Assembly (NCBI RefSeq): GCF_003403315.2
Contig: NZ_CP048407.1
Location: 2,108,001 to 2,172,000, forward strand
Length of the DNA stretch: 64,000 nucleotides
From: Thermaerobacter sp. PB12/4term
Lineage (GTDB): Bacteria > Bacillota > Sulfobacillia > Thermaerobacterales > Thermaerobacteraceae
Reading direction: 5' to 3'
The position numbers and the translations under genes are program-made. Below are positions 1-64,000 of this stretch, piece by piece. The notes under the pieces are model-generated. The model was not told the DNA's origin, ran no database searches, and was given only the letters and a program-made list of their open reading frames with translations. Positions within the stretch are counted from its first letter, which is position 1. Each line of letters starts with the position of its first letter.

Positions 1-53
1 ACCCATGGGCCCATCCGGCGCCTCCCGGGTCGATCGCCGTCCCTTCCCCATCT

Positions 54-1268
54 CTACCGACCTCCCGCCGGTGCTGCAAGCAAGTGCTGCACTACGGCTT
101 CGGGTTCCAGGGCCCGGGCTTCCAGGGCCGCCAGGTCGTCGATCTCGCCCCCGCCCGCCCGGGCGGCCCGCAGGGCGGTGTCCACGTCCTTCAGGCCGTG
201 GCCCGTCAGCACGCACACCACGGGCCCCTGGGGAGGATCCCAGCCGGGTTCGTCCCCCCGGGCCAGCTTCAAAAGGCCCGCCACCGAGGCCGCCGAAGCC
301 GGTTCGGCAAAGACCCCTTCCCGCCGGGCGAGAAGCCGCTGGGCCGCCAGGATCTCCTGGTCGCTGACCGCGAGGACCCGCCCGCCGGTGTCCCGCACCG
401 CCGCCAGGGCCTGCTCCCCGTACACCGGCCGGCCGATGCGGATGGCCGACGCCACCGTCTGCGGCCGGTCGACGGGCCGGCCCCGGACCAGGGGCGCCGC
501 CCCCTCCGCCTGCACCCCGTATAGCTGGGGCACCCGCCCCAGGAGGCCCGCCGCCGCGTAGGCGCGAAAGCCCATGTGGTAGGCGGTGATGTTGCCGCCG
601 TTGCCCACGGGGAGGAACACGGCCGCCGGTTCGTCCAGGCCCAGGGCGGCCAGCTGGTCGACCACCTCGAAGGCCGCCGTCTTCTGCCCCTCCAGGCGAT
701 CGGGATTCAGGGAGTTGACGAGCACCAGGTCCGGCCGCTCGGCCACCACCTGCCGCACGGCGGCCAGCGCGTCGTCGAAGCTTCCCCGCACCGGGAGGAT
801 CCGCGCCCCGCAGGCCACGGCCTGGCCCACCTTGCCGCCCGCCACACCCCCGGCCGGCAGGACCAGCCAGCAGTCCATGCCCGCCCGGGCCGCGTAGGCG
901 GCCGCAGCCGCCGCCGTGTTGCCCGTGGAGGCGCAGATCACCGCCCGGGCGCCCCGGGCCCGGGCGCAGGTCAGGGCCATGGTCATGCCCCGGTCCTTGA
1001 AGGATCCCGTCGGGTTGGCCCCTTCGAACTTGAGGAACACGGCCGGCGGCCGCCGGCCCGCCGGCAGCTCCGCCAGGAGCCCGTCGGCCCGGATCAGCGG
1101 CGTGTCGCCTTCTCCCAGGGTAAGCGGCTCGGCCTCCGGAGGTACCGGCAGCCAGTCGCGATAGCGGGCGATGATACCCTGGCGGGGCAGGACCGGCCCG
1201 GGCTCCACAGCCTGACGAGGAGGGCCGGGGCGGTTAGGGTGAGTGGGACCAGACACCGCTCGTTTCAC
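54..1268 (-). CDS. thrC: Threonine synthase
   Basis: Threonine synthase converts O-phospho-homoserine to threonine with pyridoxal phosphate in the cytoplasm, the last step of threonine synthesis. The 404-residue protein aligns end to end with the short Bacillus-type enzyme. Residues 85-94 contain NPTGSFKDRG, where Lys91 binds PLP; CASTGNTAAAAAAYAARAG follows, and PVGNGGNITAY near residue 222 is the phosphate-binding loop. The GTG start sits almost on top of a GGGAGAGG ribosome site, which is tight, and the first 30 residues are extra compared with Bacillus, so the true start could be further in. A Thr-type T-box leader lies directly upstream. Downstream, an ATG at position 14 behind GGGAGGCG may begin the next gene of the operon (thrB would be expected), but only four codons are in the window. 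Confidence 0.93.
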   Translation of the reverse strand: MKRAVSGPTHPNRPGPPRQAVEPGPVLPRQGIIARYRDWLPVPPEAEPLTLGEGDTPLIRADGLLAELPAGRRPPAVFLKFEGANPTGSFKDRGMTMALTCARARGARAVICASTGNTAAAAAAYAARAGMDCWLVLPAGGVAGGKVGQAVACGARILPVRGSFDDALAAVRQVVAERPDLVLVNSLNPDRLEGQKTAAFEVVDQLAALGLDEPAAVFLPVGNGGNITAYHMGFRAYAAAGLLGRVPQLYGVQAEGAAPLVRGRPVDRPQTVASAIRIGRPVYGEQALAAVRDTGGRVLAVSDQEILAAQRLLARREGVFAEPASAASVAGLLKLARGDEPGWDPPQGPVVCVLTGHGLKDVDTALRAARAGGGEIDDLAALEARALEPEAVVQHLLAAPAGGR

Positions 1269-1317
1269 CCTCTCCCTGAAGCTCGGAATGGAAGGATGCC
1301 AGCATGGAAAATCGAAC

Positions 1318-1694
1318 GGCCCCGCGTCCCGTTAGGGACGCGAGGCCGTGCTCGCGCGGTTCCACCCTAATTGATCCGCGGCAGCACCCTGGGGTGATGT
1401 GGCGGGTGCCCTGACTGCACCGGCGGGGGAAAGGGCGGATCCCGCCGGCCACCGCCACCGCGAATCCTCTCCGTGCCCGTAAGGGGGGCTGCCCCGCCCA
1501 GCTACTCCCGCCCCGCCTGCCTGGCCGGGCGGTTTCGCCGGCGGCTCCCGGAGGGTTTTCGGCCCGGCCCGGTGCGGGGGCTTTCAGCCACGGCCTCCCG
1601 TCTCTGGACACCGGCTTGGGGGCCTACTCGTTCCGGTCATCGCGCACGCCGGGATGACGCATTCCTCAAGCCGAACCGGCTCTGGGAACGCTTT
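1318..1694 (-). promoter_or_regulatory. T-box leader, probably threonine-specific
   Basis: The minus strand upstream of thrC carries the T-box core AGGGTGGAACCGCG at 1355-1368. It is followed by a terminator hairpin with perfect 7-base arms GCGTCCC/GGGACGC (1324-1341) and a short T-run. Further upstream are an AGTA element near 1624-1628 and a GGTG (GNUG-type) stretch, as expected for Stem I. A candidate specifier ACC, a threonine codon followed by a purine, lies at 1571-1573; this assignment is from position only. Uncharged tRNA-Thr should pair with the leader and prevent termination, raising thrC expression when threonine is short. The T-box itself is certain; the specifier is inferred. Confidence 0.9.
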
Positions 1695-1700
1695 TTCGGG

Positions 1701-1729
1701 ATTATAGGGCCTGGCCGGGGCCGGGTCAA
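1701..1729 (-). promoter_or_regulatory. Promoter of the thrC leader
   Basis: The minus strand has TTGACC (1724-1729), a 17-base spacer and a perfect TATAAT (1701-1706), a near-consensus sigma-A promoter. Transcription would begin near 1694 and give a leader of about 425 bases containing the T-box. Confidence 0.85.
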
Positions 1730-1802
1730 GGGGTCGCAGCGCAAGGACCGCCGCGCCGGGATCAGGCAGAACCGGGCGAGACCCACCGAGGACGCGCCGA
1801 AC

Positions 1803-2231
1803 TTAGGCTTCAGCCCGGCTTGCGAACCGGTCCAGGATCGCACCCCAGCCCCCCGCAAAGGCCCGCTCGGTGGCTGCACCCGTCTCGCCGAGTTCGTCCC
1901 AGCCCCGGTGCTCCAATTCCACCCGGGTGCCGTCGCCCTCGGGGAAGAACCGGACCTCCACCTGGGTCGGACCCGCCCAGTTGGCCTGGTTCCACGTGAA
2001 CACCACCCGGTGGGGCGGCTCGTAGACCAGAACGCGGCCGATCTCGTGCTCTTCGCCGTCCCGGAACCGCTCGTAGAAGCGGCCGCCGGCCTGGCCCTCA
2101 AGGACCAGATCGGCGCTGCGGTCGCCGCCGTAGGAGAACTGGTCCAGCGGCCACCACTGGCCGATGCCGGCCGTAAACCGGGTAAAGACGGCCTCCACGG
2201 GCCCGCGGACGACGACGCTGCGTCGAATCAT
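1803..2231 (-). CDS. SRPBCC (AHSA1-like) domain protein
   Basis: This 142-residue protein has the START/AHSA1 fold signature: an N-terminal VRGPVEAVFTRFTAG helix-grip start, the central VLEGQAGGRFYE stretch, and the C-terminal WDELGETGAATERAFAGGW helix. Family members bind hydrophobic ligands or act as stress-related partners; no catalytic role can be read from the sequence. Its ATG overlaps the stop codon of the ArsR-type gene by four bases (ATGA), so the two are translationally coupled. ArsR plus AHSA1 pairs are common in Gram-positive bacteria, where the regulator probably controls both genes. The ligand is unknown. Confidence 0.85.
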   Translation of the reverse strand: MIRRSVVVRGPVEAVFTRFTAGIGQWWPLDQFSYGGDRSADLVLEGQAGGRFYERFRDGEEHEIGRVLVYEPPHRVVFTWNQANWAGPTQVEVRFFPEGDGTRVELEHRGWDELGETGAATERAFAGGWGAILDRFASRAEA

Positions 2232-2545
2232 CCCTCACCGTCCCCCTCGACGTGGCGGCGGAAGCGCTCCAGGGCGACGTCCCATGCTCTGGCCACCTGG
2301 TCCAGCCAGTCCCGGACCTCCGCCAACCCTTCCCGGCGCAACCGGTACAGCCTCCGCCGCCCCGATTTTTCAACCTCGACCAGACCCGCAGCCGTGAGGA
2401 CGGCCAGGTGCTTGGACACCGCCGGCCGGCTGATGGGCAGCGGCCGGGCCAGGGTGACCACGTCCTTGGGCCCCGACCGGAGCACCGTGATGATGTGGCG
2501 CCGCGTCGGATCCGCCAGGGCCGCGAACTTGCGATCGAGATCCAT
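2228..2545 (-). CDS. ArsR-family winged-helix repressor
   Basis: A 105-residue HTH protein beginning MDLDRKFAALADPTRRHI, the classic ArsR-family N terminus. The recognition helix is around ISRPAVSKHLAVL (residues 38-50), followed by a wing with KSGRRRLYRL. The Cys motif of metal-sensing ArsR proteins is absent, so it is probably the non-metal subtype that pairs with AHSA1-domain proteins. No good ribosome binding site precedes the ATG. The best promoter (TTGACG at 2576-2581 with a weak TACCTT 18 bases on) would start transcription at or next to the ATG, so a leaderless message is possible. A perfect inverted repeat at 2554-2571 overlaps this promoter and is the likely self-operator. Confidence 0.9.
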   Translation of the reverse strand: MDLDRKFAALADPTRRHIITVLRSGPKDVVTLARPLPISRPAVSKHLAVLTAAGLVEVEKSGRRRLYRLRREGLAEVRDWLDQVARAWDVALERFRRHVEGDGEG

Positions 2546-2553
2546 GGCGCAAA

Positions 2554-2581
2554 GGTAACCAAGTAGTTACCCGTTCGTCAA
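2554..2581 (-). promoter_or_regulatory. Putative ArsR operator and promoter
   Basis: GGTAAC and GTTACC form a perfect 6-6-6 inverted repeat at 2554-2571, eight bases upstream of the repressor ATG and inside a promoter with -35 TTGACG (2576-2581). The -10 box is weak. Position and symmetry suggest autorepression; no binding data can be inferred. Confidence 0.55.
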
Positions 2582-2753
2582 GCCCCTCCCCAGCAACGAC
2601 CCCCTCACCGGCAGGAACCGTCCCCCTGGCTGCCGTAACCGGTTGGCAACAGGGCAGGCGGCCGGTGCAGCGGGTGGATCCCGGGGAACGCCCGGGCAGG
2701 CGCCCGCCGCGCCCCACCGGCCGGCCGGATCGCCATCACGGGGGGGATGCGCG

Positions 2754-4751
<1,998 letters not shown>

Positions 4752-4781
4752 CCGGCGCCTGAAACTTGACCGGCGAGTACA

Positions 4782-4815
4782 GGCCGGGACCTGGCCGTGG
4801 GGTCAGGTCCCGCCT
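4782..4815. terminator. Terminator hairpin between converging genes
   Basis: GGGACCTG (4786-4793) and CAGGTCCC (4804-4811) form a perfect 8-base stem that extends with one bulge, followed on the plus strand by CCTCTTTT. It lies between the acyl-CoA synthetase gene (plus) and the converging CMD-family gene (minus) and could serve both. Confidence 0.7.
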
Positions 4816-4838
4816 CTTTTCGCTCCGCCGGCCGGGTT

Positions 4839-5213
4839 TCAGCCCTGTGCACCGGCGGCCCCGGCGCCTGCCTCCGCTTCCAGCTCCTCCAGCACCGCCA
4901 CCGCCCGCCGCACGTGGGGGATGGTGATCGACCCGCCTACGATCAGGGCCACGCCGAAGATCTCGAAGAACTCGTCGCGGGTCACGCCTTCCTTGTGGCA
5001 CTGGATCATGTGGTAGGTGACGCAGTCGTCGCAGCGCAGCACCAGCGAGGCCACCAGCCCCAGCATCTCCTTGACCTTGCTGGATAGGGCTCCGGGCTTG
5101 TAGGCCTGCCCGTCCAGGTTGAAGAACCGGCGCACCACCAGGTTGTCGTGGGCCAGGATCTTCTCGTTCATCTCGGTGCGGAAACGGTGAAAGGCGTCGA
5201 GCCGCTCGCCCAC
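4839..5213 (-). CDS. Carboxymuconolactone decarboxylase / AhpD-like protein
   Basis: A 124-residue protein of the carboxymuconolactone decarboxylase family. It has the AhpD-type redox motif CDDC at residues 61-64 followed by a histidine (VTYH), within LVASLVLRCDDCVTYHM. Such proteins act as thiol peroxidase partners or small decarboxylases; the CxxC...H arrangement favours a thiol redox role. The GTG start at 5213 has a GGGGAGGGAG ribosome site at good spacing, whereas the longer open frame upstream is unsupported. The C-terminal end is a short Glu/Ala/Gly-rich tail. It stands alone, so its partner cannot be read from context. Confidence 0.87.
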   Translation of the reverse strand: MGERLDAFHRFRTEMNEKILAHDNLVVRRFFNLDGQAYKPGALSSKVKEMLGLVASLVLRCDDCVTYHMIQCHKEGVTRDEFFEIFGVALIVGGSITIPHVRRAVAVLEELEAEAGAGAAGAQG

Positions 5214-5379
5214 GGCATCTCCCTCCCCGACCCGCCGGAAGAGTGGCTGCCGGCAGCCCACCTGTCCCGGATTCCAGTCAGGCACTCCGGCATCCAGGCG
5301 TTCCGGCATGCCTCCGGCTCTGACCGGTAGATTACCGCAGCCTGCCGGGGGGAGGAACCTAGACCCTGCCATCCAGCCG

Positions 5380-5408
5380 TTGACACCACCCCGCACCCGC
5401 TCTATGCT
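5380..5408 (+). promoter_or_regulatory. Promoter for the Gate-domain gene pair
   Basis: TTGACA at 5380-5385, a 17-base spacer, then TATGCT at 5403-5408. This is a strong sigma-A-like promoter about 100 bases before the first nucleoside-recognition gene. Confidence 0.75.
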
Positions 5409-5508
5409 CAACGCCAGAAGCCACCGCACCGTACAGCTGGCCAGGCGGCCGGGCGGTGGAACAGGCACCGCTTGAGCCGAGTCATCCCCAGGAAAGAAGG
5501 CAGCATCC

Positions 5509-5988
5509 GTGGCCCGATCCCTCACCCCTCCGGCGGCCTCGCGCCCGGGCGCCGGCCGCGAGGGCACCCATCCCCTGCAGGCCGCCGTGAGCCGGGGCCT
5601 GCGGTCGACCCTGCGGATCCTGGTCGACCTGGCCCGCACCATGATTCCCGCCATGATCGTGGTGATGATCCTGGACCGGAGCGGGTGGCTGGCGCGCATC
5701 GCCGGCCTGGCGGCACCCGCCATGGCCTGGTTCGGCCTGCCGGGAGGCACCGCCCTAGCCCTGCTCATCGGCAACACCGTGGGGCTTTACAGCGGCATTG
5801 CCGCCGCCATCCCGCTGGGGCTCGATTACAAGCAGTGGACGATCCTGGGCACCATGCTGGCCATCAGCCACGCCCACCCGGTCGAAGCCTCCATCATCGC
5901 CCGGGCGGGCGCCAACACGTGGACGGTGCTGGTGGCGCGGCTGCTGGCCTCGGCGGCGGCGGGGGCTCTGCTCAACCTGGTTCTGTAA
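5509..5988 (+). CDS. Nucleoside-recognition (Gate) domain membrane protein, first of pair
   Basis: A 159-residue membrane protein with about four hydrophobic segments (residues 35-57, 60-80, 82-105 and 138-158). The Gate-domain signature is visible in ALLIGNTVGLYSGIAAAIPLG. It resembles the paired short proteins related to SpmA/SpmB and to archaeal nucleoside-recognition proteins, whose substrate is unknown. The GTG start follows AAGAAGG at eight bases. A second protein of the same family starts 44 bases downstream, so the two probably form a heteromeric membrane complex. No spore-related gene is adjacent, so assignment to spore maturation would be speculative. Confidence 0.75.
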   Translation: MARSLTPPAASRPGAGREGTHPLQAAVSRGLRSTLRILVDLARTMIPAMIVVMILDRSGWLARIAGLAAPAMAWFGLPGGTALALLIGNTVGLYSGIAAAIPLGLDYKQWTILGTMLAISHAHPVEASIIARAGANTWTVLVARLLASAAAGALLNLVL

Positions 5989-6032
5989 CGGGTTCCGGGG
6001 TGGACCCGGCTCCATCCGGGGAGGTGGCACCG

Positions 6033-6527
6033 ATGTGGCTTCTGGATGCCATCGTCGATGGGATCGGTGAGGGGATCCTGCTCCTGCTGCGGATTGGCCT
6101 CTTCGTTGCCCCGGTGCTGATCCTGCTGGAGTGGGCGCGGCTGACAGGCCGGCTCGACCGGATCACCCATCGCCTGGAACCCGTCTGCCGCCGCCTGGGA
6201 CTCGCTCCCGAGCTGGCCCCTTCGTTGACGGTGGGCGCCGTGCTGGGGGTCATCCTGGGGTCCGGCGTGGTGCTGGAGACCACCCGCGACCGGCCGGTGG
6301 CCCGGGATCAGGTCACGTTGCTGTTCGTCTTCGTGGGCATCTTTCACGCCATGTTCGAGGAGACCGCGGCCATCTTTGCCTTCGGCGGCAACGGGCTCAT
6401 CATGGTGACCACCCGGTTTGCCTTCGGCCTTGCCGCCTTCTGGGTGTACCGGCGCTGGCTCGCCCTGCGGCCGGCGGCCCTGGGCGGGCCGGTTCTCGCC
6501 CCCCAGCCGGCGCGGCACCGGGGCTAG
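6033..6527 (+). CDS. Nucleoside-recognition (Gate) domain membrane protein, second of pair
   Basis: A 164-residue integral membrane protein starting MWLLDAIVDGIGEG behind GGGAGGTGG. It has hydrophobic segments around residues 15-35, 68-90, 105-125 and 130-145, and the Gate-family region SLTVGAVLGVILGSGVVLE. A conserved-looking HAMFEETAAIFAFGGNG stretch holds acidic residues between membrane segments. It is partner to the preceding gene, on the same short operon. A longer in-frame open reading frame upstream overlaps the first gene and is not supported. Function unknown beyond the family; transport of a nucleoside-like or ionic solute is conceivable. Confidence 0.75.
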   Translation: MWLLDAIVDGIGEGILLLLRIGLFVAPVLILLEWARLTGRLDRITHRLEPVCRRLGLAPELAPSLTVGAVLGVILGSGVVLETTRDRPVARDQVTLLFVFVGIFHAMFEETAAIFAFGGNGLIMVTTRFAFGLAAFWVYRRWLALRPAALGGPVLAPQPARHRG

Positions 6528-6581
6528 TGATGGCCGGGATCCCTCCGGCCCCCCGGCCCGGCGCCGCGCCCCGCGCCGGGG

Positions 6582-7031
6582 TCAGCCGGCCTTCCGCTGT
6601 TCGATCTCCCGCGCCAGGCCGCCGAAGAACTGGCCCATGATCATCTTCGCCACGCCGCCCAGCACCCGCTGGCCGATGCTGGCCACCGGCCCGCCCACCT
6701 GCGCTTCGCCGTGGTACTTCAGCAGGGTCCCATCGCCCTGGGGTTCCAGGTCGAGCACCAGGGAGGCCCGCACGAAGCCGGGCCCGCCTTCTCCCTCGAT
6801 GTTCAGGCGGTAGCGGGTCGGCGGTTCCTTGTCCTCGATGGCGATGCGGCCCCTGTACCGGCCGCGGATGGCCGCGATGCCCAGTTCCAGTTCGGCTTCG
6901 TAACGGTCTTCAGCCACCCGGGTCAGCTGCTTGCAGCCGGGCGTGCACCGGGCGAGGACGTCCTGGTCATTGAGGCATGCCCAGACGGTCTCCACGGGTG
7001 CGGCGATCTTCTGGCTTCCGGCAACCTGCAT
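6582..7031 (-). CDS. CoxG-like SRPBCC protein
   Basis: This 149-residue protein matches the CoxG (carbon monoxide dehydrogenase subunit G) family. It begins MQVAGSQKIAAPVETVWACL, has a conserved CTPGCKQL turn at residues 29-36 and ends with the typical GGPVASIGQRVLGGVAKMI helix. CoxG proteins are START-fold factors that help place CO dehydrogenase or related molybdenum hydroxylases at the membrane, or bind their cofactors. The ATG at 7031 is chosen because upstream sequence is only low-complexity Gly/Pro/Arg coding. It lies 361 bases downstream of an XdhC-like gene on the same strand, which fits a link to molybdenum hydroxylase maturation, although no oxidase subunit genes are in the window. 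Confidence 0.87.
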   Translation of the reverse strand: MQVAGSQKIAAPVETVWACLNDQDVLARCTPGCKQLTRVAEDRYEAELELGIAAIRGRYRGRIAIEDKEPPTRYRLNIEGEGGPGFVRASLVLDLEPQGDGTLLKYHGEAQVGGPVASIGQRVLGGVAKMIMGQFFGGLAREIEQRKAG

Positions 7032-7392
7032 TCCTGGCACCCCCAAGCGCTGGTCGAGCTGCACCGGGATGGCGGGCCCGCGGTCTCCGGCCCCCGGCCC
7101 CCGGTCCCCGGCCCTCGGCCTCCGGCCCCCGGTCCTTGGTCCCTGCCCCCTCTCCGGCACCTGGCCCGGCCGGCCGGGCGGGACGGCGGCACGCAGGACG
7201 GCTTCGCCCCGGCCGGGGCCGGGGCCGGGCTCGCAAGGCACCGCCCGCCCTCATGCGGGAATTCGCCGGCGGGAATTCGCCAGGAGGACGCACCCCTCCG
7301 GCGGCTGGCGGCGCTGCCGTGCCAAAGGCTTTCGGTTTTCGGCAGGATCTTTCCTGCTGGGCCCGCGCAGGCCGGTTGCCGGCCACCACCCG
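7032..7392. repeat. Low-complexity C/G-rich spacer
   Basis: No gene is seen in this stretch. From about 7075 to 7150 it is a degenerate tandem array built on CGGCCCCCGGTCC-like units, read on the other strand as runs of Arg-Gly-Pro codons. It separates the coxG-like and xdhC-like genes and probably arose by slippage. Confidence 0.6.
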
Positions 7393-8547
7393 TCAGACCG
7401 CCCCGCCGGCTGCGCCCCGGCCGCCGGCCGCCCCCGCGGGGATGGATGCAGGGCCCTGGGGCCGGTTCGTCCGGCGGCAGGCGATGATCTCGGCCATGAT
7501 GGCCACCGCCATCTCCTCCGGCGTGCGGGCACCGATGTCGAGGCCGATGGGCGCGTGCAGCCGCTTCAGGGCGTCTTCGCCAACGCCCGCCTCCCGCAGG
7601 GCCGCCAGGCGGCGTTCATGGGTTCGCCGGCTCCCCATGACACCGATGTAGCCTGCGGGGGAACGGAGGGCCGCCAGCAGGGCGGGAACATCGAACTTCA
7701 GATCGTGGGTGAGGACGCAGACCGCATCCCGCGGCGTGATCCGGACACCGCTCAGGTACTCGTCGGGCCACTGGCGGACGATGGCGTGGGCCGCGGGGAT
7801 CCGCTCCGGGGTAGCAAAAGGCGACCGCGGGTCGCAGACGACGACCCGGTATCCCAGGAACCGGCCCGCCTCCGCCAGGGCGGCGGCGGGGTGCACCGCT
7901 CCGATGACGTAGAGCACCGGCGGCGGCGCGAAGGGCTGGATGAACACGTCCGCCCCGGCCAGCTGCTCCCGGGCGGCCTCGGCCCGGCCCAGGAGCGCTC
8001 CTGCCCGCCGGGCCAGCTCCCCGTCAAGACCGGGATCGCCGGACGAACCGGCCACAATCCGCGCCGGGCCGCCGGGCTCGGCCTCCTCGAACAGCACCAC
8101 CGCATCGGACGGCACCGGCTCCGCGCCCTGCGCCCCGGCGCCGTCCCCCGCCGCGGCACCGAGCACCCGCGCCAGGGCCACCGCCTTCCCGGCCGCCAGT
8201 GCTTTCTGCAGCTCGCGGGCCACCCCCGGCCACGGCCCGCGGGCCGGTTCGACCCACACGCGGATGGTGCCGCCGCAGCTCAAGCCCACTTCGAAGGCGT
8301 CGTCATCGGAGATGCCGAAGGTGACGAGGCGCGGCCGGCCGGCAGCCAGCACCTCCCGGGCCACCTCGATGACCGCGGGCTCGACGCAGCCGCCCGATAC
8401 CGAGCCGGCGACCTCGCCGCGGTCGTTAACGGCCATGGTGGTCCCCGCGTCCCGCGGTGCCTTGCGGATCACCTCGACCACCGTGGCCAGGGCCACGTTC
8501 CGGCCCGCGCCGAGCCACTCCACCACCCGGTCCAGCACGTCGCGCAT
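7393..8547 (-). CDS. XdhC/CoxI-family molybdenum cofactor insertion protein
   Basis: A 384-residue XdhC/CoxI-family protein. Members bind molybdenum cofactor, promote its sulfuration and insert it into xanthine or CO dehydrogenases. The N-terminal domain has GSVSGGCVEPAV, with the family cysteine in GGCVE. A central Ala/Gly-rich linker follows. The C-terminal Rossmann-like domain begins VLYVIGAVHPAAALAEAG and ends with GYIGVMGSRRTHERR and GLDIGARTPEEMAVAIMAE, the usual family finish. The ATG at 8547 has a GGGAGAGGGGACGGG ribosome region; the longer open frame upstream is unsupported. Together with the CoxG-like gene downstream it points to a molybdenum hydroxylase encoded elsewhere. Confidence 0.9.
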   Translation of the reverse strand: MRDVLDRVVEWLGAGRNVALATVVEVIRKAPRDAGTTMAVNDRGEVAGSVSGGCVEPAVIEVAREVLAAGRPRLVTFGISDDDAFEVGLSCGGTIRVWVEPARGPWPGVARELQKALAAGKAVALARVLGAAAGDGAGAQGAEPVPSDAVVLFEEAEPGGPARIVAGSSGDPGLDGELARRAGALLGRAEAAREQLAGADVFIQPFAPPPVLYVIGAVHPAAALAEAGRFLGYRVVVCDPRSPFATPERIPAAHAIVRQWPDEYLSGVRITPRDAVCVLTHDLKFDVPALLAALRSPAGYIGVMGSRRTHERRLAALREAGVGEDALKRLHAPIGLDIGARTPEEMAVAIMAEIIACRRTNRPQGPASIPAGAAGGRGAAGGAV

Positions 8548-8753
8548 GTCCCGTCCCCTCTCCCTCGCTCCCCCAGCCGGGGGCGTTCGCCGGTCCTCGG
8601 TGCCGCGGTCCAGCACCGCCGGGCGACCGGGGCAGGAGCCCCGTCCCCCGTGTTGAACTCTCGCTTGTCGGCCCAGGGCGCCGCCGCCCTCGCACCGTTC
8701 ACCCCGCCCCGGCGGCACCTTCACCCCTCAGACCGAAAGGAGGAAGGCCGGTC

Positions 8754-9437
8754 ATGTCCCACAAGCTTCGCTGGCTAGGCCATGCCGGCTGGGAGCTGAC
8801 CACGGCCGGCGGCAAGGTCATCCTGTTCGACCCCTGGATCAACGGCAACCCCAAGGCTGCAGCCCGCATCGAAGACCTGAAGGCCGACTACATCCTGATC
8901 ACCCACGACCACTTCGACCATGCCAGCGACGTGGTGGCCGTCCAGAAGCAGACCGGCGCCACGGTGATCTTCCAGCCCGAGACCGCCGCGCGGTACCAGA
9001 AGGAAGGCCTGCCCGGGGACAAGTGCATCGGGATGAACATCGGCGGCTCGGTGGAGCTGGGCGGCATCGTGGTCACCATGACCGAGGCCTATCACTCCAG
9101 CGAGACCGGCGAGCCGGCCGGGTACATCGTCACCCTGGAGGACGGCAAGCGGGTCTACAACGCCGGTGATACAGGGATCCACTGCAACATGGCCACCTGG
9201 GCCGAACTGTATCCCCTGGACGTGGCCATCCTGCCCATCGGCAGCCACTTCACCATGGACCCGCGGCAGGCGGCCCACGCCCTGACCTTCCTCAAGCCCC
9301 GGCTGGCCGTCCCCCAGCACTACGGCACCTTCCCGCTGCTGGTGCAGAGCGCCGACGACTTCGTCCGCTTCGCCCGGCAGAAGGCGCCCGGGGTCGAGGT
9401 CATGGTGCTGGAGCCGGGCGGAAGCTTCGAGTTCTAA
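8754..9437 (+). CDS. UPF0173 metal-dependent hydrolase
   Basis: A 227-residue metallo-beta-lactamase-fold hydrolase of the UPF0173 (YtkL) family. The metal motif THDHFDH is at residues 50-56, with GDTGIH near residue 140 and QHYGTFP near residue 190 supplying further ligands. The family is widespread in Bacillota and archaea, but the natural substrate is not established. The ATG at 8754 has an excellent AAAGGAGGAAGG ribosome site, so upstream in-frame sequence is rejected. It is the only plus-strand gene between two minus-strand units. The last bases are part of a 15-base tandem duplication that copies the stop-codon region. Confidence 0.92.
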   Translation: MSHKLRWLGHAGWELTTAGGKVILFDPWINGNPKAAARIEDLKADYILITHDHFDHASDVVAVQKQTGATVIFQPETAARYQKEGLPGDKCIGMNIGGSVELGGIVVTMTEAYHSSETGEPAGYIVTLEDGKRVYNAGDTGIHCNMATWAELYPLDVAILPIGSHFTMDPRQAAHALTFLKPRLAVPQHYGTFPLLVQSADDFVRFARQKAPGVEVMVLEPGGSFEF

Positions 9438-9453
9438 CGCTTCGGGTTCTAAC
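9424..9453. repeat. 15-base tandem duplication at the end of the UPF0173 gene
   Basis: GCTTCGAGTTCTAAC (9424-9438) is followed at once by GCTTCGGGTTCTAAC (9439-9453), one mismatch. The first copy contains the stop codon, so the duplication does not alter the protein. Confidence 0.8.
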
Positions 9454-9687
9454 TCCTGGTGGAGCCGGTGGGGGCGCCGGACCGGTGGAACCCCGGTACG
9501 GGCACCACCGCGGTGGACGATCGCCCCGGGGCGCTCCCGCGGTGCCGTACCGGCGGGGCGTCCGGCACCCCACCGGCAAGTCCGCTGGCAAGGCGCTGTG
9601 CAGCCCGCCGGCCACGGCAAGCCTGTACCAGCCGGGCGGCTGAAGGCCCACGGGGCAGGAAGGCGGCCCGTCCCCCGGGCGCCCGGC

Positions 9688-10512
9688 CTAACCCGGCACC
9701 ACCACCGGCTCCCCGCAAGCCGCGGTGCCCCCCTCTGCCTCCAGCCGGTGGACCACCGCCGGCAGCGCCTGCTCGGCCGGGGCCGCCACCACCACCTCGG
9801 CATCCAGGGCCGGGTGCGGGTTGACCTCGGCCAGCACGGCCCCCGCCTTGCGCGCCCAGCGGGGCAGGCTGGCGGCCGGTTCGACCTCGGCGGAGGTGCC
9901 CACCACCAGCAGAAGGCCGGCCGTCTGAACCTCCGCCCACGCCTGGAGGAAGGCATACTGGGGCAGTTCCTCGCCGAAGAAGACGATGTCAGGCTTCAAC
10001 CAGCCCCCGCACCAGCAGCGGTGGCCGCCACCGCCCGGCAGTCCCGCCAGCCGCCGCACGCTCTCGGCCGCGTAGCGGCTCCCGCAGTCCATGCACACCA
10101 CGCGCCGGAAGTTCCCGTGCAGCTCGATGACGTTCCGGCTGCCGGCCGCCTGGTGCAGGCCGTCGATGTTCTGGGTGATCACGGCCCGGAGGCAGCCCAT
10201 TTCCTCAAGCCGCGCCAGGGCCTGATGGGCCCGGTTGGGGCGGGCTTCCGCCAGGGCGTCGTAAAGCTCGTCCAGCATGGACCAGACGCGCTCCGGGTCC
10301 CGGCGGAAGGCATCGATGTGGGCAAACTCTTCCGGGTCGAACCGGCTCCACAGGCCGTCGCGGCCGCGGAAGGCGGGGATGCCGCTGGCCACCGACACCC
10401 CCGCCCCCGTCAGGGCGACGGCCCGCCCGCGGTGCTGTTCCAGCAGGCGAGCCAGCTCGGCGACCGGGTCCCCGGGCTTGAGGCCCGGCGGTTCGGTCCG
10501 GCGCCGTTCCAT
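9688..10512 (-). CDS. NAD-dependent protein deacylase (sirtuin)
   Basis: A 274-residue Sir2-family enzyme that removes acyl groups from protein lysines with [21 protein letters not shown] (residues 33-50) and [13 protein letters not shown] form the NAD pocket, ELHGNF carries the catalytic histidine, and [15 protein letters not shown] and LAEVNPHP are the other conserved parts. The zinc site has CMDC and then CWC, so the second pair is spaced by one residue instead of the usual two. The ATG at 10512 follows GGGGAGGG. A typical partner is acetyl-CoA synthetase, a relative of which lies 5 kb away, but they are not in an operon. Confidence 0.92.
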
Positions 10513-10631
10513 GTCGACAACCCTCCCCGTGACGCACCGCCGGCCCGGCCCGGGTGCGGTCCCTTGCCATATCCCGGGCGCACCGGGCCGTGCCCCGTCT
10601 CCATCTTCTCCCAGGCTGTCCCGCGGTCCCG

Positions 10632-10949
10632 TCACTCGAGCCCGCCGAAGCCGATGGGACGCGGCCTGCGCCCCTCGCCGCTCACCACCACGCAGCGGAT
10701 CCGGAAGGCGGGGAGCCACACGGTGGCCTCGCCGTGCAGCTGGCCCGATTCCAGGCCCAGGACCTCGGCCAGGGAGTTCGCTCCCTGGGCCCCTTCCACC
10801 TTGTCGACGGCCTTGACGGGCAGCAGGATCCCGCCGTTGTGCCAGGCTCCCGCCTGCAGGCGGGCGTGGAGGCGGTGGCCGCCCTCCAGCACCACGATGG
10901 CGGGGACGCCCGGCAGGTCAGGGTCGACCAGGGGCACGATCTCGTCCAA
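10632..10949 (-). CDS. Hypothetical protein
   Basis: I do not recognise this 105-residue protein. It starts at TTG 10949, chosen because GGGAGGGAA lies eight bases upstream, and begins MDEIVPLVDPDLPGVPAIVV. The middle holds GGHRLHARLQAGAWHNGGILLPVK and the end is basic, RRPRPIGFGGLE. No signal peptide or membrane segment is seen. The composition looks like real coding sequence rather than low-complexity. It lies 118 bases downstream of the FAD-linked oxidase gene on the same strand and may be cotranscribed with it. Confidence 0.55.
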   Translation of the reverse strand: MDEIVPLVDPDLPGVPAIVVLEGGHRLHARLQAGAWHNGGILLPVKAVDKVEGAQGANSLAEVLGLESGQLHGEATVWLPAFRIRCVVVSGEGRRPRPIGFGGLE

Positions 10950-11067
10950 GTCCGTTCCCTCCCGCGAAAGGCTCGGGCGTGGTGCCCTGCGCCCTGGCTT
11001 GCCACCAGGCCCCCCGAACACCTCGAGCGCGGTGCCGGCCCGGGCCGCGACCCAGGGGGTCCGAGCC

Positions 11068-12630
11068 TCACGCCCGGCTGGTCCAGCCGGGGTGCACCGC
11101 CGGGCTGAGGGGCTCGCCGGCGGCCGGACGGGTCACCATGGGCTCGCCCCACTTGCCCGGGTTCATCAGGTCGAGGGGATCCAGGGCCCCCTTGATCTTG
11201 CGGATCACGTCCAGCGCCGGCCCGTACTCGTCGGCCAGCAGCGGCAGCAGCTTCAGCCCCGTGCCGTGGAGGCACTCCATGTTGCCGCCCCGGGCCTGGG
11301 CCATGCGCAGCAGATCGTGCATCAGGGCCTCCATGGCCGCCGCATCCTCGGCCGTCCACGCGACCTCCCAGGCGTCCCCGCCCGCCTCTCCGGCCGCGGC
11401 GCTGACCAGCAAGGAGAACACTTCAGGGCGGCCCCACAAGCCCGTCTCTCCGGCGCGGAAGCGGGGGTCCTGGGCGATGCGGGCCAGGGCCTCGCGCCGG
11501 AAGGGGATGACCTGGCTGGCCGGCAAAGCGAGATTGATGTAGTCAAAGGCGCCCTGCTGCCAGCGCCTCCGGGCATCCCGGGCCTGCACCACGGGCAGGG
11601 CGAATTCTTCGGCGATTTCGTGGCGCCGCTCCCAGAACCGGCGGGCCGGTTCGTCCCCCAGGTCCCGGGCGTCGAACTGGCGGGCGATGCGGGCGGCCGC
11701 CGCGGCCCGGCCGCGGGCTTCCTCAGCCAGCCCGAAGAACCCCAGGTGCAGAAGCCCCGTGCGCCCTAGGTCGTCCTCGTAACCCGGCTCCAGCTCTACC
11801 GCTGCAGGCACATCGTCGGTGAAGTCGAGCAGATCCGGGATGACCCCGGCCCGCCACATGGCCCGCACGGCTTCAAAGCCGGGGTCGAAGCCCCGGAAGC
11901 GGTAACTGCGGAAGAGCATGACCTCCGGCACGCCCACGGCCCGGATCCAGGCCCGGGTGACGATGCCCAGGGTCCCCTGGCTGCCGGCGAAGAGCGCCCG
12001 CAGGTCGGGACCCGCCGGAGGCTTGGGTACAGGCCGGGTCCGCACCACCTGCCCGCCGGGCAGCACCACCTCCAGGGCCACCACCTGCTGGCCCATGCTG
12101 CCCCAGCGACCGGCCAGGTAGCCGACCCCGTCGGTGCCGATGGCGCCGCCCACGGTGGCGATGCCCACGCTCCAGGGGTCGTGGGCCAGGGCCAGGCCGT
12201 GGCGCCGCAGGGCCGCATCGACGGCGGCCAGGGTCGCACCGGCGCCGGCCTCGGCCAGCAGGTCGTCAGGATGAACCACCACGTCGTCCAACCGAGTCAG
12301 GTCGACCACCACCGCCGGCTGCTGCGGAACCGCCGAACCCATCACCCCGGTGCCGCCGCCGCGGGGCACCAGAGGGATGCGGTGGCGCTCCGCCCAGAGG
12401 ACCAGTTGCCGGACCTCCCCGGTGTCACCGGGGCGCACCACCGCCAGCGGGCGGCGGGCCTGCCGGCCCGTTCGTCCGAGCCGGTAGCCGCCGGCGAAGT
12501 CCATGGCAGCCCATTCCAGGTCGTGGGGGTCGACGCTCACGTGGTGGGCTCCCACCAGGTCGCAAAGTTCTCGACGCAGCGCTTCGGGTAAGGCAACCGG
12601 TTCCGTCCCACGGGAACCCTCGCCATCCAT
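11068..12630 (-). CDS. FAD-linked oxidase (GlcD / D-lactate dehydrogenase-like)
   Basis: A 520-residue flavoprotein of the PCMH-type FAD family, probably oxidising a 2-hydroxy acid or related alcohol. The FAD-binding part has VPRGGGTGVMGSAVP, then DPWSVGIATVGGAIGTDGVG and GSQGTLGIVTRAWIRA. The C-terminal half is an FAD-oxidase C domain ending LDPLDLMNPGKWGEP, the usual family finish. No cysteine-rich iron-sulfur region is attached. The ATG at 12630 has GGAGGGA at good spacing. The insertion around residues 230-330 is long, as in alkyl-DHAP synthase-like members, so the exact substrate is open. Confidence 0.85.
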   Translation of the reverse strand: MDGEGSRGTEPVALPEALRRELCDLVGAHHVSVDPHDLEWAAMDFAGGYRLGRTGRQARRPLAVVRPGDTGEVRQLVLWAERHRIPLVPRGGGTGVMGSAVPQQPAVVVDLTRLDDVVVHPDDLLAEAGAGATLAAVDAALRRHGLALAHDPWSVGIATVGGAIGTDGVGYLAGRWGSMGQQVVALEVVLPGGQVVRTRPVPKPPAGPDLRALFAGSQGTLGIVTRAWIRAVGVPEVMLFRSYRFRGFDPGFEAVRAMWRAGVIPDLLDFTDDVPAAVELEPGYEDDLGRTGLLHLGFFGLAEEARGRAAAAARIARQFDARDLGDEPARRFWERRHEIAEEFALPVVQARDARRRWQQGAFDYINLALPASQVIPFRREALARIAQDPRFRAGETGLWGRPEVFSLLVSAAAGEAGGDAWEVAWTAEDAAAMEALMHDLLRMAQARGGNMECLHGTGLKLLPLLADEYGPALDVIRKIKGALDPLDLMNPGKWGEPMVTRPAAGEPLSPAVHPGWTSRA

Positions 12631-12706
12631 GCCGATCCCTCCGCTTACCGCTATCTTTACCTTAATCCGGGAGCGGGCGACCAGGGCAAGAGGCGGTGCC
12701 GGGCTC

Positions 12707-12744
12707 AACCTGGTGGCCTACCGCCAACCTGGTGGCCTACCGCC
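12707..12744. repeat. Perfect 19-base tandem duplication
   Basis: The unit AACCTGGTGGCCTACCGCC occurs at 12707-12725 and again without a gap at 12726-12744, upstream of the FAD-linked oxidase gene. Confidence 0.9.
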
Positions 12745-12816
12745 CCGTTGCCCTTCGAGCGGGAGGAACCGGCAGGCGGGGCGCTGGTCCGCCGCCGGGG
12801 CCAAGTCAGCCCAAGC

Positions 12817-13677
12817 TTAGCCCAGGCCGTGGACTCGCCGTGTTTCGGCAATCTGGGCAATGTGGTGCAAGGCATGGCTGGCCAGCATGGCAATCAGTTC
12901 GCGAGCCGTCATGGGAGCACCCAGGGTCGGCTCCACGGCGCCGTCCAGCGCTTCCGGCCGGTGACGCACCAGGGCCGCCACGTGGTGGCGGATGGAAGCG
13001 ATCAGGGCGAGGGACGGCTCGATGGGCCGGTGGGCGTGGTCCAGGCGCTCGACCCAGATGTCCTGGTCATAGGGGTTGTTGTTGTACGGGCGGCCCGGCT
13101 CGGCCAGGCACATCAAGATGCGGATCAGACTTGATGCATCGGAATCGGCGATGTGGTGGACGATCTGCCGGATCGTCCACTTGCCGGGGGCCCGGGCCAG
13201 GTCCAGCTGGTCGTCGGTCAGGCCGGCAAGGGCTTGGCTGAGGCGATCGGGCGCGCTGGTGTAGATGACCAGCAACTCCTCATCGGTCCATTCCGGCCCC
13301 TGCCAGAAGGACAGCCGGTGACCGTCGGGATCTTGCAGCCCGAGGACAAGGCTCCCGTCCGGCGCCTGCTCCGGCGGTGGAACCGGCAGGCCCTGATCGC
13401 GCAGCCTGTGCAGAAATGCCTCCAGGTTGCCTCCGGGAGCCCCCAGATAGAGCTGCCGGCCTTCGACCAGTTCTTCAAAGACCTCATGGAGCCAGGGTGT
13501 GGCGTCGACGCCGGGCAACGCCAGGGTGAAGGGATGCCCATCGACCGGGTCGACCACAGCGACGCCCGCTTCGGGATCGTAGGTGCAGATGCGGAAGCCC
13601 AGTTGCCGGTAGAAACGGACCGACCGGTCCAGGTCCTGGACGCGCAGCAGCGCCAGGGACGGCCGAACAGACGACAT
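12817..13677 (-). CDS. VOC (glyoxalase-fold) and DinB-domain fusion protein
   Basis: A 286-residue fusion. Residues 1-125 form a VOC/glyoxalase domain: LRVQDLDRSVRFYRQLGF at the start and LQDPDGHRLSFWQGP at the end. Residues 130-286 form a DinB/YfiT-like four-helix domain with KWTIRQIVHHIADSDASS and the C-terminal ASHALHHIAQIAETRR; the three histidine positions expected for metal binding (HHI, HALHH) are present. The ATG at 13677 has AAGGAGGAG. Either domain could be a small-molecule thiol transferase or resistance protein; the fusion suggests that both act on one substrate. Function unknown. Confidence 0.85.
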   Translation of the reverse strand: MSSVRPSLALLRVQDLDRSVRFYRQLGFRICTYDPEAGVAVVDPVDGHPFTLALPGVDATPWLHEVFEELVEGRQLYLGAPGGNLEAFLHRLRDQGLPVPPPEQAPDGSLVLGLQDPDGHRLSFWQGPEWTDEELLVIYTSAPDRLSQALAGLTDDQLDLARAPGKWTIRQIVHHIADSDASSLIRILMCLAEPGRPYNNNPYDQDIWVERLDHAHRPIEPSLALIASIRHHVAALVRHRPEALDGAVEPTLGAPMTARELIAMLASHALHHIAQIAETRRVHGLG

Positions 13678-13913
13678 GCAATCTCCTCCTTGCCGCATGG
13701 CGGCGTGGACCTGGGAGAACCGGCCCTGCAACCCTGCCCCGGGGGCCCTGCGGCGTCGATAGAGGGATGGTTCGGCGGATCCGGTCGTGATACCTTTGCA
13801 GGTAATACCCCCGCCACCGGACACCCCGGAGGACGGCACCGGGTGCCGGCTGCGACACCGCCTGCGGGAAGGAAAGGGGGCGGCCTGGCACCCGCCCCAG
13901 GGGAGGCTGCGCT

Positions 13914-15032
13914 GTGGATCCTTCCGCCTTGATGCTGTCCGTCGCCTTTCAGGGCGAGCGGGGTGCCTTCAGCGAAGCGGCGGTTCGGGCCTATTTCGGA
14001 CCGGATGCCGAGCCCGTGCCCTGCCCGGCCTTCGCCGACGCCTTCGACCGCCTGGTGGCGGGGGCCGTCGCGGCCGCCATGCTGCCGGTGGAAAACTCCT
14101 ACGCCGGCGACGTGGGCGAGGTGTACGACCTGCTGCGCCGGTACCCCGTGCGGGTCCGGGGTGAGCTGCAGCTGCCCGTCCGCCACTGCCTGCTGGCGCT
14201 ACCCGGCACCCGGCTCGGCGACCTGCGGGCCGTCCGGTCCCATCCCCAGGCCCTGGCCCAGTGCCGCGAGTTCCTCCACCGCCACGGCCTCATCGCCGAA
14301 CCGGCCTACGATACCGCCGCCGCAGCCAGGCAAGTGGCGGAAGCCGGGCGCCGGGACCTGGCGGCCATCGCCTCCCACCAGGCCGCCGTCCACTACGGTC
14401 TTGAGGTGCTGGCCGAAGACATTCAGGACTCGGCCGGCAACGTGACCCGGTTCTTCCACCTGGAACGGGCCGTCCCAGGGGACGAACCGGCCCCGGCCGC
14501 GGCCGGTCCCCGCAAAGGGGGCCAGAGGGCCGAGCCGGCGGCCCCGACGCCGGCGGCCGCGAGACCGGCGGCCCCCGTTCCCACCGGCGCCGCGCCCGCG
14601 AGCCTCGCACCGGCGGCGCCCCTGGCCGCGAGGCTGCCCGGTCAGGGTGGGCCTTCCACCCAGGGACCCCAGGTCAACCCGCAAGGACCTCTCGCCGGTC
14701 CGCAACGACCTCAGGCCAGCCTGCCGCTGGTCCCGGAGGCCAGCCCGCGGCTGGTCCCAGTCGGGGTGAAGACCTCCCTGCTCTTCGTCGGCGAAGATCG
14801 GCCCGGGGCCCTGTACCGCTGCCTGGGCGCCTTCGCCCGGCGGGAGATCAACCTGACCAAGCTCACAGCCCGCCCGGAGCGGGGCGGATCCTGGCAGTAC
14901 ATGTTCTTCGCCGACCTCGAGGGAAGTCTCGATGAGCCGCGGGTTCAGGCGGCGGTTGAAGAACTGCGGCGACAGGCGACCTACGTCCGCGTCATGGGCA
15001 GCTACGGCGTGTGGCAAGCCCTGGACCGCTGA
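13914..15032 (+). CDS. pheA: Prephenate dehydratase
   Basis: Prephenate dehydratase makes phenylpyruvate from prephenate in phenylalanine synthesis. The catalytic domain starts VAFQGERGAFSEAA, with PVENSYAG and, at residues 177-181, the hallmark VTRFF. A C-terminal ACT domain (about residue 285 on) has GALYRCLGAFARREINLTKL and should bind phenylalanine for feedback; the usual ESRP motif reads TARP here. Between them lies an unusual 95-residue Ala/Pro/Gln-rich linker (about 190-284), so the protein is 372 residues instead of about 280. The GTG start follows GGGGAGG. No aromatic-pathway gene is adjacent. Confidence 0.93.
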   Translation: MDPSALMLSVAFQGERGAFSEAAVRAYFGPDAEPVPCPAFADAFDRLVAGAVAAAMLPVENSYAGDVGEVYDLLRRYPVRVRGELQLPVRHCLLALPGTRLGDLRAVRSHPQALAQCREFLHRHGLIAEPAYDTAAAARQVAEAGRRDLAAIASHQAAVHYGLEVLAEDIQDSAGNVTRFFHLERAVPGDEPAPAAAGPRKGGQRAEPAAPTPAAARPAAPVPTGAAPASLAPAAPLAARLPGQGGPSTQGPQVNPQGPLAGPQRPQASLPLVPEASPRLVPVGVKTSLLFVGEDRPGALYRCLGAFARREINLTKLTARPERGGSWQYMFFADLEGSLDEPRVQAAVEELRRQATYVRVMGSYGVWQALDR

Positions 15033-15232
15033 CGCGCCGGCGGTCCAGAGGGCGGGGCTGCACGTGGCTTCACCACGCTGCGGCCGGCCCAGGCAACCGG
15101 GGCTCCATCCCGGCCGTACGATGGGTCTTGTACGGTGGACCCGTCACCAGGGTGCAGTCGAACCGTCATCCTGCCGCAAAACGGTTCCGGTACCATGGCA
15201 GCGGCTAACAACCCCTGCGGAGGTGTGCGGCC

Positions 15233-15400
15233 GTGGAACAGAGCGTCAAGGGGCGTTCGACGGGATCGCTGGTCCAGGGGCTGTCGTCCCTGTGTTTGGG
15301 GCTCGCGCTCGTCTTCTTCCGCAACCCGCTGCTCGTCTACGGGTTCATCCACGGGGACCCGGAGCGGTACCTGTGGATCATCCGGGGACCGTACCGTTAC
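15233..15400 (+). pseudogene. Small membrane-protein gene interrupted by the tnpB element
   Basis: A GTG start behind GGAGGTG opens a frame beginning MEQSVKGRSTGSLVQGL with one hydrophobic segment (SSLCLGLALVFF) and a basic tail IIRGPYRY. At 15400 the frame runs into the hairpin at the right end of the tnpB element, after which the reading becomes unlike protein. Sequence just beyond the other end of the element (16783-16815) continues in frame as NEPAEEGWGC and then stops, so the original product may have been a protein of about 66 residues. The exact junction is inferred. The protein family is not recognised. Confidence 0.5.
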
Positions 15401-15560
15401 CTGAAACATCGTCATCTGTTTCAGGCAGTCGATCCTCACGGATCGACGGTGCCGGTCTTACCCGGCAATGAGCGGGAGCCGGCTTCCCGCTTCCTCCGGG
15501 ATCGCCTGCCTTGCTGCAGGTCTTCCATCCCGTCCACGGGCGTTTCACGTCTCCGGGCCA
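15400..15560 (-). ncRNA. Candidate omega (guide) RNA region of TnpB
   Basis: In characterised IS200/IS605 elements the TnpB guide RNA overlaps the 3' end of tnpB and runs to the right end. Here the matching 160 bases hold two clear hairpins, with arms GTCGATCC/GGATCGAC (15428-15447) and CCTGAAAC/GTTTCAGG (15400-15425). Any guide would extend into the flanking sequence below 15400. The RNA is inferred from position and structure only. Confidence 0.4.
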
Positions 15561-16726
15561 CTCCCGGCGACGGCGGCCACCAGGGCCGCGAGATTCCGGG
15601 CCGCGTTTTCGTCCCGGTCGAGCACGAACTCGCACTCCTCACAGCGGAAAACGCGTTGCGAAAGCGGTAGCGACGACTTGACCGCACCGCACCGCGAGCA
15701 ACGCTTGCTGCTGGGATCGAACAGCGGCGCTTCGACCAATACCGCCCCGTGCCAGGCGCACTTGTACCGAAGCTGGCGGCGGATCTCCGCCAGGGCCGCA
15801 TCGGCCAGCGCCCGGGCCAGCCGGCGGTTCTTCAGCATGCCTGCCACGTGCAGCTGCTCAACCACCACCACGCCATAGGTGGCCGCCAGGTGGTGCGTCA
15901 GTTTGTGAAGGGCGTCCTGGCGGATGTTCCGGACCCGCCCATGGAGCCGGGCCAGCCGGCGGCGGGCCTGCCGCCACCCCCGGCTGCCCTTCTGGCGGCG
16001 GGCCAGGGCGCGGTTCCACCGGGCCAGTTGTTTCAGGTTCTTCTCCCGCGCTCGGGGATTGGGCCAGACCTCACCGGTGGAGAGCACCGCCAGGTGCTTG
16101 ACGCCCGCATCGACGCCGACGACCTTCCAGGGGAACCGGGGTCGGCCCGGCTGCCGCTCCACCTCGCAGGTGAAGCTGACGAACCACCGGCCCCCTTCCC
16201 GGGCGACCGTGGCCGACAGGATGCGGGCCGTTCCCGCTTCGATGCGCCGGAGCAGGGCCGTGGTCGGCTCGTGGGGCTTCACCCGCCCGATCCGGGGCAG
16301 GACGACGTGGCTTTGGTCGTCCACCCGGATCGCGCCGGTGGTGAACCGCACGGACTCACGACCCCGCCCCTTCTTCCGAAAGCGCGGGAACCCCACCCGG
16401 CGTCCCTTGCGTTCACCCTTGCGGCTTTTTGACCAGTTCTGAAGGGCCCGGGCCAGCCCGTCCAGGCCGGAGGAATAGGCCTCTTTCGAGTTTTCCCGCC
16501 ACCAGGGGGCGACGACGTGCTTTTGCCGGTTCCACTCCCGCCGCAGGGCGGGAAGCGTCCACGGCACCTCCACGCCTGCGCCCCGGGCGCGGGCGTCCAG
16601 GCGCTCCTTCACCAGGGCCAGGCCCCAGTTGAAGGCGAAGCGGCGGGCGCCCACGTGGGAGGCCAGCGCCCGTTCCTGGCGGGGTGTGGGGCCGAGGGCG
16701 AAGCGGTACGCCTGCAAAACACGCAT
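15545..16726 (-). CDS. tnpB: RNA-guided endonuclease TnpB (IS605 OrfB family)
   Basis: A 393-residue TnpB. The N-terminal domain begins MRVLQAYRFALGPTPRQE. The RuvC catalytic residues are all present: Asp in VVGVDAGVKHLAVLS, Glu in GVVVVEQLHVAG and Asp in VLDRDENAARNLAAL. A zinc ribbon with CSRCG and CEECE lies between the last two. TnpB cuts DNA under guide of an RNA from the element's right end, which keeps copies at the donor site. The start at 16726 follows GGGGGGCTT and gives the usual family N terminus. The intact catalytic set suggests that the nuclease may still be active. Confidence 0.93.
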   Translation of the reverse strand: MRVLQAYRFALGPTPRQERALASHVGARRFAFNWGLALVKERLDARARGAGVEVPWTLPALRREWNRQKHVVAPWWRENSKEAYSSGLDGLARALQNWSKSRKGERKGRRVGFPRFRKKGRGRESVRFTTGAIRVDDQSHVVLPRIGRVKPHEPTTALLRRIEAGTARILSATVAREGGRWFVSFTCEVERQPGRPRFPWKVVGVDAGVKHLAVLSTGEVWPNPRAREKNLKQLARWNRALARRQKGSRGWRQARRRLARLHGRVRNIRQDALHKLTHHLAATYGVVVVEQLHVAGMLKNRRLARALADAALAEIRRQLRYKCAWHGAVLVEAPLFDPSSKRCSRCGAVKSSLPLSQRVFRCEECEFVLDRDENAARNLAALVAAVAGSGPET

Positions 16727-16925
16727 GGGGAAGCCCCCCAAAATCATCCAAGGACAGCGTATCAGAACATCTGTTCTTAGACAACGAGCCGGCCGAGGAG
16801 GGGTGGGGATGCTAAGATTTGATGACGTTGGGCGAGAAACGATAAGAAACGCACTAGGGTCAAGTCCCCGTCCGGGGCTCTGATCCTCGACAAGGGGTTG
16901 CTAGGGAACAACAAGCTAATAAATG

Positions 16926-17177
16926 CTACGCGGCCGTCGGCGCTTGACGCTGAGGACGAGCCGCGTCGAACCGGGTGGGCTCGTAGGGCTGACGATCCCG
17001 CCACATGGCAAACAGCAAGGGAAGGGCGTGGTGGGCCACGATGCGCAAGGCATCGCGGACATTGACCGGAGCCGTTCTCAACCGACATTGGATGCGGTGG
17101 ACCCTGGGGACCGCCTGGCGGTCCTCTTCCAAGACGGTGATCATACCGGCGGCTAGAAACATGCGGATGCCTTTCAT
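16926..17177 (-). CDS. Hypothetical small protein
   Basis: I do not recognise this 83-residue frame. It starts MKGIRMFLAAGMITVLEE at 17177, with a GAGGAGAAA ribosome-like site somewhat far away, and ends 4 kb inside the accessory island. The body is Arg-rich. An alternative start 27 codons upstream exists. It is downstream of the anchored secreted protein on the same strand. It may be a remnant rather than a gene. Confidence 0.3.
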   Translation of the reverse strand: MKGIRMFLAAGMITVLEEDRQAVPRVHRIQCRLRTAPVNVRDALRIVAHHALPLLFAMWRDRQPYEPTRFDAARPQRQAPTAA

Positions 17178-17193
17178 TGGTGGCGATTTCTCC

Positions 17194-17982
17194 TCATCCC
17201 ACCCGCCGTCGTACCCACCAGAGTGCTCCGACAAAAACTGCCAGCGCACCCGCTCCAAACCCCGCCCACACCGGATTCGCCATAGCAGGCTCCGGTTCTA
17301 AACTACCAGTTACACCAGTAGGCCCACCAACAGCACCCTTATCAGAAGACGACTGTATTCTCTGTCGAACCTCACTCACCAACCGCTCCATATCCACGAC
17401 TTGCGACGAGGGAAGATTATACAAGGTTATGTCACGCATAGACGCAAACCGGCTGTTGCCACGGCTGTCGACACCCACAAGACCAACTATTCTATATCCC
17501 TCATCATAGACCAATCGCATTTGCCCAATCATACCATTGGCTACAAGCATCCGTTGAGCCTCTCGTACGTCATTCGCAAACCGCGAGTCACTTGATACCC
17601 GAATAATCTTCCACTCATCACGGACCCTTTGTACCCATGCGATGCCAACCGGATTTGCATTCACGTAAATTGGGAAAATATGGAGGCTTGGATAGGGCTT
17701 AATGATGTCATCCACGTCCGTTGATCCGTCGATAACACCTTGCTCAGAGACATAGTGGACGCGAAAGCCCTCGCCGAAAGTTACGCTATCAGCATCACCC
17801 AGTTTTGTAAGCCCAAAATGTTGCGGTTCGCTTGCCAAAACAACCCGCACATATGGGATGTCGTCCTTAATGCCCTGGACAACATCAGGCGGTGCGTCAG
17901 CGTAGGACTTATTAACAACTGAACAAACTACCACTGCCACCAACACAGAAACTCGAGCGACAACTGAGGTTGACCGACACAT
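17194..17982 (-). CDS. Secreted, C-terminally membrane-anchored hypothetical protein
   Basis: A 262-residue protein of unknown function in a low-GC block. An N-terminal signal peptide (VSVLVAVVVCSVVNKSYADA) with a likely cleavage after SYA is followed by about 200 residues without recognised domain. Near the C terminus, after a Gly/Pro/Glu-rich stretch, come one membrane segment (VWAGFGAGALAVFVGALWW) and an Arg tail, so the protein should be exported and held in the membrane facing outward. The ATG at 17982 follows AGGAGGTG at the right distance. It begins five bases beyond the stop of the broken peptidase gene and was probably cotranscribed with it. Confidence 0.7.
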   Translation of the reverse strand: MCRSTSVVARVSVLVAVVVCSVVNKSYADAPPDVVQGIKDDIPYVRVVLASEPQHFGLTKLGDADSVTFGEGFRVHYVSEQGVIDGSTDVDDIIKPYPSLHIFPIYVNANPVGIAWVQRVRDEWKIIRVSSDSRFANDVREAQRMLVANGMIGQMRLVYDEGYRIVGLVGVDSRGNSRFASMRDITLYNLPSSQVVDMERLVSEVRQRIQSSSDKGAVGGPTGVTGSLEPEPAMANPVWAGFGAGALAVFVGALWWVRRRVG

Positions 17983-17986
17983 ATTT

Positions 17987-18561
17987 TCACCTCCTGGCAT
18001 TGTTCATAAAGGTCCATTTCCAGTAAAAGCTTTCATTAGAAACAAAGTCGCTGTATGGCATCCAGTTCCACATGGCCGACGTGGGCCAAGGATCCATATA
18101 TGATACGTTTTTATAAACGCCATCTTCGTAGTATCCATATATTACAAAGTCGTGGCCACTACTCTTGCCCCTCCATTGGATACTCGCCGTGATGGGCTGA
18201 TTTTGGTCAATATCAATCTTAACGTCTGTCCACGGTATACTGCGATCCCATGCGGTCGTACTGATACCAGCGACGTTGAGAGATTTAAATGCGTCGGAGT
18301 AATACGCAGCGACATCGGGACAGGTAGACAGCCCTGTCGTGCCCGCCACGATTGCACACTGAGTTGGGGCGCTCCCTAAGACATACTATGCAATCGCCCT
18401 TGTAGTTGCTGCCCAACACCATTTAGATTTTTTTGTTTTATTCCTGTAATTGCTAAATACCGATACGTAGCAGCCTGAATGTCGCCGTTGATACCAAATA
18501 CTACAGTTAGTACCGTCAACAGGACTAAAACAACAATATTGTGCCGGGCCAAACGTGGCAT
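17987..18561 (-). pseudogene. Secreted papain-like cysteine peptidase, broken by frameshift and stop
   Basis: A start at 18561 behind GGGGGAGG encodes a signal peptide (HNIVVLVLLTVLTVVFGI) in one frame. The -1 frame then carries KSKWCWAATTRAIA, the catalytic-cysteine motif of bacterial papain-like (C39/C70-type) peptidases. The frame change falls at a run of seven A residues (18428-18434). Fourteen codons later an in-frame TAG (18386-18388) interrupts the protein, after which YVLGSAPTQCAIVAGTTG continues in the same frame. This includes a QCAIV stretch often following the cysteine helix and, further on, a histidine region SGHDFVIYGYYEDG. Two lesions close together mark a decayed gene. The whole protein would be about 190 residues. 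Confidence 0.7.
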
Positions 18562-18611
18562 CGCACACTGGCCTCCCCCTCAATCACAATGTGAGCCCTC
18601 GCGTCCAGTTG

Positions 18612-18622
18612 ATCACCGTGAT
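18612..18622. promoter_or_regulatory. Short palindrome upstream of the peptidase pseudogene
   Basis: ATCAC and GTGAT flank one base, a perfect 5-1-5 palindrome about 50 bases before the pseudogene start. It may be an operator remnant; no factor can be named. Confidence 0.25.
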
Positions 18623-18682
18623 GAAATAAAATTACGCACTGTTTCAAGTCCCCCTCCTTCAAGGTCACCAGCCTTTGAGCTA

Positions 18683-18949
18683 TCAAAACAATAGTGTATT
18701 CAGGGTCAGGGCAATTATTCCTTCCATAGGAGCCTGTTTCATGAACTCAAAATCAGGGACGAGACCTCTGGTTGTAGCATAGGGTGACAAGGGAGCCCAC
18801 CACATGTGGCGCATGAACATCGTTAGAGGTGGTTCGTGCGAGAGACCGATAGGCACCAAAATGTTATCCGAATCGTTTCGACATATAACGACATGGCCAA
18901 CGGGTATCTTTGTGGGCCATACGCTTACTATCATGTGGATACCGGCCAT
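18683..18949 (-). CDS. Hypothetical protein
   Basis: An 88-residue frame in the low-GC block, starting MAGIHMIVSVWPTKIPVG directly after the stop codon of the preceding small frame. It has no recognised domain. Two Trp residues and several Met residues give it a real-protein look, but no ribosome site is evident apart from coupling to the gene before. It could be a fragment. Confidence 0.35.
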   Translation of the reverse strand: MAGIHMIVSVWPTKIPVGHVVICRNDSDNILVPIGLSHEPPLTMFMRHMWWAPLSPYATTRGLVPDFEFMKQAPMEGIIALTLNTLLF

Positions 18950-19207
18950 TCAGGTCCCCACGCGATTTAACTTGACTTGAGGAGCCTGTTTGTCTGACTT
19001 TGACGAATCAGAAGTAGGGGTAGGTAGCGGTTCGATTCGCCCATTTCCCGTGGGCTGACGGTGGGGACGGGGTAGGCCGGCGGGCCCGTCGTACCCTTTT
19101 ACGCCAAGTCCACCGCCGTCCATCCAAAGGGCAAGCAGGTGGATCGCTCCCAACAACGAGTTTGGGCCGACAACATCGAGATAGGAGCGTTGGATGACCT
19201 CAATCAT
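18950..19207 (-). CDS. Hypothetical protein at the intron fragment boundary
   Basis: An 85-residue frame starting MIEVIQRSYLDVVGPNSLLG at 19207 with CAGGAGGCGG eight bases upstream. It begins where the recognisable group II intron sequence ends, in the place where an intron-encoded reverse transcriptase would normally start, but it has no similarity to such proteins. The second half is Pro/Gly/Ser-rich. It may be a chance frame using the intron ORF's ribosome site. Confidence 0.35.
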   Translation of the reverse strand: MIEVIQRSYLDVVGPNSLLGAIHLLALWMDGGGLGVKGYDGPAGLPRPHRQPTGNGRIEPLPTPTSDSSKSDKQAPQVKLNRVGT

Positions 19208-19209
19208 GC

Positions 19210-19680
19210 ACACACCGCCTCCTGGGCGAGGCCCTCTCGGGTTGGCTGCTCTCCTCGCACCCGGAGCGAACGCGCCAACACCCTCCCGGACTCGACGTTC
19301 GGCCCTTCCCGCCGGCCCGGCCGGCGGTACTATGGCCTCTGCTGACTCCTGCCGGCTCAGCCGCGCCTTGCGGTCGCGGGTTGCCAGCTCCGCTGGCCCG
19401 CCGGCAGGCCTCCCCGGGTAAGAGCGCGCACTTTCGTCGCACACCCGCCGCGTTTACAGCGCCGCCCTTCGGCCCATCTCGGGCTTCGCCGTGTCTTGCC
19501 GGCTCGTCCAGACGGCGCCGCCTCGCCCGCGGTTCCTGGTCGTCGGGTCGCGACTTTGCCTCCGGCTTCCTTCGGATCCCGCGTCGCCGCGGGCACCCTT
19601 GCCTTCGGCTAGCGGTTGTACGGGGCCACCCTCCGCAGGGGACTTTCACCCCTTAGCACTCGCCCATGCCGGGCGCACAC
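19210..19680 (-). mobile_element. Truncated group IIC intron (5' part)
   Basis: The minus strand from 19680 begins GTGTGCGCCCGGCATGGGCG, the 5' end of bacterial class C group II introns. It continues with many of the conserved domain I-III blocks known from the Oceanobacillus iheyensis intron: GGGGTGAAAGTCCCC, CTAGCC...CGAAGGCAAGGGTG, CCGGAGGCAAA, CTTACCCGGGGAGGCCTG, GAGTCAGCAGAGGCCATAG and GGAAGGGCCGAACG. The reverse transcriptase gene and domains V and VI are missing, so the copy cannot splice or move. It sits just after a terminator hairpin, the usual target of class C introns. The 3' boundary is approximate. Confidence 0.88.
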
Positions 19681-19689
19681 CACATGCCG

Positions 19690-19715
19690 AAGGGCCGGGT
19701 TCCTCCCCGGCCCTT
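19690..19715 (-). terminator. Terminator hairpin, insertion target of the group IIC intron
   Basis: AAGGGCCGGG and CCCGGCCCTT form a perfect 10-base stem with a 6-base loop, ten bases upstream of the intron 5' end. It lies downstream of isocitrate lyase on the same strand and probably ended that transcript. Any U-tract has been displaced by the intron. Confidence 0.75.
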
Positions 19716-19890
19716 CCCACGTCCGCTGCGCTGCGGCACACCCCTCTTCGCCGATCCTGGTATACCTCGGTTGGGTTGGATTCATGCGGTCCCGTCCTGC
19801 CGGCTTTCTCCGCGGTGCATCGGAGACTCCCCATCCGTCGGGCCCGGGCCGGCTGTTCGCAGCCGACCGGCGTTGCCGACCGGCGCTGCT

Positions 19891-21279
<1,389 letters not shown>

Positions 21280-21305
21280 GGGGATCCCTCCCGGTGGATG
21301 TGGGT

Positions 21306-21318
21306 GAGAATCGTTCTC
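21306..21318. promoter_or_regulatory. Inverted repeat upstream of isocitrate lyase
   Basis: GAGAA and TTCTC flank TCG in a perfect 5-3-5 palindrome about 30 bases upstream of the aceA start. It could bind a repressor of the glyoxylate shunt; nothing in the sequence names the factor. Confidence 0.35.
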
Positions 21319-21560
21319 TTACCACGTACGGCGGAAGGGATGCCAGGGGCAATGGCCCGCCGGCGAACGGTGGTCCTGGCTCACCGAAGGGGCCGGGAAC
21401 GGGGGCGGACGGCAAGGGGCGGCCCCCGGCCCCCTGGCCGCGCCTTTCCTGACGGTGGCCGGCCCCTGCGGCCGTTCCCGGCCCTGGGCAGCCCTGGGCA
21501 CCCAACCCTCTGGCGCCGAACTTTAACAAACCTTAACCCTGCATCCTTCGGTGAAGTGGG

Positions 21561-21588
21561 TTGACACCCCCGTAGTCGGTGTTATAAT
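21561..21588 (+). promoter_or_regulatory. Promoter of the ilv-leu operon
   Basis: TTGACA (21561-21566) and TATAAT (21583-21588) are both perfect consensus boxes with a 16-base spacer. Transcription should start near 21595, giving a leader of about 920 bases before ilvN. Confidence 0.9.
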
Positions 21589-21639
21589 CCAGGTCAAACC
21601 TGACACGGACACCCAGCATCTCGATGGAGAGCGGTCCGA

Positions 21640-21862
21640 GTCGGTTTGGGAAGTGCGCCTAGGGTTCCGCACCGGCGTTGTGACGGCGCACCGCCTCCCC
21701 GGGGTTCCGGGGACCTGGCGGACCCGCCATCCGGGTCGCGGGGAGGCCGGTCCACCGGCCTCCGAGAAGCGGCCCGCTGCCTGTGGACTGGACCAAGCGG
21801 CGCAACCCGCCGGTTCCGCCGGCGGGACACCGTGGGGATAAAAGCCCCGAGCGGCAGGTTCC
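21640..21862 (+). promoter_or_regulatory. ykkC-family riboswitch, probably the ppGpp (2a) subtype
   Basis: The leader has two hallmark blocks of ykkC RNAs: CTAGGGTTCCG at 21659-21669, enclosed by a GTGCG/CGCAC helix, and ACACCGTGGGGATAAAAGCC at 21827-21846. The middle is enlarged by extra GC-rich stems. The family includes guanidine, ppGpp and PRPP sensors; a position ahead of branched-chain amino acid genes is typical of the ppGpp subtype, so that ligand is inferred from context. The last helix of the aptamer shares the CCCC at 21845-21848 with the terminator, so ligand binding should block termination and switch the operon on. Confidence 0.8.
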
Positions 21863-21902
21863 CAACCCCGGTTGGCGCCTGTGCCGCTCGGGGTTTCTTA
21901 TT
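21845..21902 (+). terminator. Riboswitch-controlled terminator
   Basis: CCCCGAGCGGCA (21845-21856) pairs perfectly over 12 bases with TGCCGCTCGGGG (21882-21893), followed by TTTCTTATT. Its 5' arm overlaps the riboswitch P3 strand, making the two structures mutually exclusive. Confidence 0.9.
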
Positions 21903-22004
21903 ACCTCTTGCCGTTTTCCCTTTGCCCTGGCCGGTCCATGCGGCGCCAGGGGGGTGCCCGGCGGCGACGCCCGGCCAGATTGACAGCCCAAGGCCAGTTC
22001 AGCG

Positions 22005-22410
22005 GCCGTGAAGGGGAGCAGTACCCGGCAAGCCCGGCTGCAGAGAGCCGGTGGCTGGTGCAAACCGGCGCCGAGGAACCGGGGAACTCGCCCTGGAGCC
22101 GTTCCGGTGAAGGGTCCTCAGGCCCCTAGCCGGATCCGGCGGTCTCCGCCCCCGTCCCCGCCGCCCGGCCGGCATCCTCCCGCCGGGGGGGCCCCTGCCG
22201 GGGACGGTCCAGGAGGTCGTCGTTAACCAGAGGGTGGCGGCCCGGACACCGGGACACTCGGACACCGGGAAACCGGATACCCGCGGCCCGGGCCACCGGC
22301 AGACCGGCAACGCCGGTATGCCGGCGACACCGGCGACCCGCAGTTCCGCCCGCCGCCACCCGCCAAGGCCGCCGCCGCGAGGCGGCGGCAACCGGGGTGG
22401 TACCGCGAAG
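22005..22410 (+). promoter_or_regulatory. Leucine T-box leader
   Basis: Stem I features are complete: AGTA at 22020-22023, the distal GCAGAGAGCCGGTGGCTGG stretch, and a specifier CTC (leucine) at 22087-22089 in the context GGGGAACTCGCC. The T-box core GGGGTGGTACCGCG is at 22394-22407. Uncharged tRNA-Leu should stabilise the antiterminator and allow reading into ilvN. Between Stem I and the core is about 250 bases of GC-rich sequence containing repeats of CCGGGACAC-like units. No separate promoter is seen, so this T-box acts in series with the ykkC riboswitch. Confidence 0.92.
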
Positions 22411-22411
22411 C

Positions 22412-22465
22412 GGCGCTCTTCGCCCCCGGCCCGATGGGCCCGGGGCGAAGAGCGCCTTGGTTTTT
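22412..22465 (+). terminator. T-box terminator before ilvN
   Basis: GGCGCTCTTCGCCCC (22412-22426) and its complement at 22442-22456 form a 15-base stem followed by TTGG and a run of five T. It is the alternative to the T-box antiterminator. Confidence 0.9.
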
Positions 22466-22518
22466 CCAGCCCTCCAGCGGGGCTGGCCGGCCCCGGGCCG
22501 GCGAAAGGAGGTGAGCCC

Positions 22519-23127
22519 TTGATCCACGTCATGGTGCTGGCCGCCGACCGGCCCGGCGTCCTCCGCCGCATCCTCGGCGTCTATGAGAGCCGCCGGTACC
22601 GGGTCCGCTCCCTGGCCACCGGCGCCGCCGGGCCCGCCGGGTTCGTCCGCGTCAACCTGGTCCTGGACGAACCGGCCGACCGGGCCCACCGGCTGGCGGC
22701 CCAGCTGGCCCGCCTGGTGGACGTGGCCGGCGTCGAGGTGGCCGAACCGTCCCGGGCGGTGGGACGGGAACTGGCCCTGGTCAAGGTGCTGCTGGAGCAT
22801 CCTGCCCGGCGGGCCGACTTGCTCCAGATGGCCCAGGTCTTCCGCGCCCGGGTGGTCGACGTGGCCCCGCGCTCCCTGGTGCTGGAGGTCACCGGCGACC
22901 CCGCCAAACTCGACGCCTTTCTCGGCCTGGCCCGCGAGTTCGGCCCGGTGGAGGTGATGCGGACGGGGGTGGCGGCCCTGGCGCGGGGTTCGCAGGTACT
23001 GGCGGCAGCGGTCGTAGCGCCTGCAGGCACGCCGGGGCCCTCCTGGGAGCCTTCCGGGGAGGAGGACCCGCTCCCCTCCGGGGCCGGCGCCTTCTCCCCC
23101 GCCCTGGCAGCGGGATCCGGCCCCTGA
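22519..23127 (+). CDS. ilvN: Acetolactate synthase small (regulatory) subunit
   Basis: The regulatory subunit of acetohydroxyacid synthase, which binds valine and tunes the catalytic subunit IlvB. The 202-residue protein starts at TTG behind AAAGGAGGTGAG, giving MIHVMVLAADRPGVLRRILG, the first ACT domain. The C-terminal domain runs from ELALVKVLLEHPARRADLL to LAREFGPVEVMRTGVAALARG. About 40 Ala/Pro/Gly-rich residues at the end are extra. It is the first gene of the operon, while its partner ilvB is the last, 8.4 kb away; the two usually sit side by side. Several glycines of the valine-binding region are altered, so feedback strength cannot be predicted. Confidence 0.9.
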   Translation: MIHVMVLAADRPGVLRRILGVYESRRYRVRSLATGAAGPAGFVRVNLVLDEPADRAHRLAAQLARLVDVAGVEVAEPSRAVGRELALVKVLLEHPARRADLLQMAQVFRARVVDVAPRSLVLEVTGDPAKLDAFLGLAREFGPVEVMRTGVAALARGSQVLAAAVVAPAGTPGPSWEPSGEEDPLPSGAGAFSPALAAGSGP

Positions 23128-23229
23128 GCGGTGCCGGCCACCGGCACGGTCCGGGGTGGATCCCCGCCGGAACCCCGGCCCCACCGTCCAGGAGAGCGAA
23201 AGGCGTAACCAAGGATGGGAGGGAGCACC

Positions 23230-24324
<1,095 letters not shown>

Positions 24325-24392
24325 CCCGGCCCGGTACCGGCCGGAGCGGGACGAACCGGCTCCGGCCCGCACCCCAGAGGGAGGGATGCCCC

Positions 24393-25676
24393 ATGGCGGA
24401 TGGGGTTGGCGAGGTTACGCGGACCCCCATGGCTAGCACCGCCGGCTCGGGCCACGGCGGGGACGCCGGGTTCGACCGGGACCGGGTGCGGATCTTCGAC
24501 ACCACCCTGCGGGACGGCGAGCAGACGCCCGGCGTCGCCCTGACGGTGGACGAGAAGGTGGAGGTGGCCCGCTGGCTGGCGGCCCTGGGGGTCGACATCA
24601 TCGAGGCCGGCTTCCCCGTCGCCTCCGACGGCGAGTTCGAGGCGGTGAGCCGCATCGCGGCGGAGGTCCATGGTCCCACCATCGCTGCCCTGGCGCGAAC
24701 GGCGGCGGTGGACATCGACCGGGCCTGGGCGGCCATCCGCCACGCCCGGCGGCCGCGGATCCACGTGTTCGTCTCCACCTCGCCCATCCACCTGGAGGCC
24801 ATGCTGCGCATGACCGAGGACCAGGTGCTGCGGCTGGTGGAAGAGATGGTGGGCTACGCCCGGTCGCTCTGCCCGGACGTGGAATTCTCCGCCCAGGACG
24901 CCACCCGCAGCGACGTGGGCTTCTTGGCCGAGGTGACGGCGGCCGCCATCGAGGCCGGCGCCGGCACCATCAACCTGCCCGACACCGTGGGCTACGCCAC
25001 GCCCTGGACCTACGCCCAGATGTTCCAGGAGGTGATGGCCCGGGTGCCCAGACCGGACCGGGTGGTCTTCAGCGCCCACACCCACGACGACCTGGGCATG
25101 GCCGTGGCCAACGCCCTGGCGGCGGTGCGGGTGGGCGTGCGCCAGGTGGAGTGCACCATCAACGGCATCGGCGAGCGGGCGGGCAACTGCTCCCTGGAAG
25201 AGGTGGTGATGGCCCTGGCCGTGCGGGGCGACGTCTTCGGCGCCACCACCGGGGTCGACACCCGGCAGCTGGTTCCCGCCAGCCAGGTGGTCTCCCGCCT
25301 GACGGGGGTGCCCGTTCCGCCCAACAAGGCGGTGGTGGGTGCCAACGCCTTCGCCCACGAGTCGGGGATCCACCAGGACGGGGTGATCAAGAACCCCCTG
25401 ACCTACGAGATCATCCGGCCCGAGGCGGTGGGCGCCGGCGGGTCCCAGCTGGTGCTGGGCAAGCACTCCGGGCGCCACGCCGTGCGGGTCGAGCTGGAGC
25501 GCCTGGGCTTCAGCCTGCCCGAGGACGCCTTCCGGGAGGTGTTCCGCCGCTTCAAGGCCCTGGCCGACCGGCGGGAGTTCGTCAGCAAGGAGGCCCTGGC
25601 GCGGCTGGCGGCCCAGGTGCTGGAGGAACGCCAGCAAGAGAGCGGGGCCGCATCCCGGCTTGCCCACGGCGCCTGA
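24393..25676 (+). CDS. leuA: 2-isopropylmalate synthase, short form
   Basis: Condenses acetyl-CoA with 2-oxoisovalerate in leucine synthesis. The TIM-barrel has IFDTTLRDGEQTPG, with catalytic Arg and metal Asp, the metal ligands HTHDDLG, and NGIGERAGNCSLEEVVM. The linker subdomain follows with FAHESGIHQDG and LGKHSGRHA. The protein stops at 427 residues, shortly after this subdomain, and has no C-terminal LeuA regulatory domain, which normally binds leucine (total about 510). No continuation is found in other frames downstream. It may therefore be insensitive to leucine. Homocitrate or citramalate synthase activity cannot be excluded, but operon context favours LeuA. Confidence 0.9.
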   Translation: MADGVGEVTRTPMASTAGSGHGGDAGFDRDRVRIFDTTLRDGEQTPGVALTVDEKVEVARWLAALGVDIIEAGFPVASDGEFEAVSRIAAEVHGPTIAALARTAAVDIDRAWAAIRHARRPRIHVFVSTSPIHLEAMLRMTEDQVLRLVEEMVGYARSLCPDVEFSAQDATRSDVGFLAEVTAAAIEAGAGTINLPDTVGYATPWTYAQMFQEVMARVPRPDRVVFSAHTHDDLGMAVANALAAVRVGVRQVECTINGIGERAGNCSLEEVVMALAVRGDVFGATTGVDTRQLVPASQVVSRLTGVPVPPNKAVVGANAFAHESGIHQDGVIKNPLTYEIIRPEAVGAGGSQLVLGKHSGRHAVRVELERLGFSLPEDAFREVFRRFKALADRREFVSKEALARLAAQVLEERQQESGAASRLAHGA

Positions 25677-25974
25677 CCCCCCGAAGCGGGCCGTGGCAAG
25701 CACGGGGGCGACCCCCGCAAGACCGGGCGTGCGGCCGGGTCCCCAGCCCGGACAGCCGGCCGCATGCCCAGCTTATGAACATTCGCCGGCCGGGGTGCCG
25801 GCCCCTGCGAAGAGCCTGCCGCCGGGCGGCGCGGACACCGGCCGCCGGGCGCCGGGGACCGGCCGTTAGACCGACCCCCGGGCAGCGGGGACCGGCCGGT
25901 GGACCGGCCGGTAGGTAGCGGTCAGCCTGAACGCCCGTGACAGGCCATCGCTTGCAACCGAAGGAGGTTCATCT
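25677..25974. other. GC-rich spacer between leuA and leuC
   Basis: About 300 bases without a supported gene. It contains several GGACCGGCCGG-like and GCCGGCCGG-like repeats that could fold, but no T-rich terminator. The operon probably reads through. Confidence 0.5.
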
Positions 25975-27276
25975 ATGGCGGCCCCGCGCCCCATGACCAT
26001 CACCGAGAAGATCCTGGCCGCCCACGCCGGCGTCCCCTGGGTCGAACCCGGCCAGCTGGTCGAGGTCCGGGTCGACTTCCTCATGGCCAACGACATCACC
26101 GCGCCCCTGGCCATCCGCGCCTTCCGCGAGATGGGGGCAACCCGGGTCTTCGATCCCGAGCGGGTGGCCATCGTCCTGTCCCACTTCGCCCCCAGCAAGG
26201 ACATCCGCAGCGCCGACCAGTGCAAGGTGGCGCGGGAGTTCGCCCGGGAGCAGGGGCTGGTCCACTACTACGAGATGGGCGAGGGCATCGAGCACGCCCT
26301 GCTGCCCGACCGCGGGCTGGTTCTTCCCGGGGAGCTGGTGCTGGGAGCCGACTCCCACACCTGCACCTACGGGGCCGTGGGCTGCTTCTCCACCGGCGTG
26401 GGCAGCACCGACCTGGCCTACGCCATGGCCACCGGCGAGACGTGGCTCAAGGTGCCCGAGACGCTGAAGTTCGTCTATTACAACCGGCTGCAGCCCTGGG
26501 TGACGGGCAAGGACCTGATCCTTTACACCATCGGCCGCATCTCCTGCGACGGCGCCACCTACAAGGCCATGGAGTTCACCGGCGAGGCGCTGGCCGACCT
26601 CAGCATGGACGGGCGGCTGGCCATGGCCAACATGGCCATCGAGGCCGGCGGCAAGAACGGCATCTTCAACCCCGACCAGCGGACCCTGGACTACGTGGCG
26701 CGGCGGGCCCAGCGGCCCTGCAGCCCCGTCTGGTCCGACCCCGACGCGGAATACGCCGAGGTGTACGAGTTCGACGCCGCCCGGATCGAGCCCCAGGTGG
26801 CCCTGCCCTGGTCGCCCGACAACGTGCGGCCCCTGAGCGAGGTGGAGCGGGTCCCCATCGACCAGGTCTTCATCGGCTCCTGCACCAACGGGCGCCTGGA
26901 CGACCTACGCACCGCCGCCCGCATCCTGCGGGGCCGGCGGGTGCACCCGGAGGTCCGGGCCATCGTGATCCCGGCCTCCCGGGACATCTACCTGCAGGCC
27001 CTCAAGGAAGGGCTGATCGAGATCTTCATGGCCGCCGGGTGCGTGGTCAGCGCCTCCACCTGCGGGCCCTGCCTGGGCGGCCACATGGGCGTGCTCGGCA
27101 AGGGCGAGCGGTGCGTCAGCACCTCCAACCGCAACTTCGTCGGCCGGATGGGCCACCCCGAGTCGGAGTCCTACCTGGCCAACCCGGCGGTGGCCGCGGC
27201 CTCGGCGGTGGCGGGCCGGCTGTGCCATCCGGAGGAACTCGGCATCCGCTACGAAGAGGTGGCCGGGGTGGCGTGA
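25975..27276 (+). CDS. leuC: 3-isopropylmalate dehydratase large subunit
   Basis: The iron-sulfur subunit of isopropylmalate isomerase. The 433-residue protein has [37 protein letters not shown] and [15 protein letters not shown], whose cysteines (CTN, CGPC) bind the 4Fe-4S cluster. It is of the shorter archaeal/Clostridia-type LeuC. Start ATG follows GAAGGAGG. LeuD follows 98 bases on and completes the enzyme. Confidence 0.95.
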
Positions 27277-27374
27277 GGCGGCCGCCCGGTGCAGGCGCAG
27301 GCGGGCCTGCCGGCCGGCAGGTGGGCCGGCCGGTTCGTCCGGTTCGTCCCATGAAGGATGAGGAGGTGGCGGCC

Positions 27375-27947
27375 GTGGGCCGCGTGTGGAAGTACGGCGA
27401 CGACATCAACACCGACGTGATCATCCCGGCGCGGTACCTTTTCACCACCGATCCCGCCGAGTTGGCCGCCCACTGCATGGAGGACCTGGACCCCAGCTTC
27501 GCCTCCGGCGTCCGGCCGGGCGACGTGATCGTCGCCGGGCGCAACTTCGGCTGCGGTTCCTCGCGGGAGCATGCGCCGGTGGCCATCCGGGCCGCGGGGG
27601 TGCGGTGCGTCATCGCCCGCTCCTTCGCCCGGATCTTCTACCGCAATGCCATCAACGTGGGGCTGCCCATTCTGGAGTGCCCGGATGCCGTGGTCGCCCT
27701 GGAGGCGGGGGAGGAGGTGGAGGTGGACCTGGCCGCCGGCACCATCCGCCGGGTGGCCACGGGCGAGACTTTCCAGGCCGCTCCCTTCCCGCCCTTCATG
27801 CAGGAGATCCTGCGCTGCGGCGGGCTGGTGGAGTATGCCCGGCGCAAGCTGGCCGCCCAGGGCGCCCAGCCCGCCCGAGCCACCCAGGCCGCCCAGGGCG
27901 CCGCGGGCGGCGGAGGGGGTGCCGGCCGTGGCGCCGCCGGCCGGTAG
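27375..27947 (+). CDS. leuD: 3-isopropylmalate dehydratase small subunit
   Basis: The swivel-domain subunit of isopropylmalate isomerase. It begins [20 protein letters not shown] and has the substrate loop [14 protein letters not shown] and the conserved [19 protein letters not shown] at 27375 fits the family start and follows AGGAGGTGG at five bases; an upstream ATG at 27351 would add eight residues. The final 25 residues are an Ala/Gly/Gln tail beyond the usual end. 190 residues. Confidence 0.94.
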
Positions 27948-28028
27948 TTCCTGCGCTGGCAGCAGGGTGGCCGCGGGTACCGCGGCGGCCGTTGCGACGG
28001 CGGCAGCAGGCGGTGGCCGTGCTGCGGG

Positions 28029-28096
28029 CGCCGCCGCGGCAGGGCGTCCCACGGTAGCAGGCGCCGCCGCGGCAGCAGGGCGTCCCACGGCAGGAG
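28029..28096. repeat. Imperfect tandem repeat between leuD and leuB
   Basis: Two adjacent copies (32 and 36 bases) starting GCGCCGCCGCGGC and containing AGGGCGTCCCACGG lie in the 210-base gap. A plus-strand frame reads through them as Ala/Gly-rich repeats but is not supported as a gene. Confidence 0.75.
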
Positions 28097-28157
28097 GCGC
28101 TACCGCGCCGGAAGGCGGCCGCACGGCGGCCGGAAGCTGGTGGAGGGGGCGAGGAAC

Positions 28158-29681
28158 ATGACCTATCGCATCGCCGTCCTGCCGGGCGACGGCATCGGGC
28201 CTGAGGTGATCCGGGAAGCCGTGCGGGTGGTCGAGGCCGTGGGCGCGGCGACGGGCATCGCCTTCGACTTCACCGAAGCCCCCATCGGCGGCGCCGCGGT
28301 GGAGGCCACCGGCGATCCCCTGCCGCCCGAGACGGAACAGGCATGCCTGGCGGCCGGCGCCATCCTGCTGGGTGCGGTGGGCGGCCCCCGCTGGGACCGC
28401 GAACCGGCGGCCCGCCGGCCCGAGACGGGCCTGCTCAGGCTGCGCAAGGCGGTGGGCGCCTACGCCAACCTGCGGCCGGTGCGGGTTCATCCGGCCATGG
28501 CCGGCCGGGGGCCCCTGCGGCCCGAGGTGGTGGGGACCGGCATCGACGTGCTGATCGTCCGGGAGCTGACGGGCGGCCTCTACTACGGCGAGCGGGGCCT
28601 CCAGCAGGAGCCCTTCGGCGAGAGGGCCTACGACACCATGGTCTACACCACGCCGGAGATCGAGCGCATCGTGCGCATGGCCTTCCAGCTGGCCCGGGGC
28701 CGCCGGCGCCGGGTGGTGTCCGTCGACAAGAGCAACGTGCTGGAGACCTCGCGGCTGTGGCGGCGGGTCACCGAGGCAGTGGCGGAGGAGTTCGGCGACG
28801 TGGAGCTGGAGCACATGCTGGTCGACAACGCCGCCATGCAGCTGGTCCGCAGCCCCGGCCGGTTCGACGTCCTGGTAACGGAAAACACCTTTGGCGACAT
28901 CCTGAGCGACCTGGCCGCCGCCCTCTGCGGCTCCCTGGGACTCTTGCCCTCGGCCAGCCTGGGCCTGCCGGGGCGGCCGCCCCTCTTCGAGCCGGTCCAC
29001 GGTTCGGCGCCCGACATCGCCGGCCGGGGCATCGCCAACCCCCTGGCCGCCATCGCTTCCGCCGCCCTGATGCTCCGGTATGCCTTCGGTCTGGAGCGGG
29101 AGGCCCGGGCCGTGGAGGACGCCATCGACGAGGTGCTGGCTTACGGCCCGTGGACGCCCGACATCGCCCCGCCCGGTGCTCCCGTGGCCGGCACGGAAGA
29201 GGTGGGCCGGGCCGTGGCCCTGAAGGTCAGGGAGCGGCTGGCTCCCGCGCCCCTGGAGCCTGTGGACGCGCCGCTGCAGGTGGCCTTCTGGGACCCGGTG
29301 GAGCCCGTCGACCCCGCGCCGCTCGGGGAGGGTTCCCCCGGTGGGGCGGCCGGGACCACGGGAGAGACGCCCCCTGCGGCTGTGCCGGGAGCTTCCCTTT
29401 CCGCCGCCGCAGCCCCGGCCGCTTCCGCCCCCGGGGTGGCCGGCGACAACCTGGCCGTATCCTGGATCGCCGGCGACCACGGCTTCCGGCCGGTTCTTCC
29501 GGACGAACCGGTCCCGGCGGCCCCGGGGGTGGCGCCGGACGCCCCGCCCCCGGCCGGGGCGACCTACAGCGGCCACCGCAGCAGCCGCCGGACCCGCCAC
29601 CCCGTCGGCCGCCGGGCGGAGTCGAAGGCCCGCACCCGGGCGGCGGCCGGGGGCCGGCCCGGGACAGGGAAGGGAGCGTGA
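28158..29681 (+). CDS. leuB: 3-isopropylmalate dehydrogenase with long C-terminal tail
   Basis: Oxidises and decarboxylates 3-isopropylmalate. The catalytic part (about 1-361) begins [15 protein letters not shown] and has [40 protein letters not shown] and [19 protein letters not shown], all standard. After residue 361 there are about 145 extra residues rich in Ala, Pro and Gly, with one denser patch, [18 protein letters not shown], before a basic end (507 residues compared with about 355). The tail matches no family I know. The gene overlaps ilvD by four bases (GTGA). Start ATG follows GGAGGGGGCGAGG. Confidence 0.93.
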
Positions 29682-31393
29682 CGCCCTTGACGGAAACGGC
29701 CACCCTGCGCAGCCGGGAGGTGGTGGAGGGGTTCCACCGCGCCCCCCACCGCTCCCTCTTCAAGGCCATGGGCTACACCGACGAGGAGCTGCGGCGGCCG
29801 CTGATCGGGGTGATGAACAGCCGCAACGAGATCATCCCCGGCCACGTGCACCTCGACAATATTGCCCGGGCCGTGTGCGACGGCATCCGCATGGCCGGCG
29901 GCACGCCCATCCAGTTCGGCGTCATCGGCGTCGACGACGGCATCGCCATGGGCCACCGCGGCATGCGCTTCTCTCTGCCCAGCCGCGAGCTGATCGCCGA
30001 CTCCATCGAGACGGTGACGGAGGCCCACCAGCTGGACGGCCTGGTACTGATCCCCAACTGCGACAAGATCACGCCGGGGATGCTCATGGCCGCCGCCCGC
30101 CTGGACCTGCCCACGGTGGTGGTCAGCGGCGGGCCCATGATGGCCGGCAACGTCTACGGGCGGGCGGTCAACCTGGCCACGGTGTTCGAGGGCGTGGGCG
30201 CCTTCCAGGCCGGGCGCATCACCGCGGAGGAGCTCTTCGAGCTGGAGGAGGCCGCCTGCCCCACCTGCGGCTCCTGCTCCGGCATGTTCACCGCCAACTC
30301 GATGAACTGCCTGACCGAGGCCATCGGCCTGGGGCTCCCCGGCAACGGCACCATCCCGGCGGTAGAGGCCGCCCGGCTGCGCCTGGCCAAGCAGGCCGGC
30401 ATGCAGGTGATGGAGCTGGTGCGCCGGGGCCTCCGCGCCCGGGACATCCTGACGGAGGCGGCCTTCCGCAACGCCCTGGCCGTCGACATGGCCCTGGGCT
30501 GTTCCACCAACACGGTGCTGCACCTGCTGGCCATCGCCTACGAGGCGGGACTGGGCGACGTGATCACCCTGGATCTGATCGACGAGGTGAGCCGGTGCAC
30601 GCCCCAGCTCTGCAAGCTGGCCCCCGCCGGTCCCCACCATATCCAGGATCTGCACCAGGCCGGTGGCATCCAGGCGGTGCTGGCGGAGCTGCTGCGGGGC
30701 GGGCACATCGACGGCTCGGTGCTGACGGTGACGGGCCGCACCGTGGCCGAGAACCTGGCCGCCGCCGAACGGCGCATCCTCCGGGCCCGCGCCTGGCGCT
30801 CCGACGTGATCCGGCCACTGGAGGAGCCCTACAGTCCCGAGGGCGGCCTGGCCGTGCTGCGCGGCAACCTGGCTCCCGACGGGGCGGTGGTGAAGCAAGG
30901 TGCGGTGGACCCGGCCATGCTGCGGCACCGCGGCCCGGCCCGGGTTTTCGACAGCGAGGAGGACGCCGCCGAGGCCATCCGCCAGGGCCGCATCCGCCCT
31001 GGGGACGTGGTGGTGATCCGCTACGAGGGGCCGCGGGGCGGGCCCGGCATGCGGGAGATGCTGACCATCACCGCCGCCCTGGCCGGCATGGGCCTCGACC
31101 GGGAGGTGGCCCTGATCACCGACGGCCGCTTCTCCGGCGCCACCCGGGGCGCCTCCATCGGCCACGTCTCGCCGGAGGCCGCCGCCGGCGGGCCCATCGC
31201 CCTGGTGGAGGACGGCGACGAGATCGAGATCGACATCCCGGGCCGCCGCCTGGAGCTCCGGGTTCCTCCGGACGAACTGGCCCGCCGCCGCGAGCGGTGG
31301 CAGCCGCGGCCCCCGCGGGAGACGCGGGGCTATTTGGCCCGCTACGCCCGGGCGGTGACGTCGGCCAACACGGGCGCGGTGCTGATGGGTTGA
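29678..31393 (+). CDS. ilvD: Dihydroxy-acid dehydratase
   Basis: Iron-sulfur dehydratase that makes 2-oxoisovalerate and 2-oxo-3-methylvalerate. The 571-residue protein has [18 protein letters not shown], the cluster cysteines in [17 protein letters not shown], and the C-terminal [21 protein letters not shown], all typical. The GTG start overlaps the leuB stop by four bases and follows GGGAAGGGAG; a TTG nine bases further on is an alternative. Its product 2-oxoisovalerate is both valine precursor and LeuA substrate. Confidence 0.95.
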
Positions 31394-31525
31394 CGGGTGC
31401 GGTGTTCTTGGGTTGACAGCCCGGCGCCCGGCCGCCAACCGGGAGCCGAACCAGGAACCGCAAGACGGGAACGCCCGGAACCAAATCGCCCGGGAATCGC
31501 CCGGGACGAAAGGGAGGGTTTTGCC

Positions 31526-33451
31526 GTGTCGTCCTCACGGCCGGGTTCCACCGTGTCGCCTCCGGGTCCGCACCGGGGTCCTGGACCGCAGGCAGCTCCT
31601 TTACAAGCGGCCCCTGTACCCGAGCCGGCTCCCGGCGCCACGCCGGGGCTGCCCCCGCCGGGCGCGCCGGGTGTGACGGGCGCCCAGGCCGTCGTCAAGG
31701 TGCTGCTGGAACAGGGCGTGGAGGTGGTCTTCGGCATCCCCGGGGGCGCCGTGCTGCCCCTGTATGACGCCCTTTACGGGGCCCCCATCCGCCACGTCCT
31801 GGCCCGCCATGAGCAGGGCGCGGCCCTGGCCGCCGACGGCTATGCCCGCGCCAGCGGCCGCGTGGGGGTATGCATCGCCACCTCGGGTCCCGGAGCCACC
31901 AACCTGATCACCGGCCTCGCCACCTCCTATCTGGACTCGGTGCCGGTAGTGGCCATCACGGGGAACGTGGCGCGGCCCTTCCTGGGGACCGACGCCTTTC
32001 AGGAGGCCGACACCTTCGGCCTCAGCATGCCGGTGACCAAGCACAGCTACCTGGTGCTGGACCCCGAAGAGCTCCCCGCCATCCTGCGGGAGGCTTTCGC
32101 CGTGGCCGCTTCCGGGCGGCCCGGTCCCGTGCTGGTGGACATCCCCAAGGACGTGTTCACCGCCACCCTTTCCGCCGCGGCCTGGGACCGGCCCCTGCGG
32201 CCCGCCTTGCCGGTCCGCGGCGACGTGGGGCCCTGCGTCGCGCCGGTGCCCCCGCTGCCCGCCCGGGGCGACGGGGCACCCCCGGCGGCGCCACGGCTCG
32301 CCGGCACCGGCCGGGGGACGAACCCGAACGGCTATGACGAGGCGGCCCGCCTGATCGCCCGCGCCCGCCGCCCCGTCCTTTACGCCGGCGGCGGCGTCAT
32401 CGTGGCCGGGGCCGCCGGGGTCCTGCGCCGGCTGGCGGAGGCGGCGGTTCTGCCCACCACCACCACCCTCATGGCCCTGGGCGCCATGCCCGGCGACCAC
32501 CCGCTCTTTCTGGGCATGCCGGGGATGCACGGCACCTACGCCGCCAACATGGCCCTCACCGAGACCGACTGCCTGATCGCCGCCGGCGCCCGCTTCGACG
32601 ACCGGGTGACGGGCAGGGTCTCCGCCTTCGCGCCCGAGGCGGCTGTCATCCACATTGACGTGGACGCCGCCGAGTTGGGAAAGGTCAAGACGCCCCGCGT
32701 GGCCCTTGCCGCAGGCGCCCGGGAAGGCCTCGAGGCGCTGCTGGAGGCCCTGGGCCGGGTTCCACCGGAAGAGTGGTGCGCCCGCAAGCCGTGGCTGGAC
32801 CAGGTGGAGCGCTGGAAGCAAGCCCGTCCCTACCGTTACGACCGCGACCTGGCCCGCCGTGAGCTGCTGCCCCAGGCGGTGATCGAGGAACTGGAGCGGG
32901 CCACGGCCGGCGACGCCCTGGTGGTCACCGGCGTCGGCCAGCACCAGATGTGGGCAGCCATGTTCTACCGGTACCGCCGGCCCCGGCAATTCCTGACCTC
33001 CGGCGGCCTGGGGACCATGGGGTACGGCCTGCCTGCCGCCATCGGCGCCCAGCTGGCCTGTCCCGACGCGCGGGTGCTGTGCATCGACGGCGACGGCAGC
33101 TTCCAGATGAACGTGCAGGAGCTGTCGACCCTGGCCGAGCTGGGGTTGCCCGTGAAAATCTTCATTATTAATAACCGGGCCCACGGCATGGTGCGGCAGT
33201 GGCAGGACCTGTTCTACGAGGGGCGCCTTGCGGCCAGCGTCTTCGAGCACCAGCCCGACTTCGTCAAACTGGCCGAGGCGTACGGGGTGGCGGCCTACCG
33301 CATCACCCACCCGGACGAACTGGCCGGGACGGTACGCGAGGCCCTGGCCCGCCCGGGGCCGGTGGTGGTGGACTGCGTGGTGCGGCAGGCAGAGAACGTG
33401 CTGCCCATGGTGCCGCCGGGGGCGGCGCTGAAGGAGATGATCGTGGGGTAG
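31526..33451 (+). CDS. ilvB: Acetolactate synthase large (catalytic) subunit
   Basis: Thiamine-diphosphate enzyme starting branched-chain amino acid synthesis. After about 50 Pro/Ala-rich residues not found in homologues, the body starts [15 protein letters not shown]. It has the catalytic glutamate in [18 protein letters not shown], the ThDP-binding [15 protein letters not shown] with INN, and [17 protein letters not shown]. The GTG start follows GGGAGGG; 641 residues. Last gene of the operon. Its stop codon lies inside an 11-base hairpin. The regulatory partner IlvN is the first gene of the operon. Confidence 0.94.
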
Positions 33452-33468
33452 CCGGGAGGCTACCCCAC
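33443..33468. terminator. Hairpin between converging ilvB and dppF genes
   Basis: GTGGGGTAGCC (33443-33453) and GGCTACCCCAC (33458-33468) form a perfect 11-base stem with a 4-base loop. It includes the ilvB stop. No T-run follows on either strand, so it would be a non-canonical terminator or a stabilising hairpin. Confidence 0.5.
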
Positions 33469-33496
33469 AACGTTATCGGGCCACAACGTTATCGGG
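33465..33496. repeat. Perfect 16-base tandem duplication at the end of dppF
   Basis: CCACAACGTTATCGGG occurs twice in a row (33465-33480 and 33481-33496). The dppF stop codon lies in the first copy, so the last codons of the protein come from the duplication. Confidence 0.9.
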
Positions 33497-34564
33497 CGCC
33501 CGCTGGCGGGATACGGCGGTGCCGGCTGGTGCCGGCGTCCCCTCCCCAGCCCGCAGGTGGCAGGCCACCCAGTGGCCGCCGCCGATGTCCAGCAGCGGCG
33601 GCTCCTTCTCGCGGCAGATCGCCTCCGCCAGCGGGCAGCGGGTGTGGAAGCGGCAGCCCCGCGGCGGGTTCAGGGGGCTGGGCACGTCACCCTGGAGGAT
33701 GATGCGCTCCCGCTTCACCGTGGGGTCGGGGATTGGAATCGCTGACAGCAGCGCCTCGGTGTAGGGGTGCCGAGGATTGCGGTAGAGCTCGTGCTTGTCG
33801 GCCAGCTCCACCAGCTTCCCCAGGTACATCACGCCCACCCGGTTGGAGATGTGCTTCACCGCCGCCAGGCCGTGGGCGATGAACAGGTAGGTGAGGCCGA
33901 ACTCCTTCTGCAGGTCGGCCAGGAGGTTGAGGATCTGGGCCTGGATGGACACGTCCAGGGCCGAGACCGGCTCGTCGCAGACGATGAGCTTGGGGTTCAG
34001 GGCAAGGGCGCGGGCAATGCCGATGCGCTGCCGCTGCCCGCCGGAGAATTCGTGGGGGTAACGGTGGGCGTGGGCGGCCGACAACCCCACCACTTCCAAG
34101 AGTTCCTTGACCCGCTTGCGCTTCGTCCCGCCCCGAGCAATTCCATAGATCGCCAGCGGTTCGCCGATGATCTCCTCCACCGTCATCCGCGGGTTGAGGG
34201 AGGCGTAGGGGTCCTGGAACACGATCTGCATCTCGCGTCGCAGCCGGCGGAGTTCCGCGGGCTTCATCTTGAACACGTCCCGGCCCTCGAACAGTACGGA
34301 ACCGGCGGTGGGCTCCTGCAGCCGCAGGATCACCTTGCCCAGGGTGGTCTTGCCGCAGCCCGACTCGCCCACCAGACCCAGGGTCTCCCCGCGGTAGATG
34401 TCGAAACTGACGCCGTCCACCGCCTTGACGTGGCCGATCACCGCGGAGAACAAGCCGCCACCGGTGACGGGATACCACTTGCGCACATCGCGAACCTGCA
34501 CCAGGACCTTCTGCTGCGGCCCCACGGCTGGCTCCGGCAGCCGCGTCGCCGCCTCTGCCGCCAT
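33473..34564 (-). CDS. dppF: Peptide ABC transporter ATP-binding protein (DppF/OppF type)
   Basis: One of two ATPases of a dipeptide or oligopeptide importer. [17 protein letters not shown] is the Walker A region, [17 protein letters not shown] the Q-loop, [14 protein letters not shown] the signature and [14 protein letters not shown] Walker B. The C-terminal oligopeptide-ABC domain has [21 protein letters not shown], whose cysteines may bind an iron-sulfur cluster as in related proteins. A segment before Walker A ([21 protein letters not shown]) is characteristic of DppF. The gene ends in the 16-base tandem duplication. 363 residues. Confidence 0.93.
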
Positions 34565-34565
34565 C

Positions 34566-35564
34566 TCAGACCACCCCCTCCCCGGTCAGGCGCTCCGCCG
34601 CCAGATGGCAGGCCGCGTACCGCCCCTCGCCGAGCGGTTCCAGGCGGGGCTCGACCTCCCGGCAGGTGTCCGTGGCATAGGGGCAGCGCGGGTGGAACGG
34701 GCACCCCCCGGGCAGATGCCCAGGGCTCGGGACGGTGCCCTCGATGGCGGGCAGCCGCTCCCGGTCTTCGTCCAGGCGCGGGATGGAGCGCAGGAGCCCT
34801 TCCGTGTACGGGTGGACGGGATTGCGGAAGACCGAGTACACGTCCCCTTCCTCCACCACCCGGCCGGCGTACATGACGACGACCCGCTCGGCCATCTCCG
34901 CCACCACACCCAGGTCGTGGGTGATGAGCAGGATGGCCATGCCCAGCTCCTCTTTGAGCCGGCGCATCAGGTCGAGGATCTGGGCCTGGATGGTCACGTC
35001 CAGGGCCGTCGTCGGCTCGTCGGCGATGAGGAGCTTGGGATGGCAGGCCAGGGCCATGGCGATCATGACCCGCTGCCGCATCCCGCCCGACATCTGATGA
35101 GGGTATTCCCGCACGCGTCGCTCCGGCGCCGGGATGCCCACGTGTCGCAACATCTCCACCGCCTGTTCCAGGGCGTCCCGACGGCTCATGCCCCGGTGGA
35201 ACATGAACACCTCGGCGATCTGGTCTCCGACGGTGAAGACGGGGTTGAGGGAGGTCATGGGCTCCTGGAAGATCATAGCAATCTCGTTGCCGCGAATGCG
35301 CCGCATCTCCTCGTCGGACAGGCGGAGGAGATCGCGCCCTTCGAAGACGATCTCCCCCGCCTCGATCCGGCCCGGGGGTGAGGGAATCAGGCGCAGGATG
35401 GAGAGAGCGGTAACGCTCTTGCCACAACCCGATTCCCCCACCACCGCCAGGGTCTCGCCACGACGAATGGCGAGATCGACACCGTTGACAGCGGGAACCA
35501 GCCCCTCTTCCGTCTGAAAGGTCGTCCGTAGACCTCGGATCTCCACCAAGTAGTCCTGCTTCAT
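34566..35564 (-). CDS. dppD: Peptide ABC transporter ATP-binding protein (DppD/OppD type)
   Basis: Second ATPase of the importer. [19 protein letters not shown] is Walker [19 protein letters not shown] the Q-loop, [14 protein letters not shown] the signature and [18 protein letters not shown] Walker B. The C-terminal cysteine cluster is in [20 protein letters not shown]. It starts 188 bases after the permease dppC and ends one base before dppF begins, so the ATPases are translationally close. 332 residues, normal. Confidence 0.93.
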
Positions 35565-35752
35565 GCGCTCTCACGCTCCGTCCAACCAGCCACAAGACGC
35601 AGAGCGTAACGTGGCCATTTCGGCCCGGTACCTTCCGGCAGAGCCCGGCCCTGCCCACCTGCCATGCACAGCGGTGCCCCTTGGACTCTGCCCGCCTGCT
35701 TTCCTAGGAGCCCGCATTGGGGACACGCGCCGGTCACACGGCCTCGAGTCGC

Positions 35753-36631
35753 TCACGCGGCCTTGACGTTCCGCAGGCGCGGGTCCAGGGCATCCCGCAG
35801 CCCATCGCCGACCAGGTTGAAGGCGAGCACGGCCAGGAAGATGGCAACACCGGGGATGGTCGCCAGGTGGGAGGCGCTAAAGATATACTGCCGGCCCTCA
35901 CCCAGCATCGCGCCCCACTCTGGGGTACCCGGGGGCACGCCCAGGCCCAGGAACCCGAGGCCGGAGGCGACGAGGATGGTCGAACCCATGCTCAGAGTCG
36001 CCTGCACGATGACCGGGGGCCACGCGTTGACCAGGATGTGACGGAAGATCACACGCCCGTCCGAGGCCCCAATGGAACGCGCGGCTTCCACGTAGGGCTG
36101 CTCCCTGAGCACGAGCACGACCCCCCGCACGATACGTACAAAGGCCGGGATCGTCCCGATGCCCACGGACAGCACGGCATTCTCGACGCCCACGCCCAGC
36201 GCTGCGACCAGCAACAGGGCCAGGAGGAAGGTCGGGAACGAGAGCAAGATGTCCGTAACCCGCTGAATGATCAAATCGACGAAGCCCCCGTAGTACCCGG
36301 ACACGACCCCCAGAGGGACCCCCACGGCCAGGCCGATGGCCACCGCCAGGGCACCGATCGCGAGGGAGTAGCGCGCCCCGTAGAGGAGCCGCGCGGCCAT
36401 ATCCCGTCCCAGGTGGTCGGTCCCCAGCGGATGCTCACGCGACGGCGGCTGGAAGACGGCCGAGAGCTTCTGGGCCTGGGGGTCGTAGGACGTCAGCACG
36501 GGTGCCAGGATGGCCAGCAACGTGAGCAGCACCACGATGACCAGGCCGACGACGGCCGGCCTGTTACGACGAAACCGCCGCCAGAACGCCCCGCGCCGCG
36601 CCCGCTCGGGTGCCCGGCTCTCGGGTGCCAT
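35753..36631 (-). CDS. dppC: Peptide ABC transporter permease (DppC type)
   Basis: Inner-membrane permease with about six segments. A first helix (AVVGLVIVVLLTLLAILAPVL) is followed by the OppC N-terminal region HPLGTDHLGRDMAARLLYGA. The EAA loop is in EAARSIGASDGRVIFRHIL, which docks the ATPase. A start at 36631, 11 bases after the dppB stop, gives 292 residues; a start at 36676 would overlap dppB by 35 bases. The downstream spacer of 188 bases to dppD has no clear terminator. Confidence 0.92.
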   Translation of the reverse strand: MAPESRAPERARRGAFWRRFRRNRPAVVGLVIVVLLTLLAILAPVLTSYDPQAQKLSAVFQPPSREHPLGTDHLGRDMAARLLYGARYSLAIGALAVAIGLAVGVPLGVVSGYYGGFVDLIIQRVTDILLSFPTFLLALLLVAALGVGVENAVLSVGIGTIPAFVRIVRGVVLVLREQPYVEAARSIGASDGRVIFRHILVNAWPPVIVQATLSMGSTILVASGLGFLGLGVPPGTPEWGAMLGEGRQYIFSASHLATIPGVAIFLAVLAFNLVGDGLRDALDPRLRNVKAA

Positions 36632-36641
36632 GGGCGCCGTC

Positions 36642-37562
36642 TCAACCGTAGCGGATGCGGGGGTCAACGTAGGCATAGAGCAGATCCACCCCAAGATTCA
36701 GAAGGATGATCATGGTCGAGTAGATCAGGACGATGCCCTGCACCATGGGAAAATCCCGGGCAAAGATGGAGTCCACGAGCAGGAGGCCGATACCCGGCCA
36801 CGCGAACACGGATTCGGTGAGGACCGCACCGCCCAGCAGGGCCCCGAACTGTAGTGCCACCACGGTGACGATGGGGACCAGCGCGTTGCGTAGGGCGTGC
36901 CGGTAGATGATGCGCCGCAGCGGCAATCCCTTGGCCCATGCCGTCCGCACGTAGTCCTGCTCCAGCACCTCGAACATCGTGGCCCGGGTCATCCGTGCCA
37001 CCAGCGCGACCGAATAGGCAGTGAGGGTCAGTGCAGGCAACACGATGCTCGCCGGCTCGTCTGCCCCGGCGGCAGGTAGCAACTGCAGGCGCACGGCAAA
37101 GAGCACGATGAGCAGGAGGCCCAGCCAGTAGACCGGCATCGAGACACCGAGCAGGGTACCAAAGGAGGCCAGGTAGTCGAACAGCGTGTAGCGGCGGGTG
37201 GCGGCGATCACCCCCGCCGCCACCCCCGTTATCGTCGCCAGGGCACCGCTCACCAATGCCAGTTCCAGGGTGTAGGGCAGCCGCGCCAGGATCTCACGCA
37301 ACACCGGTTGCTGGGTACGGGCCGAAACACCCAGGTCACCCCGGATCAGCCGGGAAAGGTATGTCCCGTACTGCTCCAGGAACGGCCGGTCGAGTCCCAG
37401 CTGCGTGCGGATGCGCTCGACCTCCTCAGCGCTCGCCATAGGGCCTGCGACGACCACCGCCGGGTCGCCCGGAATGAGCCGCACGGTCAGGAACACGGCG
37501 AAGGTGACACCGAGCAAGGTGATAACGGCTGCGAACAGGCGCTTGATGATGTACCGCTTCAT
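36642..37562 (-). CDS. dppB: Peptide ABC transporter permease (DppB type)
   Basis: Inner-membrane permease, 306 residues, beginning MKRYIIKRLFAAVITLLGV with the typical first helix. LDRPFLEQYGTYLSRLIRGDLG is the OppB N-terminal region and RTAWAKGLPLRRIIYRHALRNAL the EAA loop. About six membrane segments can be counted. It pairs with the following dppC. Confidence 0.93.
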   Translation of the reverse strand: MKRYIIKRLFAAVITLLGVTFAVFLTVRLIPGDPAVVVAGPMASAEEVERIRTQLGLDRPFLEQYGTYLSRLIRGDLGVSARTQQPVLREILARLPYTLELALVSGALATITGVAAGVIAATRRYTLFDYLASFGTLLGVSMPVYWLGLLLIVLFAVRLQLLPAAGADEPASIVLPALTLTAYSVALVARMTRATMFEVLEQDYVRTAWAKGLPLRRIIYRHALRNALVPIVTVVALQFGALLGGAVLTESVFAWPGIGLLLVDSIFARDFPMVQGIVLIYSTMIILLNLGVDLLYAYVDPRIRYG

Positions 37563-37595
37563 GGGCGATCGAGGCGGCCCCCTCCCGCATACCCG

Positions 37596-39194
37596 TCACT
37601 GAACCGGCCGCGCGTAGATGGCATCGAACTTCTCGTTGGGCAGGTACGAGATGTTGGTCACCTCGGCCGAGTGCACGATCGGGAACCGCTGCACCCAGAG
37701 GAAGATCCAGGGCGCGTCCTCCCAGATGATCCTGGCCGCCTCACAATACAGTTGCTGGCGCTTCGCCTGGTCGACCTCGCGGTTGGCCTGGGCCACCAGT
37801 TCCTCTACCCGCGGGTTGGTGTAGTAAGAGGACGCGAGGCCCTTGGGCGGGTGGTTGTCCTTGGTGAACTGCAGCATCTGCTGCTGGGCGTCCATGAAGG
37901 TCGGTGCCCAGCCCAGGATGTGGAGCTGCACCGTCGCCTGCTCGGGCGGTACCTGCACCGTGGCGGTGTAGGTCGGCCAGTCCATGGTCGACAGGGTCGT
38001 CTTGACGCCGACCTGCTGCAAGAAGTTGGCGATGGCCTGGGCGGCCTGATAGTCCTGCAAGTACCGCCCCGTCGGCGTGACGAACTTCAGCTCGAGGTTC
38101 GTCGCCCCGGCCTCCTGCAGCAGTTGCTTGGCCTTCTCGGGGTCGTACGGGTAAGGACCGGTCTGGCAGTACCCGAGCAGCGGCTTGGCCATGGGCGCGT
38201 CCATGACGTCGGCGGCGCCGAAGAGCACGTTCTTGATGATCTCTTCCTTATTCACTGCGTAGTTGAGGGCCTGCCGCACCCGCTTGTCCTTCAGCGCCGG
38301 GTGCTGGGTGTTGATCGCCACGAAGATCGTCCGGTCGCTGGGCGCGAGGAGGACCTTGACCTTGGGGTTCTTCTGCAACGCCGGGATGTCGGAGGTGGGC
38401 GGCAGGATGATCATGTCCACCTGCCCGGCCAGCAGGAGGCTCTCCCGGGTCGCGGCCTCGGGCACGATCTGGAACACGACCTGGTCATAGTAGGGCTTCT
38501 CGCCCCAGTAGTCCTGGAACTTCTCCAGGACGAGCTGGCTGCCCTTGGTGTACTGCTTCAACACGTATGGGCCCGTACCCACCGGGTGCTGATACGTCGT
38601 CATGCTGTTGCCGTGCTCGTTGACAGACTTCGGCGAGATCATTCCAGCGGCGGTGTACGTCAGAGCACCGAGCAGGTACGGCGCGGGCTCCTTGAGGTGG
38701 AGGGTCACGGTGTAGTCGTCCTTCACCTCCACACTCTGGATGACCGCATAGCTCGCCCGCAGGGGCATGCGTACCTCGGGGTTCAAGATCCGCTCGATGT
38801 TGAACTTGACCGCCTCGGCGTTGAACGGCGTGCCGTCGTGGAACTTGACCCCCTGCCGCAGCTTGAAGGTGATCGACCGCCCATCGGGAGCCACCTGCCA
38901 GGACTCCGCCAGGCCCGGCTGGATGTTCCCGTCCTTGTCGATCTTGACCAGCGTCTCGACGATGTAGTCCACCATGTTGGCCACGGTGGTCGTGGTCATG
39001 CCGGCGGGATCCAGCGTATCGGGATCGATGCCCACGGCGATGCGGAAGGTCTTGTCCCCACCCGCGCTGCTGTCGGATCCCTCCCCGGAGCTCCCGGAAG
39101 GGGCGGCCCCGCCGCCCGAGCAGGCGGAGAGCAGCAGGGCGGCGACCAGGACGACGGCCAACGCGACAACCCGCATGGACTTGAGCGGACGCAT
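37596..39194 (-). CDS. dppA: Peptide ABC transporter substrate-binding lipoprotein (DppA type)
   Basis: Extracellular binding protein that delivers peptides to DppBC. The signal sequence ends in the lipobox LLSAC (cysteine about residue 25), so the mature protein is a membrane-anchored lipoprotein with a Ser/Gly linker. SBP_bac_5 features include LAESWQVAPDGRSITFKLRQ, VKFHDGTPFNAEAV and FVAINTQHPALKDKRVRQAL. The ATG at 39194 follows GAGGAGGGA. 532 residues. First transporter gene after the dipeptidase, order A-B-C-D-F. Confidence 0.93.
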   Translation of the reverse strand: MRPLKSMRVVALAVVLVAALLLSACSGGGAAPSGSSGEGSDSSAGGDKTFRIAVGIDPDTLDPAGMTTTTVANMVDYIVETLVKIDKDGNIQPGLAESWQVAPDGRSITFKLRQGVKFHDGTPFNAEAVKFNIERILNPEVRMPLRASYAVIQSVEVKDDYTVTLHLKEPAPYLLGALTYTAAGMISPKSVNEHGNSMTTYQHPVGTGPYVLKQYTKGSQLVLEKFQDYWGEKPYYDQVVFQIVPEAATRESLLLAGQVDMIILPPTSDIPALQKNPKVKVLLAPSDRTIFVAINTQHPALKDKRVRQALNYAVNKEEIIKNVLFGAADVMDAPMAKPLLGYCQTGPYPYDPEKAKQLLQEAGATNLELKFVTPTGRYLQDYQAAQAIANFLQQVGVKTTLSTMDWPTYTATVQVPPEQATVQLHILGWAPTFMDAQQQMLQFTKDNHPPKGLASSYYTNPRVEELVAQANREVDQAKRQQLYCEAARIIWEDAPWIFLWVQRFPIVHSAEVTNISYLPNEKFDAIYARPVQ

Positions 39195-39258
39195 TCGGCT
39201 TCCCTCCTCGTCCCGCATGGTAGCTGTCACACCTCGCGACCCGGCCCGGGGCCCGCCG

Positions 39259-40632
39259 TCAGGCCTCCTCCCCCAGCCGCTGCAGCAACCGGACGTACCC
39301 TCGCTGCCCGCGGTCGAAGTTCTCCAGGCGGAAGAACTCGTCCGGCGCGTGGAAGCGCTCGTCCTCGACGCCGAAGGCCACGGTGATGGTGTGGGCGCCC
39401 AGGTGGGTGAGGAACAGGGCTAGGACGGGCACGGTTCCTCCCGTACGGATCAGGTAGGGCTCTTTGCCGTACACCTCGGCCAGGACCTGGCGGGCCGCCC
39501 GCAGGGCGGGCAGGTCCGGCGGCGCCACGTACGCCCGCGCGCTGCCGGGGAAGGGACGCACGGTCACCCGCACGCCCGGCGGGACGTGCCGCTCCACGTG
39601 GGCTTTGATGCAGGCGATGATCTCCTCCGGATCCTGTTCTGGCACGAGGCGGCAGGAGATCTTGGCGTGGGCCTCGTTGGGGAGGACGGTCTTGGTCCCC
39701 TCGCCCTGGAATCCGCCCCAGATCCCGTTGACCTCCAGCGTGGGACGAAGCCAGGCCCGCTCCAGGGTGGTGTAGCCGGGCTCGCCGAAGGTCACCGGCA
39801 CGCCCAGGTTCCGGGCGTAGGCCTCCTCGTCGAAGGGGATGCGGGCCAGCATCTCCCGTTCCTCGGCGGACAGGGGCGCCACCCGGTCGTAAAAGCCCTC
39901 GACCAGGATCTTCCCGTCCGGGCTGCGCATGGACTCAAGCAGCCGGACCAGGGCGTGGATGGGGTTCTGGATCGTGCCGCCGTAGAGGCCGGAGTGAAGG
40001 TCGCTGCTTGCGCCCTGCACGTCGATCTGCAGGGCGCAGAGGCCGCGGGAGCCGACGGACAAGGAGGGCTGGTCCTCCGCCCAGTTGGCGCCGTCGGTGC
40101 TGATCACCAGGTCGCAGGCCAGGAGGTCCTTGTGCTGGGCGATGAAGGCGGGCAGCTGGGGGCTGCCGATCTCCTCCTGCCCCTCGAGGAAGAACTTGAC
40201 GTTCAGGGGCAGGCGGCCCTCGCCGCGCAGGAGTGCCTCGACGGCGAACACCGCCAGGATGAAGTTGCCCTTGTTGTCGGAGGCACCCCGGGCGTAGACC
40301 CGGCCGTCCCGAATCGACGGCTCGAAGGGCGGGCTCGACCAGAGCTCCAGCGGGTCGACGGGCTGCACATCGAAATGACCATAGATCAGCACGGTGGGCT
40401 TGCCCGGCGCGTACAGCCACTCGCCATACACCACCGGGTGCCCGCCGGTCTCCATCACCCGCACGCCCTCGAGGCCCGCGGTCTCAAGCCGCCGTGCCAC
40501 CCATTCCGCCGCCCGCCGGACGTCCTGGGCGTACTCGGGCAGGGCGGAGATGCTGGGGATGCGCAGCAGGTCGAGGTAGTCTTCGAGGAACCGGGTGCGG
40601 TGGTCATCCAGATACTGCTGCCACGACGCCAT
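39259..40632 (-). CDS. M20-family dipeptidase
   Basis: A 457-residue metallopeptidase of the M20 dipeptidase (CNDP/PepV-like) group. The metal ligands are in YGHFDVQP and YARGASDNKGNF; the general base is in FFLEGQEEIGSP; and the C-terminal histidine is in FHAPDEFFRLENF. The lid domain lies between. It starts behind AGGAGG and is the first gene of the minus-strand peptide importer operon, so the cell takes up small peptides and hydrolyses them in the cytoplasm. Confidence 0.92.
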   Translation of the reverse strand: MASWQQYLDDHRTRFLEDYLDLLRIPSISALPEYAQDVRRAAEWVARRLETAGLEGVRVMETGGHPVVYGEWLYAPGKPTVLIYGHFDVQPVDPLELWSSPPFEPSIRDGRVYARGASDNKGNFILAVFAVEALLRGEGRLPLNVKFFLEGQEEIGSPQLPAFIAQHKDLLACDLVISTDGANWAEDQPSLSVGSRGLCALQIDVQGASSDLHSGLYGGTIQNPIHALVRLLESMRSPDGKILVEGFYDRVAPLSAEEREMLARIPFDEEAYARNLGVPVTFGEPGYTTLERAWLRPTLEVNGIWGGFQGEGTKTVLPNEAHAKISCRLVPEQDPEEIIACIKAHVERHVPPGVRVTVRPFPGSARAYVAPPDLPALRAARQVLAEVYGKEPYLIRTGGTVPVLALFLTHLGAHTITVAFGVEDERFHAPDEFFRLENFDRGQRGYVRLLQRLGEEA

Positions 40633-40830
40633 GGGCGCGACCTCCTCGTGTCACGTCGGGGTTGCCTCGTAATAAGCCGTCGGCCGGACTCCTCGGGCGG
40701 GGACAGCGGGTCGGCCAACGGCTCTTCGGAATTGGGCAACATGATTCACGTCGGCTCCCATCATGCCTGATGGTCCGTATGCAGCTTTTTGTGTGAATCA
40801 CCCACTTCCCACCAATTTTCCCCTCTTGGT

Positions 40831-40848
40831 TTCACATTTCGAAACAAA
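40831..40848. promoter_or_regulatory. Palindromic site between divergent catabolic operons
   Basis: The 410-base gap between the dipeptidase gene (minus) and the amidohydrolase gene (plus) is locally AT-richer. It contains TTTCGAAA (40837-40844) within a larger GTTTC...GAAAC arrangement, with a further TTTCAC copy at 40865-40870. It is a plausible operator for a divergent control region; the PucR-type regulator at 53 kb is one candidate. No other element is recognised in the gap. Confidence 0.3.
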
Positions 40849-41042
40849 GGGGGTCGCGTTGTTGTTTCACAGTCATACTCGGTAGGTTGAGCAATTCCTG
40901 CTGGCGAGGTGTGGGGATTCCTGACCGGCCGTTGCCGACGGGAGGTGTTCCGTGCCGGAAGGTGTTACGTACAGTAGAGGTCGAAGGAAGGGGGCGATCG
41001 CAGGAACCAGATCGAAGGAACCGCATGTGGAGGAAGGGAGAC

Positions 41043-42308
41043 GTGAACACGGTGCCGGGGTCCCGCCCGACGGTGCGTGCCGAGCGGCTCTGGGCCGACA
41101 TCATGCAACTCGCCACCTTCACGGAACCGGATCGCCCGTATACTCGCCGCGCGTTCACGGACGTGTATCAGGCGGGCCGGCGCTGGCTCGCCGCCCGCAT
41201 GCAGGAGGCGGGCCTGGCGATCCGCGTCGACGCGGGTGGCAACCTGATCGGCCGCTGGGAAGGGACCGAGCCCGGGCGGGCACCTTTGATGCTGGGATCG
41301 CATACCGACACCGTTCTCGGCGGTGGGCGGTTCGACGGGGTGGTCGGCGTTCTCGGCGCCCTGGAGGCGGTGCGCGCCCTGCGGGAGGCAGGGGTACGGC
41401 TGCGCCACCCCGTAGAGGTCGTCGACTTTCTCGCGGAAGAACCCAGCGACTACGGACCCTCTTGCATCGGCAGTCTGGCGCTGACCGGAGGGCTCACGCC
41501 GGAGATGCTGGCAGAGGTCAACCCGGCTGGCGAAACCTTGGCCGCGGGCATCCGGCGCATGGGCGGGGACCCCCGCAGCCTCTCCGCGCCCCTGCGCCAG
41601 CCGGGCGAAATCGCGGCGTTTGTGGAGATGCACATCGAGCAGGGGCCCGTGCTCGAGCAGCGCGGTGTACCCATCGGGATCGTGACCGCCATCGCCAGCA
41701 TGGAGTGGCACAGCGTGACCCTGGAGGGCCAGCCGGGTCATGCGGGGACGACTCCGATGGAACTGCGGCGCGATGCCCTGACGGCAGCGGCAGAGGTCAT
41801 CCTGGCGGTCGAGCGTACGGGCCGTGAGCTTGCCACCAGCGGCCATTGCGTCGCGACCACCGGCCGCCTGCTCATCGAACCGAACAACGTCAACGTGGTC
41901 CCGGGCAAGGTCGGACTCACGGTCGACGTGCGTAGCCACGACCCGCGGCGGCTGGCGCAGGCCTGGACCGAGATCCGCACCGCCATCGAGCGGGTCGCCC
42001 GCACCCGCGGCGTGCAGTGGTCCAGCCGCTGCCTGGGCCGGGCCGAGGGAGCCGAGGCCGACCCGCAGGTGATGGAGGCCCTCGAGGGCGCGGCCCATGC
42101 GCTGGGCTATCCCACGCTGCGCCTGGCCAGTGGCGCCGGGCACGACGCCATGCACCTGGCGCGCATCGCCCCCATGGGCATGCTCTTCATCCCCTGCCGC
42201 GGCGGGCGCAGCCACTGCCCGGAGGAGTGGGCCTCGCCGGAAGATGTCGCCCGGGGCACCGAAGTCCTGGTGGGGGCCCTGCAGTGGCTGGACCGCAGCC
42301 TGCCGTGA
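41043..42308 (+). CDS. M20-family amidase, N-carbamoyl-L-amino acid hydrolase-like
   Basis: A 421-residue amidohydrolase of the hydantoinase/carbamoylase branch of M20. The metal-binding motifs are LGSHTDTVLGGGRFDG, FLAEEPSDYGPSCIGS and VEMHIEQGPVLEQRG; the dimerisation-domain GQPGHAGTTPMELRRDA and the terminal SGAGHDAMHLARIAPMGMLF are also typical. It cleaves a carbamoyl or acyl amide from an amino-acid-like substrate (ureidopropionase, allantoate amidohydrolase and carbamoylase are all relatives). The GTG start at 41043 follows GGAGGAAGGGAG. It leads the plus-strand ECF-transporter operon and is a candidate for the hydrolytic first step. Confidence 0.87.
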   Translation: MNTVPGSRPTVRAERLWADIMQLATFTEPDRPYTRRAFTDVYQAGRRWLAARMQEAGLAIRVDAGGNLIGRWEGTEPGRAPLMLGSHTDTVLGGGRFDGVVGVLGALEAVRALREAGVRLRHPVEVVDFLAEEPSDYGPSCIGSLALTGGLTPEMLAEVNPAGETLAAGIRRMGGDPRSLSAPLRQPGEIAAFVEMHIEQGPVLEQRGVPIGIVTAIASMEWHSVTLEGQPGHAGTTPMELRRDALTAAAEVILAVERTGRELATSGHCVATTGRLLIEPNNVNVVPGKVGLTVDVRSHDPRRLAQAWTEIRTAIERVARTRGVQWSSRCLGRAEGAEADPQVMEALEGAAHALGYPTLRLASGAGHDAMHLARIAPMGMLFIPCRGGRSHCPEEWASPEDVARGTEVLVGALQWLDRSLP

Positions 42309-42623
42309 CGGCAGGCGACCGGACCGGCTACAGTCTCGGACTCTCGGTGAGGTGCGGTCTATGCGCTGCGACCGTCGCATGCACATGTGCAGTCGACCCG
42401 GCCCGCACATTGGCGCAGGAACCCCATACATTCGCCGAGATCTCCAGGGTCTGGATGCAACATGCCGTCTCCCACTCTACAGGTGGCAACACCTTGGGGC
42501 AGCACGAAATCGAAGGGCAAGTGGATAATAGGCCCTCCATCCGGCTTCATCGGAGCGCGCCCTCACCTGGCCGAGCGTCACTCTGTCGGCTGCGGCCGTG
42601 TCAAGTTGTACGAAGGAGTTTGG
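42309..42623. other. Spacer before the ECF transporter genes
   Basis: A 315-base stretch of lower GC than the neighbouring genes. I see no RNA gene, known riboswitch class, or supported frame in it. It could hold a promoter or a degraded gene. Confidence 0.4.
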
Positions 42624-44705
42624 GTGTCGAGTGCGAAGGGATTCCGTCAACTGGGGGGGCGGCCGCGGGTTGCCGGTGACGCCATGAACTCCATTGCCCG
42701 GTACCTCATCGAAGCCCAAGACGTGGAATTCGTCTACTCCGCGCGGCTGGCCGCGCCGGTGCAGGCTCTGGCGGGCGTGTCCTTGCGGATCGAGGCCGGG
42801 GAGCACGTGGCCATCGTCGGGTCCAACGGCAGCGGCAAGTCCACCCTGGCCCGTCACTTCAACGCGCTCCTCCTTCCCGTCGCCGGCACCGTCTACGTGG
42901 GCGGCCACGACACCCGGCGGGTCACCGGGGATCCCACGCTGCGGAAACACATCCGGGCTACGGTGGGCATGGTCTTCCAGAACCCCGACAGCCAGATCGT
43001 CGCCACCATTGTCCGGGAGGACGTCGCCTTCGGCCCCGAGAACCTGGGCGTCCCGCGGGCTGAGATCGAGCGACGCGTGGAGGAGGCCCTGGCGTGGGTC
43101 GGCATGGACCGGGCGGCGCTGCGCCCGCCCCACCTGCTGTCGGCCGGCCAGCGGCAGCGGGTGGCCATCGCCGGCGTGCTGGCGATGCGGCCGCGGGCGG
43201 TGATCTTCGACGAAGCCACCGCCATGCTGGACCCCAGCGGTCGCCGCAGCGTCATGGAGATCCTCCACCGGCTGCACCGGGCAGGGGTCACCGTCATCCA
43301 GGTCACCCACCACATGGACGAGGCAGCCCAGGCGGACCGGGTCGTGATCCTGCACCGCGGGCGGATCGAGGCCGACGGGGCACCCGACGCCGTGCTGGTC
43401 GAACCGGACCGCATCAAGGGATTCGGCCTGGACGTCCCCCCGACGGTGGCCATCGCCCGCCAGGTGGCGAGGGCGGTGCCCGGCTTCCCGACCCGTGTCA
43501 TGACCGTTGAAGAACTGGTGAAGGCCGTGCTGCAGCATGTCGACCGCAATGCCCGCCAGCGGGGCACTCCAGGGATGGAGCGGGGGACACCGCGGGACGA
43601 GCGGGCCACCCGGCGGCACGAGCGGGGTGGGCCGCGGGACGAGCAGGGCAATCCCCGGGACGCCCAAGGCACGCCGCAGAGCCAGCAGAACTTCTCGCGG
43701 GACGAGTTGAACCCTCCGTGGAATGGGGCCACTACGGCAGCGTTCCCGGCTCCGGGGCCCTCTGAGCCGCCGCCGGCGGCCGGTTCGTCCGGCCTTGGAG
43801 GCGGATACCGGCACCTCCCCGACCCCGTGATCGTCGTGGAAGAGCTGACCCACGACTACCTGCGGGGAACACCCCTGGCCCACCGGGCCCTAGAGGATGT
43901 CTCCCTGGCCGTAGGTGCCGGCGAGGTGGTGGCCATCATCGGCCAGACGGGGTCCGGCAAGTCCACCCTCATCCAGCATTTCAACGGGCTGCTGCGGCCC
44001 CACAAGGGTCGGGTCCGGGTGGCGGACTTCGACCTGGCGAACCCGCGGGTCGACGTGCGCGCCCTGCGCCGGCGCGTGGGCATCGTCTTCCAGCGGCCGG
44101 AGGACCAGCTGTTCGAGCGGTACGTGGGGGACGACGTGGCCTTCGGCCCGTACAAGTACGGCCTCCGCGGCGAGGCGCTGCGCGAGCGGGTGCGCTGGGC
44201 GCTGGGCATCGTCGGCCTGGACTTCGAGACCTTCCGGGACCGGCCCATCTTCGCTCTCAGCGGCGGCCAGCGCCGCAAGGTGGCGTTGGCCGGTGTGCTG
44301 GCCTTGCGACCTGAAATCCTGGTGCTGGACGAACCGACGGCCGGCCTGGACCCGCAGAGCCGGGACGAGCTCCTGTCGATCCTGGCCGAGCTGCGGGAGC
44401 GGGAAGGGCTGACGGTGGTCCTGGTCAGCCACAACCTGGACGAGGTCGCCCGCCTGGCCGACTATGCCTACGTCATGGTGGGCGGCCGTGTGGCCCTGCA
44501 CGGGACGCCCCGGGGGCTCTTCGCCAACCCGGCGGCCCTGGAAGCCGTGGGGCTCGACGTGCCCCCGGCGTGCCGGGTGGCCCATGAGCTGCGGGCCGCC
44601 GGCCTACCCATTCCCGCCGGTGCCATCCACCCCCACGAGGTGGCGGAAGCCATCACCCGGGTGCTGACGGTGCCCGAGGAGGCGCAGGACCGTGCAGGAG
44701 TTTGA
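42624..44705 (+). CDS. Fused double ATPase of an ECF vitamin transporter (EcfA1-EcfA2)
   Basis: One 693-residue chain holds both energy-coupling ATPases, normally separate proteins. Domain 1 has Walker A GSNGSGKST at residues 66-74, FQNPDSQIVATIV and LSAGQRQRVAIAGVLAM. Domain 2 has Walker A GQTGSGKST at 440-448, FQRPEDQLFERYVGDDVAFG and LSGGQRRKVALAGVLAL with DEPTAGLDPQ. The FQNPDSQI and FQRPEDQLF grooves are the EcfT-contact motifs. Between them, residues about 312-400 form a hydrophilic Arg/Gly/Asp/Glu linker of degenerate RGTPRDE-like repeats. In domain 1 the signature reads LSAGQ and Walker B DEATAMLDP. GTG at 42624 is preferred because AGGAG precedes it; an ATG 20 codons on lacks a ribosome site. 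Confidence 0.9.
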   Translation: MSSAKGFRQLGGRPRVAGDAMNSIARYLIEAQDVEFVYSARLAAPVQALAGVSLRIEAGEHVAIVGSNGSGKSTLARHFNALLLPVAGTVYVGGHDTRRVTGDPTLRKHIRATVGMVFQNPDSQIVATIVREDVAFGPENLGVPRAEIERRVEEALAWVGMDRAALRPPHLLSAGQRQRVAIAGVLAMRPRAVIFDEATAMLDPSGRRSVMEILHRLHRAGVTVIQVTHHMDEAAQADRVVILHRGRIEADGAPDAVLVEPDRIKGFGLDVPPTVAIARQVARAVPGFPTRVMTVEELVKAVLQHVDRNARQRGTPGMERGTPRDERATRRHERGGPRDEQGNPRDAQGTPQSQQNFSRDELNPPWNGATTAAFPAPGPSEPPPAAGSSGLGGGYRHLPDPVIVVEELTHDYLRGTPLAHRALEDVSLAVGAGEVVAIIGQTGSGKSTLIQHFNGLLRPHKGRVRVADFDLANPRVDVRALRRRVGIVFQRPEDQLFERYVGDDVAFGPYKYGLRGEALRERVRWALGIVGLDFETFRDRPIFALSGGQRRKVALAGVLALRPEILVLDEPTAGLDPQSRDELLSILAELREREGLTVVLVSHNLDEVARLADYAYVMVGGRVALHGTPRGLFANPAALEAVGLDVPPACRVAHELRAAGLPIPAGAIHPHEVAEAITRVLTVPEEAQDRAGV

Positions 44706-45534
44706 CCTCCTTCGCAACGTCACCATCGGGCAGTACCTGCCCACGGGGTCGGTGATCCACCGGCTGGACCCGCGGGCTAAGCTGCTGTCCGCAACCGTGC
44801 TCATCGTCGCCATCACGGCCAACGCCAGCTACGCCGGGCACGCGGTGCTGCTGCTGGTCCTGGCCGGGATCCTGACCCTGGCCCGCATTCCTCTGGACTA
44901 CGCCCTGCGCGGGGTGCGCCCCGCCCTACCCTTCCTGATCATCCTGGCCCTGATCCAGCTGCTGTTTTTCGGCCGGAGCATCGACCCGTCGAGCCCGGTG
45001 CTGTGGGAATACGGGTTCGTCGTGATCACCCGGGCCACGGTCAAGGCCATCGTGGTCTCCTTCTTGCGGCTGGTCGAGCTGATCTTCCTGGCCAGCGCGG
45101 TGACCTTCTCCACCGCGGTCACCGAGCTGTCCCACGGGATCGAGGGTCTCTTGCGCCCCTTCCGGCGGCTGCGCGTCCCCGCCCACGAGCTGGCCCTGAT
45201 CGTGACCATCGCCCTCCGCTTCGTGCCGACCTTCGCCCAGGAGCTGGAGCGGATCATGAAGGCCCAGGTCTCCCGGGGGGCCGACTTCGGCGCCGGCGGC
45301 CGGTTCAACTTCGTGCGCCGGACGGTGAGCATCCTGCCCCTGCTGGTGCCGCTGTTCACCATCGCCCTGGAACGGGCGGAGGAACTGGTTCTGGCCATGG
45401 AGGCCCGGGGCTACGTGGGCGGGCAGGATCGCTCCGCGCTGGTCGAGCTCAAGGCCACGTGGCGGGACGCGGTGGCAATCCTATGCAGCCTCGCGGTGTC
45501 CACGCTGGTGCTGGTCGCGAGGTTCCCGTTCTAA
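44692..45534 (+). CDS. ecfT: ECF transporter transmembrane protein EcfT
   Basis: The membrane scaffold linking ATPases to the substrate-binding S component. The 280-residue protein has five or six hydrophobic segments and the two cytoplasmic Ala-Arg-Gly-type motifs, QVSRGADF and MEARGYVGG, that insert into the ATPases. The N terminus IGQYLPTGSVIHRLDPRAKLL is typical of the family. The GTG start overlaps the fused ATPase gene by 14 bases, so production is coupled. Confidence 0.92.
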   Translation: MQEFDLLRNVTIGQYLPTGSVIHRLDPRAKLLSATVLIVAITANASYAGHAVLLLVLAGILTLARIPLDYALRGVRPALPFLIILALIQLLFFGRSIDPSSPVLWEYGFVVITRATVKAIVVSFLRLVELIFLASAVTFSTAVTELSHGIEGLLRPFRRLRVPAHELALIVTIALRFVPTFAQELERIMKAQVSRGADFGAGGRFNFVRRTVSILPLLVPLFTIALERAEELVLAMEARGYVGGQDRSALVELKATWRDAVAILCSLAVSTLVLVARFPF

Positions 45535-45560
45535 AGCCATCGGGAAAGGGGGTGAACGCC

Positions 45561-46106
45561 TTGTCCAACTACAGCCTGTCGGTGCGGAAGATCGTCATCG
45601 CGGGGGTGTTGGCTGCCGTCGCCATTCTGCTGGGGGTCACGCGGCTCGGGTTCATCCCGATGCCGACGGGCGTCAACGCAACCATCATGCACGTCCCGGC
45701 CATCATCGGGGCGGTGGTCGAAGGCCCGCTGGTGGGTGCCATCATCGGCACGATCTTTGGCATCTTCAGCCTCGTCAACGCTACGCAGCCGCTTTTCATG
45801 GACCCGCTGGTGGCCATCCTGCCGCGCATCTTCATCGGCATCACGGCCTACTACGCCTACGCCGCCCTGCGGCGTAACGAGTGGCTGGCCCTGGGTGCCG
45901 CAGCGGCCGTCGGGACCCTGACGAACACGGTCCTGGTCCTGACCATGGCCACCCTGCGCGGGTACCTCCCGGCCAACGTCGCCCTCACCGTCGGGGTCAC
46001 CCACGGCATCCCGGAGATCATCGTCGCCGCCATCGTCACCTATGCCGTGGCCGTGCCCTGGAAGCGGCTCGACGCCGGCCGGGTTCAGCGGGCCCGGAGG
46101 GTGTGA
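45561..46106 (+). CDS. ECF transporter S component, PanT-like family (COG4684)
   Basis: The substrate-binding membrane subunit. This 181-residue protein has six hydrophobic segments and the family stretch LGFIPMPTGVNATIMHVPAI, followed by EGPLVGAIIGTIFGIFSL. I assign it to the COG4684 group, which includes the pantothenate transporter PanT; the substrate here is inferred from the family and not proven. TTG at 45561 gives MSNYSLSVRKI with AAAGGGGGTGA upstream. It closes a complete group II-style dedicated ECF module with its own ATPases and EcfT. Confidence 0.8.
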   Translation: MSNYSLSVRKIVIAGVLAAVAILLGVTRLGFIPMPTGVNATIMHVPAIIGAVVEGPLVGAIIGTIFGIFSLVNATQPLFMDPLVAILPRIFIGITAYYAYAALRRNEWLALGAAAAVGTLTNTVLVLTMATLRGYLPANVALTVGVTHGIPEIIVAAIVTYAVAVPWKRLDAGRVQRARRV

Positions 46107-46219
46107 GGGGAACAGGGCGGGGGTGGGTGAGCCGCCCGCCTGGGTGCCTCGCCCACCCGTTTGCCTCGCAATGGTGGTCCGCCTGTGCATCGCGTCAGCG
46201 CCAGGGAGGAAGTCACGGA

Positions 46220-47446
46220 GTGGAACCCGGGATCGTGGAACGCGTGTTGCGATACGTGGATGCCGAGTTACTGGTCGAGCTCACCCGCTCCTTGATCCGC
46301 ATCGACAGCGTCTACCGGCCCGAACGGGGAACGGGCGAGGCCGGCGTGGCCCGTTACGTGACCGAGCTCCTCGAGGCGTGGGGCTTTTCCGTCCGCGTCG
46401 AAGAGGCGGCGCCGGGGCGCCCCAACGTCCTGGCCGAACTGTGCGGCACCCGGGAGGGGAAGACCCTCCTGTTCGAGGCCCACAGCGACGTGGTGACGGA
46501 GGGCGACGCAAGCCTCTGGACCTATCCGCCTTTCGAAGGTGTGGTGGTGGACAACCGCATCTACGGGCGGGGGGCCTGCGATACCAAGGGGAACCTGGCG
46601 GCCGCCATGGTGGCGCTCAAGGCCATCAAGGACGCCGCCGCAGACTTCGGGGGGCGGATCCTGCTGGCGGTCCCCGTCGACGAAGAAGGCCTGATGATCG
46701 GCATCAAGAAGATGATCGAGTCCGGCTGGTGCAACGAGGTCGACGGCGCCATCATCTGCGAGCCCGAGGAGAACCAGCTCTGCATCGCCCAGAAGGGGGC
46801 GCTGCGCATCGGCATCCGGGCCCACGGCAAGATGGCCCACGGTGCCATACCCCGGGCGGGGATCAACCCCATTACCCCGGTATGCCGGATGGTCGCCCGC
46901 CTGGCCGAGCTGGAGCGAAGCGAGGGCGCGCACCACGGGGAGGATCCGCTGGTGGGCTGGCCGAGCATCACCCCCACCATCTTCCTCGCGCCGCCCAGCG
47001 GTGAGCCGCAGATCAACGTCATTCCCAACCAGGCGTACGTCACGCTGGACGTTCGTACCACCCCGCGGCAGGACCACGGGTTTCTGAAGGAGGCCGTCCT
47101 GAACATCGCCCGCGAGGAGGCGGACAAGGTGCCGGGCCTCCGCGTGGAAACGGCGGTCATCGACGACCGCCCATGTACCTACACCCCGCCCGACGACCCC
47201 GTCGTCCAGGCCGCCGCCGAGGCGGTGCGCCTGGTCACGGGTCGCGAGCCGCAGTACAACGGCGTTCCCGGGGCCACCGACGGGACGTTCCTGTGGGCCT
47301 GGAAGGGGATTCCCATCGTCACCTTCGGCGCCGGGAAGCGGGAAGTCCCCCACCAGGTGGACGAGTACGTGGACATTCCCGAGCTGATCGAGACGGCCCG
47401 CCTGTATGCAGCGGCGGCCATGATCTTCCTGTCGACACGGCGATAG
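46220..47446 (+). CDS. M20-family deacylase (ArgE/DapE/YgeY-like)
   Basis: A 408-residue metallo-hydrolase that cleaves an amide. Metal-binding motifs are LFEAHSDVVTEG, YGRGACDTKGNLAAAMVAL and VPVDEEGLMIGIKKMI, with the lid-domain HGKMAHGAIPRAGINPI and C-terminal VPHQVDEYVDIPEL. It follows the S-component gene by 113 bases and starts at GTG 46220 behind AGGGAGGAAG. In the proposed pantothenate pathway it, or the upstream amidase, would be the candidate for pantothenate hydrolysis; deacylation of an acyl-amino acid is the general family activity. Confidence 0.87.
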   Translation: MEPGIVERVLRYVDAELLVELTRSLIRIDSVYRPERGTGEAGVARYVTELLEAWGFSVRVEEAAPGRPNVLAELCGTREGKTLLFEAHSDVVTEGDASLWTYPPFEGVVVDNRIYGRGACDTKGNLAAAMVALKAIKDAAADFGGRILLAVPVDEEGLMIGIKKMIESGWCNEVDGAIICEPEENQLCIAQKGALRIGIRAHGKMAHGAIPRAGINPITPVCRMVARLAELERSEGAHHGEDPLVGWPSITPTIFLAPPSGEPQINVIPNQAYVTLDVRTTPRQDHGFLKEAVLNIAREEADKVPGLRVETAVIDDRPCTYTPPDDPVVQAAAEAVRLVTGREPQYNGVPGATDGTFLWAWKGIPIVTFGAGKREVPHQVDEYVDIPELIETARLYAAAAMIFLSTRR

Positions 47447-47501
47447 GGGTAGCAGGAGCACATTTCCGCGGTGCGCCCGGGCGTCGCGAGGAGGCATGGA
47501 T

Positions 47502-48302
47502 ATGGGCAGGTACCGCGACATGTTCGACCTCACCGGGCGGGTCGCCCTGGTGGCCGGTGCCGCATCCGGCCTGGGCCGGGCGTCAGCCCTTGCCCTGGCC
47601 GACTTCGGCGCCTTCGTGGTCGCTGCCGACCGGGACGCCGCCGGGGTGGAGGCCCTGGTTCGGGAGCTTGAGGCCGGCGGGACCCAGGGCCAGGCCGTGG
47701 GCCTCGACATCCGCGACCGGGACCAGGTCCGCCGCACCATCGCCGGCATCGTGGAGCGCCACGGCCGCCTGGACGTGGCCGTGACGACACCCAGCGTCAA
47801 CATCCGCAAGCGGCTACTGGACTACGCTGACGACGAGCTGGACCGGGTGCTCACCCTGAACCTGAAGGGCACGTTCAACGTCCTGGTGGAAGCCGCGCGG
47901 GTCATGGCGGGCCGCGGCCAGGGAAGCCTGATCGCCTTCGCCTCCATCCGCGCCCAGGTGGTCGAACCCGGCCAGGGCGTCTACGCCGCCACCAAGGCGG
48001 GGACGGTCCAGCTGATCAAGACCCTGGCGGCGGAGCTCGGCCCCCGCGGCGTCCGGGCCAACGCCGTGGCGCCGGGCGTCATCGACACCCCGCTGACGCA
48101 GCCCCTCAAGAACCACCCGGAGTGGTACGGCGCTTACGCCGCCAAGACGGCCCTCGGCCGGTGGGGGACGCCGGACGAGGTGGCGGCCGCCGTGGTCTTC
48201 CTGGCCGCCGACGCCAGCCGCTACGTCACGGGTTCGGTGCTCACCGTCGACGGGGGATGGACCGCCATCGACGGCCGCTACGACCCGCCCCTCAACCCGT
48301 GA
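47502..48302 (+). CDS. Short-chain dehydrogenase/reductase
   Basis: A 266-residue classical SDR oxidising an alcohol with NAD(P). ALVAGAASGLGRASALALADF is the Rossmann glycine motif; AADRD ends the second strand with an Asp, which favours NAD. SLIAFASIR and VYAATKAGTVQLIKTLA supply Ser, Tyr and Lys, and the C-terminal SRYVTGSVLTVDGGWTA is typical. The usual NNAG reads TPSVN. The second ATG (47502) has the better spacing from AGGAGG. Position between the deacylase and the beta-decarboxylating dehydrogenase suggests that it oxidises the hydroxy acid released by hydrolysis. Confidence 0.88.
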   Translation: MGRYRDMFDLTGRVALVAGAASGLGRASALALADFGAFVVAADRDAAGVEALVRELEAGGTQGQAVGLDIRDRDQVRRTIAGIVERHGRLDVAVTTPSVNIRKRLLDYADDELDRVLTLNLKGTFNVLVEAARVMAGRGQGSLIAFASIRAQVVEPGQGVYAATKAGTVQLIKTLAAELGPRGVRANAVAPGVIDTPLTQPLKNHPEWYGAYAAKTALGRWGTPDEVAAAVVFLAADASRYVTGSVLTVDGGWTAIDGRYDPPLNP

Positions 48303-48354
48303 CCCCAGTCGGACGAACCCGGCGGACCGTGATCGCCAGGCAGGGGGTGACGCC

Positions 48355-49485
48355 ATGCAGTCCACCGCGCCCAAGCAGACCGTCCAGCCCGTGCAGCCCG
48401 CGCAACCCGTGCATCCGGTCCGGCTGGCGGTCATCCCAGGGGACGGTGTAGGACCCGAAGTGATCGAGCAAGCCCTCCGCGTGCTGCAAGCCATCGAAGA
48501 GGCAACAGGCCACCGGTTCCACACCGTGACCTTCCCCTGGAGCTCGGAGCACTACCTTCAGACCGGTCACGTGGCCCCGCCGGGCTTCCTCGATACCCTG
48601 CGCGGCTTCGACGCCATCCTGCTGGGGGCCATGGGCGACCCGCGCGTCCCGGATCCCATCTCCGTGGGCCTGGTCCTGCAGATACGCAAGGGGTTCGACC
48701 TGTACGTCAACCTTCGCCCCGTCCGGCGGCTGTCCGGCGCCCCGTCGCCCCTCGCCCATGCCCCCACCGTCGACATCCTGTTCGTTCGGGAGAACACGGA
48801 AGGCGAGTACTCCGACGCGGGCGGGCGGCTGAACGCAGGGCATCCGGACGAACTGGCCCTGCACACGGCGGTCTTCACCCGGCGGGGCATCGAGCGCATT
48901 GCCGTCTTCGCCTTCGAGCAGGCCCGCCACCGCCGCCGCATCGTCACCAGCGTTTCCAAGGGCAACGCCCTGCCCCACACCTTCGGCCTGTGGGACGAGG
49001 TGGTCCGGGACGTGGCCCGCCACTTCCCTGACGTGCGGCTGGAGACCGTGCTGGTCGACGCCATGGCGTACCACCTGGTGCGCCAGCCGGAGCGGTTCGA
49101 CGTGGTGGTAGCGTCCAACCTCTTCGGGGATATCCTGACGGACCTGGGCGCTGCCCTGCAGGGCGGCCTGGGCCTGGCTGCCAGCGCCAACATCAACCCC
49201 GCCGGGCCGTATCCGGGGATGTTCGAGCCGGTCCACGGATCCGCCCCCGACATCGCGGGCCGGGGCATCGCCAACCCCATCGGGGCCATCTGGTCTGCCG
49301 CCCTGATGCTGGACTACCTGAAGGACCGGGGCCGCCTGCCGAATGGCGACCGGCTGGCCGGCGCGGTGCTGCAGGCCATCGCGGACGTGCTCCGGGAGGG
49401 ACCGCACACGCCGGACCTGGGCGGGACGGCAACCACCCGTGAGGTCGGCGAGGCCGTGGTGCGGCAACTCGCCCGGCTCCTGTGA
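48355..49485 (+). CDS. Beta-decarboxylating dehydrogenase (D-malate/tartrate dehydrogenase group)
   Basis: A 376-residue member of the isocitrate/isopropylmalate dehydrogenase family, distinct from the operon LeuB. It has LAVIPGDGVGPEVIEQAL, ISVGLVLQIRKGFDLYVNLRPVRR, RENTEGEYSDAGGR, SNLFGDILTDLGAALQGG and [21 protein letters not shown]. The RENTEGEYSD form resembles tartrate/D-malate dehydrogenases rather than LeuB (RELTGG). Such enzymes oxidatively decarboxylate substituted malates; dimethylmalate to 2-oxoisovalerate is the reaction needed in pantoate breakdown. An N-terminal Gln/Pro/Val repeat of about 20 residues is extra. Start ATG follows GGGGGTGA. Last gene of the plus-strand operon. 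Confidence 0.88.
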   Translation: MQSTAPKQTVQPVQPAQPVHPVRLAVIPGDGVGPEVIEQALRVLQAIEEATGHRFHTVTFPWSSEHYLQTGHVAPPGFLDTLRGFDAILLGAMGDPRVPDPISVGLVLQIRKGFDLYVNLRPVRRLSGAPSPLAHAPTVDILFVRENTEGEYSDAGGRLNAGHPDELALHTAVFTRRGIERIAVFAFEQARHRRRIVTSVSKGNALPHTFGLWDEVVRDVARHFPDVRLETVLVDAMAYHLVRQPERFDVVVASNLFGDILTDLGAALQGGLGLAASANINPAGPYPGMFEPVHGSAPDIAGRGIANPIGAIWSAALMLDYLKDRGRLPNGDRLAGAVLQAIADVLREGPHTPDLGGTATTREVGEAVVRQLARLL

Positions 49486-49675
49486 GGATGCGTGGCGGGA
49501 TGACTGCGAGGCGATTCAGCCCGTGGGGTTGGCTTTTCGGGCCGGGTCCCACCTCGAGCCCCTCGACGCAGGTCGCCCCCGGCGTATCGCACCCGCACCG
49601 GAGGGGTATCGCCCACGTGCACCCGCACGGGCCGCGGTGCCGCGGATAGGCGCGCGGCGCGGACCGGCCCCGCCT

Positions 49676-49936
49676 TCACGCCCCCAGGTAGGCTTCCGTC
49701 ACCCGCGGGTCGCTGGCCACCTCCGCGGCCGGCCCGGCCAGCACGATGCGGCCCGTCCCAGCACACCGCTGCGGCTGGTCACCTGCAGGGCGGCGTGGGC
49801 GTTCTGCTCCACCAGCAGGATCGTCGTGCCGGGCTGGCGGATCTCGTCGATCACCGCGAAGATCTCCCGAACCAGGATCGGAGCCAACCCCATGGACGGC
49901 CCGTCAAGAAGCAGCACCCGGCCGCTGCGGGCCCGC
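49676..49936 (-). pseudogene. Remnant of livF (branched-chain amino acid ABC ATPase)
   Basis: The minus strand encodes the C-terminal third of a LivF-type ATPase: LLLDGPSMGLAPILVREIFA, then TTILLVEQNAHAALQVTSR. After VLG a one-base deletion shifts the frame, and the usual end TGRIVLAGPAAEVASDPRVT continues in the next frame up to a stop at 49676. The N-terminal two thirds, including Walker A, are gone. In Walker B the catalytic glutamate is replaced (DGPS instead of DEPS). It abuts the aldehyde dehydrogenase stop, so a deletion has joined the two. Confidence 0.85.
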
Positions 49937-51418
49937 TCACCAGCGGCTCGTCACCATCTTGACCTCGGTATAGAACCGGACCCCGTCCTTGCCGGTGGCG
50001 TGCAGGTCCCCGTAGAAGGATGCCTTCCACCCCGAGAAGGGGAACCAGGCCATGGGCGCGGCCACCCCGATGTTGATCCCGAGCATGCCGGCCTCGATGC
50101 GGTAGCGGAACGTCCGTGCCGCCGCGCCGCTCCGGGTGAAGATGCTGGCGGCGTTGCCGAAGCGGGACCGGTTCGCCACGTCGATAGCGGTATCCAGGTC
50201 GGGGACCCGGATCACCGACAGCACGGGACCGAAGATCTCGTCGCACGCGATCTCCTGCTCCGGTCGCACGTGGTCGAAGATCGTCGGCCCGATCCAGAAC
50301 CCGCCCGCCGGCCCCCGCAGGTGCGGGTGGCGGCGGCCATCCAGCACCAGGGACGCCCCCGCCCGCACGCCCCGTTCGATGTAGCGGGCGATGCGGTCCC
50401 GGGCCTCGGCCCGGATCACCGGGCCCATGTCGACCTCGGGATCGGTCCCCTCGCCCACCACCAGGTTCCGCGCCGCCTCGCAGAGGGCCCCCACCAGGGG
50501 ATCGCCCACGTCCCCCACGGCCACGACGACGCTGCCGGCCAGGCAGCGCTGGCCGGCGGAACCGAAGGCCGAGCCCACCACCGACGCCACGGTGGCCTCC
50601 AGGTCCGCGTCGGGCATGACGACCAGGTGGTTCTTGGCCCCTCCCAGAGCCTGCACCCGCTTGCCGTGCCGGGCCGCCTCGGCGTAGACGTACTGCGCCA
50701 CCGGCTGCGACCCCACGAAGGAGACGGCCTTGACGTCGGGGTGGGCGAGGAGCCCGTCCACGACGTCCCGCCCGCCATGGACCACGTTCAGCACGCCCTC
50801 CGGCGCGCCGGCCTCCAGGAACAGCTCCGCCAGTCGAACGGCCGTCAGCGGGGTCCGCTCCGACGGCTTCAGCACGAAGGTGTTGCCGCACGCCACGGCG
50901 ATGGGGAACATCCACAAGGGGATCATGGCCGGGAAGTTGAACGGGCAGATCCCGGCGACCACCCCCAGGGGCACCCGGACCATCTCGCTGTCGACCCCGC
51001 GGGCTACGTCTTCCGCCATCTCCCCCAGCAGCAGGGTCGGCGCCCCCGCGGCGAACTCGACCACCTCGATGCCCCGCCGCACCTCGCCGCGGGCTTCGGC
51101 CAGGGTCTTCCCGTGCTCCCGGGTGACGGACAGGGCCAGCTCTTCGAAGTGCTTCTCCAGGAGCTCCTTGTACCGGAACATCAGCCGGGCCCTCTCCACC
51201 GGAGGAACCCGGCGCCACGCCGGGTACGCCTTCGCTGCCGCCTCCACGGCGGCCGCCACCTCCGCCCCGGTGGCGAAGGGCACCCGGGCGATGACCTCCC
51301 CGGTGGCGGGGTTGTACACCGGCTCCCACCGCTGCGCGGCCGGCGTGATCCACTTGCCCCCGATCAGCGCCGGCACGGCGGCTGCCGGTTCGTCCCGTTC
51401 CAAGGGCAGTTGGGCCAC
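49937..51418 (-). CDS. mmsA: CoA-acylating methylmalonate/malonate-semialdehyde dehydrogenase
   Basis: A 493-residue aldehyde dehydrogenase of the MmsA type, which turns malonate semialdehyde into acetyl-CoA or methylmalonate semialdehyde into propionyl-CoA. Diagnostic are GICPFNFPAMIPLWMFP, SFVGSQPVAQYVY, the catalytic cysteine in SAGQRCLAGS, and the C-terminal GKDGVRFYTEVKMVTSRW. It starts three bases after the class III aminotransferase gene, an obvious pair: the aminotransferase would make the semialdehyde from beta-alanine or beta-aminoisobutyrate. Confidence 0.93.
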   Translation of the reverse strand: MAQLPLERDEPAAAVPALIGGKWITPAAQRWEPVYNPATGEVIARVPFATGAEVAAAVEAAAKAYPAWRRVPPVERARLMFRYKELLEKHFEELALSVTREHGKTLAEARGEVRRGIEVVEFAAGAPTLLLGEMAEDVARGVDSEMVRVPLGVVAGICPFNFPAMIPLWMFPIAVACGNTFVLKPSERTPLTAVRLAELFLEAGAPEGVLNVVHGGRDVVDGLLAHPDVKAVSFVGSQPVAQYVYAEAARHGKRVQALGGAKNHLVVMPDADLEATVASVVGSAFGSAGQRCLAGSVVVAVGDVGDPLVGALCEAARNLVVGEGTDPEVDMGPVIRAEARDRIARYIERGVRAGASLVLDGRRHPHLRGPAGGFWIGPTIFDHVRPEQEIACDEIFGPVLSVIRVPDLDTAIDVANRSRFGNAASIFTRSGAAARTFRYRIEAGMLGINIGVAAPMAWFPFSGWKASFYGDLHATGKDGVRFYTEVKMVTSRW

Positions 51419-51421
51419 GGC

Positions 51422-52741
51422 TCACACCTCCATGTACGGCTGGACCTCGGCCATTGCCTCGTCCATGATCCGGAGCATCTCCTCGGCGTCGCTGCGGGTC
51501 ACGTTCAGGTGCGGGGCGATCCGCGCCACGTGGCCGTAGAGGCCCCCCTTGCCGATCAAGAGGCCGCGCTTGCGGGTCGCCTCCAGCCACCGGCTGAGCA
51601 GGTCCGGCGCCGGCCGCTTGCCCCCGTGCACCAGCTCCACGCCGATCATCAGCCCCATGCCGCGGACGTCGCCCATGCACGGGTACTTCTCTTGCAATGC
51701 CTTGAGCCCGTCCATCAGGAACCCGCCCACCCGGGCCGCGTTCTCGGCCAGGCCCTCCTCCACGATCACGTCGATCACGGCCAGGGCCGCGGTGGCCGAG
51801 ACGGGGTTGCCGCCGAAGGTGGAGATGGTGCTGTGGCGGAAGGAGCGGGCGACCTCGTCGGTGGTGATGGTCCAGCCGATGGGCAGGCCGTTGGCCATGC
51901 CCTTGGCCGACGTCATGACGTCGGGTTCCACGCCCCAGTGCTGGATGCCCCAGAGGTAGGTGCCCGTGCGTCCCCAGCCGGTCTGGACCTCGTCGCAGAT
52001 GAACAGGCCGCCGTACCGCCGCACGATGGAGACCACTTCCCGGAAGTACTCGGGCGGCGGGGTGATGAACCCGCCCACCCCCTGGATGGGCTCGGCGACG
52101 AAGGCGGCCACCCGGCCCGAGGTGGCGGTCTGGATCAGTTCCTCCACGTCCCTGGCGCAGCGCAGGTCGCAGGACGGGTAGGTCAGCCCGAAGGGGCAGC
52201 GGTAACAGTAGGGACTGGCCAGATGGTGCACCCCGGGCACCGGTGTGGCGGCCCGGTAGGCGTGGGTCCCGCCCAGGGTCATGGTCAGCATCGAGCGGCC
52301 GTGGTAGCTGTGGCGCAGGACGATGACGTCGTCGCAGCCGGTGTGGGCACGGGCCACCACCAGGGCGGTCTCGTTGGCCTCGGTGCCGCTGTTGGTGAAG
52401 AAGCTGCGCTGGAGCCGCCCCGGCGTCAGCTCCGCCAGCCGCTCGGCCAGCCGCACCTGGGGCTCGGTGACGTAGAGGGTCGAGACGTGCTGCAGCGTCC
52501 GCAGCTGGCGGGCGACCCGTTCCGTCACCTGCGGGTGGCAGTGGCCCAGGCTGACGGTGAGGATGCCGCCGAAGGCGTCCAGGTACTGCCGCCCCTGATC
52601 GTCCCAGACGTACTTGCCCTCACCCCGGACGATGACCAGCGGCTCTTCGTACAGGGTGGCCAGGTTGGGAAACAGGTACTCCCGCTGCTTGCGGCGAAGG
52701 TCGTCGCCCTCATGGGCCACGGCGGGCATGGCATCGGCCAT
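51422..52741 (-). CDS. Class III aminotransferase (beta-alanine / AGXT2-like)
   Basis: A 439-residue PLP aminotransferase. It has FFTNSGTEANETALVVARA, RHSYHGRSMLTMTLGG, FVAEPIQGVGGFI, FICDEVQTGWGRTG and the PLP lysine in MTSAKGMANGLPIG. It resembles alanine-glyoxylate aminotransferase 2 and beta-alanine-pyruvate aminotransferases. The internal CYRCPFG and CDLRCARD cysteines are as in this subgroup. The ATG at 52741 follows AGGGGAG. Coupling to the MmsA-type gene indicates degradation of a beta-amino acid. Confidence 0.9.
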   Translation of the reverse strand: MADAMPAVAHEGDDLRRKQREYLFPNLATLYEEPLVIVRGEGKYVWDDQGRQYLDAFGGILTVSLGHCHPQVTERVARQLRTLQHVSTLYVTEPQVRLAERLAELTPGRLQRSFFTNSGTEANETALVVARAHTGCDDVIVLRHSYHGRSMLTMTLGGTHAYRAATPVPGVHHLASPYCYRCPFGLTYPSCDLRCARDVEELIQTATSGRVAAFVAEPIQGVGGFITPPPEYFREVVSIVRRYGGLFICDEVQTGWGRTGTYLWGIQHWGVEPDVMTSAKGMANGLPIGWTITTDEVARSFRHSTISTFGGNPVSATAALAVIDVIVEEGLAENAARVGGFLMDGLKALQEKYPCMGDVRGMGLMIGVELVHGGKRPAPDLLSRWLEATRKRGLLIGKGGLYGHVARIAPHLNVTRSDAEEMLRIMDEAMAEVQPYMEV

Positions 52742-53154
52742 GGATCTCCCCTCCCGCGGGACATGGATCCATGGAGGAGTTCGCCAGCCCACCCGCCGGC
52801 GCCTTGCGACAGGTTGACCCTAGGAACGGGAACAGGCTATCCGTGCCGGTCGAACCGGCCGGAACCGGCTGGGCGAAGCGGGAGCAGCTGTCGTCAGGAG
52901 ATGCCCCAGGGGCGGCGCGGCCGCGTTCGTCCCCATCGGAGTACCGCCCCCAGGCGCAGCCCCCTCGCGGCTTGCTTCCCCACCTCATGAGCACGGACTC
53001 GCGGGGTGCCACGGTCGTCGTTTTGCGTATGGGCGCTGCCTCGCGGAGGGCATGGCCGAGCGCTTGGCCACCGTGGGCAGTCGCCTGCCCCGCCAGGGCT
53101 CGCCGTTTCCGCCCATGTCCGGCCGTACGCCCGTCGACAAAACGGCACCCCGGC
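52742..53154. other. Spacer between the aminotransferase and regulator genes
   Basis: About 410 bases with no supported gene. It should contain the promoter of the aminotransferase-dehydrogenase pair, but I see no convincing boxes. Confidence 0.4.
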
Positions 53155-54426
53155 TCACTCCTCCGGATACAGGCCGAGCAGCTGCGACGCCCGGATCGCC
53201 AGGAGCAGCGTGGCCCGCCGGTCGCACTGGTCGAAACCGGGTCCCAACAGCTCCTCGAGCCGGGCCAGCCGCCGGTAGAGGCTCTGGCGACGCAGGTGCA
53301 ACACCTTGGCCGTGGCCGACACGTTGAAGTTGTGCTCAAGGAGCGCCAGGAGGGTGCGCAAGAGCTCGGGCCGCTCGTTCCGGGGCGTCTTGAGCAAGGC
53401 CCCGAGTTCGGTCTCCACCAGGCGCCGGAGGGCGGGCTCGGGGATCGCGAGCAGGAATTGGCCCAACTGCAGCTGGTCGAAGTGCACGTGGGGCCAGGGA
53501 CGCCGCACCGACTGGAACCGCAGGACGGCCATGGCTTCCCGCAAAGCGGCGTTCAACCCGCCCAACGAGTCCCGGGGCCGGCTGACGCCGATGCGCAGGG
53601 GCACGGACCGGCCCTTCGAGGAGTAGGGACCATTCCGGCGGAGCATGGGGATCAAGGCATCCCAGGCACTGCGCAACGACGCAGGCGACGGACCGGTGAG
53701 GATGACCTTGGCGATCTCCCCCCGGCTTGAACACGCCAGTCGAGCCACCGCCGTACCGGCAAGCCCCCGGGCCGCCCGCGGCACCGCCTGGCGCACGTGG
53801 TGAACGGCTTGTTCGAGGGCAACGGCCGCGCCCGCCCGCTCCATCCCTGCCGCCTTGATCAAGCCCAGGACCACCCAGGGGCCCGCATCCAGGCCCGCTG
53901 CTTCGAGGCGTTCCCGGGCGATGGGCTCCGCCCACGGGCCGGCCAGCAGCATCTCCGCCAGTTCGTCCTCGTCGAAGCCGGCGGGACGGCGGCCCGTGTC
54001 CAGGATCCGGCGGGCGACCTCCTCCGCGATCAGCCGGAAGCGGACTTCCGATCGCCAGACCACCAAGGGAAGCCCGTGGACCTCACAAGCTTCCACCAGG
54101 GCAGCGGGCGGCTCGTGAATCCACTGGACGAGCTCCAGCCCCACCGCCACGACACCGGCCTCGGCCAGCGAGGCGGCGTACGTACGCAGCTCGTCGGGGG
54201 CTGCATCCTGGAACCGCATGCCCGTCGTAAGGAGAAACTCGCCACCGGTGAGAAGCCGGGCGATGTCCAGCAGCTCCGAGATGTGCACCCAGCGGACCGG
54301 CCGGTTCATCCCCTGACGGCCGGCCACCACCTCGGCTCCGGCCGCTGAGGGAAGGAACAGGACGTCACGTACGGTGACGCCTTCCCGTTGAGGACGATTC
54401 GGTTGCGGTACCGCCGCGACCGCCAT
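53155..54426 (-). CDS. PucR-family transcriptional regulator
   Basis: A 423-residue regulator with the PucR architecture. The N-terminal PucR domain (VTVRDVLFLPSAAGAEVVAG, then RWVHISELLDIARLLTGGEFLL) senses a catabolite, and a GGDEF-like middle part follows. The C-terminal HTH_30 is around NFNVSATAKVLHLRRQSLYRR. Such regulators activate catabolic operons for purines, amino acids and amines. It precedes the aminotransferase-dehydrogenase pair on the same strand and may also act on the converging ECF operon. The ATG at 54426 follows a GGGGGG stretch; a start ten codons upstream is possible. Confidence 0.9.
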   Translation of the reverse strand: MAVAAVPQPNRPQREGVTVRDVLFLPSAAGAEVVAGRQGMNRPVRWVHISELLDIARLLTGGEFLLTTGMRFQDAAPDELRTYAASLAEAGVVAVGLELVQWIHEPPAALVEACEVHGLPLVVWRSEVRFRLIAEEVARRILDTGRRPAGFDEDELAEMLLAGPWAEPIARERLEAAGLDAGPWVVLGLIKAAGMERAGAAVALEQAVHHVRQAVPRAARGLAGTAVARLACSSRGEIAKVILTGPSPASLRSAWDALIPMLRRNGPYSSKGRSVPLRIGVSRPRDSLGGLNAALREAMAVLRFQSVRRPWPHVHFDQLQLGQFLLAIPEPALRRLVETELGALLKTPRNERPELLRTLLALLEHNFNVSATAKVLHLRRQSLYRRLARLEELLGPGFDQCDRRATLLLAIRASQLLGLYPEE

Positions 54427-54775
54427 GACAGCCCCCCCTGGATCCCCCGTGGGCACCGGCGGCGGATGCCTTCATTGCGCGGTGACGCCTTGTGGCAAGC
54501 ACAATTCGGGGTGAGCAGGCGAAAATCCTGGGGAGTGAGCGGAGCCGGAAGACGTGGCCCGGGGTGCGGAGGTGTGCGGCGGTACTGGGCTCGGCCTAGG
54601 CAATCCGGGGTAGGGATCGTCACTTGCCGTGAAGCAGGTCGGTGCCGCGGTCTGCGCCGGCGTGAGTGGACGGCGCAGACCGCGACATGCCCCGCACGTT
54701 GGGTGCATCCCCGTCCGTTTGAACCCTGAAGTCCACCCCGAAGGGGGCTGCACCGGCCGCAGCAGCGTGCCAACC
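54427..54775. other. Spacer with a long perfect hairpin
   Basis: No gene is seen. GCGGTCTGCGCC (54647-54658) and GGCGCAGACCGC (54672-54683) make a perfect 12-base stem with a 13-base loop. There is no T-run; it may be a remnant of a mobile element end or an unusual terminator. Confidence 0.5.
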
Positions 54776-55057
54776 CTACAGGTTGAACACCACCAACCGC
54801 AGGTCCGTCAGGTGCTCGATGGCGTACCGCGGCCCCTCGCGGCCGATGCCGCTGCCCTTGACGCCGCCCACCTCGATCTTGCGGGCGGCCTTCATGGCCG
54901 AGTGGGACAACGTGTGGAGCTTCTTCCCATTCTCCCGGACGAGGCGGACGGCTTCGGCCCGGAACTCGGGAGGGTACGGCGGCTTGGTGGCCGGCATGGA
55001 GATCACCCTTTCCGGGGCTTACGCCCCAAGTATCGGGGTGTCCACGAAACCGGGGCA
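54776..55057 (-). pseudogene. IS3 left end fused to an aldehyde dehydrogenase C-terminal remnant
   Basis: The minus strand from 55057 reads TGCCCCGGTTTCGTGGACAC, a typical IS3-family left end. It is followed by the start of orfA ([20 protein letters not shown], from 54997). After about 28 codons the frame runs into the C-terminal end of an aldehyde dehydrogenase: [31 protein letters not shown] and LVVFNL. A segment inside the dehydrogenase part (after EVGG) is also missing. The chimera is 76 residues long and cannot be functional. Confidence 0.75.
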
Positions 55058-55250
55058 AGGCCATCGCCAGCGGCTGAGACAGAGGACCGAGGAGCTCAGG
55101 TCGCAGCACCCCCAGGTGGCGGCCTTATTACGGGATGCCGAGGACGACGTGTTGGCCTACATGGCCTTCCCGGCGGAAAACTGGCTTAGGTAGTCGGGGC
55201 CGGCCGGTGCGGCCCCGACCATTTGCACCACCACGAGGGACTCTGACAGT
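55058..55250 (+). pseudogene. IS256-family transposase remnant
   Basis: The plus strand encodes RQRLRQRTEELRSQHPQVAA and LLRDAEDDVLAYMAFPAENW, matching the region before the conserved HSTNPLERLN of IS256 (mutator) transposases. The frame then stops. The sequence ATTTGCACCACCACGAGGGA at 55220-55239 resembles the terminal repeat of such elements. Only this piece remains; it abuts the IS3 left end, suggesting nested insertion and deletion. Confidence 0.65.
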
Positions 55251-55259
55251 GGTGCTCAG

Positions 55260-55607
55260 TCAAGAGGATGATTAGGGCGCACGCTGTCGCATCAACTGGA
55301 CGAACTACGTCGCAACTCCCCACCGAGTTCATCCCAACAGTCGGCCCAGCGAGCAATAAACCGCACGCGCCGAGGCACCAGGGCACCGGCGATGTTCAGC
55401 CGGCACTGTACACTGGTGACTATCTGCCGGTGCTCGGGCCGGCCCGCGGGTTGCGGACAAGACCGCCGACCTCTTGGGCCATGGCAGGCATTGTCCGTGG
55501 GTCTCGCATCCTGCACGGGCACGCCCCTTCGACGCGTCGTTCCAGGGTTCAGCGATCCGCCCCTATGGCCCTTCCAGGTCCGATGCAGCGAGCGGTTACA
55601 ATCGGTC
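55260..55607. other. Spacer without recognisable gene
   Basis: About 350 bases between the IS256 remnant and the M29-like gene. Frames exist on both strands, but none resembles a known protein or has a supported start. Confidence 0.4.
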
Positions 55608-56555
55608 TTACACGTACACACGGCCATCCCCTACCAGAAGCACGCCATCCACATAAAGTTGGGGTCGTAAGACGACCGCGTCGATGTGAAGCCCGGCTTC
55701 AATGGACCCACCGAAGCTCGCATTGCTGCCGAAGGCAATGTGGACCGTACCGTAAATTTTTTCGTCTTCAAGGACCGTGCCCGTCAGGCGTGCCGCGTCA
55801 TTGGTGCCGATTCCCAATTCAGCCACCATGCGTCCCTGGGGGCTCTGATCCAACAATTTGAGCAGCCGTTCGGCGTCCGGTCCCTCTGCCGAAACAAGAC
55901 GACCATTTTCAATGTGTAAAAGCAGCGGATCCTGCAATAATCCCAGACCGGCTACGGACCCATCCACGAAAAGGTCACCGTTCGCGCTTCCCTCAACCGG
56001 TGCAAGGTAGGCCTCTCCAGAAGGCAGATTGCCTGCACTTCCCGGATCACGGTAAACTCCGGTCGACGCAATGGCACGGCGTCCGGTGATGTCGAGGAAC
56101 AGCTCATACTTTTCGCCACTGATCAGCCGGACCGCCCGCCCGCCGTCAAGAATGCGGGCCACTTGTTCGGTTCGGCGGCGGACCACTTCGTAGTCCGCCG
56201 TTATCGCTCCGCGATATAACATATCTTCGGTAATACCCGGCATCGTTGCCACCCTCGCACCGGCATCGGTGGCCCGCCGGCGTGCCGCAGTATGGGTCAA
56301 GGATCGAGTGGTCGGGGCAATGACTACATCCGCAGCGGCCATGGCCGCGGCCACGGCCGCCGGCGGCTCCTGCCCATCCGCCGTTCGTTCCGACATAACA
56401 ACCAAAACGGCATCGGCGCCCAGCGCGAGTCCAGCCCTAAAGAACAGGTTCCCCATCGATACTTTCCCAGCATCGGTCACCACGACCAAGCGCTCACCGT
56501 GCTTTAAACCCATGCACGTCGTCAAAATCCTAGCTGCAATTTCTTCATGGCCCAT
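55608..56555 (-). CDS. M29 aminopeptidase / NicX-like protein, copy 1
   Basis: A 315-residue protein of the COG2309 group, which contains M29 leucyl aminopeptidases and 2,5-dihydroxypyridine dioxygenases (NicX). The conserved end has ELGIGTNDAARLTGTVLEDE, GTVHIAFGSNASFGG and LHIDAVVLRPQLYVDG; the Glu, His and HxD residues are the expected metal ligands. Either peptide hydrolysis or ring cleavage is possible. The ATG at 56555 follows GGGGG at six bases. GC is lower than in most of the window. It is the last gene of the minus-strand OPT cluster. Confidence 0.8.
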   Translation of the reverse strand: MGHEEIAARILTTCMGLKHGERLVVVTDAGKVSMGNLFFRAGLALGADAVLVVMSERTADGQEPPAAVAAAMAAADVVIAPTTRSLTHTAARRRATDAGARVATMPGITEDMLYRGAITADYEVVRRRTEQVARILDGGRAVRLISGEKYELFLDITGRRAIASTGVYRDPGSAGNLPSGEAYLAPVEGSANGDLFVDGSVAGLGLLQDPLLLHIENGRLVSAEGPDAERLLKLLDQSPQGRMVAELGIGTNDAARLTGTVLEDEKIYGTVHIAFGSNASFGGSIEAGLHIDAVVLRPQLYVDGVLLVGDGRVYV

Positions 56556-56637
56556 ATTGATCCCCCACATCCTTCGAATGCGGCGAAAATCGATATCGCA
56601 TGTTCAATTCGACGCCACCGCTCGATCAACGATGCGA

Positions 56638-56662
56638 GTCGGCGGACACCATGTCCGCCGAC
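56638..56662. terminator. Hairpin between the OPT and M29-like genes
   Basis: GTCGGCGGACA and TGTCCGCCGAC form a perfect 11-base stem with a 3-base loop. No T-run follows on the minus strand, so it may attenuate rather than end transcription. Confidence 0.5.
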
Positions 56663-56701
56663 CCTTTGACCACCAGCATCAATCCTTAAAGGCTGCGTTC
56701 G

Positions 56702-58342
56702 TCATCGGACTTTGAGAATCGAATTAAAGAAGCTATACAACGCGTCGCCGGCAATGATACCTGCCGCGGTGATGCTCATGGGCGTTTCAGCCTCGGCCCC
56801 GTACCGGCGGCTAATCACCACGCGCAACAGAATGCCGACCAGTACCGCCCAGCCCGCCAGCGGCATGTTAATCAGCAACCCGGTCGCCAGCAAGATACCC
56901 ATCTGGCGCGAAGGTCCGCCGAGGAATTGAATCAAGGCACCGGGTATAGCCGCCAGCAATAGCTTGGTCAAGATCGAAGGATCCTCGACACCGGCTTGAA
57001 TCGTTGCCGCAAATACCCGGTCCACCGGAGGGATCAGATCCTTTTGGAAGTAGTTCGGCCAAACCAGCGCAACAATTGCAGCCGCGATGACAAACGCAAT
57101 CAGATCGGCTCGAAATTGCTGGCGCCGGCCCTCGAGTTCAAAGGCTCGGCTTCCTTCACGGCGCCTCAGCAACCAGCCTGCTTTCAAATCGTACCCCATG
57201 TCGGCAAAAGCAGGCCCGGTGGAGGCGGTGTATCCGGTAAGTAGGGCCAGGGGCACCGCGGGGAACCCCATGAGCATTCCTAACACGAGAAAGATCAGCG
57301 TCACCGCAAAGGCCGGGAACCACCCCGCATGCATTGCTGACAAGCCAACAATGAGTTCCGAGACAAGAGCAGCCACCGCTGCGAACAAAATCCACAGCGC
57401 AATTTGGCCACCGGACATTTCTGAAACAAGCCCACCGATTACAGCCAATATGATGGCACCAATGATGTACAACCCGAATCCGCTCGTTAGCACCCGCCCG
57501 ATGGTCCGTTCGTCAACCGTCGTTTCAAGTGCCCCGTTCCAATCACCCACGTTGCGTCCCCGTTCGCTTTCCGGAGACTCCCCGCCTTGTCGACGCAGGA
57601 GAATGAGCGTGATTTGCAGCAGCGCAACGACGCCGGCGCCAATCATCATGCCGTGGGGGATATAGAGAGCATTCAAATCGATCCCCCACAAGGGCTGGGA
57701 ATAACCACGGAGCAACAGACCGACACCAAACATCGTCAGCGCCCATACGTTTCCTATGAAAGCCACGCCGAACGCCGACATGGGCACCTTCAGAATCGAC
57801 CCGATCAAGCCGATAAGTGTACCCCACAGGAGGAGCCGGGCCCGCCGCCCGCCCTCGTCTCCCGCCAAGATCGCCTCGGCCGTTGCAATACCCGGAGGCC
57901 ATGCACCGGAGGCGGGAAAGATGCGGGAGTCGAAGAGGCGGTACATGATCCACGCATCCACGAATAAGCCGATTGCTGCCCCAACCAGCATCGGCCATAC
58001 GAGGTCAGGCCGCCCAATGGCGAAGGGTATGCCCATCGGCAGCAGCAGTGAATTGGCGGCGCCGAAGGTGGCACCCGAGATACCCGTTTGGATTAAATTC
58101 TGCCGATGGATGGAACGGAAAGGCCGCAAGAACCCTACAGGAATGCGGGCGGCTAACATGGCGATAAGGGCACCAATAATGGCGGTATTTGCCGTGATGC
58201 CTAATTGCGTGATGAGTTGCAGGCCAATGATGGCACCAATAACGGACAAGATAACGTTTAAAGCCAGGGGAACAGGCTCAAAGATACTCGGATGCCGACC
58301 CTTCGCTGTTTCCATCTCTTCTCGAGAAACAATGTTCTGCAT
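56702..58342 (-). CDS. OPT-family oligopeptide transporter
   Basis: A 546-residue membrane protein with about 14 hydrophobic segments. It belongs to the OPT family, which imports peptides or metal chelates with protons. Recognisable are FRSIHRQNLIQTGISGATFG, the GAWPPGIATAEAI loop, MSAMHAGWFPAFAV and MGYDLKAGWLLRR. The second ATG (58342) has better spacing from GAGGTGAG. Placement with DUF1177, DUF917 and AroM genes is a recurring set in my recollection of other genomes, and suggests uptake of the compound that these enzymes process. GC is visibly lower than average. Confidence 0.87.
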   Translation of the reverse strand: MQNIVSREEMETAKGRHPSIFEPVPLALNVILSVIGAIIGLQLITQLGITANTAIIGALIAMLAARIPVGFLRPFRSIHRQNLIQTGISGATFGAANSLLLPMGIPFAIGRPDLVWPMLVGAAIGLFVDAWIMYRLFDSRIFPASGAWPPGIATAEAILAGDEGGRRARLLLWGTLIGLIGSILKVPMSAFGVAFIGNVWALTMFGVGLLLRGYSQPLWGIDLNALYIPHGMMIGAGVVALLQITLILLRRQGGESPESERGRNVGDWNGALETTVDERTIGRVLTSGFGLYIIGAIILAVIGGLVSEMSGGQIALWILFAAVAALVSELIVGLSAMHAGWFPAFAVTLIFLVLGMLMGFPAVPLALLTGYTASTGPAFADMGYDLKAGWLLRRREGSRAFELEGRRQQFRADLIAFVIAAAIVALVWPNYFQKDLIPPVDRVFAATIQAGVEDPSILTKLLLAAIPGALIQFLGGPSRQMGILLATGLLINMPLAGWAVLVGILLRVVISRRYGAEAETPMSITAAGIIAGDALYSFFNSILKVR

Positions 58343-58371
58343 CATCTCACCTCACCCGGAATGCCCTGCGA

Positions 58372-59301
58372 TTACCGTTGAACTTGAAGCACGACCATGC
58401 GACCGTAGAGGTCACAGAGACGGCGGTACTCACTCTCGTAGTAGAATTTGAACTTGCCCTGACCAAATAACTTGGCGACCTCGATGACATACCGAACTGC
58501 CAACGCAATGTCGACTTCGTGACTGGCTCCGGTGGCGGAGCCAGGAACCATGGTCTCCGTGGTGATGGCAAGGCCCACCACCGGTGCCGATGTGGCCACC
58601 GCCGGCTGCATGATGCTGTTGAGGTGGTGGACCCCATTACCGTAGGGAGTGATGTCTTGCATTGTGATGGGTAACACAACCGGCAGTCGTCCCGTCACGA
58701 TTTCGTAGACATCCAGCAGATCATCGGTTAGCCGGAGAATCCATCCCTCCTTTACCGGGGCGGTGATGGCAATGCCCCGATGGTTACAAATTCGATTCCC
58801 CTTGGTGGTGTCGATCGAAATCACCGCGTCCATTGCGGCGTCGACTTCCATGGCGTTCATCGTGGCGATGTCCACTGGGGATCCCATGAAGGGCACCGGA
58901 TCGTGGGGCTGGGTCGGCGCATCCGGGCAAATATGGGTTGTGATGATGACGTCGCCGGCCAGCATGTCCCCGCGTCGGTGCATGTCCGCTAGCTTTAACC
59001 CTGCGGCCAAGGCGGCCACGGCGCCGTCACCGTCGGACACGTAACCGATCTGTTCTGGCCGGGCGCCAAGGCCACCCAACCGGCCGATGATGCCCAGGGT
59101 GGGGGCAGATCCTCCTTGGGTCTTCCCTCGTGTCCCGGGAATGACGACTTTGACAAAGTCCGTTTTCCCTTGGGAGCCTTCAACCGTTCGGACCTCGACG
59201 TTCGTCCAGTCGTAGCGCGCAAACAAATCGCGGATCGTTTCTCCGCTTGCCTGAGGGGAATCCACCGCATCAAGTACTTCCAGGACGTATTTCAGCGCCA
59301 C
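58372..59301 (-). CDS. DUF1177 family protein
   Basis: A 309-residue protein of unknown function matching DUF1177. It starts MALKYVLEVLDAVDSPQASG from GTG 59301, behind AAAGGAGGCGG. Notable are GTRGKTQGGSAPTLGIIGRL, the TTHICPDAPTQPHDPVPFMG stretch and a SIDTTKGNR segment. No membrane segment or signal peptide. The pattern of His, Asp and Cys in the middle could form a metal site, but no activity is established. It is 30 bases upstream of the OPT gene. Confidence 0.83.
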   Translation of the reverse strand: MALKYVLEVLDAVDSPQASGETIRDLFARYDWTNVEVRTVEGSQGKTDFVKVVIPGTRGKTQGGSAPTLGIIGRLGGLGARPEQIGYVSDGDGAVAALAAGLKLADMHRRGDMLAGDVIITTHICPDAPTQPHDPVPFMGSPVDIATMNAMEVDAAMDAVISIDTTKGNRICNHRGIAITAPVKEGWILRLTDDLLDVYEIVTGRLPVVLPITMQDITPYGNGVHHLNSIMQPAVATSAPVVGLAITTETMVPGSATGASHEVDIALAVRYVIEVAKLFGQGKFKFYYESEYRRLCDLYGRMVVLQVQR

Positions 59302-59364
59302 GACGGACCGCCTCCTTTCGTCCTTTGGATGCTCCACGTCCAAAAGCCGCCCAATCAAGCGGCC

Positions 59365-60429
59365 TCAAAAATAGGTAGCCATCGCTTTTCCGAGGACGCG
59401 TTCCACGGGAAGAAGCGCGTCGGCGTGACGAACACCGGCTCCCAGGGGGATTCTCTCCTTGGGGATCATGATCACCACCACGTGGCGACCGTTTTGAATC
59501 TCGGCGGACGTCACGGGGATCCCGCTGTCAACATCCACCGTGGCGATCAGATCGGGGAAGGTGGCCAAACGTTGGCCCGCCCGCTCGGCGGTCATGTACT
59601 CGTTCCAGAACGTCAACTCCAAGTCTCCGACAACCAGTGAGCCTACATCGTAGCCACCCGTGGTCTCCAGGCGGTAGTCCTTGACCTCTCCCTCGGCCAG
59701 GACCTCGCCCCCCAGCCGCTCAATCAGGGCGCGGGCGACAGCCCGGCCACCATGGGGAGCCTGTTCGTCAATCAAGGCGCCCACTTCGATGGCGAAGGTA
59801 ATGGCCCCCGCGGCCCCATGCTCGCGGACCCACGAGGCAGGGACCGGATTGCGCGCCACCGCCACGAGCCCACCCGCCTCGACTGCCGCTTGGCGGACCA
59901 CCCGGTCGACGACGGCGAGGGCTCCCTCCACCACAAGGCTTACCCGCCGCGCCCGGCGAGGATCCCCCCCGACGGCGGCTTGGACCGAGCGGTAGCCATC
60001 GAGGCGGTCCAAACCCATGGAACCCATGACCCCGGTGGGGTGAGCGCGCCCATTGCCGGCGGCGTCCACCACCGGAATGCCCGTCATCGCCGATTGGAAC
60101 CACCCATTTAACGTCGCCAGGCCGCCGTTCTCGGAGGTGATGAGGCCGGCAATACGCCCGTTGAGGCGCTGATTCAAGGCCTGCAAAGCTGCCACGTAAT
60201 CCGCCGGCTTCACATATTGATCTTTTGCCGCGGGCGCTCCGACAGCCGAGACCGTCACGACCACGTCCTCGTCGTTCAAGTCATCCAAGCGAACCAATTG
60301 GGGATCGCCGACCGTGAAGGCGAGTTCGCCCAGGTTGATGCCCTCCGACAAGGCTCCCCCGCCTCCACCTCCCAGGAAGGCGCCGCCTAGGGCGGCATGA
60401 CGAACCTGCGCACGATCCAGCCGCATCAC
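59365..60429 (-). CDS. DUF917 family protein
   Basis: A 354-residue protein of the DUF917 family, beginning VRHAALGGAFLGGGGGG, with the Gly-rich loop typical of the family. ITSENGGLATLNGWFQSAMT and PVVDAAGNGRAHPTGVMGSM are conserved blocks. Some relatives are thiohydantoin desulfurases or are found with hydantoinase subunits, so action on a cyclic amide is conceivable. GTG 60429 and ATG 60426 are both possible starts after AGGATGG. Gene order racemase, DUF917, DUF1177, OPT suggests one pathway. Confidence 0.83.
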   Translation of the reverse strand: MMRLDRAQVRHAALGGAFLGGGGGGALSEGINLGELAFTVGDPQLVRLDDLNDEDVVVTVSAVGAPAAKDQYVKPADYVAALQALNQRLNGRIAGLITSENGGLATLNGWFQSAMTGIPVVDAAGNGRAHPTGVMGSMGLDRLDGYRSVQAAVGGDPRRARRVSLVVEGALAVVDRVVRQAAVEAGGLVAVARNPVPASWVREHGAAGAITFAIEVGALIDEQAPHGGRAVARALIERLGGEVLAEGEVKDYRLETTGGYDVGSLVVGDLELTFWNEYMTAERAGQRLATFPDLIATVDVDSGIPVTSAEIQNGRHVVVIMIPKERIPLGAGVRHADALLPVERVLGKAMATYF

Positions 60430-60542
60430 CCATCCACCATCCTTTTCCTGGACGATTGGGACCCGATGTCACTCTGAGGCGCTGACCGGCCGCCGGCGGA
60501 TGGCCTTTGTTTGCCCCGCCAGGGGAAGAACTCGGCGACCGG

Positions 60543-61226
60543 TTAGCGAACGGACCGTTGGGGGTTTAGCGGATCCCGGGGAAGCGCAGGATTCGTATCG
60601 GTGGCATAGCGCAGGATCAGCCCGGCTGCCAGCACCGGGTCGACCACCGGCACGCCCAATTCCGCGCGAATGCGGGGAGCGACACCGACGGTCACAAAGC
60701 CGGTGCAGCCAAAGAGGATGACATCGGCACCCTGCTGAACTAGCCCTCGCGCCGCATCCACCGCCCGATCCCGTGCACCCGGTTCCAGCAAATGGGTTGT
60801 GTTGGTTACACCTTGGGGGCGAGCCACGGCCACGACGCGGTCTCCCAAAACCCTGGCGATGGGGGCAGGCACATCCGGCGTAATGGACAGCACACCCACC
60901 CGGCCACCCAGCGCAAGCGCCACGGCCGCTCCCGCCGAACCCGCTCCGACCACGGGCACAGGGACCTCTGCGCGCACCTCGTCCAGGGCGGGATCGGCCG
61001 CACAACTGATCAAGATCCCTCGGCAACCCTCTGCCGCCATTTGCTGGGCCAGGGCGATGATCTTGGGCCGAGCCAGCGCTTCGGTCGCCTCATCATAAAT
61101 CCCGCGCGGCTGATCGGGAATGCAACGGCTGAGCGTCGGCAGACCGTACTCTTTTTCCAGCAACCGCCCGTGGGCTTGAAGGATCTCCGCGTCGTCGATG
61201 GTGAGGACCCTGATAATCCCGATCAC
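60543..61226 (-). CDS. Asp/Glu/hydantoin racemase-like protein
   Basis: A 227-residue member of the Asp/Glu racemase superfamily. It starts MIGIIRVLTIDDAEILQAHG and has the paired cysteines ISCAADPALDE (about residue 72) and FGCTGFVTVG (about residue 175) that act as acid and base. A racemase or isomerase step on the imported compound is likely (hydantoin racemase and maleate isomerase are relatives). The GTG start overlaps the aroM stop by four bases. Confidence 0.85.
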   Translation of the reverse strand: MIGIIRVLTIDDAEILQAHGRLLEKEYGLPTLSRCIPDQPRGIYDEATEALARPKIIALAQQMAAEGCRGILISCAADPALDEVRAEVPVPVVGAGSAGAAVALALGGRVGVLSITPDVPAPIARVLGDRVVAVARPQGVTNTTHLLEPGARDRAVDAARGLVQQGADVILFGCTGFVTVGVAPRIRAELGVPVVDPVLAAGLILRYATDTNPALPRDPLNPQRSVR

Positions 61227-61906
61227 GCGATCACCTCCGCTACCAGGCGCGCGACGATGGATCGAGCCAACAACACCGGCACCCCGGTCATTTGCCGGAC
61301 CTGCTCCTTCATCCCTTGGGTGTAGCCCATGCAATCCAGCACCACGTAATCAACCCCGGCCTCCCTCAAGACGTGCGCTGCTGCTTCCAGTTCAGCGCCA
61401 TGGCCGTAGGGTGAGGCCGACGCGACATGGAGGTGGCCGGCCACCGACTCCCACTTCTCGCGCGTCAAGCCTTCTTGGGCCGCCAACGGGCAAAGAATGC
61501 CCAGGCGACTCCCTCCTGCGATCGCCCGAACGCCTTCGACCAACAAGCGTTCCGCGAACAGCAAGGGCTTGCGATGGGCGAAGGCAGGAAATGTACCGGT
61601 GCACACCAGCACCGTCGCGTCCACGCCGGCTTCCTCCAGCTCGTCAATCGCTTGTTGAATCCGTGGAATGATATGGCGCTTGGCAATCACCACGGACGAA
61701 CCGTCCCTGAGGCGTGTCACCAGGGTGTAGTCGGTGGCGTCCGGATGCAGGGCCGCGATCTCGGTCGCGCTAAGGCCATCGAGGGCGCCCCGCTCCATCA
61801 CCTCCACCGTGCCCAGCCACTGGACCATTTCGGGCACCATATCGGTGCGCGGCGACTGGCCAATGGTGATCACACCCAATTTCGGTGGACGTTGCACCGC
61901 GCTCAC
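61223..61906 (-). CDS. AroM-family protein
   Basis: A 227-residue AroM family protein, beginning KLGVITIGQSPRTDMVPEM and containing LVCTGTFPAF, GRSIVARLV-like ends (LARSIVARLVAEV) and VLDCMGYTQGMKEQVRQM. AroM is named from an E. coli gene near aroL, but its function is unknown; the fold resembles Asp/Glu racemases, and cysteines in CTGTF and CMGYT could be catalytic. Its 5' end overlaps the iclR-type gene by 137 bases in another frame. It is coupled to the following racemase gene by a GTGA overlap. Confidence 0.83.
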   Translation of the reverse strand: MSAVQRPPKLGVITIGQSPRTDMVPEMVQWLGTVEVMERGALDGLSATEIAALHPDATDYTLVTRLRDGSSVVIAKRHIIPRIQQAIDELEEAGVDATVLVCTGTFPAFAHRKPLLFAERLLVEGVRAIAGGSRLGILCPLAAQEGLTREKWESVAGHLHVASASPYGHGAELEAAAHVLREAGVDYVVLDCMGYTQGMKEQVRQMTGVPVLLARSIVARLVAEVIA

Positions 61907-62678
61907 TCTCCCCGCTGGGCGTGGTCCCGCCGAGGCGTTGGGAAACGCGGACGGCTGCCTCTTGGGTCAGGGCCACGATGCGCCGCAGGCGCTCAGGCGT
62001 AAGGCGGTAAGTTGGCCCGCCACTGCTGATCGCCCCCACCAGCCGTTGTTCTCCGTCGAACACGGGAAACCCAACGGCAAAAGCATCGGGCGTTACTTCA
62101 CCGACGGAGTGGGCATAACCCACCTCCCGAATCCGCTGCAGTTGCGCCTTGACTTCCTCCACCGACAACCCGTCCGCCGACAATTGGTCCTTTATGGCAC
62201 GGAGATAAGCCTCAATGCGAGACGGCGGCTGAAAGGCGAGCAGAACCTTGTTCGATGCCCCTCGATGCAGCGGGTAGACGCCTCCGACCTGCATCATCAG
62301 CTGGATCTCATGGGACGACTCCACCTTGTCCAAACACACACTGAAGCCGCCGCGTTCCACCGTCAGAAAGGTCGACTCGCCGGTCTCCTGCGAAAGCCAC
62401 TCCATAACTGGACGCGCCACTTGACGGAGATCGACCCGTCGCGCCGCCGCAAGGCCCAGGATCAGGACCCGTTCGCCCAGGCGATACTTCTTCGTCAGCG
62501 GATCCTGCTCCAGATAACCGTGGCGCCGCAACGTGGAGACAAGTCGGAAGGCAACCGCCTTGTTCACCCCGAGGTGCGCGGCCAGACCCGACAGCGACCA
62601 CTCGGCGGTGTCCTGAAAGCAATCCAGCATTTGCAAGGCCCGGCCGACCGTCTGGAGATACTGATCACGATCTTCCAC
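61770..62678 (-). CDS. IclR-family transcriptional regulator
   Basis: A 302-residue regulator with N-terminal winged helix (VGRALQMLDCFQDTAEWSLS, LAAHLGVNKAVAFRLVSTL) and C-terminal effector domain (TGESTFLTVERGGFSVCLDK, PLHRGASNKVLLAFQP, VGFPVFDGEQRLVGAISSGG). Normal IclR proteins end about 250 residues in; here about 46 more residues (GESERGATSTEIGC onwards) are read from inside aroM in another frame, so the original stop seems lost. It heads the racemase-OPT genes and probably controls them; a GGTTCG/CGAACC palindrome lies upstream. Confidence 0.88.
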   Translation of the reverse strand: MEDRDQYLQTVGRALQMLDCFQDTAEWSLSGLAAHLGVNKAVAFRLVSTLRRHGYLEQDPLTKKYRLGERVLILGLAAARRVDLRQVARPVMEWLSQETGESTFLTVERGGFSVCLDKVESSHEIQLMMQVGGVYPLHRGASNKVLLAFQPPSRIEAYLRAIKDQLSADGLSVEEVKAQLQRIREVGYAHSVGEVTPDAFAVGFPVFDGEQRLVGAISSGGPTYRLTPERLRRIVALTQEAAVRVSQRLGGTTPSGESERGATSTEIGCDHHWPVAAHRYGARNGPVAGHGGGDGAGRPRWP

Positions 62679-62738
62679 GAAGTGGTGAGCCCTCCAGGGA
62701 GCGCCCGTGGCCCCCGCAGCATCCGAACCGGTTGTCGT

Positions 62739-62755
62739 GGTTCGTTTTGCGAACC
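62739..62755. promoter_or_regulatory. Putative IclR-type operator
   Basis: GGTTCG and CGAACC flank TTTTG in a perfect 6-5-6 palindrome 61 bases upstream of the iclR-type gene, in the gap before the second M29-like gene. This spacing and GTTCG/CGAAC core resemble known IclR-family sites. Confidence 0.5.
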
Positions 62756-62856
62756 TCTGTTTCGCTGATAGATTACTTCTGCACGGGTACCCCGGATCCT
62801 GCAGCCCGGGCCGACGAATTTACGAAAACGCCTGGAGTTCAGCGCGGGGTTGAGGG

Positions 62857-63822
62857 CTACCCGACGATACGGCCGTCCTCCACCACCAGGTGGTTGTCCA
62901 AGTAGAGGGTGGGGCGTAGGATGACGCCGTCGGTGTGGCTTGGGGCATCCACCGTCCCGCCCAAGTTTACGCTGCTGCCGATGCCCACATGGACGCTCCC
63001 CAGAATCCGCTCGTCCTGAATCAACCGACCGGAGAGGCTGGCTTTGGGATTGGTCCCCACGCCGATCTCGGCGATATTGTACACGCCCGGGTGATGGAAG
63101 GACGCCAGGAATTCTCGGTATTCCTTCGCTTGCCGGCCTCCTTCGATGGCCGTCACCACGCCGCCCTCGACCCGCAGACGAACCGGCTCACGCAGGATGC
63201 CGACAGGGGCCAGGCTGCCGTCGAAAACGATCCAACCCTCGGTGGTACCCTCCAGGGGTGCCAGCGCTGTGGTTCCTGCCGGAATGAAGTTCCATTGACC
63301 CGGCTGGTCACAGACTCCATCGACGGCCATGGCCGTCCGGTCACCCAAACGCATCGTGACGTCCGTGCCGTTGCGGTCCACGACCCTGGCCGTTCGGGCG
63401 TTGGTAAACATCTCTGCCAGGCGGCGGGTCTCACGAGCAAGGCGGTCCTGGTCGACGTCGACCGGTCCCCGCATCATCTCTTCCGTCAGCCCAGAGCACA
63501 CGAGGACCCGTGCACCGGCGGCGCGGGCCTCCCGCACCGCCTTGGTGTGGGTGATGGACACCGACGGCGCCACCACGACGGCGTCCGCTGCCGCGAAGGC
63601 AGCGCCCACGAAGGCGGGCGGCTCGTCGTTCTGACGCTCCAGGGCCGGCCAGGTCACCAGACCCACCCTGGCACTCAGCACCTGACCCGCGGTGACGAAC
63701 GCGTCCAGTAGCCGCGGGCTTTGGAGCGAGTCACCGGCAATGACAAGACCCTCACCGGACCTGACCTTCAGGTTGTGCATCAACACCTTGTGGGCAATGC
63801 GTACCAGTTCCGACACGTTCAC
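62857..63822 (-). CDS. M29 aminopeptidase / NicX-like protein, copy 2
   Basis: A 321-residue paralogue of the gene at 55.6 kb. The shared pattern includes APSVSITHTKAVREA, EIGVGTNPKASLSGRLIQDE, GSVHVGIGSSVNLGG and SHTDGVILRPTLYLDN, with the same Glu, His and HxD metal ligands. The two copies are clearly diverged, so different substrates are likely. Its GTG start overlaps the stop of the upstream class V aminotransferase gene by four bases (GTGA). Higher GC than copy 1. Confidence 0.82.
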   Translation of the reverse strand: MNVSELVRIAHKVLMHNLKVRSGEGLVIAGDSLQSPRLLDAFVTAGQVLSARVGLVTWPALERQNDEPPAFVGAAFAAADAVVVAPSVSITHTKAVREARAAGARVLVCSGLTEEMMRGPVDVDQDRLARETRRLAEMFTNARTARVVDRNGTDVTMRLGDRTAMAVDGVCDQPGQWNFIPAGTTALAPLEGTTEGWIVFDGSLAPVGILREPVRLRVEGGVVTAIEGGRQAKEYREFLASFHHPGVYNIAEIGVGTNPKASLSGRLIQDERILGSVHVGIGSSVNLGGTVDAPSHTDGVILRPTLYLDNHLVVEDGRIVG

Positions 63823-64000
63823 CGCCGTTCTTCCTTTCGGATAAGGTCTGCAAGCAAACGGGCTGCTTGTTCGAGGTCCGCTTCCGTGTTGTAGTAATGG
63901 GGAGAGATCCGCACAACTTCCTGGACGCCGTGTTTCGTCAGCGCCACATGTGCCATAAAGGATCCTGCCTCGACGATGACGCCCTCTTCCTCGAGCGCCG
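63819..64000 (-). CDS. Class V aminotransferase, C-terminal end (partial)
   Basis: The minus strand from the window edge to the stop at 63819 encodes about 60 residues, including LEEEGVIVEAGSFMAHVALT and VRISPHYYNTEADLEQAARL. This is the C-terminal pattern of fold-type I class V aminotransferases (cysteine desulfurase-like). The rest lies beyond the window. Coupled to the second M29-like gene. Confidence 0.75.
   Translation of the reverse strand, partial: ALEEEGVIVEAGSFMAHVALTKHGVQEVVRISPHYYNTEADLEQAARLLADLIRKEERR

Follow-up and report, generated by a model that had tools for sequence, protein, structure and literature searches.

On the minus strand of the window (the whole 64-kb stretch of DNA analyzed here), positions 19678 to 19213 correspond to the 5'-terminal 466 nt of a group II intron of class C (group IIC), lying behind the isocitrate lyase gene aceA and in the same sense as it. 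We favor, with a probability of roughly 0.93, an account in which a IIC intron inserted behind aceA and then lost its 3' part by deletion, leaving a relic. An earlier note had read this locus as the 5' fragment of a group IIC intron, and the identification is borne out by Rfam matches, by the class C consensus at the 5' end and by full copies in a congener, G001.

The intron fragment and its insertion site

The features that define the locus are the following:
19891–21279, minus strand: isocitrate lyase gene aceA, located upstream of the intron insertion (NF011645, 802 bits; TIGR01346, 618 bits)
19689–19716, minus strand: perfect 11-bp stem with a 6-nt loop following aceA, the target of the insertion (sequence and predicted fold)
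19213–19678, minus strand: 466-nt 5' part of a group IIC (class C) intron (Rfam, alignment to five full G001 copies, 5' consensus)
19423–19593, minus strand: full-length match to RF02001, group-II-D1D4-3 (116.1 bits, E 4.2e-23)
19302–19383, minus strand: full-length match to RF01998, group-II-D1D4-1 (60.2 bits, E 2.6e-8)

The covariance search for group II domains proposed in the earlier note, performed as an Rfam scan of the whole 64-kb window, matched RF02001 and RF01998, which are models of group II introns in general, both over their full length; no other Rfam match at E ≤ 1 was found between 17000 and 20000. The fragment contains the 5' boundary and, going by these models, what we take to be domains I–III and the beginning of domain IV. 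When applied to the full copies in G001, the same two models score 121.5–130.2 and 56.9–65.1 bits, close to the values for the fragment, indicating that the domain landmarks are nearly unchanged, as had been claimed. The 5' end, GTGCGCCCGGCATGG at 19678–19664 on the minus strand, matches the class C boundary consensus GUNYGCCNRGCAUGG (as given in the accessible text of PMC4028801), which occurs once in the 64-kb window against 0.04 occurrences expected. This consensus sets the 5' end of the intron, and the break at 19213/19212 is set by the end of similarity to the five full G001 copies. The span originally assigned to the fragment, 19210–19715, includes most of the terminator-like stem; the intron proper runs from 19678 to 19213.

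The arms of the stem (19716–19706 and 19699–19689) are followed by the 10 nt GGCATGTGGT (19688–19679) and then by GTGCG, the start of the intron, so that the claim of a start ten bases past a perfect stem is correct. An intron 10 nt behind an 11-bp terminator-like stem is in keeping with the class C target rule, which the earlier note had also invoked; insertion of class C introns behind terminators is established, according to the parts consulted of PMC4424553, PMC4028801 and PMC8919778. The stem has no T-run (a promoter/terminator scan found no terminator-like site in 19150–19900), and an inverted-repeat search of 19180–19960 returned no pairs at a minimum length of 12, which is above the 11 bp of the stem. 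By position and shape, the stem is a putative terminator of aceA.

Three congeners, G001, G002 and G003, carry aceA and the stem with no intron behind them. Both stem arms are identical in all three, and the loop is different in G001 and G003. The exact target is kept only in G002, where the sequence runs unfilled through the insertion point (TGTGGT/TGACG, the slash marking the point). The matches in G001 and G003 end at query positions 57 and 53, 5 and 9 bases short of the insertion point after position 62, and these two genomes show absence of the intron rather than an exact empty site. The base that follows the insertion point in G002 is a T, as is the first base of the 3' exon in the five full G001 copies. 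In the window's genome the downstream flank differs and the insertion has lost its 3' flank, so that the far boundary, the old 3' junction, is not comparable base by base.

Full copies in a congener and the missing 3' part

G001 contains five full copies of 1885–1886 nt that are 94–98% identical to the fragment, differing from it at 11, 11, 18, 26 and 27 positions over the 466 aligned nt. All five have a predicted stem-loop just ahead of them and the class C 3' consensus at their end. One of the copies, L032, encodes a reverse transcriptase (RT)/maturase (TIGR04416, 435 bits; RVT_1, GIIM) and contains domains V–VI (RF00029, 41.1 bits with the cut-off at 40). When aligned to the 433-aa L032 protein, three of the five RT genes contain one TGA, which the alignment of the copies places near the C-terminus. 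A sixth, divergent place in G001 (L037) matches only RF02001, and three further short matches were seen in this genome, one of them to the flank only.

When positions 19200–19740 were searched against 41 genomes, with at most 15 candidates scored per genome, 19 genomes matched; G002 and G003 matched only the 5' flank, leaving 17, own genome included, with matches inside the intron part. Among these genomes, G028 (L007, L022) has at least 15 places with 74–76% identity to the fragment (15 of 113 candidates scored); seven of the 15 share one score, as a recent burst of copying might produce. A short loop ~180 nt into the intron (window ~19491–19498) varies among L032–L036 and the fragment, with CACAAC, CAGCAC, CAAGGC and CAAGAC types; as a guess from the alignment, this loop could be EBS1, as if the target pairing were changing. 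Exact searches returned no match for an 85-nt pattern in genome_contigs and none for a 32-nt pattern in viral_contigs; both are weak negatives, as they count exact matches only and records near the window's genome may have been left out.

The fragment ends after 466 of 1885–1886 nt, and the 3' 1419–1420 nt are absent. The absence of the RT and of domains V–VI, claimed from the window, was also seen in searches of the whole genome, which consists of one contig at 99.99% completeness. An RT protein search found nothing in the window's genome, G002 or G003 and, as a positive control, five places in G001 corresponding to all five full copies. A 38-nt domain V pattern, present without mismatch in each of the five full copies, had no occurrence with up to 3 mismatches in the window's genome, G002 or G003. 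A DNA search of the window's genome with L032:1050–2560 recovered nothing beyond the final 84 nt of the fragment itself (40 of 170 candidates scored). RF00029 was likewise without a match there, a weak negative since the lineage itself scores at the cut-off; at gathering score the model matched none of six loci, missing the domain V of the full copies. Closer to the fragment, the class C 3' boundary CCUACYCGAU is absent from the 64-kb window and no Rfam match to domains V–VI was found in 17000–20000. Domain V at the 3' side, which would have spoken against a fragment, was looked for and not found. We considered a complete intron with an unrecognized 3' half nearby, and rejected it, as there was no Rfam match, 3' boundary, domain V or 3' DNA. 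The proposed genome-wide search for full-length copies and the 3' half accordingly came up empty in the window's genome, where no further copy or piece was seen besides the fragment (40 of 164 and 40 of 170 first-look candidates scored), and succeeded in G001 with the five full copies.

The break, the low-GC block and the probable loss of the 3' part

Three segments separate the intron from the low-GC stretch beyond it, with matches in G001 and G003 to repeated flanks or to the ends of mobile elements:
19195–19216, minus strand: 22 nt identical to a G001 stretch that lies ~200 nt ahead of a transposase gene of the IS110 family (one match only)
19151–19194, minus strand: 44 nt, 98% identical to G001 (L054:2105–2148), at the edge of a ~90-nt repeat
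18982–19151, minus strand: ~170-nt remnant similar to the 3' end of a transposase gene of the IS1182 family and to the flank beyond it (family assigned through the L055 transposase)

The 22-nt stretch overlaps the intron by 4 nt (GGTG) and is possibly an insertion sequence end located at the break, although the IS110 link is one 22-nt match and the end of the element is unmapped. The ~90-nt repeat occurs in several places in the genus, and the IS1182-like remnant in several places in G001 and G003, with a counterpart at the same locus in G002. Because the break adjoins scraps resembling IS110 and IS1182 ends, deletion among insertion sequences suggests itself as the simplest reading. Other mobile DNA is found in the surroundings: an IS607-type TnpB gene (NF038280, 507 bits) lies at 15545–16747 on the minus strand, followed by a Transposase-2 RNA (RF03015, 67.4 bits) at 15424–15493 on the same strand, perhaps a guide-RNA partner of the TnpB, although this is a guess. 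In G001, the IS110-family gene near the 22-nt match (L053, G001:C1:386000–389500) adjoins a CRISPR-like array with ~25-nt repeats at ~66-nt spacing, the repeat of which recurs many times at C1:2553721–2563614 of the window's genome, among the matches listed.

The sequence of events would begin with retrotransposition of a mobile group II intron of class C, whose lineage is still complete in the sister species, into a site 10 nt behind the stem-loop after aceA, in the sense direction. A later deletion would have removed the 3' 1419–1420 nt (domain IV from the break onward, including the RT gene, and domains V and VI) as well as the 3' flank next to them. The neighboring insertion sequences may have caused this deletion, as the scraps at the break suggest, and the remaining fragment would be able neither to splice nor to move. 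Aborted reverse transcription, which starts from the 3' end, would not leave an intron that keeps its 5' junction and lacks its 3' part.

The earlier note had attributed the loss to the low-GC block, and the surroundings offer some grounds for such a reading: the GC content is 44–53% over 17250–18999, a stretch that lies within a few hundred bases of the break, next to sequence of ~70% GC. On this view the intron was there first, and a low-GC island arriving later, through insertion or through exchange of the region with a relative, took the place of its 3' half. The comparison with the congeners argues against this. Behind aceA, G002 has counterparts of 17179–18479 (97% identity) and 18577–19151 (81%), and thus most of the block; G001 has a counterpart of 17179–17993 (93%), and pieces of the block are found in three separate places in G003. 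Since all three congeners with parts of the block are without the intron there, the block appears to be older than the intron and most simply predates it. Part of it may have been exchanged between lineages later, as 17179–18479 is 97% identical to G002 against 92% for the aceA stretch of the same two genomes. This 97% stretch stops ~730 bases short of the break, and the segment closest to the break, at 81%, is not a recent import from G002; mobile-element scraps also separate the block from the intron. The claimed replacement is therefore not supported, and we regard it as improbable. Within the block, a 120-aa frame at 17987–18349 on the minus strand matches PF13529, a C39-like peptidase domain, over the C-terminal part of that domain (E 2e-7); the 268-aa frame adjoining it has no Pfam match up to E 0.1, and its DNA is at least partly kept in the three congeners.

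Deletion of the 3' part of a once complete intron remains the preferred reading. The fragment differs from L032 and L033 at 11 of 466 sites (2.4%), compared with 35 of 252 fourfold sites (13.9%) in aceA between the window's genome and G001. With one gene compared, this difference suggests that the intron probably spread after the species split, its lineage reaching one or both species after that event; RNA constraint could account for part of the gap.

Another idea is that the aceA transcript has retained the fragment as a working 3' tail, for instance for RNA stability. Only 4 sites deviate from a base common to all five copies, and the fragment lies in sense behind aceA. The few changes are nevertheless explained by youth, the fragment is found at the aceA site in one of the four genomes of the genus, and a strong stem stands ahead of it. 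We consider retention for such a function very unlikely, and give equally little credence to the notion that the retained domain I–III RNA still acts, for instance by giving read-through transcripts of aceA a stable folded tail. Least credible of all is a split intron acting in trans, of which the fragment would be one half while the other would lie elsewhere, since, despite the 5' boundary and both domain I–IV models being nearly intact, no domain V pattern, RT or 3' DNA was found in the genome, searches in which a distant domain V would be missed.

Relation to known introns

The 5' boundary consensus, the domain I–IV models and the location behind a terminator-like stem are all shared with class C introns, and the full relatives in G001 resemble that class further in their RT/maturase and domains V–VI. 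Unlike class C introns, the fragment lacks the RT and domains V–VI and ends after 466 nt. In this it is not exceptional, as the majority of bacterial copies are truncated, going by the portions consulted of PMC4424553 and PMC4028801, and many truncated copies sit among other mobile DNA, as stated in the accessible part of PMC4424553. We see no difference of substance from the known truncated copies; here it is the 5' part that has been retained. A literature search for Thermaerobacter and group II introns gave nothing on this fragment in titles and the opening parts of abstracts, and Thermaerobacter is not mentioned in the main text of PMC8919778.

The fragment is ordinary mobile-element debris of a known class, and its value extends little beyond annotation. 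It serves as a reminder that a truncation is not necessarily caused by a low-GC block next to it, and it documents a terminator-targeting intron lineage that is present as full copies in one species and only as a relic in a congener.
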